Positions 1 to 41,179 of a DNA stretch of 41,179 nt are shown here, piece by piece. A program made the translations under genes and the position numbers. The stretch is from a virus. Location of the stretch: IMG/VR virus record IMGVR_UViG_3300025759_000205, positions 1 to 41,179 of that record, one strand, 5' to 3'. Numbering within the stretch: the first letter of the stretch is position 1; every line of letters starts with the position of its first letter. Below the pieces are notes generated by a model. The model was not told the DNA's origin. It worked only from the letters and a program-made list of their open reading frames with translations, and ran no database searches.

Positions 1-1048
1 GAGCGCTTTGTCTATTAGCATTCAGAATACTTATCGACTCACTTATTGTAGCACTATCTTGTGCTGATTTACCAAGACTAAATGAATGAGTTTCGGTAAT
101 ATTTAAACTGTCTGATTTAGCCATAGCGTTAGCCAATGCTTGTGCATCAGCAAAACTAACACTGTCAGACTTGTTTAAACTGGTAGATAACGCTTGGTTA
201 TCTGTAAAACTAAAGCTATCTGACTTACCTAAAGCAGTAGATAGCACCTCACTATCTGCAAAGCTAAAGTTGTCAGATTTACTTAAACTTGTATCTATTG
301 TTTCGCTATCAGCAAAACTAAATGAATCTGTAAAACCCCCTGGAACAAAGTCTATAGCATGGCTCTCTACCATACTAAACGTGTCAGTCCTGGCTTTAGC
401 CCAATCGTACGTAAGTACATCAGATATAGACATAACATTGGTTTTGTCGCTTTCTATGTCTGTAGCTAATGGGTCTGCTATAGAGGTTCTATCGTCTAAT
501 GATATAGCATCACTAAATGCACGCTCAAAAGTAACTACCCTAGAGAATACTTCTGACATGCTAACACTATCTGTTTTAGCTAAGTTAGGTTCTAAAGATG
601 GGCTATCTGACATACTAGCTGTATCAGATAAAGCTTTCTCCATGGCATAAGCTAATACTTCTGCTACGGACACGGCATCCGTATGTGCCCCAGAGAATGA
701 CACGACAGGTGTATCTGACATAGTAGCTGTGTCAGCAAAACTTCTACCAAAAGTTCTAAGTATGTCTATGCTTTCTGTTATACCAAAGCTATCTGCAAAA
801 GGTTTAGATAGTTCAATAGCGTGTTCTTCATCCATGAAGAAAACTTCTGGTCGTATGTCTTTTGCTATAGTGTAAACCAGAGCTTCAGTCATACTGAAGC
901 TATCAGAAAATATTCTATCTACAGTATCTGGGTTTAGATATAGGTCTGCAAATCTTAATTGAACGTGAGAAACTTGACCCCGTAGGTCAACGTGTGCGAC
1001 CTCGCCTTTGAGATCGACGAACGAGACTATGCTCTTTAACTTAGACAT
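1..1048 (-). CDS. Repetitive tail-fibre-like protein (3' end beyond window)
   Basis: The minus strand is open from an ATG at 1048 to the left edge, giving at least 349 residues, so the C-terminus is missing. The ATG overlaps the stop of the upstream gene (TAATG). After a short head (MSKLKSIVSFVDLKGEVAHV) the protein is built from about a dozen degenerate units of roughly 18 residues, with cores such as KSDSFSFADSE, KSDNFSFADSE and KSDSVSFADA. The units are Ser/Asp-rich with regularly placed hydrophobics, as expected for a beta-structured fibre shaft. Its place at the end of the structural operon, after a BppU-like domain protein, supports a tail fibre or receptor-binding role; this is inference. 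Any receptor-binding tip would lie outside the window. The plus-strand reading frame at 171-650 is the antisense shadow of these repeats. Confidence 0.8.
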   Translation of the reverse strand, partial: MSKLKSIVSFVDLKGEVAHVDLRGQVSHVQLRFADLYLNPDTVDRIFSDSFSMTEALVYTIAKDIRPEVFFMDEEHAIELSKPFADSFGITESIDILRTFGRSFADTATMSDTPVVSFSGAHTDAVSVAEVLAYAMEKALSDTASMSDSPSLEPNLAKTDSVSMSEVFSRVVTFERAFSDAISLDDRTSIADPLATDIESDKTNVMSISDVLTYDWAKARTDTFSMVESHAIDFVPGGFTDSFSFADSETIDTSLSKSDNFSFADSEVLSTALGKSDSFSFTDNQALSTSLNKSDSVSFADAQALANAMAKSDSLNITETHSFSLGKSAQDSATISESISILNANRQSA

Positions 1049-1422
1049 TAATCAAAGTCGTCTCTGACCTTGAACTTAATCAAGTCTTGAACAGTATGTA
1101 TACCTCCTCCTGAAGTAGTGTATTCTATTTCGCCTTCAAACGTCCCTGCTGTAGTCCAAGTTCCACTTGGAATAGAGCAAGTTACTTTGCCGTTATCTGC
1201 ATCTGCTATCGTGCCGGTTATCGTTTGTGTAAGTGTAGTTTGTCCGACTTCTCGTATTCTAAGTTTTACAGAGCCACCAGCTAAATCTATTGGTGCCCAC
1301 GTATCTGAGTTTTCTGTGTCTAGTGTTTGCCCACTCGCAGCAGTGTTGCTGTCTTTTAAAGTAAACTCTAAAGACGGTAGTGTATCTCCTACTACGAATT
1401 TTATTGTGTCTGAGTAAGCCAT
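1048..1422 (-). CDS. Small structural protein with BppU-like N-terminal domain
   Basis: 124 aa. The pattern VVGDTLPSLEFTLKDS, then PIDLAGGSVKLRIRE, then an Ile/Val-rich strand region ending IKFKVRDDFD, resembles the BppU N-terminal (baseplate upper protein) Ig-like fold, in which a phage protein contacts other tail parts. No signal peptide or membrane segment is seen. AGAGAGGT lies upstream of the ATG and overlaps the end of the 2069-aa gene. The stop overlaps the start of the fibre gene, so the two are probably translationally coupled. A role as tail or fibre adaptor is likely from fold and position, but the family assignment is by eye. Confidence 0.65.
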   Translation of the reverse strand: MAYSDTIKFVVGDTLPSLEFTLKDSNTAASGQTLDTENSDTWAPIDLAGGSVKLRIREVGQTTLTQTITGTIADADNGKVTCSIPSGTWTTAGTFEGEIEYTTSGGGIHTVQDLIKFKVRDDFD

Positions 1423-1430
1423 AATTAATT

Positions 1431-4400
1431 TTACCTCTCTAATGCTCTAGTGTCGAGCTGACTATATACAGGGAAGTAATCAAAAGGTTCTGCTTCTCCC
1501 TGTAGTAAATCATATGCTCTTTCTGCTCCAGGCCCTAGTATAGGAATAAGAGGCCCTTTGCCATATTGTTTATCCTCCATAACAAGCGGTAAAGCCAAAG
1601 CACCAGGACCTAACATACCACTTCTATCTAAAACTTCAAACCAGTATTTACCGCCTGACATATCTCTAGATGCTCTATAATTTACACCAGGGTCATTAGG
1701 ACTTATACCCGGTAGTACGTAAGATAATCCTATTTTAAATCTTTCTCTTAAATCCCAACCAATCATTGTCAAAGGCATCAACAAGGCAGCTCCAAAGAAA
1801 AGTGGCATTATAGCTGGAGTTATATTACCAGTCTCAGCATATCTAGTTTTACCTTCTCTAAATAAACCACCCATAATATTTTTACCATAAGCATAATAGA
1901 AGGATTTTAGCTGCCAAACTATGGCCCAGTGTGGGTCAGATGCCCAAACAGGTCTTTCTGCTGCATTAGGTCTTACAATAGCTTCGTCTACAAACCTACC
2001 CAACGCTGTCCTAACCTCGGCGTGTTGGTCTATATCACTACCACTGTTTTTCCAAGCTTGTATCTGTTCTGATGTTACCCCTAAATCTTTTAAGTACCTT
2101 TCTGATAACAGTACATCTGCGTCGCCTTCATAACCTTTGGAAACTATATCAGCGTGTTTTATTAAGAAATCTCTAGCCATACCTGCAGCAAACTTTCTAG
2201 TAAAGATTGTCCATCTTTCTAACTGTGTAATTCTAAACCATGTGTTAGTAGCTTTTTTAGACCATAAAGATGTTCCATCAAGCTCACCTGCGTATAAGAT
2301 TGTTTGTGCTGCAGCTTCTCTACCATTAGCACCTATGTCCCTTGCAAGTTGTTCTGCTTCGCCTTTACCCAGAGCATCGAATATGTTTTTAGTAATAGTT
2401 CTTAAGTCAAACTCTCTGCTTCTAAGTATTGGACCTGCAGAGTCTGGCACTGAAGCAAATACTGCCATGCCTAAAAGAGTAAGCACATTAAGGGTAAGCA
2501 CCCCATCATTCATATGCCTCCAAGCGGTATGGCGTATAGGATCTACTCTACCTAACATAGCATTGACAGCATCTTTTGCATGTCCTTGTTCTTCTGCAGG
2601 AAGCTGATCTATAAGGTTTCTAATTCTTCTACTACCCCCTCTTTTTTGTAGCTCAACTTGTCTGGTTATATCTCTAAGGTATTCTAATATTGCTACTTCT
2701 CCTGGGGCAGCTAATCCTTCTTCGACGAGCGTAGGAGTATCTAATCCTTCCCATAGACTAGCCCTTTCTTCTGGCATACCTAAGCCATACCCGGAGTCTT
2801 CATCTAACTTGCTGCCGGTGTCTACACTCTTTTCATTGTTTGCAATTATTTTTTCTACAGCTTTTACAACATCTGCGGGTTTACTGGTTGGGTTTGCTTC
2901 TATAAGAAGTTCTATCAGCTTTGCTTTAAGTTCAGGCTTAGCTGCTATATCAGCAATCAATATAATACGAGGGAAATAGTTAGCTCTTCTTTGGATATTA
3001 GTTTTATAAAACTGACCAGTTTCGGGATCACGTTTAAATATTTCATACTTTTCTAATTCTAAAATATCGTAAACATCAAATAAAAACTTACGTACGACTT
3101 GTGCTTTTGGTGATAACTGTTCGGTTGGTTTCTTTTCGTCTTGTGCTTCTCTAAAAGCATCTATTTCTTCCTGAGTAAATGCGCTTTCGTTTATGCCAGT
3201 TACGCCTTGTACTACTGCATCAAAGCCGTCTACTTCTTTTGCATCCATACCAAGTCTTTTTACTAGCTCATTAACTAGCTCGTTTAGCTTTCTATTGGCC
3301 TCATTTATCATACCAGGTGTGCCTTGTTCTCCACTAACCTTGTGGAAGATTTGGCCTATTTCTTTACCTATACCTTTTTCTTTACCTAAAGTATCTAAGA
3401 AACCACGAGCTGTAAAAAATAACTTAGTAAACCATGGTGGTACTTTACCTGTTTTTACCATGTTCATTGCATCTTTGTTTATCTTACGCATAAACTTCAA
3501 GCTTGGTTTATTACCAAATAAACCATCTATAAGCTCTTCAGCATGGACTCTATCTTGAAAATTTAAATCAGTTCTTTCGTTTAAAATGCCATCTATACCT
3601 TTCATAAATTCACCTACGCTCTCATCGTAAGTAAACCTACCTTGAAAGAAAGCCGCATTGCCTTGGTCTAATGCACTTTCAGATGTCGGTGAAAGAGGTG
3701 CAAGTTTTTGTTTTGCATCATAAAAAGCTTTTAAAGCTTGTGCCATTGTATTTATATAGTTATCACTTAAGTCTTTAGATTTAAGTATTGTACCTTTGTC
3801 CAAATCGAATAAAGCAGCTGACACTTTATCTACAAACCATTCTTCAAAACCACCATCTTCAAAGTATTGTCCAACTTCTGGACTTGCAGCTTTAGCTTTT
3901 TCAAACTCTTTCATAAAGTATCTTCTAAGCAAAGGATTTTTTAAAAGTTTATTCATAGATTCTCTAAAGAAACTATGACCCATTTCATGTCCTAATACTA
4001 AATGCATAAGACCAAAGTTAAACTCAGTAAGATTTTCAGGAGTTCTTAAAACTATAATATCGAACTGTCCACCAAAACCTTGCATGTAGCCTGCAACTCC
4101 TTTGCTCTGAACCATGACATCATCTTTTATTTCGTTTAACCTTTGATTAACAGCGTCTACATAACCATCATAGTCACCTTTTGCTTGTTCCATAAGAAGA
4201 CGCCTAACACCTGGTATCGTGTCTGCTGCTCCTTTGATGTTAATAGTTTCTTGTTGAGTAAAAATCAAAAGAGGTTTTTTTAGACCTAAATGTTTTTTAG
4301 CAACTTTACCTACAGTTCTAAAATACCTTTTAATACTTTCTGGAGTTGCATTTGCTAACCTTTCACTTAACTGAATAGGCTCAACAGTTTTTGGTATCTT

Positions 4401-7400
4401 AGGTTCGTCTACTGTTTTTTCTTCTTTCTTTGTGCCTATCTTTGCTCTAGTAAAACCTTGCTTTATGTAATGTTCAAACTCTTCATTCCAATACTGTTCT
4501 ACAGAATCTTGATTTTGGAAGTCCCCAGGGTTTTGTGGGTCAGTCATATCATCTATATCATTCCTAGGGTCTAACGTAGTGTTACCACCTTCTTGTTCTG
4601 CTTGTCGTAAACTTTGCTCTAGTTGGTTTTTTTGAATGTATAAATTGTTAGGTCCGTTTCTTTTTTGTCCTACCTTAGGTCCGTACAACTGGTCTATCAA
4701 AGTTATAAACTGGTTATACTGTTCAGGTGTAAACTTACCGTTTTGTTGACGGAGCTCTTGTAGATCTTTTATCTGTTCTTCTAACGCACTTATCTCCTCT
4801 TGTTTCTCTTGTATCCTACGTTCTATATCTTGTACCTGCCCAGGAGTAGCTTGTTCACTAATACCCAAAGACTCCTCTGCACCTTTAGCAATAAGATCAG
4901 AAAGGCTATATTCAAGTTGTCCTCCGCCCTCTGTATAAACTACAAACTCAGGGTCAGCAAAACTTTGATCTGTTATAGGTTCGCCTTTAAATGTTATTTG
5001 ATAATCTGGGTCTTCTAGCAAAGTGCCATAAACACTAGTAAAGGTATCTGCAAGGCTTTGGTAGTATTGCTCATTGGGTAACACTCCCATCCTTTGTAGT
5101 ATCTTTCTGTAGTTATTAACTATAGTTGGCATATCTACAGGTTGAGGCATAGAAAAATTACCGTCTGGTTCTCTAGTTGTTATAGCAAAAGGACTGTTCG
5201 CGTATTTTGTTTCGGTAGTACCGTCTCCACGAACTACTGTTCGTTGTTTTCTACCTCTGCCTTTTGCTTCTCTAATGACCCTATCAAACTCTGGCTTAGC
5301 TTGTTCATACGTTTCTAGCTTCTGTAATGGCTTTCTATACTTGTTAATAACAAAACCTTCACCCTCTGGGTCTATTTTATAAACAAGTTCGGTATTAGTT
5401 TCTGTGTCTACATCTCCAAACCTATCTTGTTGTTTAACAAAAGCTTCTAATAAAATCCTAGAATAGTTGTTTTCATTAATATTTTGATCGAACTCAGCAC
5501 GAAACTGTGGGTCTGTAGCTAATCTAGCGTTCTTAATAAGTTCACTATTTGGCACTTGATCTTGTGCGTATTGCATATCTGGCTTTGCCCAAGCCCTATT
5601 GTTTTTATTTCTAATAGGCTCTGCACCTTCTTCTTTACGGGGAGTAACAGCAACAGGATCTTCTACCACATCTGCAGCTTGTGCATATCTACCGGTTTCA
5701 TCTCTAAGGCCTGTCATGCCCTCAGCATCTTTAGCACTAGTTCTACCTGTAGCTTCAGCTGCTTGTTCTTCTGTTAAAATAGGTTTTACTTCTGATAAAT
5801 CTACTGCAGGATCATCTACTAAGTTTCGTCTTTCTTCTAAATGAGTTTCGGCATCTACAATCTCGTAGCTATATTTATTAGAGTTGTTAAACATTTGTTT
5901 AACATTTTCAAGATGCACACCTCCATCTTCTTTTGGGTCTCCTGTTTGGTGGTAATGAACAAGTCCGCCAGTTTCTTTGTTTCTAACTTGTACTACCCAC
6001 TGGTCTGAATTTTGTCTAGTTCTTGGATATTTTAAAACCCTAGCTAACTCATTATCTAATAAAGCCTGGCTAGGCATATTGTTTTCCATGACTTGTTGAA
6101 AACCTTGTACTACTTCTGGGTTTGTAGAAAATAAAACACCACCTAATTGAGTGTCTTCATTTGTCATGTCGTATCGTTTAGCACGCTTTACAAGCTCTGG
6201 ATTTTCTTTTTCAAATTCTGCTAGCTCATCTAAACTATTAACATCTACCCAAACAGAATCTTTATCTGTTTCCGGATCAAACATTGCATCAAACTGATCT
6301 TGAATCCATTGCTTAGGTTCTATTTGTACGCCCGTGCCACCTTCTCCGTACTTAGCGTAGATCATATTAGTTAAAGCATCACGTTGTTGATATTCTCTTA
6401 ATAAGTTTTGCGCCCCTGTAACAGCTCCTACAGATACAGCACCCATACCACCAAAAGCCCCACCAGCTGTTAAACCTGCTAAAGCAGATATTTGTAAATC
6501 TAAAGCAGCTTGTTGTCTGGTGTACTCTTTATCTAGTTGTCCTTCTAGGCGGGGGTCATACATTCCAAATTTCTGACCAGACTCTACAGCAGACTGGAGT
6601 ACCTCTGTGGTAGGTTCTCCTACAAGACTTATACCAAGGGCTGCGGCAGCTTCTTTTCCTACGCTAGGTGGTTTGTAGTTTGCTCCTGCTGGAGTTAGAC
6701 GTGATTTAAAAGCGGTAGACCTTGCAAATGCGCCTACTAATTTATTAAGAACAAGCCCTTCTGTAGCTCCGCCAATTAATGCGTTAACACCACCTTGTGC
6801 TATAGATAAACCGGCGCTGATAGGGTCGTACATATCTTGATCTGCGTAAGTTGAAAAAGCTTGTCCAGTAGTTCTTGGGAATTCAGCAGCAGTCACACCA
6901 GCAACAGACCCATACAATTTTCTCTTGCTTAAAACATTTTTTTGATACTGTTTATATACAGCATTCATTACGTCTTTTTGTTGGTTAGTAAGAGTCTTTT
7001 TTAAAGCTGCTCTTTTTACTGATTCTGCAATAATATCTTTTGTAAAATGGGTAAAAGCTAGTTGTTTAGTAATTTTGTCTAAAGATTTTTTACCAGCTGC
7101 GCCAGTCAAAGCTGCTGCGGCTGCAGTAGGTACGCTAACAGGTGCAGTATATGCAGCAATAGCAACTCCCGCTAAAGCACCAGTAATTGAAGTAAGCGCG
7201 GACAACCCTATCTCCCCTACAGTTGTGGGTGCGGCTCTCATGAAAGATTCAAAGTCTGGTGCGTCTAGAAACTTTTCCCATTCTTGTGCCATGTCTAAGG
7301 CACCTACTGTTTTAGAAGTCTCGTCCGCTTGCTTTATCCCTAACTGAACAGCTCGTCTTGCGCCTTCTTCATCTCCTACTAGGGCCTGAAAAGCGCCTTT

Positions 7401-7640
7401 CATATACATCATGTCAGCACTAAACTGTCCTACACCCTTTTCGAACCCTGCTGCAACTCTATCTGCAGGGTCGTCTGGTGCTATAGATTCGAACTCACTT
7501 GCAAACTCAGGGCCACCACGCATGGTGTCTGCTCCGCTGACTTTATCAAGCTTGTTTCTAAACCCTGCGATGGGGTCATAAGGTCCGGAGGCTTTTTCTT
7601 CATTTTGAGATTGGATGAAGTCAAGAATCGGGTCTGACAT
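1431..7640 (-). CDS. Giant internal virion protein with zincin-type motif
   Basis: 2069 aa. No family is recognised with certainty, but size, position after the portal/adaptor genes and composition match the large internal or ejection proteins of podoviruses (T7 gp16-like role; large polyvalent proteins). Ala/Gly-rich hydrophobic stretches lie at roughly residues 140-190, 265-300 and 380-410 and could insert in membranes during DNA ejection. A Glu/Gln-rich coiled coil lies near residues 910-960. A clear HEMGHSFF motif is at about residues 1218-1225, the HExxH signature of zinc metallopeptidases. The C-terminal third contains an aromatic-rich segment (around FRITQLERWTIFTRKF) and a hydrophobic stretch. 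The ATG follows the previous stop by one base (TAGTATG) with a weak GGGG as ribosome site. Peptidase activity is inferred from the motif alone. Confidence 0.7.
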   Translation of the reverse strand: MSDPILDFIQSQNEEKASGPYDPIAGFRNKLDKVSGADTMRGGPEFASEFESIAPDDPADRVAAGFEKGVGQFSADMMYMKGAFQALVGDEEGARRAVQLGIKQADETSKTVGALDMAQEWEKFLDAPDFESFMRAAPTTVGEIGLSALTSITGALAGVAIAAYTAPVSVPTAAAAALTGAAGKKSLDKITKQLAFTHFTKDIIAESVKRAALKKTLTNQQKDVMNAVYKQYQKNVLSKRKLYGSVAGVTAAEFPRTTGQAFSTYADQDMYDPISAGLSIAQGGVNALIGGATEGLVLNKLVGAFARSTAFKSRLTPAGANYKPPSVGKEAAAALGISLVGEPTTEVLQSAVESGQKFGMYDPRLEGQLDKEYTRQQAALDLQISALAGLTAGGAFGGMGAVSVGAVTGAQNLLREYQQRDALTNMIYAKYGEGGTGVQIEPKQWIQDQFDAMFDPETDKDSVWVDVNSLDELAEFEKENPELVKRAKRYDMTNEDTQLGGVLFSTNPEVVQGFQQVMENNMPSQALLDNELARVLKYPRTRQNSDQWVVQVRNKETGGLVHYHQTGDPKEDGGVHLENVKQMFNNSNKYSYEIVDAETHLEERRNLVDDPAVDLSEVKPILTEEQAAEATGRTSAKDAEGMTGLRDETGRYAQAADVVEDPVAVTPRKEEGAEPIRNKNNRAWAKPDMQYAQDQVPNSELIKNARLATDPQFRAEFDQNINENNYSRILLEAFVKQQDRFGDVDTETNTELVYKIDPEGEGFVINKYRKPLQKLETYEQAKPEFDRVIREAKGRGRKQRTVVRGDGTTETKYANSPFAITTREPDGNFSMPQPVDMPTIVNNYRKILQRMGVLPNEQYYQSLADTFTSVYGTLLEDPDYQITFKGEPITDQSFADPEFVVYTEGGGQLEYSLSDLIAKGAEESLGISEQATPGQVQDIERRIQEKQEEISALEEQIKDLQELRQQNGKFTPEQYNQFITLIDQLYGPKVGQKRNGPNNLYIQKNQLEQSLRQAEQEGGNTTLDPRNDIDDMTDPQNPGDFQNQDSVEQYWNEEFEHYIKQGFTRAKIGTKKEEKTVDEPKIPKTVEPIQLSERLANATPESIKRYFRTVGKVAKKHLGLKKPLLIFTQQETINIKGAADTIPGVRRLLMEQAKGDYDGYVDAVNQRLNEIKDDVMVQSKGVAGYMQGFGGQFDIIVLRTPENLTEFNFGLMHLVLGHEMGHSFFRESMNKLLKNPLLRRYFMKEFEKAKAASPEVGQYFEDGGFEEWFVDKVSAALFDLDKGTILKSKDLSDNYINTMAQALKAFYDAKQKLAPLSPTSESALDQGNAAFFQGRFTYDESVGEFMKGIDGILNERTDLNFQDRVHAEELIDGLFGNKPSLKFMRKINKDAMNMVKTGKVPPWFTKLFFTARGFLDTLGKEKGIGKEIGQIFHKVSGEQGTPGMINEANRKLNELVNELVKRLGMDAKEVDGFDAVVQGVTGINESAFTQEEIDAFREAQDEKKPTEQLSPKAQVVRKFLFDVYDILELEKYEIFKRDPETGQFYKTNIQRRANYFPRIILIADIAAKPELKAKLIELLIEANPTSKPADVVKAVEKIIANNEKSVDTGSKLDEDSGYGLGMPEERASLWEGLDTPTLVEEGLAAPGEVAILEYLRDITRQVELQKRGGSRRIRNLIDQLPAEEQGHAKDAVNAMLGRVDPIRHTAWRHMNDGVLTLNVLTLLGMAVFASVPDSAGPILRSREFDLRTITKNIFDALGKGEAEQLARDIGANGREAAAQTILYAGELDGTSLWSKKATNTWFRITQLERWTIFTRKFAAGMARDFLIKHADIVSKGYEGDADVLLSERYLKDLGVTSEQIQAWKNSGSDIDQHAEVRTALGRFVDEAIVRPNAAERPVWASDPHWAIVWQLKSFYYAYGKNIMGGLFREGKTRYAETGNITPAIMPLFFGAALLMPLTMIGWDLRERFKIGLSYVLPGISPNDPGVNYRASRDMSGGKYWFEVLDRSGMLGPGALALPLVMEDKQYGKGPLIPILGPGAERAYDLLQGEAEPFDYFPVYSQLDTRALER

Positions 7641-7641
7641 A

Positions 7642-9957
7642 CTAAACCCCGCCGGTTGGTTCTTCTCTTTGTTCGGTATCCCCTATTGCAGATAAGTTTT
7701 CTATAAGCCAGTTGTACTCAAGCCCTGACACACCTTGTGTTTTTATTAAATCTCTTAATTTTACAGACTCCTCTAACTCAGCGCCGTTAGCATCTATAGC
7801 AGCAATTCTTACTGGGTTACCATTTTCATAAACAACAGCAAGTGAGTCTTTTAAGCTATTTAACAACATAGGTGTTCTTACATCATCAGCTTTAAAGTTA
7901 ATGAGATACTCTTCAAAGCTCTCTCCTATACCAGGAATAAGCCCAAAAATACCATTCCAGAAAGATTCATCGTTTTCTAAAGTTGCTAATACTTTTTGCA
8001 AGATAAACTCTTCTTGCATGAACTTATGTTCTAAGAAACCAGCAGGTTGCGCATAGTTGTATGCATAAATGTTGTGCCCGTCTTCGTTCCACATTTTTTG
8101 TAAGTTAGCTCTAAGTTCTTTATCATCTCCAGCGATAGCTAAGAATGCTTCTTTTGCACCTTCTACATATTGCCTACCTAACTCGCTTTGCTTTTCCTTG
8201 TTGTAATAGTTTTTACCGATACTATTTAATTGATTTTGAAATTGACGAACTTTTATAGAATCTGCAACATCGTCTTCAGTACCGTCTTTAAAGCCGTTTC
8301 TAAAAAACGCACTCCATTTTTCTATCTGACTAGTGTCTTGCATCAGACGTCTAGTTATTGCTTGTGCGTCAGTAAAAGAAATACCTCCAGCGTAGTCACC
8401 GGTTGTTATTGAATTAACTTCGCTTTTATATGTTTCTTGGTTTTCCTTCCATGCGGCTAAAGCTGTTTCCTTCGCTTCATTTTGTAAACCTACATACCAT
8501 TCTTTCTCTTTGAAAAGTTGTTTTCTCCACTCTAATGCACTCTCGTCTTCGTTCTTCATCCTGGTTGTCATGGCTGTATAGAATAAACGTCTTTCTTGGT
8601 CAGCGCTTGTCTCTGCTGTTTTTTCAGCAAGAATATTTGTTCTTCTATTGTCCTGGCTAGTTGCTAGGTCTTTAGCTGTTACATCACCATCTGGTATACC
8701 TGTGTAGTAAGCATTAATCATCTCATCAGTAGCTTCTTTAGGTGTTTTACCGTTTGGCAAAACTAACTTACCATCAGCACCAGGTCTAGCAGCTACCGTG
8801 TTCAAATATAAAACTTCTTTATATTGTTCTTGTACGCTTTTCTTTTGCTCACTACGTTTCTTCATTAAGTCTGGTATAGAACCTATACCTTCATTTTTTA
8901 AGTCTGTAAATATCTGGGTAATTTGTTGTTCACCGAACTGATCTAATTGACCGCTTTCTTGTAAGTTTTCTAACTCTGTAGCTAACCTTTCTCCGTCTAA
9001 ACCTTGCAATGTTGGGTAAGCCTGTTCAAAAGTTTGAGCTGCACCTGGAGTGGTTATATCTACATCTTGTTCGCTTCCAGCTTCAATAGTAGGGTCTAAT
9101 TCAGAAGCCGGCGTTACTGTATCTGCATAATAACGAGGGTTAGCATCATACATTTTTTCTAAGTTTTTAAGAAAAGCGTTAGTAGTACCTCTGCCTACCT
9201 CTTCATCAAAAACCCCATTAACAAGTTCTATATAACTTTCATCAGTACCACCACCTAAATTAGAAATACCAAATTTACCCGTGCTTTCTAGCCTTCTTAA
9301 CTCACGATACTGGCCAGGGAAAAGCCTAGCTCCATCAATATTAAACTTATCAGCTCTTGCAAGTAATCCTGCATTAATTTCTTTTTCTGTGTAAACCATT
9401 GGGACATCGTCTGGTTTATCAGTGCCAAATAAATTCAACAAAGAAAACCTACCTTCTTGGTTTATGGCAGGAGTGACATATGCTTGTTTCTTTCCGTCTG
9501 CATACAAATCTATTTCTGTTTGTAGGGCTGCTTTTTTTGTAGGGTCTTCTTCGTTATCAAATGCGTTTTGCAGACTAGTAGGAATTGCTCCAGCTTTTGC
9601 TGCAGTAGGGGCATACACCTGTTTGTTCTTCTTTTTAATAAGCTTGCCGTCTTTTTCAGAAGTATAACTACCCAGCATTTCGTTCATACCTAAAGCATTA
9701 GACACTGCGTCTCTATTACCCGCCGATAGCTTTCCTAAATTTTCTATAGCATTCTCTGTTACTACAACATCTTTACCTTCTCTTCTAAGAATACCTGCTT
9801 CTATAGCTATTTCTAAGTTTTTATTAAACTCTTGTCCCTCTTTTTGATAATCTAAAGCGTCTCTTTGCGCCTCAGCTAGAGCGCTAGATGTCAGCCCTTG
9901 TTGTATTTTGCTTGGGGTTTGTAGTCCTGCAGTTAATGCTCTTGCGTATTCACTCAT
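7642..9957 (-). CDS. Probable internal virion protein, 771 aa
   Basis: No domain is recognised. The protein is hydrophilic, rich in Glu, Lys, Gln and Asn, and largely predicted helical by eye, with no signal peptide. A hydrophobic patch near residues 660-685 (FWNGIFGLIPGIGESFEEYL) might be amphipathic or membrane-interacting. It starts with ATG two bases from the end of the 185-aa gene and is followed immediately by the giant internal virion protein gene. By gene order (adaptors, two small Ala/Gln-rich proteins, a 700-800-aa protein, then a giant protein) it occupies the place of T7 gp15-type ejection proteins. The function is inferred from order and size only. Confidence 0.6.
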   Translation of the reverse strand: MSEYARALTAGLQTPSKIQQGLTSSALAEAQRDALDYQKEGQEFNKNLEIAIEAGILRREGKDVVVTENAIENLGKLSAGNRDAVSNALGMNEMLGSYTSEKDGKLIKKKNKQVYAPTAAKAGAIPTSLQNAFDNEEDPTKKAALQTEIDLYADGKKQAYVTPAINQEGRFSLLNLFGTDKPDDVPMVYTEKEINAGLLARADKFNIDGARLFPGQYRELRRLESTGKFGISNLGGGTDESYIELVNGVFDEEVGRGTTNAFLKNLEKMYDANPRYYADTVTPASELDPTIEAGSEQDVDITTPGAAQTFEQAYPTLQGLDGERLATELENLQESGQLDQFGEQQITQIFTDLKNEGIGSIPDLMKKRSEQKKSVQEQYKEVLYLNTVAARPGADGKLVLPNGKTPKEATDEMINAYYTGIPDGDVTAKDLATSQDNRRTNILAEKTAETSADQERRLFYTAMTTRMKNEDESALEWRKQLFKEKEWYVGLQNEAKETALAAWKENQETYKSEVNSITTGDYAGGISFTDAQAITRRLMQDTSQIEKWSAFFRNGFKDGTEDDVADSIKVRQFQNQLNSIGKNYYNKEKQSELGRQYVEGAKEAFLAIAGDDKELRANLQKMWNEDGHNIYAYNYAQPAGFLEHKFMQEEFILQKVLATLENDESFWNGIFGLIPGIGESFEEYLINFKADDVRTPMLLNSLKDSLAVVYENGNPVRIAAIDANGAELEESVKLRDLIKTQGVSGLEYNWLIENLSAIGDTEQREEPTGGV

Positions 9958-9958
9958 A

Positions 9959-10516
9959 TTAAATCAAGAATGCTGCGAGTAGTGCAGATCCCACTTGGCC
10001 TCCCATACCAATCATGTTTGCGCTATGTTGTGCTTTAGCGTTTTTATACGCGTTATACCTATTGCTTTGCATCTGAGCAGCTGCGTTCATTTGCCCTAAA
10101 GCATTTCTATTTACACCTTGTCCTATATTTATAAGGTCAGAGAGTAAAGCTTGATTAACTTCCCTTTGTGCTAGTCTAGCGTTGTTCATACTACCTACAC
10201 TTGCAAGTCTGCTTTCTCTTTGTGTTGTTCTTTGTTGTTGTTGTCTTTGTGCAGCAGATAGCCCACCTCCGCCGTATCTTTCTAAGTTACGCGCAGACAC
10301 TTCTCTGTTAATACGCTCTTGAGTTTTAGCATCTTCTCTAGACCTGTTTATAAGAGTTTCATCATTACGCGCTGCTAGTAGCATCTCTTCAAAAGGCCTA
10401 AAGTCTCTTATGTAATTATCATAATCATCTCTAGCCATTTGTGCGTAAATAGCTTCTGGATCTGTTACATCCCTTAAAGAATCAATCGAACCTTTTATGC
10501 CTCTCATTAAACTCAT
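9959..10516 (-). CDS. Small internal-virion-like protein, 185 aa
   Basis: 185 aa, rich in Ala, Arg, Gln and Asn. A helical, polar middle (RQQQQRTTQRESRLASVGS) is followed by a C-terminal glycine/alanine-rich hydrophobic tail (IGMGGQVGSALLAAFLI) able to span or insert in a membrane. The start ATG overlaps the stop of the upstream gene as ATGA, so the pair is translationally coupled. Composition and the hydrophobic C-terminus resemble small podovirus ejection proteins such as T7 gp14 and P22 gp7. I infer that role; there is no diagnostic motif. It shares general composition with the adjacent 195-aa protein and could be a diverged duplicate. Confidence 0.55.
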   Translation of the reverse strand: MSLMRGIKGSIDSLRDVTDPEAIYAQMARDDYDNYIRDFRPFEEMLLAARNDETLINRSREDAKTQERINREVSARNLERYGGGGLSAAQRQQQQRTTQRESRLASVGSMNNARLAQREVNQALLSDLINIGQGVNRNALGQMNAAAQMQSNRYNAYKNAKAQHSANMIGMGGQVGSALLAAFLI

Positions 10517-11100
10517 CCTACGTACAACCCTAACCCTTCGCCTAAACGTTTACCAGCACCTTCTGTTTCAAATGAAAAGAAGTCTTTATTGTTGCCTACA
10601 TTTTGCAAACCTTGCGCCAACATAGTGCCGCCCATTTGCAGGCCAGCTTTCATGTTTGCATCTCTTATTGTTTGTTTTCTTTGTGCTGATTGCAGTGCGT
10701 TTGACTGTTCTAGTCTAGCTACGTTTGCTAGCCCCGTAGTTGCATCTGCTTGTTGTCCTCTTGCAGTAGCCAAAACACCAACTTGTCTTTGTCTTTGGGC
10801 ACCTAAACCTCTAGCTTGTGCTTGTTGTTGCATTTCCATAGAAGCTGATAACCTATTGGCAGAAGCATCTACCGATTGAACCGCAGCAAGAGATGGTTTT
10901 TGTAAAGCCTGGTTTACATCCGCACTAGCTTTACCTGCTGCATAGTTACCATAGTTTTCTTCTAATGAAATATCACGCATCTCCCTTAATAACGGGCTAT
11001 ACGCTTGTTGAAAATAATCAGCCTCTGCTTTTGCTACTTTTGCTTGTATCTTTTCAGCTTCAGTAGCTTCGTATTCTGATGCTTTTGGTCTACTTCCCAT
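10513..11100 (-). CDS. Small internal-virion-like protein, 195 aa
   Basis: 195 aa with an Ala/Gln/Arg-rich helical body (for example MEMQQQAQARGLGAQRQRQ) and a C-terminal glycine-rich segment (MKAGLQMGGTMLAQGLQNVG). It starts at an ATG inside the last codons of the upstream GNAT-like gene and ends in an ATGA overlap with the next gene. Its place after the adaptor genes and before the two large virion proteins suggests an ejection (internal virion) protein packaged with the DNA. No catalytic motif is visible and no precise family can be named. Confidence 0.55.
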   Translation of the reverse strand: MGSRPKASEYEATEAEKIQAKVAKAEADYFQQAYSPLLREMRDISLEENYGNYAAGKASADVNQALQKPSLAAVQSVDASANRLSASMEMQQQAQARGLGAQRQRQVGVLATARGQQADATTGLANVARLEQSNALQSAQRKQTIRDANMKAGLQMGGTMLAQGLQNVGNNKDFFSFETEGAGKRLGEGLGLYVG

Positions 11101-11530
11101 TTACTTTCTTCCTATAAATTCGTGTGTCTAATTCCCAGCCAATCTTTTTGGTGTACGATTCCATTTCTGGAACTCGTGATCTCGCTTCGAGATACTTACA
11201 ACCTGCTTGTTTAGCTAGGTTATCAAACCATTCTTCATGGGCCAACCACTCGTGTCCGCCCTTATTGTAAGTATACGCTATCCATAGCAATAATGTCTTG
11301 TCTTTTGTAAACTGATCTACTTCAACGGTCAGTATCAAAAAACCTACAGGCGACATGTAAAGAAAGGCTCTTTCGTTTACACACTCGCTGTAAACATCCT
11401 CAGGAATAAAAGTAAGGGTAGGATTTTCTAATAAAATCTCGACTATTCCAGATTTAACTACTTCCCAATGCTGTCTTATGTCAGCAGGTATAGGTAATCT
11501 AGTAGTCGATCTCCTTTCCGTACTTTCCAT
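11090..11530 (-). CDS. GNAT-like protein of the virion operon, 146 aa
   Basis: 146 aa. Alternating beta strands and helices, an internal hydrophobic strand (YMSPVGFLILTVEVD) and a C-terminal segment (CKYLEARSRVPEMESYTKKIGWELDTRIYRK, given here only as landmarks) with the look of a final GNAT strand-helix-strand suggest a GNAT acyltransferase-like fold. A canonical acetyl-CoA loop (Q/RxxGxG/A) is not visible, so activity is doubtful. The ATG has a good AGGAG 6-7 bases upstream and overlaps the adaptor gene by 32 nt. Phages often carry GNAT-fold proteins at this position between adaptor and ejection genes, with unknown function. It may be structural rather than enzymatic. Confidence 0.45.
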   Translation of the reverse strand: MESTERRSTTRLPIPADIRQHWEVVKSGIVEILLENPTLTFIPEDVYSECVNERAFLYMSPVGFLILTVEVDQFTKDKTLLLWIAYTYNKGGHEWLAHEEWFDNLAKQAGCKYLEARSRVPEMESYTKKIGWELDTRIYRKKVNGK

Positions 11531-12173
11531 ACCGTCTCCTTGGTAGTCCTATTCCTTTGTACTTAACAGTTCTTTTTACCCCTAGGTCTCCGCCTCGGGC
11601 CCTTAATTCTGCTTGTGATATCTCTTGATTAAACTGGTATAGGTACTCTTGTGCTGCTCCTATATCAGTCCACTCTCTGTTTGGCATTCTAAGTAACCTA
11701 TATAAAGTGCCGTATATAATGGCATCTCTGTACTGGTTAGATATAGTTGTATCTATATTGTTTGACGTCCTACTCGGCTTTAGCGCAACACTAGTTATAA
11801 CTTCCTTTGAGCCACTTGGAACTGGCACTATCCAGAAAGTAGTAGGAGTTTTTTGCAAATAGACATGTGGATTACCTGTTCTATTCCTCCAATCTGGGTA
11901 GTTTAGTTCTAGACTACGAGGACTTATAGGGTCCATATCCCTACCATCGTGTGTCATTAATAATACTTGATGTACTTCTGTTCCAGTGGGTATATCAAAA
12001 TCATACTCATAGACCCCTGAAATAGTATTAAAAGGATCTATGTCGAGGATGTATGCTTTTGATCTTTCACAAAACTCTATCGTTGCGGAACGTAAGTTTT
12101 GCTCTACCAAAGAATCTGGGCATAGCGGTACATAAGGTAGAACTTCTTTTACTAAAGAAGAGTAGGCTGCCAC
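11499..12173 (-). CDS. Head-tail connector / tail adaptor protein, 224 aa
   Basis: 224 aa. An N-terminal helix with CPDSLVEQNLRSATIEFCERS, a beta-rich middle (YEYDFDIPTGTEVHQVLLM, TTFWIVPVP) and a C-terminal helical part ending in a basic tail (KGIGLPRRRYGKYGKE) resemble podovirus tail tubular or adaptor proteins that attach below the portal. The reading frame starts with GTG at 12173, two bases after the stop of the previous gene. An ATG at 12175 is in another frame, so GTG is the best start. It lies next to the gp4-like adaptor gene, and together they would form the connector. The assignment rests on pattern and order. Confidence 0.6.
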   Translation of the reverse strand: MAAYSSLVKEVLPYVPLCPDSLVEQNLRSATIEFCERSKAYILDIDPFNTISGVYEYDFDIPTGTEVHQVLLMTHDGRDMDPISPRSLELNYPDWRNRTGNPHVYLQKTPTTFWIVPVPSGSKEVITSVALKPSRTSNNIDTTISNQYRDAIIYGTLYRLLRMPNREWTDIGAAQEYLYQFNQEISQAELRARGGDLGVKRTVKYKGIGLPRRRYGKYGKEIDY

Positions 12174-12175
12174 AT

Positions 12176-12901
12176 TTACCTACCTTGCTGTTGCATTACC
12201 TTAGGAACAGCGCCTATGTTAGAAACCATATCGTTGTTAGGGTCTAGTAACATTTGAGCTTGATTACCCTGTCCTATACTTGCAGTAAATAACTGGTAAT
12301 GATTTTGTGCTCTCTGTGCATTCCCTGCATACTCGGCATCTTTCATATATGCTCTGTATAAAACAAAATCAATGATTGCATTTGCATAAATATCATCTAC
12401 AGAAATAGTAGCTGATGTGTCTGCTAAATCTGTTGGAGCTGCTGAATACACAATCTCCACATACGCATTGCCAGATACTCCTGGATACACGTAATAGTTT
12501 CTTGGATCATCTTCGTCAAAAATGTAATGTTTAACTACAGTTCCGTGCGCAGCATCTCCAGATACAGTCGGATCGTTCCAATCTGGCTCTTGTGTATTTA
12601 AAATGTCTACATTAACAATTCTGATTGCTCTTTTACCAGTAGCACTGCTACTTGTACCATTCATGTTCCTAGTTAATTTAATTAACCTTAGTCCACCAGA
12701 AGGTAAAGTTTGTTTAGTGCCTGCAACTAGCTGTACGTTTGCTGTAGTAGCTGAAGACTCAGGTCTGAAATTTACAATTTCTCTCTGAGCGTCGTTTATA
12801 TATCTAAGTAACTCAGCTTCTGGCCATCTGACACTGGTCGTGTCTTGTAAGGTGTCCTGAATCCTGCTGAGTAAGTTAGCGCCTGTAAGTGTCCCTGCCA
12901 T
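12176..12901 (-). CDS. P22 gp4-like phage adaptor protein, 241 aa
   Basis: 241 aa. The start (LLSRIQDTLQDTTSVRWPE then ELLRYINDAQREIV) is the typical N-terminal helical pattern of phage adaptor proteins (DUF6682 / gp4-like). It is followed by a beta region (LRLIKLTRNM, YVYPGVSGNAYVEIVYSA) and a C-terminal helix with repeated Ala and Gln (YANAIIDFVLYRAYMKDAEY). Such proteins dock on the portal ring and start tail assembly. The ATG at 12901 has GGAGTAATACATT upstream, a good ribosome site. Its neighbours are the capsid-side gene at 12908 and the second adaptor at 11499. Confidence 0.75.
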   Translation of the reverse strand: MAGTLTGANLLSRIQDTLQDTTSVRWPEAELLRYINDAQREIVNFRPESSATTANVQLVAGTKQTLPSGGLRLIKLTRNMNGTSSSATGKRAIRIVNVDILNTQEPDWNDPTVSGDAAHGTVVKHYIFDEDDPRNYYVYPGVSGNAYVEIVYSAAPTDLADTSATISVDDIYANAIIDFVLYRAYMKDAEYAGNAQRAQNHYQLFTASIGQGNQAQMLLDPNNDMVSNIGAVPKVMQQQGR

Positions 12902-12907
12902 AATGTA

Positions 12908-13234
12908 TTACTCCGCTGCTTTAATTTCCTCTATTAATTTTGCTTTTGTTTTACGTCTATCAAGTTCGATGCCTATAGTACGACCATGTTCTTCTAATTG
13001 AACTTTTGTCATAGATTCTAAATCTATAGACTCTTCTTCAATTACAACTTCATCTTCTACTACTGCTTCTACGACGGGTTCTTCCTTAACCTCGCCTTTC
13101 ACTTCTTCACATCCATGTTGTAGACAAAGTAAACCAAGATCATTGGCTACTTGTTTTGGTTCGTTCGCTTTTAAACTAACCACTGCACCCCATGTTGAGG
13201 CTACGTATTTGTCTTCTTTTGATACTATCCACAT
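12908..13234 (-). CDS. Small acidic virion protein with SAP/HeH-like C-terminus
   Basis: 108 aa. The N-terminal half is a short beta-like module (MWIVSKEDKYVASTWGAVVS...), the middle is very acidic (Glu/Val repeats), and the last 35 residues (MTKVQLEEHGRTIGIELD then RRKTKAKLIEEIKAAE) show the helix-extended-loop-helix pattern of the SAP/LEM-like HeH family, a nucleic-acid or protein contact module common at the ends of phage head proteins. AAGGAG lies well placed before the ATG. It sits directly downstream of the major capsid gene, past a strong hairpin, a place often used by head-completion or decoration proteins. That role is inferred. Confidence 0.6.
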   Translation of the reverse strand: MWIVSKEDKYVASTWGAVVSLKANEPKQVANDLGLLCLQHGCEEVKGEVKEEPVVEAVVEDEVVIEEESIDLESMTKVQLEEHGRTIGIELDRRKTKAKLIEEIKAAE

Positions 13235-13251
13235 AATTTTACTCCTTAAAT

Positions 13252-13277
13252 ATGGGTGACTTTCTCAAGCCACCCAT
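13252..13277 (-). terminator. Strong 3' hairpin after the major capsid gene
   Basis: On the minus strand an 11-bp stem (one G-T wobble) closes a GAGA tetraloop: arms ATGGGTGGCTT and AAGTCACCCAT. It lies 15 nt after the capsid stop codon. The following bases (ATTTAAGG) are not a proper T tract, so it may be a leaky terminator, or an RNA 3'-end stabiliser that lets capsid mRNA accumulate over distal genes. Confidence 0.6.
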
Positions 13278-13291
13278 AAAATATACCACAA

Positions 13292-14437
13292 TTAGTATGC
13301 GACATCTAATCTAATAACACCGAAGTCTTCAGATTGTCCTGTGACATCTGAATGATACTTAGGCTTCTTAAGACCAAATATTTTACCAATTGAAATACCG
13401 TTTTGGTTTCCATAGTCGAAGGTGTCTTCTACTATTTCTGGAGCACCAATGTCTGCCATAGCTAATGCTTGAGCACCGCAGAATAAACATGCAGAACCAT
13501 TAATATTAGCGTCAGCACCCCATTTGTACCCAGCAGAACCAGCATTTGATGATGATCCACTTGTAGCACCAGATGTGTTAAACACATGTCTGAACTCGTG
13601 AACCATAATGCCGTCTACCATTAGACTTGAAGAACCTGAGAATAAGCTTGAACCTGGTCCTCTTACTCCAGCTTGTCTTACGTTAGCAAGGAAGTCTGAA
13701 TCGAGTTTTAGGTCAGCCATTACTTGAGGTGTTACAAATAAGTGATATGTTTCATCATTACCTGCGCCTCTTAGTCCTCTGATGTACTGATCTTTAGCAT
13801 AAGCTTTTAGATCAACAATAGCGCCATAGCTTAGTTTGTCAGCTGCTGCTACAGCAGTTACATCACCAGCTACGATACCATTTGAAGCATCAAATCTTCT
13901 ATGTCTGTTAGAAGTTGGGGCTGTTACGTCTGAACCAAACGCTAAGTCGTTTAGATTTTGACCTGAATTCATTTGTGGTCTTAAGCCACCATTGTTTTTC
14001 AAGTTATATCCAATACCACTTAAAGTAAGGAACGCTAATTGGTCCATTCTGTCTGCCATTGCGTATGCAAGTGCATCTCTTGAATGTTCCCTAAAGTTTA
14101 CAACTGATTTTTGGTCAGCTAGCCTTCCAGCTAATCTGTTTGCAAATCTCAATTGGTCGAGTCCTACGACGATGTCGAAGGCTCTTAGTGCCTCTTCATT
14201 TCCTTCGAGAGTGTTGTCACCAACAATACCATCACCAGTCATGTCAGCTAAAAGTGTTAATACAGCTCTAGCTCCCTTTTCTGATTGGGTAAGCTCAGAT
14301 ATTCTCTGAACCATAGCGTTAGATCCACTACCCGCGAATTGGTTAATGAAGGACATATTTCTAGCTACACGCCAGAAATCTCTAGACCAGATGGTTAACT
14401 GCTCACTGGTCAACGCAGCAAAGTTAGTATTTGCCAT
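13292..14437 (-). CDS. Major capsid protein, N4-gp56 family
   Basis: 381 aa. The start pattern (MANTNFAALTSEQLTIWSRD), then FINQFAGSGSNAMVQRI, and GDGIVGDNTLEGNEEAL followed by a run with ALAYAMADRMDQLAFLTLSG, fit the N4-gp56 (DUF4043) major capsid family, which has the HK97 fold. Length is normal for the family. It assembles the icosahedral head around the scaffold encoded just upstream. The ATG has AGGAG 7-8 bases before it. The gene is flanked by a 209-nt structured leader (14438-14646) and by a strong hairpin after the stop, an arrangement unlike the tightly overlapping genes around it and consistent with separate, high expression. Confidence 0.88.
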   Translation of the reverse strand: MANTNFAALTSEQLTIWSRDFWRVARNMSFINQFAGSGSNAMVQRISELTQSEKGARAVLTLLADMTGDGIVGDNTLEGNEEALRAFDIVVGLDQLRFANRLAGRLADQKSVVNFREHSRDALAYAMADRMDQLAFLTLSGIGYNLKNNGGLRPQMNSGQNLNDLAFGSDVTAPTSNRHRRFDASNGIVAGDVTAVAAADKLSYGAIVDLKAYAKDQYIRGLRGAGNDETYHLFVTPQVMADLKLDSDFLANVRQAGVRGPGSSLFSGSSSLMVDGIMVHEFRHVFNTSGATSGSSSNAGSAGYKWGADANINGSACLFCGAQALAMADIGAPEIVEDTFDYGNQNGISIGKIFGLKKPKYHSDVTGQSEDFGVIRLDVAY

Positions 14438-14524
14438 GATATGTCTCCTATCATTAATTTATTAACCAGTCGACTTTTGGAGCGACTTTTATCCGTATAC
14501 CCACTGTCGTAGGGGAAACGCTCT

Positions 14525-14622
14525 CGTTAGTTACGGAGTACGACTCCGGTTAGTTTTACGCACTAACAGGCGAAAACGTTTTTTACGGACACGACCCCGG
14601 TAAGATATCGCTCTTACGTGCG
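14525..14622 (-). promoter_or_regulatory. Tandem structured leader elements upstream of capsid gene
   Basis: The 209-nt gap between scaffold stop and capsid start holds two diverged copies of a 46-48-nt unit (14525-14572 and 14577-14622). Each contains a hairpin whose arms differ but still pair: GTTAGT/ACTAAC (14549-14567) in one and GTAAGA/TCTTAC (14600-14617) in the other. Such compensatory change is a sign of selected RNA structure. The first copy also has CGGAGT/ACTCCG (14534-14548) with a 3-nt loop. The remainder (14461-14520) has related but weaker repeats (CGACTTTT twice). It probably acts in the capsid mRNA leader as stabiliser, processing site or attenuator. Confidence 0.55.
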
Positions 14623-14646
14623 AAGTTATTTAATTTATAACACACT

Positions 14647-15684
14647 TTATCCGAAATCACCACGCATTCTGCGCAAAGTTTCATCCGGTAATGCAGCGAA
14701 TTCATCTGCTGAAAGTGTATTAATATCTAATTTTTTCTCTTTTTTGCTTGCACCTTTCAAAGTAGGGGGCTGTTGTTCTGCCGCTTCTATCTTCTTTTTG
14801 GTGTTAGAAACTTGTTTCTTTTGTGCAATTTTTTGTTGTACTGGGTCAGCTTTTGGGGCTTCCTCTACAGGAGAACCCATTATATATTTTGCAGCTTTGT
14901 CTAAAGCATCTGCACCACTAAAACCTTGTACCATAAAAGCATCTCTTAGGTCTAACACTTCTTGTGTTTTAACCTGATCAAAATCAGCATGAGTTTCATC
15001 TAAAACAGGGAAACTAGTAGCTAGCTCTGCAGCTTTAGCTTGTAAAGCAGACATCTCAGTGCTCTGTTCAACTGTTTTTCCCATTCGGTTTTGCACTTCA
15101 AACATCATAGATTGGCGTTCTGCATTTCTAATTTCCGCTCTTAGTTTTGCGGCCTCTGAAGTTCTACCGTTTAGAATATGTTCTTGGTATTCAACTTCTT
15201 TAGCATCAAAATCATACTCAGGTTCGTTTTCTACTGTTTCAATAGGATTAGTAGCTTCTTCTAGTTTTTTCTGCAAGGCTTTTTGTTTTGCTAGGACTTC
15301 GTCAAACCTAGACTTAGGAATCATTGGTTCTTTTGTAGGTCTTTCCTCAACTGGCTCCTCAACTGGTTGTGAATCTCCGTCATCTTCTGCCAATACTGTT
15401 TCTTCTCCTGTATCTTCTGCGACTTCGTCTGCATCTTCAACGACTTCCTCTTCTGCTTCCTCTTCAGGCTCTTCAGATGGTTCTTCTTCAGCTTTAAGTT
15501 CTTCGACTTCTTCAACTTCTTCCTCCTTTGGAAATTCTACTTCTTCATCATCAGGAGAATCAAAGTTTAAATCAACTTCGTAACCTTTCACATCTTCTTC
15601 GGTTTTTGCATCAGCTCCAGGCATGGCATCAAACATAAGTTTGTCGTCTGCTTGAGCTTCCGTTTTATTATCTTGCTTGGCCAT
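14647..15684 (-). CDS. Capsid scaffolding protein
   Basis: 345 aa. The N-terminal ~110 residues are extremely Glu/Asp-rich, the middle (about 115-235) is helical and coiled-coil-like, and the C-terminus is basic (KKQVSNTKKKIEAAE, then KKEKKLDIN) ending ADEFAALPDETLRRMRGDFG. Acidic-helical-basic order with a small C-terminal capsid-binding domain is typical of scaffolds of short-tailed phages. It lies between portal and capsid genes, the usual place. The ATG has AAGGAGGT upstream and overlaps the end of the portal gene by 17 nt. The antisense frames at 15059-15583 and the low-complexity frame at 15321-15515 are by-products of its Glu repeats. Confidence 0.8.
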   Translation of the reverse strand: MAKQDNKTEAQADDKLMFDAMPGADAKTEEDVKGYEVDLNFDSPDDEEVEFPKEEEVEEVEELKAEEEPSEEPEEEAEEEVVEDADEVAEDTGEETVLAEDDGDSQPVEEPVEERPTKEPMIPKSRFDEVLAKQKALQKKLEEATNPIETVENEPEYDFDAKEVEYQEHILNGRTSEAAKLRAEIRNAERQSMMFEVQNRMGKTVEQSTEMSALQAKAAELATSFPVLDETHADFDQVKTQEVLDLRDAFMVQGFSGADALDKAAKYIMGSPVEEAPKADPVQQKIAQKKQVSNTKKKIEAAEQQPPTLKGASKKEKKLDINTLSADEFAALPDETLRRMRGDFG

Positions 15685-17788
15685 TATTACCTCCTTGTGG
15701 TTTTACGGCTGCTGCTGCCATCTTGACAGCTGCTTGTGTGTCGCTTTGAGTCATTCGCATCTCGTTTGTCATTCTTGATAAACGCTCACGAAGATCTAGC
15801 TCTTCACGTTTTGCTTGTAGTTTACTTTGTAATTCAGCAACCTTCAACTGTGGATCAGCTTCGGCCTGTTCTACTTTCGCTACATTCAGAGCAGATTCAG
15901 TTTGCAACCTAGTTACTTCCGCTTCTAGTTTTGCAATCTCAAGCTGCGTACTTCTGATTTGTGATTCCATTTGGAACTGTTGTAATTGTAATTGTTCTTC
16001 GGTAGGAGGTGCTGTGCCTTCTGCTTTTCTTATTCTTTCTGCTATATCTGCTTTACGTGACAAATGTGAGTACTCCACAATCATATCGTTTGGTATCGGT
16101 ACACCAACTTGTCTAAGTTCAATCGCCTCAGCAAACTGCATTTCATCAAAGTTATCTCTAGCAGGAGAAGTACCTACTATGACATCATACTCACCCAAAG
16201 TAAGATCATTTACAATCTGACCTTCTGGTGTCATTTGATTTACTCTTACTTTATTTCTTGGTTTGTATGGGTCTTGTTCGTCAGTTACTTGAATAATTCT
16301 TTCTTCTGTATAGTAAGTCTGTACCATTTGTAATATTTTTTCAGCCAAATACTGTCTAGTTTTTGTTAAATTATCTAAAGGCACTTGCAACAACATAGAA
16401 CCTCTACCTTGTTTAGCTTGAATAGCTACACCAGAAACTTCTGGACTATCCGTACCGAGCATAGCGTCAGTAATCCCACTAATCTGTTTAATGTTCATAG
16501 CCGCTTTTTGGCTTATTCTATCTAGGCCTGTAGGTATTTGGTTCGGTGGTATTTTACCTGGAGGAGTAGAGCCACGGTTGTATTCCAGGACCAACCCTGT
16601 TTCTGCGCCGTGTTCTTCTAAGTCATCTGCTGTCATGCCAGACAAAGACCCAGACTCTACAATCCAACCACTATTAGCTGTTGTGTTTACTATATGTAAT
16701 TCTTGTGAAGATATTTTATTAAGCTGTTCTTGTGGTGACAATAAATTCCTAACCATGCCGAACGGTTTACCTCTTCGAAAGTATGGAAAATATGGCACGA
16801 TTGTAAAATGATCATACGGAGAGTAGTCATCAAATAACACTACAGTGTCCGCGGTCACGGTCCAACGGACCCGTCGCATTTTTTTGGTCATTATAGACAA
16901 ACCAAACTGGTCAGCAAAAGCTTCCCTTTTCTTCTTGCCCCAGGCATTTGGTATTTTTCTTTTATCTCCAGTTACTGGGTCAACGTAATACATACAATCA
17001 TCTAGTTTGTAGTATTGTCTTTCTATAACTCTTATTGATCTAAGTAATCGTGCGTTCTCCGGATCTCCAGGATACTGTTGTCCGTAATTATATTCATCAG
17101 TGTCTCCGTATCTTTCTTCTTCGAACTCCATAGAATCAGCACCTAGTGTAGTGCCCGTTTCCGCTAGCATTCTTAGTTTGTCTGCTTTGTCTTGCCCGTA
17201 TGTTTCTTCTATCTCATCTATACTCATCCACTTACTTTCGAATATTTCATTCCAGGTTCTTGGATCATACTGTTTTGCATCTGGGTCTATTAAGATATCT
17301 AATGGGTCTTTGGCTGTAACTCTTACTTCGCCTTGTATGTGGTCATCATAATCAATACGCACATCAAAATATCCACGGTCTTGAATAAGACCATCGGAAA
17401 ATACTTGTTGCTCTACCCAGTCTAATTTATTGTTGTCTGCTATCTGCGCATAAACTTGTGTCATTACGTCAGCTATTTCTTGGTTGCCACCACCTCTAGG
17501 TTTAAATTGTATATCTGCTTTTTTAGTGCTTTGTTCTGCTAACACTGCATTGATGGTTGGTAAAATAGTATTTATTGTTAGAGCTGGTCGACCCTGGTCA
17601 TCGAGCTGTTGCATATCAAACTCGTCCCATTGTTCTCCTCTGTAGTACTGATCACACTTTTTAGCCATGTGTACGTACTCTTCATGACCATGATCTCGCG
17701 CGCGAGTGTAGGCATTCCATTGGTTTTTCGCTAACGTTAGTTCTTCTGCGTCTTTAATTTTTTTACTTGGTTTTTTACTATATGCCAT
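15668..17788 (-). CDS. Portal protein, P22-like
   Basis: 706 aa. The opening segment (RARDHGHEEYVHMAKKCDQY then YRGEQWDEFDMQQLDDQGRP and ALTINTILPTINAVLAEQ) is the classic P22-type portal start. It continues with LDILIDPDAKQYDPRTWNEI, and ends in a long Gln/Glu-rich helix (about 600-690) that would form the barrel. The portal forms the dodecameric DNA channel at one head vertex and docks the terminase. I start at the ATG at 17788, one base after the terminase stop. An in-frame GTG at 17797 would add three residues but overlaps the terminase gene. Family identity is strong from sequence pattern and order. Confidence 0.85.
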   Translation of the reverse strand: MAYSKKPSKKIKDAEELTLAKNQWNAYTRARDHGHEEYVHMAKKCDQYYRGEQWDEFDMQQLDDQGRPALTINTILPTINAVLAEQSTKKADIQFKPRGGGNQEIADVMTQVYAQIADNNKLDWVEQQVFSDGLIQDRGYFDVRIDYDDHIQGEVRVTAKDPLDILIDPDAKQYDPRTWNEIFESKWMSIDEIEETYGQDKADKLRMLAETGTTLGADSMEFEEERYGDTDEYNYGQQYPGDPENARLLRSIRVIERQYYKLDDCMYYVDPVTGDKRKIPNAWGKKKREAFADQFGLSIMTKKMRRVRWTVTADTVVLFDDYSPYDHFTIVPYFPYFRRGKPFGMVRNLLSPQEQLNKISSQELHIVNTTANSGWIVESGSLSGMTADDLEEHGAETGLVLEYNRGSTPPGKIPPNQIPTGLDRISQKAAMNIKQISGITDAMLGTDSPEVSGVAIQAKQGRGSMLLQVPLDNLTKTRQYLAEKILQMVQTYYTEERIIQVTDEQDPYKPRNKVRVNQMTPEGQIVNDLTLGEYDVIVGTSPARDNFDEMQFAEAIELRQVGVPIPNDMIVEYSHLSRKADIAERIRKAEGTAPPTEEQLQLQQFQMESQIRSTQLEIAKLEAEVTRLQTESALNVAKVEQAEADPQLKVAELQSKLQAKREELDLRERLSRMTNEMRMTQSDTQAAVKMAAAAVKPQGGNNGQAR

Positions 17789-17789
17789 A

Positions 17790-19433
17790 CTACGCACTCA
17801 TTGCCGATTTCTTTTTCGGTCCTTTTGCCATTAATTCTAACCTATCTCTCCACGAAGGTACATGCTCTGGTGCTTCGTAAAAAGTTGCGTACTCTGTCAT
17901 CATCAAACCAACCCAGGCCAAAGCATCAACTTGGTCATCATGCACGCCATTAGGAAAACGCAAAAGTTCAGCCACAAGAGGCCCAGTCCAGACTGCATCT
18001 TCAGGGACAAAGACCCTACCTTGTTGCATTCTACCTTGGATAGCTCTAGCTCTTGCTTCTTTGTCACGTCTCCCTACTTTTAAATCTTTAAAATATGCAG
18101 AATGTAATCTACGCTCTGCTACACGTTTTTCTAAGAAAGGACCGATGGCCATTTCTATATGCCCACGTTCTATTCCCACTATACCAGGTCTCCACTGTTC
18201 GTAGAAATCTAATATCTTCTCTACTAATTCAAAACCATCGTACTTACCACGGATCATATCGACTACGAACATATTATCGTACTCGTCGATACCTACCATT
18301 ATGCCAACAGAATAATCGTTTCTATCTCGTTGCCCGATAGCTAAATCCCATGCGCAATAATAACGCATCTTATCATAGTCTATCTCAGCTGGGTCATAAT
18401 ACTGAATCATATCCCTAGTAAAATAATCACCCTCATCGGATACTGGGTTCTGTTGATACAGTGCGGTCCAATCTCTAGGACCTATAGCTTTTTGTATCAT
18501 TTCTAGAGATTCGACATTATAACGCTCTGGATGTAATGGATCCCCTACACTTCTAAACTCTTCGTCTTCTTCTGCGATCGCTGGGTATTTAACTACTTCC
18601 CAGTCATCAGCGCCACCTTCAGAAGCTTGTAATAATCTACCTGCTAAATCGTCATCGTGCCATCTAGTTAAAATGACCAATATACCTCCACCAGGGGAAA
18701 GCCTTGTATAAGCAGTAGAGGTATACCAGTCCCAGGTTGCCTCTCTATTATTTTCAGACTCTGCATCTTCTCTGTTCTTTACTGGGTCATCAATCAATAA
18801 TACGTGCGCACCTTTACCTGTAATACCACCGCCGACACCAGCAGCTACGTATCCGCCACCTGCAGTAGTTTGCCATGACTCTACGGACTGTGAATCTTTG
18901 TCCAACTTAGAATCTTCGAATATATTTTTGTAATTTGGCTCTCTGAGCACTTGTCTAACTTTTCTTGAGAAATTCATAGCCAAAGAACCAGAGTATGAAC
19001 AACTTATAAACTCATGACTAGGGTTACGGCCCAGATGCCAAGCAGGAAAGGCTATACTGGCCAAAGTCGATTTTCCATGACGAGGCGGCATAAACAGCAT
19101 TAATCTTGGGGATTTTTTATCTGCCACGTCCTGACTGAACTTTTCTAGCCTATTACAGATATCTTTATGCACCCAACCCGCTTGGTAATCCGGATTAAAT
19201 TTTTCTACGAAGGGTAACATGCGTTTTCTGGACAAAATACGCTTTGCCAGCTCTTGTTCCGCACGAATTTGCTTATTTTGCTCTTTTTTTGACGTTTTTT
19301 CTTGTTTTTGGGGCTGCGGAAGCTGATCTGCCTCATCTGCAGCACAATAAACACACAAACCTTTGGGTAAAACAAGGTTATCGGCTAAAAGTTTCTTACA
19401 CTTATAGCATTCTATCTTAGTTTGCTCTGTCAC
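17790..19433 (-). CDS. terL: Terminase large subunit
   Basis: 547 aa. The packaging ATPase shows Walker A PPRHGKST (116-123), a Walker B ending LLIDDP (about 212-217) and the coupling region ILVILTRWHDDDLAGRL. The RNase H-fold nuclease has AWDLAIGQRDRNDY (D363), VGIERGHIE (E422) and VHDDQVDALAWVG (D499, D500, D503). It translocates DNA through the portal and cuts concatemers. The N-terminus carries CYKC (9-12) and CVYC (27-30), a probable zinc ribbon not needed in the core family. Translation starts at GTG 19433, which overlaps the stop of the 55-aa gene as GTGA; no nearby ATG fits. Confidence 0.9.
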   Translation of the reverse strand: MTEQTKIECYKCKKLLADNLVLPKGLCVYCAADEADQLPQPQKQEKTSKKEQNKQIRAEQELAKRILSRKRMLPFVEKFNPDYQAGWVHKDICNRLEKFSQDVADKKSPRLMLFMPPRHGKSTLASIAFPAWHLGRNPSHEFISCSYSGSLAMNFSRKVRQVLREPNYKNIFEDSKLDKDSQSVESWQTTAGGGYVAAGVGGGITGKGAHVLLIDDPVKNREDAESENNREATWDWYTSTAYTRLSPGGGILVILTRWHDDDLAGRLLQASEGGADDWEVVKYPAIAEEDEEFRSVGDPLHPERYNVESLEMIQKAIGPRDWTALYQQNPVSDEGDYFTRDMIQYYDPAEIDYDKMRYYCAWDLAIGQRDRNDYSVGIMVGIDEYDNMFVVDMIRGKYDGFELVEKILDFYEQWRPGIVGIERGHIEMAIGPFLEKRVAERRLHSAYFKDLKVGRRDKEARARAIQGRMQQGRVFVPEDAVWTGPLVAELLRFPNGVHDDQVDALAWVGLMMTEYATFYEAPEHVPSWRDRLELMAKGPKKKSAMSA

Positions 19434-19597
19434 TTCTGTTTTTTGGGTGGTCTACCTCTTTTTTTGGGCTTTTTCTCCCAAGGTAGTGGTATTTGTTTGC
19501 CAGCTTTACGCTCAGATATGATATGTGATGACATATAAGCGGCCCAACCCATAAAAATAAGTAACAAAATGCCTAAAATCTTCTCTAGCACTTCCAT
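19430..19597 (-). CDS. Small single-pass membrane protein, 55 aa
   Basis: 55 aa: a short N-terminal helix, one hydrophobic segment (ILGILLLIFMGWAAYMSSHI, about residues 7-26) and a basic Pro/Lys tail (KKPKKRGRPPKKQK) with an AT-hook-like RGRPPK. The ATG overlaps the upstream gene by 13 nt and the stop overlaps the terminase GTG as GTGA. The coding potential is supported by this chain of overlaps. A holin-like or membrane-tethered nucleic-acid-binding role is possible; neither can be shown. No relative is recognised. Confidence 0.6.
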   Translation of the reverse strand: MEVLEKILGILLLIFMGWAAYMSSHIISERKAGKQIPLPWEKKPKKRGRPPKKQK

Positions 19598-19881
19598 CTT
19601 CTCCTTGCCTGCCTAATTCTAGAGTTTGGATTGTTTCTAGTTTTAGCAGAACTTCGTTTCAACTGCCCTAATGATCTAGCGCAATATGACTTTCTTCGCT
19701 TTGCAGCTTTAGAACCTTTCTTAACTTTACCAGTAACAGCGGTCTTTAACTTCGAACCGGGGTTCGCGCGCCTATACGCAGCTACACCCTTCTTGGTCAT
19801 ACCGGCACCAGACTTGGTTTTTCGGTAATTACCGCCTTTTCCTGTTGTTCTTCGTATTGGTTTTTCTTTTTTTCTTGGCAT
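19585..19881 (-). CDS. Small basic conserved phage protein, DUF6321-like, 98 aa
   Basis: 98 aa and extremely basic (Lys/Arg around 35 percent). The pattern RTTGKGGNYRKTKSGAGMTK, then AAYRRANPGSKLKTAV and GSKAAKRRKSYCARS recalls a small protein seen beside terminase or structural genes in many marine phages (I recall it as DUF6321; not verified). It has two Cys (YCARS and the terminal WKC). A nucleic-acid-binding role is likely from charge. It overlaps its upstream neighbour as TAATG and the downstream 55-aa gene by 13 nt, so the group is one translational unit. Confidence 0.7.
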   Translation of the reverse strand: MPRKKEKPIRRTTGKGGNYRKTKSGAGMTKKGVAAYRRANPGSKLKTAVTGKVKKGSKAAKRRKSYCARSLGQLKRSSAKTRNNPNSRIRQARRRWKC

Positions 19882-20048
19882 TATCTTCTTTTTCTTACTG
19901 GTCTTTTCTTCGCGGTCTTCGCGGATTTTTTGAAAGCTTTAGCCGTAGGTGCGCCTTTAGAACCAGGCTTCCTCATTTTTTCGCCAGAGCCAGCTTTTAT
20001 TCTTTTACGCTTTGCATGTATATTTGCATATAGTCCTCGCTTAGCCAT
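19881..20048 (-). CDS. Tiny basic phage protein, 55 aa
   Basis: 55 aa beginning MAKRGLYANIHAKRKRIKAG, followed by SGEKMRKPGSKGAPTAKAFK and a Lys/Arg-rich tail. I recall near-identical short proteins in other marine phages, of unknown function. The ribosome site AAAGGAGGT lies inside the end of the upstream gene, seven to eight bases before the ATG. The stop overlaps the next start as TAATG. Charge suggests DNA or RNA binding, or packing with the genome; this is inference. Confidence 0.65.
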   Translation of the reverse strand: MAKRGLYANIHAKRKRIKAGSGEKMRKPGSKGAPTAKAFKKSAKTAKKRPVRKRR

Positions 20049-20148
20049 ATTTCTTCTTACCTCCTTTGTACGACTTTTTAGTTGTACCCTTAGATTTTTT
20101 CTTTTTACCCATCTTCATGGATTTTGGTTTTGCGTTTATACAATGCAT
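20041..20148 (-). CDS. Tiny lysine-rich protein, 35 aa
   Basis: 35 aa: MHCINAKPKSMKMGKKKKSK followed by GTTKKSYKGGKKKYG. I chose the ATG at 20148 because AGGA lies about eight bases upstream within the end of the epimerase gene; the internal ATG at 20118 would give 25 aa but has no ribosome site. It overlaps the next gene by 8 nt and supplies that gene's AAAGGAGGT. It is the smallest of four consecutive basic proteins here. Function is unknown, probably nucleic-acid binding. It could be mainly a translational coupling element. Confidence 0.5.
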   Translation of the reverse strand: MHCINAKPKSMKMGKKKKSKGTTKKSYKGGKKKYG

Positions 20149-20149
20149 A

Positions 20150-20926
20150 TCAGATCCTCACTATGTCATAAATTGTTTTCGTAGGGACCATAAATCGCGA
20201 GACAAATGGGACCTCCGACTTTTCATTATCGCCTGGACGTCTTTCGCCAAACTCTATATTAAATAGTGTACCATTAACTTGTAGCCAGGCGTCAACATAT
20301 TCTTTAACTGTATATGACTGACCAGAACCAATCGGCTCGATAGTTTTGGACCCCGGTTGGCCGACCGCCGCTACCAATGCGGCGCACAGATCCTCTACGT
20401 GCACATAATCTCGAACACATGTCCCATCTGCCGTATCGTAATCATTTCCAAAAATTGTAAACGAACCACGGTCCACGGCCCGTTGGGTCGCGGCATATAA
20501 ACCTTCGGGATTTGTTGGCTTGCCGCCGCCAACATTAAAAAATCTAAATATCGTGTAATCGGGACAGAGCTCCTGGACTATATCTTCCGCCATAAGTTTG
20601 GACCGAGCATAAGGTGATGTTGGATCATAAGCAGCACCCGTAGATGCAAAAATCATTTTTGCGTTTGGAAAGGCTTCAATAACATTTTTAGTACCAACTA
20701 CATTTGTATAGTAGTAGGCCGTAGGCCGCGCGACACTTTCACCAACTTTTACTAAACCAGCTAAATGGATAACAACATCTACTTCGGGGTTACATATAGA
20801 TAAAGGTAGTCGAATATCCCAGTCATCTATATCAAAGGTTAGGATTTTTATGCCTTCTTTTTTAGAAAGCTGTTTTATAACTTCTTGGCCAATATAACCA
20901 TTGGCACCAGTTATGGCTACAATCAC
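20150..20926 (-). CDS. NAD-dependent sugar epimerase, GalE-like (short form)
   Basis: 258 aa. Extended short-chain dehydrogenase fold: NAD-binding TGANGYIG (6-13), IHLAG (53-57), catalytic S95/T96 region (ASTGAAY) and Y106xxxK110 (YARSK), then RFFNVGG and DGTCVRDYVHVEDL (167-180), which is a hallmark of UDP-glucose 4-epimerase-type enzymes. It likely interconverts nucleotide sugars in the host cytoplasm. At 258 aa it is about 80 residues shorter than bacterial GalE, mostly in the C-terminal substrate domain, so specificity is uncertain. It starts with GTG 20926, overlapping the previous stop as GTGA. Lying between the two terminase genes it is expressed late; host surface-sugar change or virion glycosylation are possible roles. 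Confidence 0.8.
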   Translation of the reverse strand: MIVAITGANGYIGQEVIKQLSKKEGIKILTFDIDDWDIRLPLSICNPEVDVVIHLAGLVKVGESVARPTAYYYTNVVGTKNVIEAFPNAKMIFASTGAAYDPTSPYARSKLMAEDIVQELCPDYTIFRFFNVGGGKPTNPEGLYAATQRAVDRGSFTIFGNDYDTADGTCVRDYVHVEDLCAALVAAVGQPGSKTIEPIGSGQSYTVKEYVDAWLQVNGTLFNIEFGERRPGDNEKSEVPFVSRFMVPTKTIYDIVRI

Positions 20927-21063
20927 TTCTTTTTCTTTTTATTCTTAATGGCAGTAATTATGTCGCCTCTTGTTACTTTATTTTTGTCTCCATATAAAGA
21001 AGCAAGTTTTGAAGTCTTACGTTTCTTTTTTCTAGCTTTTGCTTGTTGCGCGTATTTAGTCAT
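20923..21063 (-). CDS. Tiny basic protein, 46 aa
   Basis: 46 aa: MTKYAQQAKARKKKRKTSKL, then ASLYGDKNKVTRGDIITAIK, then a poly-Lys end. The middle (SLYGDKNKVTRGDIITAI) could form a small helix pair. The ATG overlaps the end of the terminase small subunit gene by 8 nt, and the stop overlaps the epimerase start as GTGA. AAGGAGGT lies just upstream of the ATG. It belongs to the run of four tiny basic proteins between the terminase genes; role unknown. Confidence 0.6.
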   Translation of the reverse strand: MTKYAQQAKARKKKRKTSKLASLYGDKNKVTRGDIITAIKNKKKKK

Positions 21064-21586
21064 TAGTACCTCCTTGGGGTTCTAGATATTTTGTATCTAC
21101 ACCAGCTAACTTTAACAGCTCGGAATCCGGCAGTCTTTCCATTTGCTGAATTTTATCTACATTAATATTAACTTGTGTTGCTTGTTCTGGGGCAAATAGA
21201 CCGTGGAGCTTGCACAACGAATCTACGACATTCTTTTCTTCGGTCGCGGTTGCTGATTTTCTATGTGCTTCTAAATATAATTGTGTTGCAGTATTTCTAT
21301 CGAACTTAACTTCTTCGCGCATCTCTTCTCTTAGGTACTCAATTGCCTGCATAATCTTTGGACGCTTAAATGCTTCGTACACAGAATCTTGGTTCCGGTA
21401 CCCCGCAGCACGACCAGCTGCTGCTTTGCTCATGCCTCGTAAAAAATATAAAATTAATCTTTCTTCCTGGACCGAAAGCTCGGATAACTTTACACCCGCA
21501 TATGGGAAATGTGATTGGAGGTCCAGTCTATCTTGTTCTGTAACCTCGGTCGATTGATCTGTGGCTAAGCTCATATTCGTAAGCAT
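21056..21586 (-). CDS. terS: Terminase small subunit
   Basis: 176 aa from ATG 21586, or 172 aa from ATG 21574. An N-terminal helix-turn-helix-like region (QEERLILYFLRGMSKAAAGR then AAGYRNQDSVYEAFKRP) matches small terminase DNA-binding domains. It is followed by a central helical oligomerisation region and a C-terminal tail (LPDSELLKLAGVDTKYLEPQ) that could contact the large subunit. It recognises the packaging site. It is the first leftward gene from the control region. Neither ATG has a Shine-Dalgarno sequence. A promoter-like match puts the transcription start close to 21574, so a leaderless mRNA starting at the second ATG is possible. Confidence 0.75.
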   Translation of the reverse strand: MLTNMSLATDQSTEVTEQDRLDLQSHFPYAGVKLSELSVQEERLILYFLRGMSKAAAGRAAGYRNQDSVYEAFKRPKIMQAIEYLREEMREEVKFDRNTATQLYLEAHRKSATATEEKNVVDSLCKLHGLFAPEQATQVNINVDKIQQMERLPDSELLKLAGVDTKYLEPQGGTND

Positions 21587-21611
21587 AGCTTATTTGTGGA
21601 TAACTTGTAAA
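21582..21611 (-). promoter_or_regulatory. Candidate sigma70 promoter for the leftward late block
   Basis: Minus strand: TTTACA (21606-21611), 18-bp spacer, TATGCT (21582-21587). The spacer contains a perfect DnaA box. Predicted transcription start is around 21574-21576, at the second ATG of terS. The -10 box is only moderate (4 of 6). Confidence 0.4.
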
Positions 21612-21625
21612 TTTTTTGTGGAAAA
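21595..21625. promoter_or_regulatory. Two DnaA boxes beside an AT-rich stretch
   Basis: TGTGGATAA (21595-21603) is the exact complement of the consensus TTATCCACA. TGTGGAAAA (21617-21625) is TTTTCCACA, which also fits TTWTNCACA. They share orientation, are 13 bp apart, and are followed by about 30 bp of almost pure A/T (21622-21652), a possible unwinding element. With the iteron-like repeats to the right this is the best candidate replication origin. Confidence 0.6.
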
Positions 21626-21707
21626 ATTTTTTTTGAAAAAAATGAAATATATCGCTGAGACATCTTCTCCTTCTATCACCAGACACCCGACCCCGACCCT
21701 TTTCACT

Positions 21708-21824
21708 TTGACCAAGGTCGGCGGTCAACCAAACTTTTGGAACCTTGTTTTGGTTTTTACTACCCTATGTCCTAGCCCCTAGGACTACTATCATCACTCG
21801 CGCACGATGAAACATCGTCGCGCG
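21708..21824. repeat. Inverted repeats in the control region
   Basis: Three inverted repeats without coding function: TTGACC/GGTCAA (21708-21713 and 21723-21728); GTCCTAG/CTAGGAC (21769-21785, 3-bp spacer); and CGCGCACGATG pairing with CATCGT-C-GCGCG (21799-21824, AAA loop, one bulged C). They could be operators or parts of the origin. The rest of 21626-21860 shows no gene. Confidence 0.5.
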
Positions 21825-21861
21825 TCGTTTTGTTCCGTGTGTTCCACGGCTCTCACCCGTT

Positions 21862-22114
21862 GTGGAACCATGTCGTGGAACCAGAGCCAACCCTTACTGT
21901 TATCACATCTCCGGATGTGTTGACATTGGTTGGTTCCGTTGTTCCACGTAGAACAAACCCGAGTATCTTGACGGACACTGAACCACGGTTATTGATTATA
22001 GATTCTTTTAACCTAGAACAAGTGGAACCAGTGGAACCAGACCACGAACCACGCACCGTTATCACCTTCATCGTGTTCCACAATATGTGGAACCACGTGG
22101 AACCAGTGGAACCA
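21862..22114. repeat. Iteron-like array, seven copies of GTGGAACCA
   Basis: Perfect copies start at 21862, 21875, 22022, 22031, 22087, 22097 and 22106. Some abut head to tail (22022/22031 and 22097/22106). Inverted partial copies GTTCCAC lie at 21841, 21941 and 22075; the last forms GTTCCACA-ATA-TGTGGAAC. Such clusters bind replication initiators or repressors. The reading frame through the array (21830-22132) is only repeat-encoded Val-Glu-Pro and is not a gene. Confidence 0.7.
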
Positions 22115-22143
22115 GCTACTCGTCCCTCGTGAGCTGGTCGTCA

Positions 22144-22174
22144 AGTCAGTTGTATTTAATTTATATAAGGAGTT
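22144..22174 (+). repeat. Shared early-gene leader element (first of three)
   Basis: AGTCAGTTGTATTT followed by an A/T run and AAGGAG precedes the first rightward gene. Near-copies precede the genes at 22588 (AGTTAGTTGTAATTT at 22554) and 23738 (AGTCAGTTGTATTT at 23710). Function unknown: promoter part, operator or translation enhancer. No good -35/-10 pair is seen with it. Confidence 0.45.
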
Positions 22175-22178
22175 TATT

Positions 22179-22550
22179 ATGAAATACGTCGTTTCTACAC
22201 AATATCTAGAGAACTATGGAGCTCACAGCGAAGATGGTGCGTATCCTAAGAACCACGCTTGGAAGTTCAAGGGTGGCACTGACTACATCGTCACTGGTCT
22301 TGATCGCATGGCCGATGCAGTCGCATACGTCCAGGCTCTATGCGCCAAGCATGGCAACAATCTTGGAGTCAAAGAGTTTCCAAGATCTTGGTACACCCAT
22401 GACGAATGGTTGGAAGAGGTAGTCGCAGAGCTCGGAAGTGAAGAGTATCGTACCTTCACTCTCGACAGCGCTCAGCGCGTCGATCCAAGAGGTCAAGCAG
22501 CAATTGACCTCTTGGATGGAGCAGAGACCACGAACCCGTGGTCTCTGTAA
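22179..22550 (+). CDS. Early protein of unknown function, 123 aa
   Basis: 123 aa, first gene of the rightward block, with AAGGAG ten bases before the ATG. It starts MKYVVSTQYLENYGAHSEDG and contains aromatic-rich acidic segments (SWYTHDEWLEEVVAELGSEE). I have seen similar openings (KYVVSTQYLENYGAH) in phage hypothetical proteins but no function is known. It is soluble and acidic with no membrane segment. First early genes often take over the host or block defence; nothing in the sequence proves that. Its last codons are part of a perfect 11-bp hairpin. Confidence 0.75.
   Translation: MKYVVSTQYLENYGAHSEDGAYPKNHAWKFKGGTDYIVTGLDRMADAVAYVQALCAKHGNNLGVKEFPRSWYTHDEWLEEVVAELGSEEYRTFTLDSAQRVDPRGQAAIDLLDGAETTNPWSL
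22522..22547 (+). other. Perfect 11-bp hairpin at the end of the first early gene
   Basis: CAGAGACCACG and CGTGGTCTCTG flank a 4-nt loop (AACC), ending directly at the stop codon. There is no T tract, so it is probably an RNA stabiliser or processing site, not a terminator. The hairpin is encoded inside codons for the last residues. Confidence 0.6.
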
Positions 22551-22587
22551 TCTAGTTAGTTGTAATTTTAATTTATAGGAGATTGAT

Positions 22588-22794
22588 ATGTTTAAGTTTA
22601 TGTTTGAGAAGTTTGTAGATAGGAAAGATGAGGCTGGGAATTGGCCTATGCCCGCTTGGATATCTGCATCTGTAGCCCAAGCTGATGACTATGGTTATCC
22701 TGCTTATCGTGAAGTGGTAGTCCAATATTATAAATATAGATTGAAAGGATATAGCCACCGCGTTGCTATCCAAGAGATTTGTGGGGAGTTTTAA
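22588..22794 (+). CDS. Early protein of unknown function, 68 aa
   Basis: 68 aa: MFKFMFEKFVDRKDEAGNWP, then PAWISASVAQADDYGYPAYR and a C-terminal helix region. Rich in aromatic residues and soluble. TAGGAG lies eight bases upstream of the ATG, preceded by the shared AGTTAGTTGTA leader element. It is followed by two hairpins and is probably expressed as a short separate message. No family recognised. Confidence 0.65.
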   Translation: MFKFMFEKFVDRKDEAGNWPMPAWISASVAQADDYGYPAYREVVVQYYKYRLKGYSHRVAIQEICGEF

Positions 22795-22806
22795 AACTCC
22801 TCGCTC

Positions 22807-22856
22807 GGCACTTAGGTGCCTCGCTCGTGTCAGTTGACCACGTCCCGTGGCAACTG
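22807..22856 (+). other. Pair of hairpins after the 68-aa gene
   Basis: GGCAC/GTGCC (22807-22820, TTAG loop) lies between two direct copies of CTCGCTCG. It is followed by CAGTTG-A-CCACG pairing with CGTGG-CAACTG (22831-22856, TCC loop, one bulge). There is no T tract after them. Probable RNA 3'-end structures. Confidence 0.5.
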
Positions 22857-22921
22857 TCATTGAGTCAATTAAGCTTGTTACGGGTGTAGCAGGTGTAACT
22901 TTACTTACCTAGGAGGTAAAC

Positions 22922-23173
22922 ATGAATGAAGTAAATATTACTTTGAAAGCCAGAGATGGCAAAGTGCTCAACACTACTGAAAGTGGTAATGTTAGAGCTA
23001 ACGCTACTAGGAGAAATCCTAGAGCTGGCGAAGAGAACCAACCGGCTACTCTTCCAATGGATCAAACTGTTGAGTATTCATACTTCAACGCTAAGAATGG
23101 TTCATTCACAGTCAAGTTCATCAATGATGTACATGACTACACATTCTACGTAGCTGACAAGTCAGTAGCGTAG
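22922..23173 (+). CDS. Early protein of unknown function, 83 aa
   Basis: 83 aa: MNEVNITLKARDGKVLNTTE, then a flexible Asn/Arg/Pro region, then a beta-rich C-terminal half (VEYSYFNAKNGSFTVKFIND). Soluble; the last half looks like a small beta barrel. The ribosome site AGGAGG sits in a short inverted repeat (TTACCT-AGG-AGGTAA, 22905-22919) that could hide it. The first 24 bases around the start (AGGAGGTAAACATGAATGAA) recur at the gene at 23738. No family recognised. Confidence 0.65.
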   Translation: MNEVNITLKARDGKVLNTTESGNVRANATRRNPRAGEENQPATLPMDQTVEYSYFNAKNGSFTVKFINDVHDYTFYVADKSVA

Positions 23174-23174
23174 A

Positions 23175-23220
23175 TGACAACGTCACCCCGAGGACGTACG
23201 AAAGCTCGGGGCGGTTGTTA
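23175..23220 (+). other. Two-tier hairpin after the 83-aa gene
   Basis: Outer stem TGACAAC (23175-23181) with GTTGTTA (23214-23220) and inner stem CCCCGAG (23186-23192) with CTCGGGG (23205-23211), starting two bases after the stop codon. No T tract follows. It fits the pattern of a strong structure after each early gene. Confidence 0.55.
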
Positions 23221-23283
23221 CGGAAAGCACACGCTCAGATGAGAAGCTGGGCAATTATATTAACTTAGTCCAAGGAGGGCACC

Positions 23284-23487
23284 ATGAAGAATATTATATT
23301 CTCAACATTCGAGTTATGTGGCAAAGCCACCAAGCTCATCGTATCGTTGACTTCGTCAACAACATCAAACGTTGTTGGTGGGTTCAAGTCCGGTTACACC
23401 GGTCAACCTAAACAGGTTGAAAGACCAGGTATCAAACCTGTCTACAAAGAACCTGTCCAGAAAGAGTTTGATTTTGACTCAGTCTAA
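23284..23487 (+). CDS. Early protein of unknown function, 67 aa
   Basis: 67 aa: MKNIIFSTFELCGKATKLIV, then a Ser/Thr/Gly region and a Pro/Lys-rich C-terminus (VERPGIKPVYKEPVQKEFDF). A very good ribosome site AAGGAGGG lies seven bases before the ATG. The C-terminus looks unstructured with an acidic hydrophobic end (FDFDSV), a form typical of partner-binding tails. The gene is closed by a textbook terminator. No family recognised. Confidence 0.6.
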   Translation: MKNIIFSTFELCGKATKLIVSLTSSTTSNVVGGFKSGYTGQPKQVERPGIKPVYKEPVQKEFDFDSV

Positions 23488-23493
23488 CGACAG

Positions 23494-23523
23494 ACCGGGC
23501 GTCTTCGGGCGCTCGGTTTTTTT
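23494..23523 (+). terminator. Rho-independent terminator with UUCG loop
   Basis: Stem ACCGGGCGTC / GGGCGCTCGGT (10 bp with two G-T pairs) closes a C-TTCG-G tetraloop, then seven T (23517-23523). Seven bases after the stop of the 67-aa gene. Ends the first early transcript(s). Confidence 0.85.
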
Positions 23524-23543
23524 ATTTAATTAGGAGATTAGTT

Positions 23544-23711
23544 ATGCTTTATTTAGAAGAGGTCAACTGCCCAAAGTGCCACACTCCACTGCCAACGCCA
23601 GAGATTAGATGCCTATTCGAACCTCTGCATATCAGTCACTGGGTAAAGACCATTGAACAGGAGTGTGATTCTTGTATTCAGTCCTCGCGTCCCGCGAGTA
23701 CTGTTGAGTAG
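23544..23711 (+). CDS. Small zinc-finger-like protein, 55 aa
   Basis: 55 aa with two Cys pairs: CPKC (residues 9-12) and CDSC (41-44), plus a single Cys at 23 and two His, a likely zinc ribbon. It begins MLYLEEVNCPKCHTPLP, has TAGGAG eight bases before the ATG, and starts 20 nt after the terminator. The fold suggests nucleic-acid or protein binding, for instance a transcription or antitermination factor; this is inference. No close family is recognised. Confidence 0.6.
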   Translation: MLYLEEVNCPKCHTPLPTPEIRCLFEPLHISHWVKTIEQECDSCIQSSRPASTVE

Positions 23712-23737
23712 TCAGTTGTATTTTATAGGAGGTAAAT

Positions 23738-23911
23738 ATGAATGAAGTACATGTACCCATCGAGGTACTCAAACAAGCTGAAGCTAGTGAAATGCAATCG
23801 CGAGCTGAATTTGTAAGTTCTGGTGAGTTTCTTAGTAGATTCATCAGACGTATTAATATTAATAATGAGCCAACAGGAGGTAACTATGGCAAAATCGAAA
23901 GCGCAAGCTAA
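23738..23911 (+). CDS. Early protein of unknown function, 57 aa
   Basis: 57 aa: MNEVHVPIEVLKQAEASEMQ, then SRAEFVSSGEFLSRFIRRIN and a polar end. Mostly helical by eye. It has an excellent AGGAGG ribosome site preceded by the AGTCAGTTGTATTTTATA leader also found at the first early gene, and shares start codon context (AGGAGGTAAATATGAATGAA) with the gene at 22922. Its 3' end overlaps the next gene by 26 nt and supplies that gene's AGGAGG, so both are co-translated. Role unknown. Confidence 0.6.
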   Translation: MNEVHVPIEVLKQAEASEMQSRAEFVSSGEFLSRFIRRININNEPTGGNYGKIESAS

Positions 23912-24683
23912 TTTATTTGACCCTGCAGATATGGGGGTAGAAGTGGTAGACATGGCAAATGGTGAGACAGGAGAACTCCTGCCTGACCAAAAGACACCAG
24001 AGTCTGCTTGGAAACCGGACACCAATGGTGATCCAGTTGGTAGTGAAGCTAGGGCATCACAGGATCCTGTGCATTTACCTGACTTTTACTACAGAAAGTA
24101 TTCCATTGATGGTGAAGGCAAGCCAATTGCCCAAGCATCAAGGGTAAAAGGTATCATGGACGTATTCAAGTCAAAAAAGAATACAGCTATGACATTCAAT
24201 GCAGTTGACGAGGACGCGCGTAAGAAAGAAGAAGATTATTATCTTCAACAAGTTCAGCAAATCGCTGACGGTCTCATGCCGCTACTCGAGACTGATCCAC
24301 AATCTACTGGTATCAACTTCTTACAGTTGACTACTAGAACGTGGGCTGAGTTTGCATCTATTGCATACGAATACAAAGAAGAGACTGACGCAGCTAATCC
24401 GAACGACGAACTACCAACATGGTTAGTCGAACGTGAAGACAAGATGTTTGGTCTCGGTCGTAAAGCAAGAATGCTATCAGCTGTTGTAGGTCTTATCGGT
24501 GAATCATTCGGATTGCACGATCTTGCGTTAAAAGACGCTCGTGTCCAGACTGAGATCGAAAGACGTCAACAACGACTAGCTGAGTGGAACTTCAAGAATC
24601 ACGCTGATTCTTCTGTAAAAGTTGCTACTGAGCTTAACCAAGCTACACAAGCGCATACCAAACAGGTGTTCGCTTCTGCGTAG
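23886..24683 (+). CDS. Conserved-looking early protein of unknown function, 265 aa
   Basis: 265 aa from ATG 23886, which has AGGAGG seven bases upstream; a GTG at 23823 in frame has no ribosome site. The N-terminal ~60 residues are acidic and probably disordered (around DMANGETGELLPDQKTPES). A second region (PDFYYRKYSIDGEGKPIAQA) is followed by a largely helical domain to the end, with basic QTEIERRQQRLAEWN. No catalytic motif, signal peptide or membrane segment. The order suggests early regulation or replication support, but I do not recognise the family. A terminator follows eight bases after the stop. Confidence 0.7.
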   Translation: MAKSKAQANLFDPADMGVEVVDMANGETGELLPDQKTPESAWKPDTNGDPVGSEARASQDPVHLPDFYYRKYSIDGEGKPIAQASRVKGIMDVFKSKKNTAMTFNAVDEDARKKEEDYYLQQVQQIADGLMPLLETDPQSTGINFLQLTTRTWAEFASIAYEYKEETDAANPNDELPTWLVEREDKMFGLGRKARMLSAVVGLIGESFGLHDLALKDARVQTEIERRQQRLAEWNFKNHADSSVKVATELNQATQAHTKQVFASA

Positions 24684-24690
24684 TTTATTT

Positions 24691-24712
24691 GGGGGGCTTC
24701 GGCTCCCCTTTT
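24691..24712 (+). terminator. Rho-independent terminator with UUCG loop
   Basis: GGGGGGC-TTCG-GCTCCCC (7-bp stem, one G-T) followed by TTTT. Same loop type as the terminator at 23494. Lies between the 265-aa gene and the operon that begins at 24732. Confidence 0.8.
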
Positions 24713-24731
24713 ACTAAGGTAAGGAGGTTTT

Positions 24732-24950
24732 ATGCCATTAGTATTGAGCAGAGAAGAGGCAACAGCTGTCTACTGTGCACTTAAAGATATACAAAAACGT
24801 AAACCATTTAGAGAGTTAAACGACAAAGCCCACCAAGAGGTGTGCATACGATGCTTAACTAAAAAAGTATATGAGTTTTGTTGTGGTCGCTTAGACTACA
24901 GCGAATTCGCAAAAGCATATAAATTACATAGGAGGAAAATATGGGATTAG
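24732..24950 (+). CDS. Early protein of unknown function, 72 aa
   Basis: 72 aa: MPLVLSREEATAVYCALKDI, then a Cys-containing helical region (HQEVCIRCLTKKVYEFCCGR) and a basic end (YKLHRRKIWD). CIRC and CC could bind metal but spacing is not a classic ribbon. AAGGAGG lies six bases before the ATG. It overlaps the next gene by ten nt. First gene of the long operon leading to the MoxR/VWA genes. No family recognised. Confidence 0.65.
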   Translation: MPLVLSREEATAVYCALKDIQKRKPFRELNDKAHQEVCIRCLTKKVYEFCCGRLDYSEFAKAYKLHRRKIWD

Positions 24951-25378
24951 ATGCATATGCCGGCTTTCAGGAGCCGCAACCTGAAAACGTAGAGCCAATC
25001 AATGATGATGCGTTCTATGAAACGTTACAAGCTGGTGATGAATTTTACTGGCGTAAACATGCCAGGCTACAAGAATACATGCAAAAGCTATGGCGTGTTA
25101 GAAAGTTTGGCGAGGAAGCCAAATTCTGGGGCGGGCTAAGGATGGATGGTCAGCATGACCTTGCTGAAGTTATATTCTTAGAAAAAGAGGACATTCTTGA
25201 CTTACAAAAAGCAGTTGAGAACGACAATCTGCCTTTCTGCCCAGACGGATTCTTTTGGGGACAACAGTTCCAAGAAGAATCAATGAAAGAGTATAAAGAA
25301 CTCGACCTTAAGTTCTGTAAACAAGCACTCAAGTGGCTTGATGAAGGTAAAAAGGTCTGGTACGACTGTTCGTGGTAA
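24941..25378 (+). CDS. Phage protein of the MGLDxY-start type, 145 aa
   Basis: 145 aa. It opens MGLDAYAGFQEPQ and has many Trp/Phe/Tyr in an acidic background (YWRKHARLQEYMQKLWRVRK, FCPDGFFWGQQF, WYDCSW at the end). Phages commonly carry proteins opening MGLDxY that are of unknown function; the resemblance is recalled, not searched. AGGAGG precedes the ATG, which lies inside the previous gene. The conserved D/E, W and H residues are compatible with a small-ligand-binding fold. It directly precedes the MoxR ATPase gene by 16 nt. Confidence 0.65.
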   Translation: MGLDAYAGFQEPQPENVEPINDDAFYETLQAGDEFYWRKHARLQEYMQKLWRVRKFGEEAKFWGGLRMDGQHDLAEVIFLEKEDILDLQKAVENDNLPFCPDGFFWGQQFQEESMKEYKELDLKFCKQALKWLDEGKKVWYDCSW

Positions 25379-25394
25379 ATTATAGGAGGTAATT

Positions 25395-26411
25395 ATGCAC
25401 ACAATCAATCCAATCAAGCTCAAAGATGAGCTCAAAGACTGCATCAATGCCGGCTACCCAGCTATGATCTGGGGTGGGCCAGGCATTGGTAAATCTGACA
25501 TACCAGAACAGGTAGCTAAAGATCTAGGCGTCCCGCTTATAGATTTCCGTGCTAACCTGTTCGACCCTGTCGACGTACGTGGTATTCCATATATCAAACA
25601 ACTGAAAGAAACTGGCAAAAGGTTTACATCCTGGGCTATACCAGATGTGTTTCCTATTGCCGAACGTGACGGTGAGCGTGGCTTGCTCTTCATTGACGAG
25701 CTACCAACTGCGCCACCCGCTACACAAAATGCTTTCTTACAGTTGTTGCTCAACAGATCAATCGGCGATTATCACCTGCCTGCTGGCTGGCAAATCATTT
25801 GCGCTGGTAACAGGCTAACTGACGCTGCTGCTGTTTATCAAATGCCATCACCTGTACGTAACAGGCTTGCACATTACGAGCTCGAGCCAACACTCGATGA
25901 CTGGGTGCAATGGGCTTATCAGCACAACATCGACCCAGATGTTATCTCGTTCATACAATACAGGCCAAATCTGTTATCTCAGTTCAATGCTGATGAGTAT
26001 GCATTCCCAACACCACGTGCTTGGGCTATGGTCAGTAAAAAAATGTCAAGAGCTAACTCAGATCCAGAACGTTTGTTCTTTGGTGTGTCATCACTAGTTG
26101 GTGACGGCCCAGCTGGTGAGTTTGTTGCATTCAAAGAAATTGCAAACAAGCTACCAGATATTGATCAGTTGCTCAAAGACCCATCTACGTACAAGAAAGA
26201 CGACAACCCAGCGTTGTTGTACGCTCTTGCTACTGCTGTTGCTACTAGAGCACAGGATGACAAGATGGAAAACATTATGAAGCTAAACAACAAGTTACCA
26301 GTTGAGTTTCAGGTTGTGTTAGTCAAAGGTTGTTTGGCTAAAGACAGACAACTCAAATCACACAACGATGTACGTAAGTGGATCGTTGACAATGCTAATG
26401 TTGTTTTATAG
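25395..26411 (+). CDS. MoxR-type AAA+ ATPase
   Basis: 338 aa. Walker A GGPGIGKS (27-34), Walker B GLLFIDE (96-102), sensor-1 asparagine in CAGNR (N139) and probable arginine fingers in MPSPVRNR (R155, R157). The segment DPVDVRGIPY and the compact lid place it with MoxR-like AAA+ ATPases, which act as hexameric remodelling machines usually paired with VWA-domain proteins. Here the VWA partner lies two genes downstream (27078). AGGAGG lies six bases before the ATG. N4-like phages also carry an AAA/VWA pair, so a virus role is known to exist, but the target is unknown. Confidence 0.85.
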   Translation: MHTINPIKLKDELKDCINAGYPAMIWGGPGIGKSDIPEQVAKDLGVPLIDFRANLFDPVDVRGIPYIKQLKETGKRFTSWAIPDVFPIAERDGERGLLFIDELPTAPPATQNAFLQLLLNRSIGDYHLPAGWQIICAGNRLTDAAAVYQMPSPVRNRLAHYELEPTLDDWVQWAYQHNIDPDVISFIQYRPNLLSQFNADEYAFPTPRAWAMVSKKMSRANSDPERLFFGVSSLVGDGPAGEFVAFKEIANKLPDIDQLLKDPSTYKKDDNPALLYALATAVATRAQDDKMENIMKLNNKLPVEFQVVLVKGCLAKDRQLKSHNDVRKWIVDNANVVL

Positions 26412-26419
26412 GAGGTTAT

Positions 26420-27076
26420 ATGAAAACAGTTAGATTATCTATGCAATTACAAAGCGACATCACTGATGCTGCTCGTAAAAAATTCAAGAATGCTAATCCT
26501 AAAAAAGAGTATCCAGACGATGGGTACTCTGTTATGCAAAGGCTTGGCATAACTGACAAAGTTGAACAAACTAAAAAGTTGTTCAAAGACATTTGGGACA
26601 GGACAATGCCTGCTCAGACTGTTGATTACATTACTCTCAGATCAGAAGCTGTTGAAGCAGATGATGACGGTGAAGGTAATGAATACACAAGAAACTTATC
26701 TTATCAACTTCGTTGTCCACCAACAGAAGTGCCTAAGTTTCTATGTTACTACGACGAGCTAAGGCTCGATGTGCCATGCGATGATCCAACTATTGTTGAA
26801 TGCATGACTATCGAGAACTACAACAAAGACCTTAGTGAAAAAGAAGCTACTCAGATAAGACAACTAAGAGTGGCTATGGGTAATTTTTCTACCTTAAATC
26901 AGTTACTTAAAGCTGCACCGTATGTCAAAGACCTGGTGCCACAAGAAAAACTGACCAAAATGTATGAGAAAGACGATCGTACAGGTAGACGTCAAGAACT
27001 TGCTGAACTAGCAGACGACCAGCTTCAAGGGCTGCGTGAAGTCATACTAGAAGACGCACTATTAGGAGATGATTAA
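26420..27076 (+). CDS. MoxR/VWA-associated protein A, 218 aa
   Basis: 218 aa. It starts VRLSMQLQSDITDAARKKF and ends with KDLVPQEKLTKMYEK and LREVILEDALLGDD. The same beginning (VQMSQTLRDQITENYKQQL) and end (KDLVPDEYMQRMLVK and MNEVILTNKLLGDD) are found in the 278-aa protein at 28767, so the two are diverged relatives with different middles. The protein sits between the MoxR ATPase and the VWA gene, eight nt after the former, with AGGAGG before its ATG. It may be an adaptor or substrate of the complex. No known domain is recognised. Confidence 0.65.
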   Translation: MKTVRLSMQLQSDITDAARKKFKNANPKKEYPDDGYSVMQRLGITDKVEQTKKLFKDIWDRTMPAQTVDYITLRSEAVEADDDGEGNEYTRNLSYQLRCPPTEVPKFLCYYDELRLDVPCDDPTIVECMTIENYNKDLSEKEATQIRQLRVAMGNFSTLNQLLKAAPYVKDLVPQEKLTKMYEKDDRTGRRQELAELADDQLQGLREVILEDALLGDD

Positions 27077-27077
27077 T

Positions 27078-28184
27078 ATGAATCCATTGTTTCAAAAAGC
27101 TAGGTCAAGACTTATTCTTGACAACCCATTCTTCGGTACCTTGTGCCTCAGGCAAAAGCCTACCGAGTGGGACGAGCCAACCGGTGCAGTAGACGGTAAA
27201 CATCTGTTCTACAATGTCAAATGGTTTGAAAAGCTTACAGAAATGGAACGTGTGGGTTTCCTGGCGCACGAAGTTATGCACCTGGTTCTCATGCATCACA
27301 CGCGTAGACAAGAACGCAATGCTCACAAATGGAACATTGCAGCTGACTACGCTATCAACAATCATCTTATAGCCGAAGGTTTTATTCTGCCGAAAGGCGG
27401 TCTGGTGGATGACCAGTACGAAAACATGACTACCGAAGCTATCTACAATATGCTACCTGAACCTCCTCAGGGATGGGACGCAGCATACAAAGATGGTGGG
27501 GGCTGTGGTGGCGTGCTGGATCATCCCGATTCAGATGGTACAAGCGGTACAGCTAGTGCTATCGAATCTGAATTAACTGTTGCTATCAACCAAGCAGCTG
27601 AAGCTGCTAAAGCACAAGGTAAATTATCTGCCAACATGCAATCTTTAGTAACAGACATTACAGATCCAAAAGTCGATTGGAAAGCTGTGTTAGCTCGTTT
27701 CTTACGTGCTAATAACAAATCTGATTTTACATGGTCTCGTCCTAACAGACGATTCATATCCAGAGGTATGTATCTACCTGCTCTCCATAATCCCTGTCTC
27801 GAAGAGATAGCGATTGCTGTAGATACATCTGGTTCTATAACAGATGATGAGCTAGCACAGTTTACTTCCGAGACTTCGTACATATTGCATGAGCTCAACC
27901 CTGAACGAGTGCAGTTTATACAATGTGACTATGATGTGCAAAACGCATGTGAATACACACGTGAATCATTGCCACTTGAAGTCACGTACGAAGGTAGAGG
28001 TGGCACTCGAATTAGTCCAGTAATTGATTACGTTAATGAGCATCATCCTAATGTTGCTGCTCTTGTGTATCTTACTGACCTCGAGGTAGCTGAAGAAGAT
28101 TTTGGAGACAAACCGCACTATCCAGTGTTGTTTGTGTCAACTAGTATGGAGGAAGCACCCTATGGTGAAGTTATCAAAATGTAA
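27078..28184 (+). CDS. Metallopeptidase-like + VWA domain protein (DUF2201 type)
   Basis: 368 aa. The N-terminal half carries a zinc-binding HEVMH (64-68) with NIAADYAIN (86-94), the signature of the putative metallopeptidase domain that precedes VWA-like domains (DUF2201). The C-terminal half has a full MIDAS metal site: DTSGS (249-253), T310 in GRGGTRIS, and D334 in YLTDLE. With the MoxR ATPase it forms the classic chaperone pair. I prefer ATG 27078 because the GGAG is nine bases upstream; ATG 27069 touches the GGAG. Peptidase activity and target are unknown. The next gene starts inside its 3' end. Confidence 0.85.
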   Translation: MNPLFQKARSRLILDNPFFGTLCLRQKPTEWDEPTGAVDGKHLFYNVKWFEKLTEMERVGFLAHEVMHLVLMHHTRRQERNAHKWNIAADYAINNHLIAEGFILPKGGLVDDQYENMTTEAIYNMLPEPPQGWDAAYKDGGGCGGVLDHPDSDGTSGTASAIESELTVAINQAAEAAKAQGKLSANMQSLVTDITDPKVDWKAVLARFLRANNKSDFTWSRPNRRFISRGMYLPALHNPCLEEIAIAVDTSGSITDDELAQFTSETSYILHELNPERVQFIQCDYDVQNACEYTRESLPLEVTYEGRGGTRISPVIDYVNEHHPNVAALVYLTDLEVAEEDFGDKPHYPVLFVSTSMEEAPYGEVIKM

Positions 28185-28341
28185 GCAATACATCAAAGAG
28201 TTTGGTGTGTCTGTGTTGACCGGCACAGCTATATTGTTTTTATTATTCGGTCTTGCAACAAGTATTCATTACTCATTGCTACTGCTCGGAGTCGGGGTCG
28301 GCCTCGGGTGTATATTCTATTTATTATGGAGGTTAATCTAA
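28162..28341 (+). CDS. Small membrane protein, 59 aa
   Basis: 59 aa from ATG 28162 (GGAGG nine bases upstream). Basic N-terminus (MVKLSKCKQYIKEFGVSVL), then two hydrophobic segments, about residues 16-36 and 38-57, separated by SIHYS. It overlaps the VWA gene by 23 nt and its stop overlaps the next start as TAATG. Two-span small proteins can be holins, but its early operon and linkage to MoxR/VWA favour a membrane anchor or partner for that complex. This is inference. Confidence 0.6.
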   Translation: MVKLSKCKQYIKEFGVSVLTGTAILFLLFGLATSIHYSLLLLGVGVGLGCIFYLLWRLI

Positions 28342-28493
28342 TGACTAATATTGTCGGTACAATTACCACAGCATTGTGGATTCTTATCGAACTAATTCAA
28401 TTTGCATACATGGCTTTTCTAGCCTGGCAAAGGAGGAACGATGTTACTAGTAGGCATACTGTCCGCGCTAGGACTGCTTTTGCTGGCGCTTAA
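28341..28493 (+). CDS. Small single-pass membrane protein, 50 aa
   Basis: 50 aa starting MTNIVGTITTALWILIELIQ with a single hydrophobic helix (about residues 5-26) followed by a basic, Arg-rich cytoplasmic-type tail (WQRRNDVTSRHTVRARTAF). The ATG overlaps the previous stop (TAATG), with GGAGG nine bases upstream. It overlaps the next gene by 53 nt in another frame. Role unknown; second of three consecutive membrane proteins. Confidence 0.55.
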   Translation: MTNIVGTITTALWILIELIQFAYMAFLAWQRRNDVTSRHTVRARTAFAGA

Positions 28494-28764
28494 AGCCGGC
28501 GGTCGTAAAACAATCGGTAACGATATTTTTGTCGACGTACTAATCACAATTACGCTGATGGTCTGTTTCTACGGTACCTTCAGCGGTATGGCTGCTGCTA
28601 TGGTCGGCGGTCTGTGTGCTTCTGTTGTGTTGTTTGTTCTCAAGAAAACAATGACACACGAAAAACTAGTAGTCGAGAAAGAAAATGTAGAACTGCCTCT
28701 AGGTATGAAAGTTATCAAACCTAGAGTACGTTGGAAAACTGTACAACCAGACTGGAGGAACTAA
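28441..28764 (+). CDS. Membrane protein, 107 aa
   Basis: 107 aa with three hydrophobic segments: about 2-18 (LLVGILSALGLLLLAL), 30-48 (DVLITITLMVCFYGTF) and 50-67 (MAAAMVGGLCASVVLFVL), then a soluble C-terminal tail rich in Glu/Lys/Val. The ATG has AGGAGG four to six bases upstream. It overlaps the 50-aa gene and ends three nt before protein B. The tail might be the contact for the MoxR/VWA complex. No family recognised. Confidence 0.6.
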   Translation: MLLVGILSALGLLLLALKAGGRKTIGNDIFVDVLITITLMVCFYGTFSGMAAAMVGGLCASVVLFVLKKTMTHEKLVVEKENVELPLGMKVIKPRVRWKTVQPDWRN

Positions 28765-28766
28765 TT

Positions 28767-29603
28767 ATGGCTAGTGTACAAATGTCACAAACATTACGTG
28801 ACCAAATAACAGAAAATTATAAACAACAATTGTATAGTGCATATCGTCAAGCACATAACGTGCAAGGCGCAATTGACACAGTTATACAACGAATCACGGA
28901 CAACGATCCTGAGTTCGCAGCACTGTGTGCATTGCAAGAAGAGCATGCTGAAACGTTAGACGCTGTCAGAAGTAAGTATGTAACTGATGGTTATTCTTAT
29001 AATCACGATAATAAAGTAACTGAACATATTGTTAGAACATCAACAGAACTTGGTCTTATTTGTAATCCAAACAGGCCAGCATCTGAAGATGGTACTTACA
29101 TCAATACTTGGCACACTGAGTACAAAGATGAATACAGTACTAGTAATCCGATTAGACCTGCTTCTGACAACTATGTAGATGGCGATGTACCTGTACAACT
29201 AACAGACTTACAACCTTTTTATGCGCCTTGTAAGCTTAGCATAAACTACCACAGAGGTTGGGGTGAAAAACAATATGCGCCAAACGTAAATGGCATGGCA
29301 ATTGTTGTTACTGATGATGAGTTATGTTCGCAATTTTCACCGATAGGCGAAATAGAAATGAAAGTTAATACTGATGTAGAAACATTTAAAGAATATATAT
29401 CTAAAATTACTACACTTAAAAGATTCATTGATGAGTGGCCTGGCGGTAAAGATTTAGTACCTGACGAATACATGCAACGTATGTTAGTTAAGAAAAAACC
29501 ATCTCAAGCCAATCGTATGACGCCAGATCAGATTATACCTGATGAGTTGAAAGAACAGATGAATGAGGTAATATTAACTAATAAACTATTAGGAGATGAC
29601 TGA
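28767..29603 (+). CDS. MoxR/VWA-associated protein B, 278 aa
   Basis: 278 aa from ATG 28767, chosen because GGAGG is ten bases upstream; an in-frame ATG at 28731 lies inside the previous gene without a site. Its N-terminal ~20 and C-terminal ~70 residues match protein A (26420) in pattern, including the ending NKLLGDD versus DALLGDD, while the middle (about 60-190) is longer and contains Tyr/Asp/Asn-rich segments and a beta-like stretch (GMAIVVTDDELC). The C-terminal stop overlaps the next gene as TGATG. Probably a paralogue with altered specificity. Function unknown. Confidence 0.65.
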   Translation: MASVQMSQTLRDQITENYKQQLYSAYRQAHNVQGAIDTVIQRITDNDPEFAALCALQEEHAETLDAVRSKYVTDGYSYNHDNKVTEHIVRTSTELGLICNPNRPASEDGTYINTWHTEYKDEYSTSNPIRPASDNYVDGDVPVQLTDLQPFYAPCKLSINYHRGWGEKQYAPNVNGMAIVVTDDELCSQFSPIGEIEMKVNTDVETFKEYISKITTLKRFIDEWPGGKDLVPDEYMQRMLVKKKPSQANRMTPDQIIPDELKEQMNEVILTNKLLGDD

Positions 29604-29794
29604 TGGGGGAAGCAATTGTGAAAGAAAAACCATGGGAATACAACCCAGATTACTCATACGAAGCCAATATGAGCAGCTGGATAGATGCTGTTAACTTTGA
29701 ACGTAAGCAGTATAATGAAAAGATACTCACACCTGAACAAGCAGAAATGAAGTTCAATGAGTATTATCCAAGGAGCGAATATGGGCAGACTTAA
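29603..29794 (+). CDS. Small acidic protein, 63 aa
   Basis: 63 aa: MGEAIVKEKPWEYNPDYSYE, then ANMSSWIDAVNFERKQYNEK and a helical acidic end. Rich in Tyr, Trp and Glu; soluble. The start overlaps the stop of protein B (TGATG) and the GGAGATGA just before serves as ribosome site. It overlaps the next gene by 14 nt. No family recognised. Confidence 0.6.
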   Translation: MGEAIVKEKPWEYNPDYSYEANMSSWIDAVNFERKQYNEKILTPEQAEMKFNEYYPRSEYGQT

Positions 29795-29972
29795 ATCAGC
29801 CATGATGGATGTAGGCGAAGAAGCTATGGAAATAGGTATCGAAGCTGCATCTATGAAACATCATCTAACCGAAGATGATGTAAAACTTTGCATATTACTT
29901 GCTTGTGGCTTTCAAGGTGAATGGGATCAATTCATCGCAGAAGGACATATGCAAGGCCCAATACTGCACTAA
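29781..29972 (+). CDS. Small protein of unknown function, 63 aa
   Basis: 63 aa from ATG 29781 with AAGGAG six bases upstream: MGRLKSAMMDVGEEAMEIGI, then EAASMKHHLTEDDVKLCILL and a short end (DQFIAEGHMQGPILH). Helical and acidic. Last gene of the MoxR operon; the structured RNA region begins right after its stop. An upstream in-frame ATG (29757) lacks a site. No family recognised. Confidence 0.6.
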   Translation: MGRLKSAMMDVGEEAMEIGIEAASMKHHLTEDDVKLCILLACGFQGEWDQFIAEGHMQGPILH

Positions 29973-30328
29973 GTTTGACTCTCTTGACGAAAAGCCCTCC
30001 AACGATGGCAGAGGACGTCCATGACCTACCAAGAAACCATGTTCGGCCAGTAGGCAACGAGAGGGAGATAGAGAGTCATTTTAATTCCTGCGGGATAGGG
30101 GGTTGCACCAAAATAGGAATGACTAGCGTGTGTAATCAAATAGTCTAGCTGGTTAGCTAAGCAATCAATGGCCAGAATGCACATTGTTCCCCCGCTTTGA
30201 ACATGGGTTTTGGAATGGTAGTATACAACAAGCAGTCACTGAGTAGCCAACTGCACAAAACCCGCCCGAACATGCCAAGGAGTGGCATTAGTATAGCCCA
30301 AGATTCGGTGTCCCGGCTTGGGCTATGC
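29973..30328 (+). ncRNA. Putative structured non-coding RNA, about 350 nt
   Basis: No gene fits this 364-nt gap, yet it is dense in perfect complementary segments: 29976-29984 with 30070-30078 (TGACTCTCT/AGAGAGTCA, 9 bp); 30025-30029 with 30050-30054; 30084-30089 with 30115-30120 (ATTCCT/AGGAAT); 30146-30150 with 30155-30159; 30205-30212 with 30256-30263 (GGGTTTTG/CAAAACCC, 8 bp) enclosing 30232-30236 with 30250-30254 (GCAGT/ACTGC); 30272-30277 with 30283-30288 (ATGCCA/TGGCAT); and 30293-30302 with 30317-30326 (ATAGCCCAAG/CTTGGGCTAT, 10 bp). The strand is not certain; plus is chosen because it continues the preceding operon. The final hairpin may serve as terminator for the convergent genes. 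It does not match tmRNA or a group I intron by eye. Confidence 0.55.
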
Positions 30329-30336
30329 GTCTTAAT

Positions 30337-30753
30337 TTAAGATATGTAAACCCACATCTCTAATGTACCAGATGAAACTGCTGTTGCAGCATCAACTTCA
30401 ACAATCATATCGATTGTGTCATCAGAAGAATAAGTTTTAGGTACGACATCTGCGTCTTGCTCATCACCAACGCCTGTTTGGGCAGCATTTGATGCACCAA
30501 TGTAGTAGTCTGAGTCAGCACCATCGCCAACACCAAATACTATTTCTGGTGACGCATTAGAGTCTAAATCACTACACTTAATTTTAACATCATGAACTGT
30601 TTCACCAGCAAAAACATCTACCAATTGGTATATGTCACCTGTAGCAGGTGTTGCAGTAATGTTAATCTTAGCGTATCTGACACCAACCGCCCCACTTGGG
30701 AAAGGTTTAAATGACTGATTACCATTTACCATATCACTTTTAAAAGTTGCCAT
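30337..30753 (-). CDS. Isolated virion-type beta protein, 138 aa
   Basis: 138 aa: MATFKSDMVNGNQSFKPFPS, then VGVRYAKINITATPATGD and a Gly/Asp/Thr/Val-rich beta pattern ending TLEMWVYIS. The absence of Cys-independent catalytic motifs and the small-jelly-roll look fit a head decoration or minor structural protein. It is the only minus-strand gene inside the rightward block and has its own consensus-like promoter and GGAGAAGC ribosome site. That suggests a separate expression schedule, likely strong. The structural role is inferred from composition. Confidence 0.65.
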   Translation of the reverse strand: MATFKSDMVNGNQSFKPFPSGAVGVRYAKINITATPATGDIYQLVDVFAGETVHDVKIKCSDLDSNASPEIVFGVGDGADSDYYIGASNAAQTGVGDEQDADVVPKTYSSDDTIDMIVEVDAATAVSSGTLEMWVYIS

Positions 30754-30771
30754 ATTGCTTCTCCATTTGTG

Positions 30772-30829
30772 TATTACACCACCATGATGTAATATTTATA
30801 GTCATAAAGACAGAAATGGATTTTGTCAA
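30772..30829 (-). promoter_or_regulatory. Promoter with leader hairpin for the 138-aa gene
   Basis: Minus strand: perfect -35 TTGACA (30824-30829), 17-bp spacer, TATGAC (30801-30806). Transcription would start near 30794, where the 7-bp hairpin TATTACA/TGTAATA (30772-30778 and 30788-30794) begins. The hairpin could protect the mRNA 5' end or be an operator. Confidence 0.6.
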
Positions 30830-30851
30830 GTTTAATTAACGGAGTAATTAG

Positions 30852-31064
30852 ATGCCCCCAACCCACGTTTATGTTAAACGTAACCCGATACATCCGTACA
30901 CTTACAACGATCCAGCAGACTTGCCGTTTATACAATGGAAATATGTAAAGATTTCTGTTGCATACAATATGTATACCAGTAAGCAAATAGGCTGGGAGCG
31001 TGCAAAGCGCGCTGAGTATGATGACTGGTGTACAAAAATGAAAAAGTTCAAGGAGGAACTATGA
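30852..31064 (+). CDS. Small protein of unknown function, 70 aa
   Basis: 70 aa: MPPTHVYVKRNPIHPYTYND, then PADLPFIQWKYVKISVAYNM and a basic helical end (WERAKRAEYDDWCTKMKKFK). Tyr- and Lys-rich, soluble. GGAG lies ten bases upstream of the ATG. First gene of the replication block; the stop overlaps the next ATG as ATGA. No family recognised. Confidence 0.6.
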   Translation: MPPTHVYVKRNPIHPYTYNDPADLPFIQWKYVKISVAYNMYTSKQIGWERAKRAEYDDWCTKMKKFKEEL

Positions 31065-31249
31065 GTAAACCACAACACTGGGTAAAAATATATGATGCCA
31101 ACAATGGCCACCACGAAATGTTAGATAACTTACAAGATGTGTTACATGACATGAATATAGATTGCTATAACGATATGGACTTAGCAAAAGAAAACCACTG
31201 CGATTTGTTTGTAGTTTTGGAGAAAAGAGATGAAGAAAGAATTAAATGA
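31061..31249 (+). CDS. Small protein of unknown function, 62 aa
   Basis: 62 aa from ATG 31061 (AAGGAGG six bases upstream; ATGA overlap with the previous stop): MSKPQHWVKIYDANNGHHEM, then LDNLQDVLHDMNIDCYNDMD and KENHCDLFVVLEKRDEERIK. Alternating strand-helix pattern, acidic with several His. It sits just before the polymerase gene. No family recognised. Confidence 0.6.
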   Translation: MSKPQHWVKIYDANNGHHEMLDNLQDVLHDMNIDCYNDMDLAKENHCDLFVVLEKRDEERIK

Positions 31250-31325
31250 TATAGCAATGATGCTAGAAAGCCTTAACGCTGACCTTAAAAAAGCATGGGA
31301 GTGGATATGCAAAAAATTTACTTAG
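31230..31325 (+). CDS. Very short ORF upstream of the polymerase, 31 aa
   Basis: 31 aa: MKKELNDIAMMLESLNADLK then KAWEWICKKFT, an amphipathic helix. GGAG lies nine bases before the ATG. It overlaps the previous gene by 20 nt and the polymerase start by 19 nt in another frame and could couple their translation. Small peptides of this form occur in phages, but coding is supported only by the ribosome site and overlap pattern. Confidence 0.4.
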   Translation: MKKELNDIAMMLESLNADLKKAWEWICKKFT

Positions 31326-33103
31326 ACTTTGAGACTTACTACGACGTACAACTGTCTCTTACCAAAATGAGTACCGTACAATATGTTAACCATCCAGACT
31401 TTAAAGTATGGGGGGTTGGTATCAAAGTAGAAGACGGACCAACTGAATGGTACAACGAAGAAGAAACACCAGAAATACTCGGACAAATTGATTGGGCAAC
31501 AACTGCCGTTGTATGTCACAACACTTTGTTTGATGCTTACATACTGACGCAATACTATGGTTACAAGCCTGCATTTTATTATGATACTGCAGCTATGTCC
31601 CGTGGACTTTATCCAAACATGTCCGCAAGTCTTGCTAATGCATGTAAACGAGAGTTTCCAAATGACGAAACAAAACGTAAAGGCGAAGAACTTGTGAATG
31701 CCAAAGGCGTACGTGATCTAGATCCAGAGCTTGATGCACAAATTGGTGGTTATTGTATCCAGGACGTCGACTTAACGTACGAATTATTTAAAAGCTACAG
31801 CACTAATTATCCAGACAAAGAGCTGCAGATTATAGATCTAACAGTACGTATGTTTGTAGAACCAAAACTTATGCTGGACCGCGGATCACTAATAGCGTAC
31901 AAAAATGACATAGCAGCGCGCACAGAACAAGCGATCCAGGACTCAGGCGTTACACGAGAAGTTCTAGCATCACAAGTAAAGTTCAAAGACCATTTAGAAT
32001 CATTAGGAATTACAGTCCCTACAAAGAAAAGCCCAACTACTGGCAAACAAATACCTGCGTTCGGTAAAAACGACAGCGCTTATCTACAAATGTGTAAGAT
32101 GTATCCAGAATACAATAACATTTGGGAAGCCAGAGAGTTTGTAAAATCAAGAATAGAAGAAACTAGAGCACAACGTTTTATTGATTCATGTAATCCTGAC
32201 GGTACGTTCAGTATTCCGCTGCGTTACTATGCCGCACACACAGGTAGATTCGGCGGCTCAGATAAAATTAACTTACAAAACCTCCCCCGGGGTTCAAAGT
32301 TACGTACGGCACTGATGGCGCCTGAAGGACAAAAACTGTACATAGCTGATCTGTCTAATATCGAAGCACGCATGCTTGCGTGGTTAGCAAAAGAACATAG
32401 CCTAGTCCAGGCTTTTGCTACGGGACGAGATGTATACTGCGAATTTGCGTCTCAAATATATGGTCGTACCATTACTAAAGACGACAAACTAGAAAGGTAT
32501 GTAGGTAAAACAGCTATACTAGGTTTAGGTTATGGCATGGGAGCTGACAAGTTCCAAGCTACACTTAAAACAGGTTCACCTTCAGTCGAAGTTACAGACA
32601 GCACAGCAAAAAACATTGTTATGCAATATCGTGGCATGTATCCAAACATACCAAGGCTCTGGTCAGGTATGAAGGACTCGCTTTTTCAAATGATTAACCC
32701 ACGTGGCATCGGACTAAAATACGGGCCCCTTACGATCCAACGACACGCACTAGAGTTACCAAATGGCATGCGATTAAGTTATCCAAACTTACGTTACCAA
32801 AGTGGTCAATTTTTATACAACACTGAACGTGAAATGATTCGTACACATGGGCCTCGAGTTACAGAAAATGTCGTACAAGCACTAGCTAGGCTGGTCATTA
32901 CCGATCAAATGTTAGAAATACAAGCAATGCCAGAAGTTGACATTGTCTTGCAGGTACACGACGAAATCATTGCAATTGGCTCTGACTTTGATTCAGATGC
33001 TACAATGGAAAAAATTATAAAAGCGATGTGTACAGCCCCAGAGTGGTGTCAAGATTTACCGCTCGATGCTGAGGGAGGCGTCAGCCAAGTATATGACAAA
33101 TAA
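31307..33103 (+). CDS. Family A DNA polymerase with 3'-5' exonuclease
   Basis: 598 aa from ATG 31307 (GGGAG nine bases upstream; in-frame ATG 31295 is less well placed). Exonuclease motifs: LDFET (D7, E9), CHNTLFDAY (D76) and YCIQDVD (Y149, D153). Polymerase motifs: A IADLSNIEAR (D348), B RYVGKTAILGLGYGMG (R397 to G412), and C LQVHDEI. It replicates the phage genome with proofreading. The motif A form DLSNIEAR and compact size are typical of marine-phage PolA variants without a 5' nuclease. It is followed by csrA, which starts inside its last codons. Confidence 0.92.
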   Translation: MQKIYLDFETYYDVQLSLTKMSTVQYVNHPDFKVWGVGIKVEDGPTEWYNEEETPEILGQIDWATTAVVCHNTLFDAYILTQYYGYKPAFYYDTAAMSRGLYPNMSASLANACKREFPNDETKRKGEELVNAKGVRDLDPELDAQIGGYCIQDVDLTYELFKSYSTNYPDKELQIIDLTVRMFVEPKLMLDRGSLIAYKNDIAARTEQAIQDSGVTREVLASQVKFKDHLESLGITVPTKKSPTTGKQIPAFGKNDSAYLQMCKMYPEYNNIWEAREFVKSRIEETRAQRFIDSCNPDGTFSIPLRYYAAHTGRFGGSDKINLQNLPRGSKLRTALMAPEGQKLYIADLSNIEARMLAWLAKEHSLVQAFATGRDVYCEFASQIYGRTITKDDKLERYVGKTAILGLGYGMGADKFQATLKTGSPSVEVTDSTAKNIVMQYRGMYPNIPRLWSGMKDSLFQMINPRGIGLKYGPLTIQRHALELPNGMRLSYPNLRYQSGQFLYNTEREMIRTHGPRVTENVVQALARLVITDQMLEIQAMPEVDIVLQVHDEIIAIGSDFDSDATMEKIIKAMCTAPEWCQDLPLDAEGGVSQVYDK

Positions 33104-33278
33104 AAATTTAATACTAACTCGAAAGAAAGGCGATAAAGTTGTCGTACAACAGGATGGAAGAGTAATCTGTACTGTAACAGTAACTAATATATCACCTACC
33201 CAATGCAAACTAGGGTTCCAGGCAGACAAATCTGTACGAATAGATAGAGAGGAAGTATACTTAGATAAGGAGATTTAA
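33093..33278 (+). CDS. csrA: CsrA-like RNA-binding regulator
   Basis: 61 aa from ATG 33093, overlapping the polymerase end by 11 nt. LILTRKKGDKV at the start and VRIDREEVYLDKEI at the end are the CsrA/RsmA signatures (consensus LILTRxxGE and VHREEIY). The two RNA-binding surfaces, around LTRKK and RIDREEVY, are present, and length matches the 60-70 aa family. CsrA dimers bind GGA-containing hairpin loops, blocking ribosome sites or changing mRNA stability. In the phage it could redirect host carbon metabolism, or act on the phage's own AGGAGG-rich mRNAs. A GGAGG lies 14-15 bases before the ATG, longer than usual. Confidence 0.88.
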   Translation: MTNKNLILTRKKGDKVVVQQDGRVICTVTVTNISPTQCKLGFQADKSVRIDREEVYLDKEI

Positions 33279-33280
33279 TT

Positions 33281-35770
33281 ATGGAAGTTGTGTTTTTAAA
33301 CGCTAAAAAACCCCTGTCCAAAGAAATATCAGAAGAAGGCATCAAGCCATATCCACTAGTCAAAGACTTTAGTTCAGAACATTTTGATATATCTGTAGAC
33401 AAAAAAGGACTAAACAAACTATATACATTACTAATAGAACAAGCTGACAAAGGCGCGTGTTTACACAAAGGTTCATTAAAACGGACACTGAACAACGAAC
33501 CTCGAGCTTTTATGTCAGAACGTGCAAAAACTACGCAGCTGTTAGTGCTGGATGTAGACGGTTTACATACATCTAATCCAGGGGACCTACAAGCACTGGC
33601 CGATAAGATTGTCTTACAACTCCCAGAAGTATTTCATAATGTAAGTTATATCGCTCAGGCTAGTGCGTCTTTAGGCTTTAAGAAAGATACTGTGTCGTTA
33701 CACCTTTTCTTTCTATTAGATATGCCTGTACACCCAAAGACTCTAAAAGATTTTATTCGTATGATTAACTACAAAACAGAGTTTCTTGCAGAACAAATTA
33801 AGTTATCAGCTAATGGTCAAAGTCTTTCGTACATACTAGACCCGTCTGTGGCTGATAATAGTAAACTAATATACATAGCTACACCTAAATTTATAGATGT
33901 AGAAGACCCTTACCCAAACAACAGATTCATCAAGATTGACCGTGGTTCGCCTGTTCTTGAAATCTCCTCGTCTTTGATTGGTGTCAATCCTGAGAAGGTA
34001 CACACCCTAGGTTTGCAGATTAAAGACAACCTAAGGAAGAAAAACAACCTTCCTAAAAGAGTCGGTAAAGTAACTACGGTCAATGTTGCTGGAGAAGCAC
34101 ACGAAGTATTGCAAAACCCAGACAAGATGACCATCCAGATCACACGCGTGTCCGAACCTTTTGTTAACTGCAATGTAAACAATGGTGACAGCGGAGGTTA
34201 TTACTTTTTATTAACTAACCCACACTATATGTACAACTTTAAAGGTGAACCTGTATGGGAAATAGAAAAAGCAGACCCAGATTTCTATCGTAGTATCTTT
34301 GAGATATTTGCAGACAAAATAGACAACGAAACTAAAAAGAAACCAATTGTATTACGTGACTTTTTCACGGATACCTATTACAACGGAGTGTATGATGAAA
34401 CAAAACAACAGTTTGACGACGAATACCCGCTCACGCCCACCGGCAAAAGCTCTATTAATGATTTTCTTAAGTCTCATGGTCGCCCTGCCATGGACTTTGT
34501 TCCTGATGCTCGTGTCGTTTTTGATCCTAGTAGTGACAAAGGTATTGACCTGGAGACCGTTCCCTACTCAGTAAATTTATTTAGGCGTACACCATACATG
34601 ATACGTAGCGAAGAAAACGTAAAAGAATTATCGTACGGTGAAGCCATCCAGATCCAAAAGATTGCACCTAATTTCTACAAACTTATGATGCATGCACTTG
34701 GTAATGGCAAACCTGAGTTTGAACATTTTATGAATTGGTTAGCTTACATATACCAATACAGAAAGAAAACAATGACTGCATGGATATTTACGGGCATACC
34801 GGGCACTGGTAAAGGTCTGTTTGTACACAAAATATTAAAACCACTGTTTGGTGAAATGCAGACACCAATGAGAGCTTTAGAAAATATAGAAGAACAATTT
34901 AATTTATATATGCGTACTGCATTATTTCTAGTAGTTGATGAGTTTCGTATGGCTGACTCAGGATCTGTCGGTAAGATGGCCGATAAACTAAAACATCAAA
35001 TTACAGAACCTAATTTAACTATTAGAGCTATGCGTACAAACCAGATCGAGCTGCCGTCTTTCACGAACTTTATCTTTCTTACAAACAGAGCAGACGCAGT
35101 CAAGATAGAAGACAGTGACAGAAGGTACAACGTAGCACCACGACAAGAACAAAAAATAGAACAAGCTTTTCCAGAGTTATTGGAAAACTTAGATGCACTG
35201 GAACCTGAGTTATATATTATTGCAGGAGTGTTAAACAAGTTTAAAGTTGACGTACGTATGGCCCACACAGCTCTAGAAAATGACGCGAAGAAAGAAATGA
35301 AAGAAGTATCTATGTCTATTCTTGAAGAATTTGCAAATGCAATTCGTACACGTAACCTTGAGTACTTTACAGACGTGTTAGATATACCACTTACAAACAC
35401 CTTTGATGCTGGTGGCATAAGTACGGCACAAAGATACTTAAAAGATTGGATAGCTACTTTAGGTAGTGAAACAATTATACCGTTAGCCCACTTTAAAGTA
35501 GTATACGACGCATTAACTGACAGTCGTAACACCATGTCACAAAGAGACTTTTCCAAAGCTATGTCACGACTAAACATCAAAACTGCACGTAAACGTATTA
35601 GTAAAGATCGTAACGCGGGCATACCACGCGGGGTTGTATTAACTTGGAAAATAGACAATAATGTTCGAGAACAGTTAATAAAAGAACATTTCGACGAAAG
35701 GGATTTGAACTTATTAGAAAATGGAGAATCTAACATCACCCAATCGTCCAGACCTAATCTCAACGGTTGA
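33281..35770 (+). CDS. Primase-helicase (AEP-like + SF3 helicase)
   Basis: 829 aa. The N-terminal third has LLVLDVDG (D91, D93) and, about 45 residues on, DTVSLHLFFLLD, the hhDhD and sxH motifs of archaeo-eukaryotic primases. The C-terminal half is an SF3/D5-type helicase: Walker A TGIPGTGKG (about 504-512), Walker B FLVVDEF (about 548-554), then a sensor-like NFIFLTNRADAV. It would prime and unwind the fork with the polymerase two genes upstream. AGGAG lies six bases before the ATG. The last 50 nt overlap the nuclease gene. The exact primase subfamily is uncertain. Confidence 0.82.
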   Translation: MEVVFLNAKKPLSKEISEEGIKPYPLVKDFSSEHFDISVDKKGLNKLYTLLIEQADKGACLHKGSLKRTLNNEPRAFMSERAKTTQLLVLDVDGLHTSNPGDLQALADKIVLQLPEVFHNVSYIAQASASLGFKKDTVSLHLFFLLDMPVHPKTLKDFIRMINYKTEFLAEQIKLSANGQSLSYILDPSVADNSKLIYIATPKFIDVEDPYPNNRFIKIDRGSPVLEISSSLIGVNPEKVHTLGLQIKDNLRKKNNLPKRVGKVTTVNVAGEAHEVLQNPDKMTIQITRVSEPFVNCNVNNGDSGGYYFLLTNPHYMYNFKGEPVWEIEKADPDFYRSIFEIFADKIDNETKKKPIVLRDFFTDTYYNGVYDETKQQFDDEYPLTPTGKSSINDFLKSHGRPAMDFVPDARVVFDPSSDKGIDLETVPYSVNLFRRTPYMIRSEENVKELSYGEAIQIQKIAPNFYKLMMHALGNGKPEFEHFMNWLAYIYQYRKKTMTAWIFTGIPGTGKGLFVHKILKPLFGEMQTPMRALENIEEQFNLYMRTALFLVVDEFRMADSGSVGKMADKLKHQITEPNLTIRAMRTNQIELPSFTNFIFLTNRADAVKIEDSDRRYNVAPRQEQKIEQAFPELLENLDALEPELYIIAGVLNKFKVDVRMAHTALENDAKKEMKEVSMSILEEFANAIRTRNLEYFTDVLDIPLTNTFDAGGISTAQRYLKDWIATLGSETIIPLAHFKVVYDALTDSRNTMSQRDFSKAMSRLNIKTARKRISKDRNAGIPRGVVLTWKIDNNVREQLIKEHFDERDLNLLENGESNITQSSRPNLNG

Positions 35771-36479
35771 GGTCACGGAGGATATAGAATTAGGCCTGGT
35801 ACCTGCATGGTCATACTCGGCCTTAAAAACATTCGAATCCTGCGCATACCGAACTTACATCTCTAAAGTAAAACGCGTACAAGAAGACTACGGCCCAGCA
35901 GCGGAACGTGGCACACGCATACATGATGAAGCAGAAAAATTCGTACGTCACGAACTAGGAGATGAAGTACCAGAATCACTTCGAAAATTTTCTCACAAAT
36001 TTTTGGAGCTAAAACAACTTTTTGCAGATGCAAAAGTCGAAACTGAGGGAGAATGGGGTTTTACCCTTTCCTGGAAACCGACAGGTTGGATTTCTCCTGA
36101 CACTTGGGCTCGTGTCAAACTCGACGCCCTAGTACATGAGTCCGAGACATCAGCTCGTGTCATAGATTATAAAACTGGTAAACAGATGGGCAACGAGATT
36201 GCGCACAGTCAACAGGCATTGATCTATGCTATCGGTACCTTCTTTATGTATCCTGATCTAGAAATAATAAACACAGAAATGTGGTACTTAGATCATGGCA
36301 CTACTATGGAGCAAACGTACACGCGAGATGAAGCTATGGTTTTTATGCCCAAGCTTCATGAGCGAGCTGTAGCTATGACTACTGCTACTAAGTTTCCACC
36401 AAACCCCAGCACTTACAACTGTAGGTGGTGTTCGTTTGGTAAAGGACCCGAGCCGCATTGCGAATGGGCTCAGTTGTAG
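35721..36479 (+). CDS. RecB/Cas4-like PD-(D/E)XK exonuclease
   Basis: 252 aa. The nuclease motif is complete: AERGTRIHDEAE (H68), ARVKLDALV (D135), ARVIDYKTGK (D149, K151), and QQALIYA (the QxxxY motif). Four cysteines, C41 in FESCAYR and C234, C237 and C247 in CRWCSFGKGPEPHC, are placed like the Fe-S cluster of Cas4 and AddB nucleases. Such enzymes resect DNA ends for recombination. It overlaps the primase gene by 50 nt and lacks an obvious ribosome site, indicating coupling. There is no CRISPR array in the window, so a replication/recombination role is favoured. Confidence 0.85.
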   Translation: MENLTSPNRPDLISTVEVTEDIELGLVPAWSYSALKTFESCAYRTYISKVKRVQEDYGPAAERGTRIHDEAEKFVRHELGDEVPESLRKFSHKFLELKQLFADAKVETEGEWGFTLSWKPTGWISPDTWARVKLDALVHESETSARVIDYKTGKQMGNEIAHSQQALIYAIGTFFMYPDLEIINTEMWYLDHGTTMEQTYTRDEAMVFMPKLHERAVAMTTATKFPPNPSTYNCRWCSFGKGPEPHCEWAQL

Positions 36480-36485
36480 TATAAT
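36458..36485 (+). promoter_or_regulatory. Candidate promoter before the SNF2-like helicase
   Basis: TTGCGA (36458-36463), 16-bp spacer, perfect TATAAT (36480-36485), 55 nt before the helicase ATG. It lies at the end of the nuclease gene. The -35 match is 4 of 6. Confidence 0.4.
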
Positions 36486-36539
36486 AAACATAACATAAGC
36501 GTTCACCCAAATAACACCGAACGCAATGGTGGAGTATAG

Positions 36540-37886
36540 ATGATAAATAATAATATCCCTGCGCCTTACGCGCATCAAAAAACAACAACAGATTTCATAG
36601 TAGACACCAAGTGTTGTCTGATTACATCGGACCCAGGCACTGGTAAAACACGTGCAGTGCTAGACGCCCATGCTATACTTGGAGGCAGGACATTAGTCTT
36701 GGCGCCACTTTCAATATTGGAAGCAGCGTGGGGGGAGGACATAAGTAAGTTCCAACCTCAAATAAAATATGGAGTAGCATATGCAAAAAATCGTGCAAAA
36801 ATATTTGAAGATGATACAAACGAAATGGTCATCACTAATTTTGAAGCTGTTAACTTCTTACAAAAAAATCCACAGTATTGTAAGCAGTTCGATACAATCG
36901 TTATTGACGAGTTTACCGCTTTTAAAAATAGAGAAGCCAAACGTAGTAAAAATCTCAACAAAATTATCTCATATTTTACTAATAGGATTGCCATGTCTGG
37001 TACTCCTAATAGTAATACTATTCTAGATATCTGGCATCCAGTCTTCCTCGTCGATGGCGGGGAACGTCTGGGCTCTAGATTCTATGCATTCAGACACCAA
37101 GCTTGTACACCAAAGTTCAATGGTTTTGCCAATGAATGGATTGATAAGCCTGGCATAGAGGAAGCTGTAGCTAACAAGCTATCTGACATATCCATACGGT
37201 TTGCTCTGTCTGATTGCATGGATCTACCAGATAACATTGTACGTACAGTCAATACTAAACTGACTCCTAACGTACAAAAACAATACAAAACCCTGGCAGA
37301 TGAGTCTGTCTTGTATACCAAGTCAGGTACAGTCAACGCTGTGCATGCAGCAGCTCGTGTCAAAAAATTGCTACAGCTTGTAACAGGCGCTGTGTACGAT
37401 GAAGACGGTGTTGTCCAGTTTGTACACCAAGAAAGATACGACATAGTTATGACTCTTGTCGGACAACGGGCCCACAGCCTCGTAGCATTCAACTGGAAAC
37501 ACGAACGTGATGCGCTAGTAGAACTAGCACAGAAAGAAGGTTTTACGTACGAGATCATTGATGGTTCTGTACCAGCAGAACGTAGGAAAGACATAGTATC
37601 TAGATACCAAGCAGGACAAATTAAAGTTCTGTTCTGTCATCCACAATCAGCTGGTCATGGCCTAACACTAACTAAAGCTAGCACAGTTATCTGGTGTTCT
37701 CCAACATACAATGCGGAGCATTACCAACAGTTTAACCAGCGTATATATAGAGCAGGTCAAACACAAAAGACTGAGACAATACTCATTCAAGCTAGAGGAA
37801 CATGGGAACCTGAGGTGTATAAAAAACTTAACACTAAGCTAGGTCGTATGGAAAACTTATTACATATATTAAAGGAGATATCATGA
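36540..37886 (+). CDS. SNF2-like DNA helicase/translocase
   Basis: 448 aa. Motif I DPGTGKT (31-37), motif II VIDEFT (121-126), motif III MSGTP (152-156), then the second RecA lobe with QSAGHGLTLTKAS and motif VI QQFNQRIYRAGQT. This order and the compact C-terminal lobe are typical of phage SNF2-family proteins (replication-fork remodelling or recombination). A GGTGGAG is nine bases upstream of the ATG. The stop overlaps the next ATG as ATGA. The first 20 residues (PYAHQKTTTDFIV) form the Q motif. Confidence 0.88.
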   Translation: MINNNIPAPYAHQKTTTDFIVDTKCCLITSDPGTGKTRAVLDAHAILGGRTLVLAPLSILEAAWGEDISKFQPQIKYGVAYAKNRAKIFEDDTNEMVITNFEAVNFLQKNPQYCKQFDTIVIDEFTAFKNREAKRSKNLNKIISYFTNRIAMSGTPNSNTILDIWHPVFLVDGGERLGSRFYAFRHQACTPKFNGFANEWIDKPGIEEAVANKLSDISIRFALSDCMDLPDNIVRTVNTKLTPNVQKQYKTLADESVLYTKSGTVNAVHAAARVKKLLQLVTGAVYDEDGVVQFVHQERYDIVMTLVGQRAHSLVAFNWKHERDALVELAQKEGFTYEIIDGSVPAERRKDIVSRYQAGQIKVLFCHPQSAGHGLTLTKASTVIWCSPTYNAEHYQQFNQRIYRAGQTQKTETILIQARGTWEPEVYKKLNTKLGRMENLLHILKEIS

Positions 37887-38251
37887 AAAAATTAAATGAT
37901 TTATTAGCAGAGACAGCTAAGATTCGTAAAGAAATTAAAGTTGTGCAATCACAAGAGAAAGAACTTAAGTCACAGCAACGTGAGTTAGAAAGTCAAATAT
38001 CTATTAGGATGCAAGAGCAAGGCCTTGATAAGATCTCTAATGACATTTGTACTATTTCTCTTAAGAATGAAATTGTACCTACAGTAGAAGACTGGGATCA
38101 ATTGCACGACCACATAACAAAAACTAATCAGTTTGAGCTATTGCAAAAACGTGTATCTGCAACAGCTTACAGAGAACTTATAACCTCAGGTATTGATGTA
38201 CCTGGTGTTAAAAGTACGGAGTTGACCAGAATTAATTTTAGGTCAGCGTAA
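37883..38251 (+). CDS. Coiled-coil protein of the replication module, 122 aa
   Basis: 122 aa. Residues 5-45 form a heptad coiled coil rich in Lys/Glu/Gln. The second half (VEDWDQLHDHITKTNQFELL then QKRVSATAYRELITSGIDVP) matches a pattern I recall from many phage proteins next to SSB-type genes, ending with a predicted basic strand (ELTRINFRSA). No catalytic residues. It may be a recombination mediator or nuclease inhibitor, but that is a guess. GGAG precedes the ATG, which overlaps the helicase stop. Confidence 0.65.
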   Translation: MKKLNDLLAETAKIRKEIKVVQSQEKELKSQQRELESQISIRMQEQGLDKISNDICTISLKNEIVPTVEDWDQLHDHITKTNQFELLQKRVSATAYRELITSGIDVPGVKSTELTRINFRSA

Positions 38252-38281
38252 TATTAATTTAGATAAAAAGGAGAACGTTCG

Positions 38282-38956
38282 ATGTCTAATGATATAAGTA
38301 TAGTAACGAGTACCATGCCAGCTCATGTAAAAAATGGCACAAATCTGGGTAATGAAAATATTAACTCAGAACATTTGTCTACTCCACGTTTGAAACAGCT
38401 ACAGCAGTTGTCAAACGAAGTAGATGAAAACCACAGTGAGTATGTTGAAGGCGCCAAAGTAGGTGACTTCATCAATACTGTAACCAAAGAAAACTACGGT
38501 AAAGAACTTTATCTAGTTAACGTACACTTCAAAGAAGAATTTGTGGTGTGGAAACAACTAGAAAAAGGTGGTGGTCTTGTAGGGACTTTTACTTCTCAAG
38601 CAGAAGCACTACAACATCTAGAAGATGAAGGTCTTAAAGTAGATGACTATGATATAAACAGAACTCAAACTCATACACTGTTAAAAGTAGATGAGAAAAC
38701 AGGAGATATATCAGATATACCTTTCTTGTTTGACTGTTCAATCTCTAAACTAAAAGTTTCTAGAGAATGGAACACACAGATTGCTAAGCTGGGGGGCGAC
38801 AGATTCTCTTCTTTGTGGAAGATGTCTTCAGTACAAACAGCTAACAAAGCTGGACAACGGTTCATGAACATTTCTGTTTCCAACGTCGGTTGGTTAAAAG
38901 AAGAAACTTATGAAATTGCAAAAGGTTTTTATAACAAAACATTTGCTAAGTCCTAG
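38282..38956 (+). CDS. Putative ssDNA-associated replication protein, 224 aa
   Basis: 224 aa. It starts MSNDISIVTSTMPAHVKNGT and has ENINSEHLSTPRLKQLQQLS, a pattern of a phage family placed in replication modules. The beta-rich core (KELYLVNVHFKEEFVVWKQL, DISDIPFLFDCSISKLKVSR, QRFMNISVSNVGWL) would fit an OB-like fold. I propose single-strand DNA binding, chiefly from gene order; no direct motif proves it. AAGGAG lies ten bases before the ATG. Confidence 0.55.
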   Translation: MSNDISIVTSTMPAHVKNGTNLGNENINSEHLSTPRLKQLQQLSNEVDENHSEYVEGAKVGDFINTVTKENYGKELYLVNVHFKEEFVVWKQLEKGGGLVGTFTSQAEALQHLEDEGLKVDDYDINRTQTHTLLKVDEKTGDISDIPFLFDCSISKLKVSREWNTQIAKLGGDRFSSLWKMSSVQTANKAGQRFMNISVSNVGWLKEETYEIAKGFYNKTFAKS

Positions 38957-38984
38957 GTAAGTGTTCGTACGGGTGCGACATATA

Positions 38985-39013
38985 CTGTCGCATCCAAGTA
39001 CGTATGCTATACT
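38985..39013 (+). promoter_or_regulatory. Candidate extended -10 promoter before the resolvase-like gene
   Basis: TGC-TATACT (39005-39013) is an extended -10; the -35 region (38985-38990, CTGTCG) is weak. Predicted start lies about 39020, at the GTG start codon of the next gene. A small hairpin TGCGAC/GTCGCA (38974-38992) precedes it. Confidence 0.35.
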
Positions 39014-39019
39014 CAGGAT

Positions 39020-39421
39020 GTGCGTGAAAAGGAGTTCATAAATAAGGTCCACAAAAAACTGCCTAAAGAAATTTATAGGTGGAAGATCAACGATCCTTAC
39101 CACGGGGGTGTATCAGACACTTACTACTCAGGTCCTAATAATCACTGTTGGATCGAATATAAGTACAAAGAAGACTTGCCTGCAAAGCTTAACTCAAAAA
39201 TAAAAATTAACTTATCTGAACAACAGCGCATTTGGCTTACTCGCCAAAAACAACATGGTGTCTTTACGTACGTAGTATTTGCATCTGGGGATCTCGTGTA
39301 CGTTACTGAAGACTTTACACTCACACACATAACATTGAAACAATTTCAAAACCAAGCTATATCTTTTACAATGTTTGTAGAAGGACTAACACATTTTTGT
39401 TTAGGAGAAACAAATGACTGA
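39020..39421 (+). CDS. Resolvase-like PD-(D/E)XK endonuclease
   Basis: 133 aa from GTG 39020; no in-frame ATG exists near. The segment YHGGVSDTYY (D33), 12 residues, then WIEYKYK (E46, K48) is a PD-(D/E)XK core as in VRR-NUC and T7 gp3-type enzymes, and LSEQQRIWLTRQ follows as usual for the family. It would cut branched DNA during replication and packaging. Late in the recombination operon with SNF2 and RecB-like genes, the role fits. The next gene overlaps its stop as ATGACTGA. Confidence 0.75.
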   Translation: MREKEFINKVHKKLPKEIYRWKINDPYHGGVSDTYYSGPNNHCWIEYKYKEDLPAKLNSKIKINLSEQQRIWLTRQKQHGVFTYVVFASGDLVYVTEDFTLTHITLKQFQNQAISFTMFVEGLTHFCLGETND

Positions 39422-39677
39422 TTATGTAAACTCACCTCCGCATTACAACACAGGAAACGTGGAATGTATTGTGGCAATCGAAGAAAGTATGACGCCAGAA
39501 GCGTTCAAAGGTTATCTTAAAGGTAACATTCAAAAATACATGTGGCGTTACGAAGCCAAAAAAGGGTTACAAGATGTCTTAAAAGCCGAATGGTATCTAA
39601 AAAGACTGATTAAAACACTCGAAAAAGAAGAAAACGCACAGGACGCACGCACAAGCCCGCCAGACGATTTCATATAG
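39414..39677 (+). CDS. DUF3310 phage protein
   Basis: 87 aa. SPPHYNTGNVECIVAIEESM followed by FKGYLKGNIQKYMWRYEAK and a Lys-rich helix is the DUF3310 pattern, sometimes called protein of unknown function (SaV-like) in phages; the PHYN and KYxWRYxxK motifs are clear. Small helical protein, no known activity, typically in replication-region operons. AGGAG is nine bases before the ATG, inside the nuclease gene's end. Last rightward gene, closed by a terminator about 35 nt later. Confidence 0.82.
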   Translation: MTDYVNSPPHYNTGNVECIVAIEESMTPEAFKGYLKGNIQKYMWRYEAKKGLQDVLKAEWYLKRLIKTLEKEENAQDARTSPPDDFI

Positions 39678-39683
39678 TTTTGG

Positions 39684-39699
39684 ACCTAAGGCCTTAGGT
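39684..39699. repeat. Perfect 16-bp palindrome
   Basis: ACCTAAGGCCTTAGGT is fully self-complementary with no spacer, in the convergent gap after DUF3310. It could be a dimeric-protein or endonuclease site, or a hairpin. Confidence 0.45.
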
Positions 39700-39711
39700 A
39701 CCCTAACAAAA

Positions 39712-39744
39712 TGCCTTACAGAGCATTCTGTGAGGTCATTTTTT
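39712..39744 (+). terminator. Terminator at the convergent junction
   Basis: CCTTACAGA (39714-39722) pairs with TCTGTGAGG (39727-39735), one G-T, around a GCAT loop, then TCATTTTTT. Ends the rightward replication block and overlaps the stop of the minus-strand HNH gene; it is poor in the leftward direction. Confidence 0.7.
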
Positions 39745-39981
39745 CTGAGATTTGCTATTTCTGGCGAAAGAACGGTTTTTTGATCTATCTTGCAATCTTA
39801 AATTACTTTTTCTATTGTTCATTGGATTTCCATCTATATGATGTATGTCAATACGATCTCCTTTCCGTACTTTACCTTCACGCAATGCTTCACGTCTTAC
39901 TTTATTTCTCATAGCACGACGTTTCTTTTGCTCAGGTGACTTATGATATCTTTCGTATTCTTGTTTATAGTTTCTTGGCAT
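39736..39981 (-). CDS. HNH endonuclease, 81 aa
   Basis: 81 aa. IDIHHIDGNPMNNRKSNLRL (about residues 44-63) is a complete HNH core (HH, then N, then N-L). The N-terminus is very basic (KKRRAMRNKVRREALREGKV), suited to DNA binding. It lacks extra DNA-specificity domains, so it may be a free-standing homing-type or packaging-linked nuclease. The ATG follows the stop of the cyclase gene with no gap (TAGATG), so the two form one transcription unit. The C-terminal end shares bases with the terminator. Confidence 0.8.
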   Translation of the reverse strand: MPRNYKQEYERYHKSPEQKKRRAMRNKVRREALREGKVRKGDRIDIHHIDGNPMNNRKSNLRLQDRSKNRSFARNSKSQKK

Positions 39982-41179
39982 CTATATAGTATACACCTTC
40001 AAAGGTTTTGCTTTACCTTTTACTTTGATGGGAGCTAGTAGTGTCAGATCAAACGGCATCTTCTTAGCAGTAGACTCACCAATTAATATATCTACTCCAG
40101 CTTCTTTCGTTGCACTCTCTAATCGTGCGGCCGTGTTCACAGCATCTCCTATTGCCGAATAATCAAACCTGTTATCCGAGCCCATGTTACCTATAACTGC
40201 CTCACCTGTATTGACACCTATACCTATAGCAATCGGTTCGGGCAATTCTTTTTGCAGCATGCGCATAGCCGTACGCATATCCTGGGCACAGGCGACGGCA
40301 CGTTTCTCATGTTCATCTATATCAAGGGGGGCATTGAAGATGGCCATACATGCGTCGCCTATGAACTTGTCTACCATACCACCATGAGCCTGGATGCATT
40401 CAACTTGTACGGTAAGAGCTTTATTCATTATTTGTGTTACTTCTTCAGGAGATAACTTTTCGGACAGATTCGTGAACCCCCTGACGTCTGTGAACAAGAA
40501 TGTACAGGTACGCTTCTCCCCACCTAGCTTTAATAAGTCAGGGTTGTTTTGCAATCGTGCAACTTGTTTCGGATCTAAGTAGTGTTCAAACTGTTTCTTT
40601 ATCAATTGTCTGAGTTTAAATTGTTCGTTAAAGCGTAAATAGAATTCTTGTACTGATATAAGTATAACTGATAATATACTATAAGTTACGTCTATAAGTA
40701 TATTAGATACAATTAAGTACCAACCACCGACCGCGGTTAACGATACGAGGCCCACGGTCCCTACTAAAGTCCCGACGAGCCCTAACGTACGTATTATAAC
40801 TATGGTTAATGTTAGTACTGTTAGTAATATAAGTAATTCATATAACAAAGCATTGCCTGGAATAGCTGGTACGTCCACAGTCATACTTTCAGCTAGTGCA
40901 GCTTGTATTTCATGTGGGTACAACAAACCAACTGGCGTAGCTATTTGAGGCATCACACCTTTTGCACTCACCCCAATGAATACAAACTTATCCTGTACAT
41001 CCATCTCTTCCAAGCTTGTGCTTGGGGTATCAACCCAGGATACCCAACGACGACCAATGCTATCTACAGGTATTTGTGCATAGTTAGGTACAGTTAGTTC
41101 TTCGATCTGTCCTTGCTGCCCTTTAATAATGTACGTATCTGCACCACCAATCATCTTCATTACTTGTATACCAAAAGAC
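39982..41179 (-). CDS. Class III adenylate cyclase with CHASE2 sensor (5' end missing)
   Basis: The gene is open to the right edge; coding continues upstream of ATG 41160, so the true start is outside. Residue numbers are from that Met. Residues 1-100 are the end of a CHASE2 extracellular sensor (IPVDSIGRRWVSWVD, KFVFIGVSAKGVMPQIATP). Three membrane helices lie at about 104-123, 127-150 and 153-173. A linker (FEHYLDPKQVARLQNNPDLL) leads to a full cyclase domain: metal ligands D225 (FTDVRGFT) and D269, base-selecting K265 (VDKFIGD) with S335 (DYSAIGD), and transition-state N342 and R346 (VNTAAR). K plus Ser/Thr indicates ATP as substrate (class IIIb). It would make cAMP in the host inner membrane. 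Very unusual in a phage. Confidence 0.88.
   Translation of the reverse strand, partial: SFGIQVMKMIGGADTYIIKGQQGQIEELTVPNYAQIPVDSIGRRWVSWVDTPSTSLEEMDVQDKFVFIGVSAKGVMPQIATPVGLLYPHEIQAALAESMTVDVPAIPGNALLYELLILLTVLTLTIVIIRTLGLVGTLVGTVGLVSLTAVGGWYLIVSNILIDVTYSILSVILISVQEFYLRFNEQFKLRQLIKKQFEHYLDPKQVARLQNNPDLLKLGGEKRTCTFLFTDVRGFTNLSEKLSPEEVTQIMNKALTVQVECIQAHGGMVDKFIGDACMAIFNAPLDIDEHEKRAVACAQDMRTAMRMLQKELPEPIAIGIGVNTGEAVIGNMGSDNRFDYSAIGDAVNTAARLESATKEAGVDILIGESTAKKMPFDLTLLAPIKVKGKAKPLKVYTI

What the first reader, a model, noticed from the sequence alone, without database searches (positions are those of the whole stretch)
39982..41179. Membrane-bound CHASE2 adenylate cyclase in a phage genome
All catalytic residues of a class III cyclase are intact (D225, K265, D269, N342, R346), with membrane helices and an extracytoplasmic sensor domain. 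Base use resembles the flanks, and it abuts an HNH gene facing the replication block. It may raise cAMP during infection to reprogramme host catabolite control, or be a defence or superinfection signal. CHASE2 cyclases are known as bacterial sensors; a phage-borne one is rare in my knowledge, but I cannot search.
Basis: partly seen in the sequence, partly recalled or inferred. Interest (0 to 1): 0.88.

Follow-up and report, generated by a model that had tools for sequence, protein, structure and literature searches.

The report
Phage curli-operon adenylate cyclase, cut by contig
A marine bacterial virus carries a membrane sensor enzyme predicted to make cAMP, and it is the last part of a virus-borne curli-secretion gene set that is already known from other ocean viruses and is common rather than rare.

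Summary
In detail: window 39982-41178(-) encodes a class III cyclase with intact metal-binding, lysine, asparagine and arginine residues, behind membrane helices and a CHASE2 sensor. It is a true phage gene. A related contig with a 99-bp terminal repeat (61,031 b) has phage genes on both sides. The cyclase is the last-but-one gene of the late block: terminase...tail, nuclease, holin-like genes, CsgF, CsgG, curlin, FecR, (cytidylyltransferase), cyclase, HNH. The curli/T8SS-FecR-adenylate cyclase module is published for pelagimyophages and HTVC023P-type podoviruses (PMC9599517), and cultured HTVC008M and Melnitz carry it. New here: a third host phage lineage (marine phiA008/KPP25-like), near-universal there (62 of 67 loci), with a clean empty site. 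Sensor and enzyme are both under purifying selection (dN/dS 0.13 and 0.10). No phage cAMP effector was found. Best reading: a FecR-coupled envelope sensor acting late, with the curli pore, on a host cAMP receptor. That function is inferred; no activity has been shown.

The parts
39982..41179 (-). CHASE2 adenylate cyclase, 5'-truncated by the contig end (C-terminal 398 of ~583 aa)
   Evidence: open frame to the end; Pfam; full-length homologue L003:9446-11197, 583 aa
40807..41082 (-). C-terminal part of the CHASE2 extracytoplasmic sensor domain (residues 33-124 of P0001)
   Evidence: PF05226 4.9e-7, profile 150-254 of 257; the full domain in L003 gives 4.6e-30
40588..40851 (-). three transmembrane helices and the helix leading to the catalytic domain (residues about 110-197)
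   Evidence: hydropathy and AlphaFold2 helices 295-317, 319-343, 350-382 of the full-length homologue, mean pLDDT 90.5
39991..40512 (-). class III nucleotide cyclase catalytic domain with D231, K271, D275, S341, N348, R352
   Evidence: PF00211 7.5e-23; conservation; Foldseek matches Cya2, CyaC, CyaB
39736..39981 (-). HNH endonuclease-like gene, last gene of the late block, fixed downstream neighbour of the cyclase
   Evidence: PF13392 3e-6; an HNH homologue in nearly all scanned loci
39713..39736 (+). terminator-like hairpin between the converging replication block and the HNH gene (consensus match only)
   Evidence: 10-bp stem followed by a T run

Best explanation
It is the 3' part of the adenylate cyclase gene that ends a phage type VIII secretion (curli) operon. 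Shown by sequence: N-terminal helix, periplasmic CHASE2 domain, three membrane helices, cytoplasmic class III cyclase with an AC-type active site; a conserved run CsgF, CsgG (lipoprotein pore), curlin, FecR-domain protein, cyclase, placed after nuclease and holin-like genes at the end of the late block. Inferred: late in infection CsgG/CsgF form an outer-membrane pore with curlin as its cargo, the exported FecR protein and CHASE2 work as a sensor pair that reads the state of the pore or envelope (or an outside ligand), and this sets cAMP synthesis in the infected cell. The cAMP must act on a host receptor (CRP-type or other), because none is phage-encoded. The likely benefit is to adjust host envelope or surface physiology around T8SS deployment and lysis.
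For: Operon and domains. Complete genome context and late-block position. Catalytic residues invariant. Purifying selection, CHASE2 dN/dS 0.13 and cyclase 0.10 against 0.46 in the membrane helices. Confident model and fold match to class III cyclases. FecR found in 28 of 80 bacterial CHASE2-cyclase loci, directly upstream on the same strand in 16 by my count of that table, while CsgF/CsgG were never found there. FecR+CHASE2 clusters reported in Campylobacterota (PMC9239204) and a Burkholderia biofilm operon (PMC5192318). In Sinorhizobium, CHASE2 cyclases respond through the outer-membrane barrel NsrA and act through Clr (PMC13001267). Module inserted or lost as a unit: empty site L235. No cNMP-binding, CRP-HTH or GAF protein in the phages.
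Against: No activity, ligand or expression data. The host is unknown, so a cAMP receptor in it is not established. Buchholz et al. saw no clumping in Melnitz infections and proposed a lysis-pore role instead (PMC9004378). The module is dispensable (5 of 67 loci lack it). A FecR-CHASE2 interaction is inferred from gene order only.
Confidence: 0.55

Rival explanations
1. The cyclase acts on its own to flood the host with cAMP and switch its catabolite regulon in favour of the phage, independent of curli.
For: Intact AC-type active site; no phage-encoded effector, so host targets are expected.
Against: End-of-late-block position, consistent linkage to FecR and T8SS genes, and a strongly conserved sensor domain, all of which argue for a regulated, module-linked role. 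CRP-like sites in the window are fewer than chance (12 against 23.8).
Confidence: 0.2
2. Superinfection or anti-competitor system: curli on the surface blocks other phages, and the cyclase senses competing phages or envelope damage.
For: Curli as a superinfection barrier was proposed for pelagiphages (PMC9599517); the predicted topology puts the sensor outside the cytoplasm.
Against: No direct evidence; no clumping was seen with Melnitz (PMC9004378).
Confidence: 0.1
3. Lysis timing: the CsgG pore is a lysis or pinholin device and the cyclase with FecR reports pore opening or envelope stress to time lysis.
For: Module sits directly after nuclease and holin-like genes at the end of the late block; the pore-lysis idea is published for Melnitz (PMC9004378); the same slot holds other secreted cargo in L215 and L243.
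Against: A cAMP-to-lysis link is unknown; the curlin gene is kept wherever CsgG was seen, which a bare pore would not need.
Confidence: 0.12
4. Contig chimera with host DNA.
For: Nearest cellular homologues are bacterial sensors and the gene lies at the contig end.
Against: A 61-kb relative with a 99-bp terminal repeat places it between phage genes; the same linkage recurs in some 80 contigs; bacterial homologues are only about 26-36% identical.
Confidence: 0.01

Closest known systems
Phage T8SS (curli) module with FecR and adenylate cyclase in HTVC023P-type podoviruses and pelagimyophages (Wittmers et al. 2022, PMC9599517)
   Same: CsgF, CsgG, curlin, FecR, (second curlin), adenylate cyclase in that order
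   Different: The window's phage is not HTVC023P-type (2 of 30 proteins shared); one curlin, often a cytidylyltransferase-like gene before the cyclase, an HNH gene after it, and a cyclase clade of its own on a long stem
Pelagibacter phage HTVC008M cyclase (AGE60353.1)
   Same: CHASE2 cyclase ending a curli operon; same K/S/N/R active site
   Different: 34% identity; T4-like myovirus of 147 kb
Methylophilales phage Melnitz cyclase (QZI95054.1)
   Same: Same operon order
   Different: 32% identity; its clade has Ser for the transition-state Asn and Asp at the purine position in 79 of 81 sequences; extra C-terminal stretch
Bacterial FecR + CHASE2-cyclase clusters (Campylobacterota, PMC9239204; Alphaproteobacteria here)
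   Same: FecR gene next to a CHASE2 adenylate cyclase
   Different: No CsgF, CsgG or curlin beside the 80 bacterial cyclases examined
Sinorhizobium CyaD1/CyaD2/CyaK-NsrA-Clr pathway (PMC13001267)
   Same: CHASE2 cyclases fed by an outer-membrane barrel protein
   Different: Has a known CRP-family effector (Clr); none is encoded by the phage

Membership tests
Class III nucleotide cyclase (PF00211) | Profile match over the curated cut-off | tested here: met
   81.5 bits against 21.9
Class III nucleotide cyclase (PF00211) | Two metal Asp, transition-state Asn and Arg | tested here: met
   D231, D275, N348, R352 invariant in the lineage
Class III nucleotide cyclase (PF00211) | ATP-type specificity pair (Lys with Asp/Thr/Ser) | tested here: met
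   K271 and S341; bacterial homologues have Ser 54, Thr 26. Specificity itself is not measured
Class III nucleotide cyclase (PF00211) | cAMP synthesis | not testable with these tools
   needs an enzyme assay
CHASE2 receptor cyclase | N-terminal helix, CHASE2, three helices, output domain | tested here: met
   seen in the full-length homologue L003; the window itself lacks the first ~185 residues
Phage T8SS-FecR-AC module | CsgF, CsgG, curlin and FecR upstream, same strand | tested here: met
   in relatives as far as their upstream sequence reaches; not visible in the window because the contig ends
Phage T8SS-FecR-AC module | Functional secretion of curli fibres | not testable with these tools
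   no expression data
HTVC023P-type pelagiphage | Shared core genome with HTVC023P | tested here: not met
   2 of 30 window proteins matched, against 13 for phiA008 (50 of 65 kb searched) and 8 for KPP25 (50 of 64 kb searched)
cAMP-CRP regulon control by the phage | Phage-encoded cNMP receptor or enriched CRP sites | tested here: not met
   no PF00027, PF13545 or PF01590 match; CRP-like sites below chance. A host receptor remains possible

The most novel reading that the evidence does not exclude
Several distantly related marine phage lineages carry a late-expressed, trans-envelope cAMP sensor, in which FecR and CHASE2 read the state of the phage's own curli pore and, through a host cAMP receptor, time surface change or lysis. 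This would be second-messenger feedback between a virus-built outer-membrane machine and its host.
Probability: 0.12. Interest if true: 0.78.

Novelty: new member of a known kind. Interest (0 to 1): 0.4.

Why it matters
The finding turns a seemingly odd phage cyclase into the end gene of a widespread but functionally untested phage secretion module. It adds a third phage lineage (phiA008/KPP25-like) whose cultured relatives infect Pseudomonas and Aeromonas, places the module at the end of the late/lysis block, and supplies natural module-minus relatives. The question of what phage curli and phage cAMP are for could be tested in tractable laboratory bacteria.

Tried and rejected
Contig chimera: rejected. 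Rarity: rejected. HTVC023P-type phage: rejected. Phage-encoded cAMP receptor: none found. CRP-like sites in the window: below chance. Host from tRNAs: none in the window or in 12 related loci; host not identified. First structure model (18 close relatives) was too poor to use (mean pLDDT 49) and was replaced by one with 65 diverse relatives (pLDDT 90.5). Two scripts failed on file parsing before the genome comparison ran. A literature search joining CHASE2, adenylate cyclase and phage genome found nothing, and no paper from two broader searches described this lineage in what I read.

Full report
What the window is. The window is a whole IMG/VR virus record of 41,179 bases. Pfam finds the cyclase domain (7.5e-23) and the last part of CHASE2 (4.9e-7).

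Extension to the right. Relatives at up to 100% identity continue upstream. In L003 (98% identity) the complete protein has 583 residues, with full CHASE2 (4.6e-30) and cyclase domains. Upstream on the same strand are SNase, two small membrane proteins, CsgF (2.4e-17), CsgG (3.3e-46), a curlin-repeat protein (5.1e-4, just under the cut-off), FecR (5.2e-11) and a cytidylyltransferase-like protein (7.6e-16); an HNH gene follows. The 80 loci fetched with the window cyclase show this order as far as their upstream sequence reaches; the cytidylyltransferase gene is optional. Hydrophobic, signal-peptide-like N termini are present on CsgF, curlin and FecR, and CsgG has a lipobox.

Phage origin and position. 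The L003 contig (61,031 b) has a 99-bp terminal direct repeat, consistent with a complete, circularly permuted genome, and 29 of 30 window proteins tested match it. One strand carries terminase, portal, capsid, tail and fibre genes, then the module, cyclase and HNH; replication genes run against it. The cyclase is therefore last but one in the late block. That it is expressed late is inferred from this position, not measured.

Which phage. The window shares 13 of 30 proteins with Aeromonas phage phiA008 and 8 with Pseudomonas phage KPP25 (about 50 kb of each searched), but 2 with HTVC023P. Among annotated phage records, those with a near full-length CHASE2 cyclase match are HTVC008M and the Melnitz strains only, both with the same operon order. 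The host of the window's lineage is unknown.

How common and how fixed. Around a core helicase gene, 62 of 67 loci with room have the cyclase. L235 is a clean empty site with the holin-like gene about 50 bp from HNH. L215 and L243 carry other genes there, including a 740-748 aa acidic protein and a 373-374 aa Asn/Thr-repeat protein.

Is it a working enzyme. D, K, D, N and R are invariant in 80 of 80 lineage members, with Ser at the purine-specifying position, where bacterial homologues have Ser (54) or Thr (26). dN/dS over 65 full-length genes (1,302 pairs used) is 0.14 overall, 0.10 in the cyclase, 0.13 in CHASE2 and 0.46 in the membrane helices. A 65-sequence AlphaFold2 model (mean pLDDT 90.5) matches class III cyclases Cya2, CyaC and CyaB and, over its whole length, an uncultured phage protein (TM-score 0.94). 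Activity is not shown.

Evolution. Phage cyclases fall on one side of a well-supported branch (SH-aLRT 99) from the 45 sampled bacterial ones, and the window lineage forms its own clade on a long stem (quick tree, midpoint root; the bacterial sample was picked by similarity to the phage protein). In 80 bacterial loci FecR is present in 28 and directly upstream in 16 by my count, while no CsgF, CsgG or curlin was found. The FecR-CHASE2 cyclase pair is thus the shared core, joined to T8SS genes in the phages.

Mechanism. FecR with CHASE2 is a recurring bacterial signalling cluster (PMC9239204, PMC5192318), and Sinorhizobium CHASE2 cyclases are driven through an outer-membrane barrel and act through Clr (PMC13001267). 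By analogy I infer a late envelope sensor coupled to the curli pore. The phages encode no recognisable cAMP receptor and CRP-like sites are not enriched, so the effector, if any, is the host's.

Prior knowledge and verdict. The T8SS-FecR-cyclase module in phages, with alphaproteobacterial origin and cross-family transfer, was described in PMC9599517, and curli pores in Melnitz in PMC9004378. The finding is real but is a new member of a known kind. Its new parts are the third phage lineage, the late-block position, the empty and alternative sites, and the selection and active-site survey.

Noticed in passing
L082 and loci L324-L403 (Melnitz-type cyclases): 79 of 81 Melnitz-type phage cyclases have Ser in place of the transition-state Asn and Asp at the purine position, a uniform altered active site.
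   Followed up: partly
L003:9069-9449 and about 20 other scanned loci: An optional 126-aa cytidylyltransferase-like gene sits between FecR and the cyclase, overlapping the cyclase start in L003.
   Followed up: partly
L235:5775-6415; L215:10237-14780; L243:12046-16544: Clean empty site (L235) and alternative cargo (L215, L243: large acidic secreted protein plus Asn/Thr-repeat protein) in the slot that holds the curli-cyclase module.
   Followed up: partly
L003:5810-6160; L082:2706-2984 and 2997-3344: The small genes before CsgF (92-116 aa, PHROG 18771, weak holin matches) look too short to be histidine kinases, the label PMC9599517 gives to genes in that position; its sequences were not compared.
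   Followed up: no
window 25395-26411 and 27069-28184: An ATPase gene (PHROG 1297) close to a DUF2201 metallopeptidase/VWA gene in the early block, function unknown.
   Followed up: no
record OR851715.1 (Salmonella phage S.Kent 1-2-1, 1499 b): Short unannotated phage record with a CsgG-like frame, possibly host DNA.
   Followed up: no
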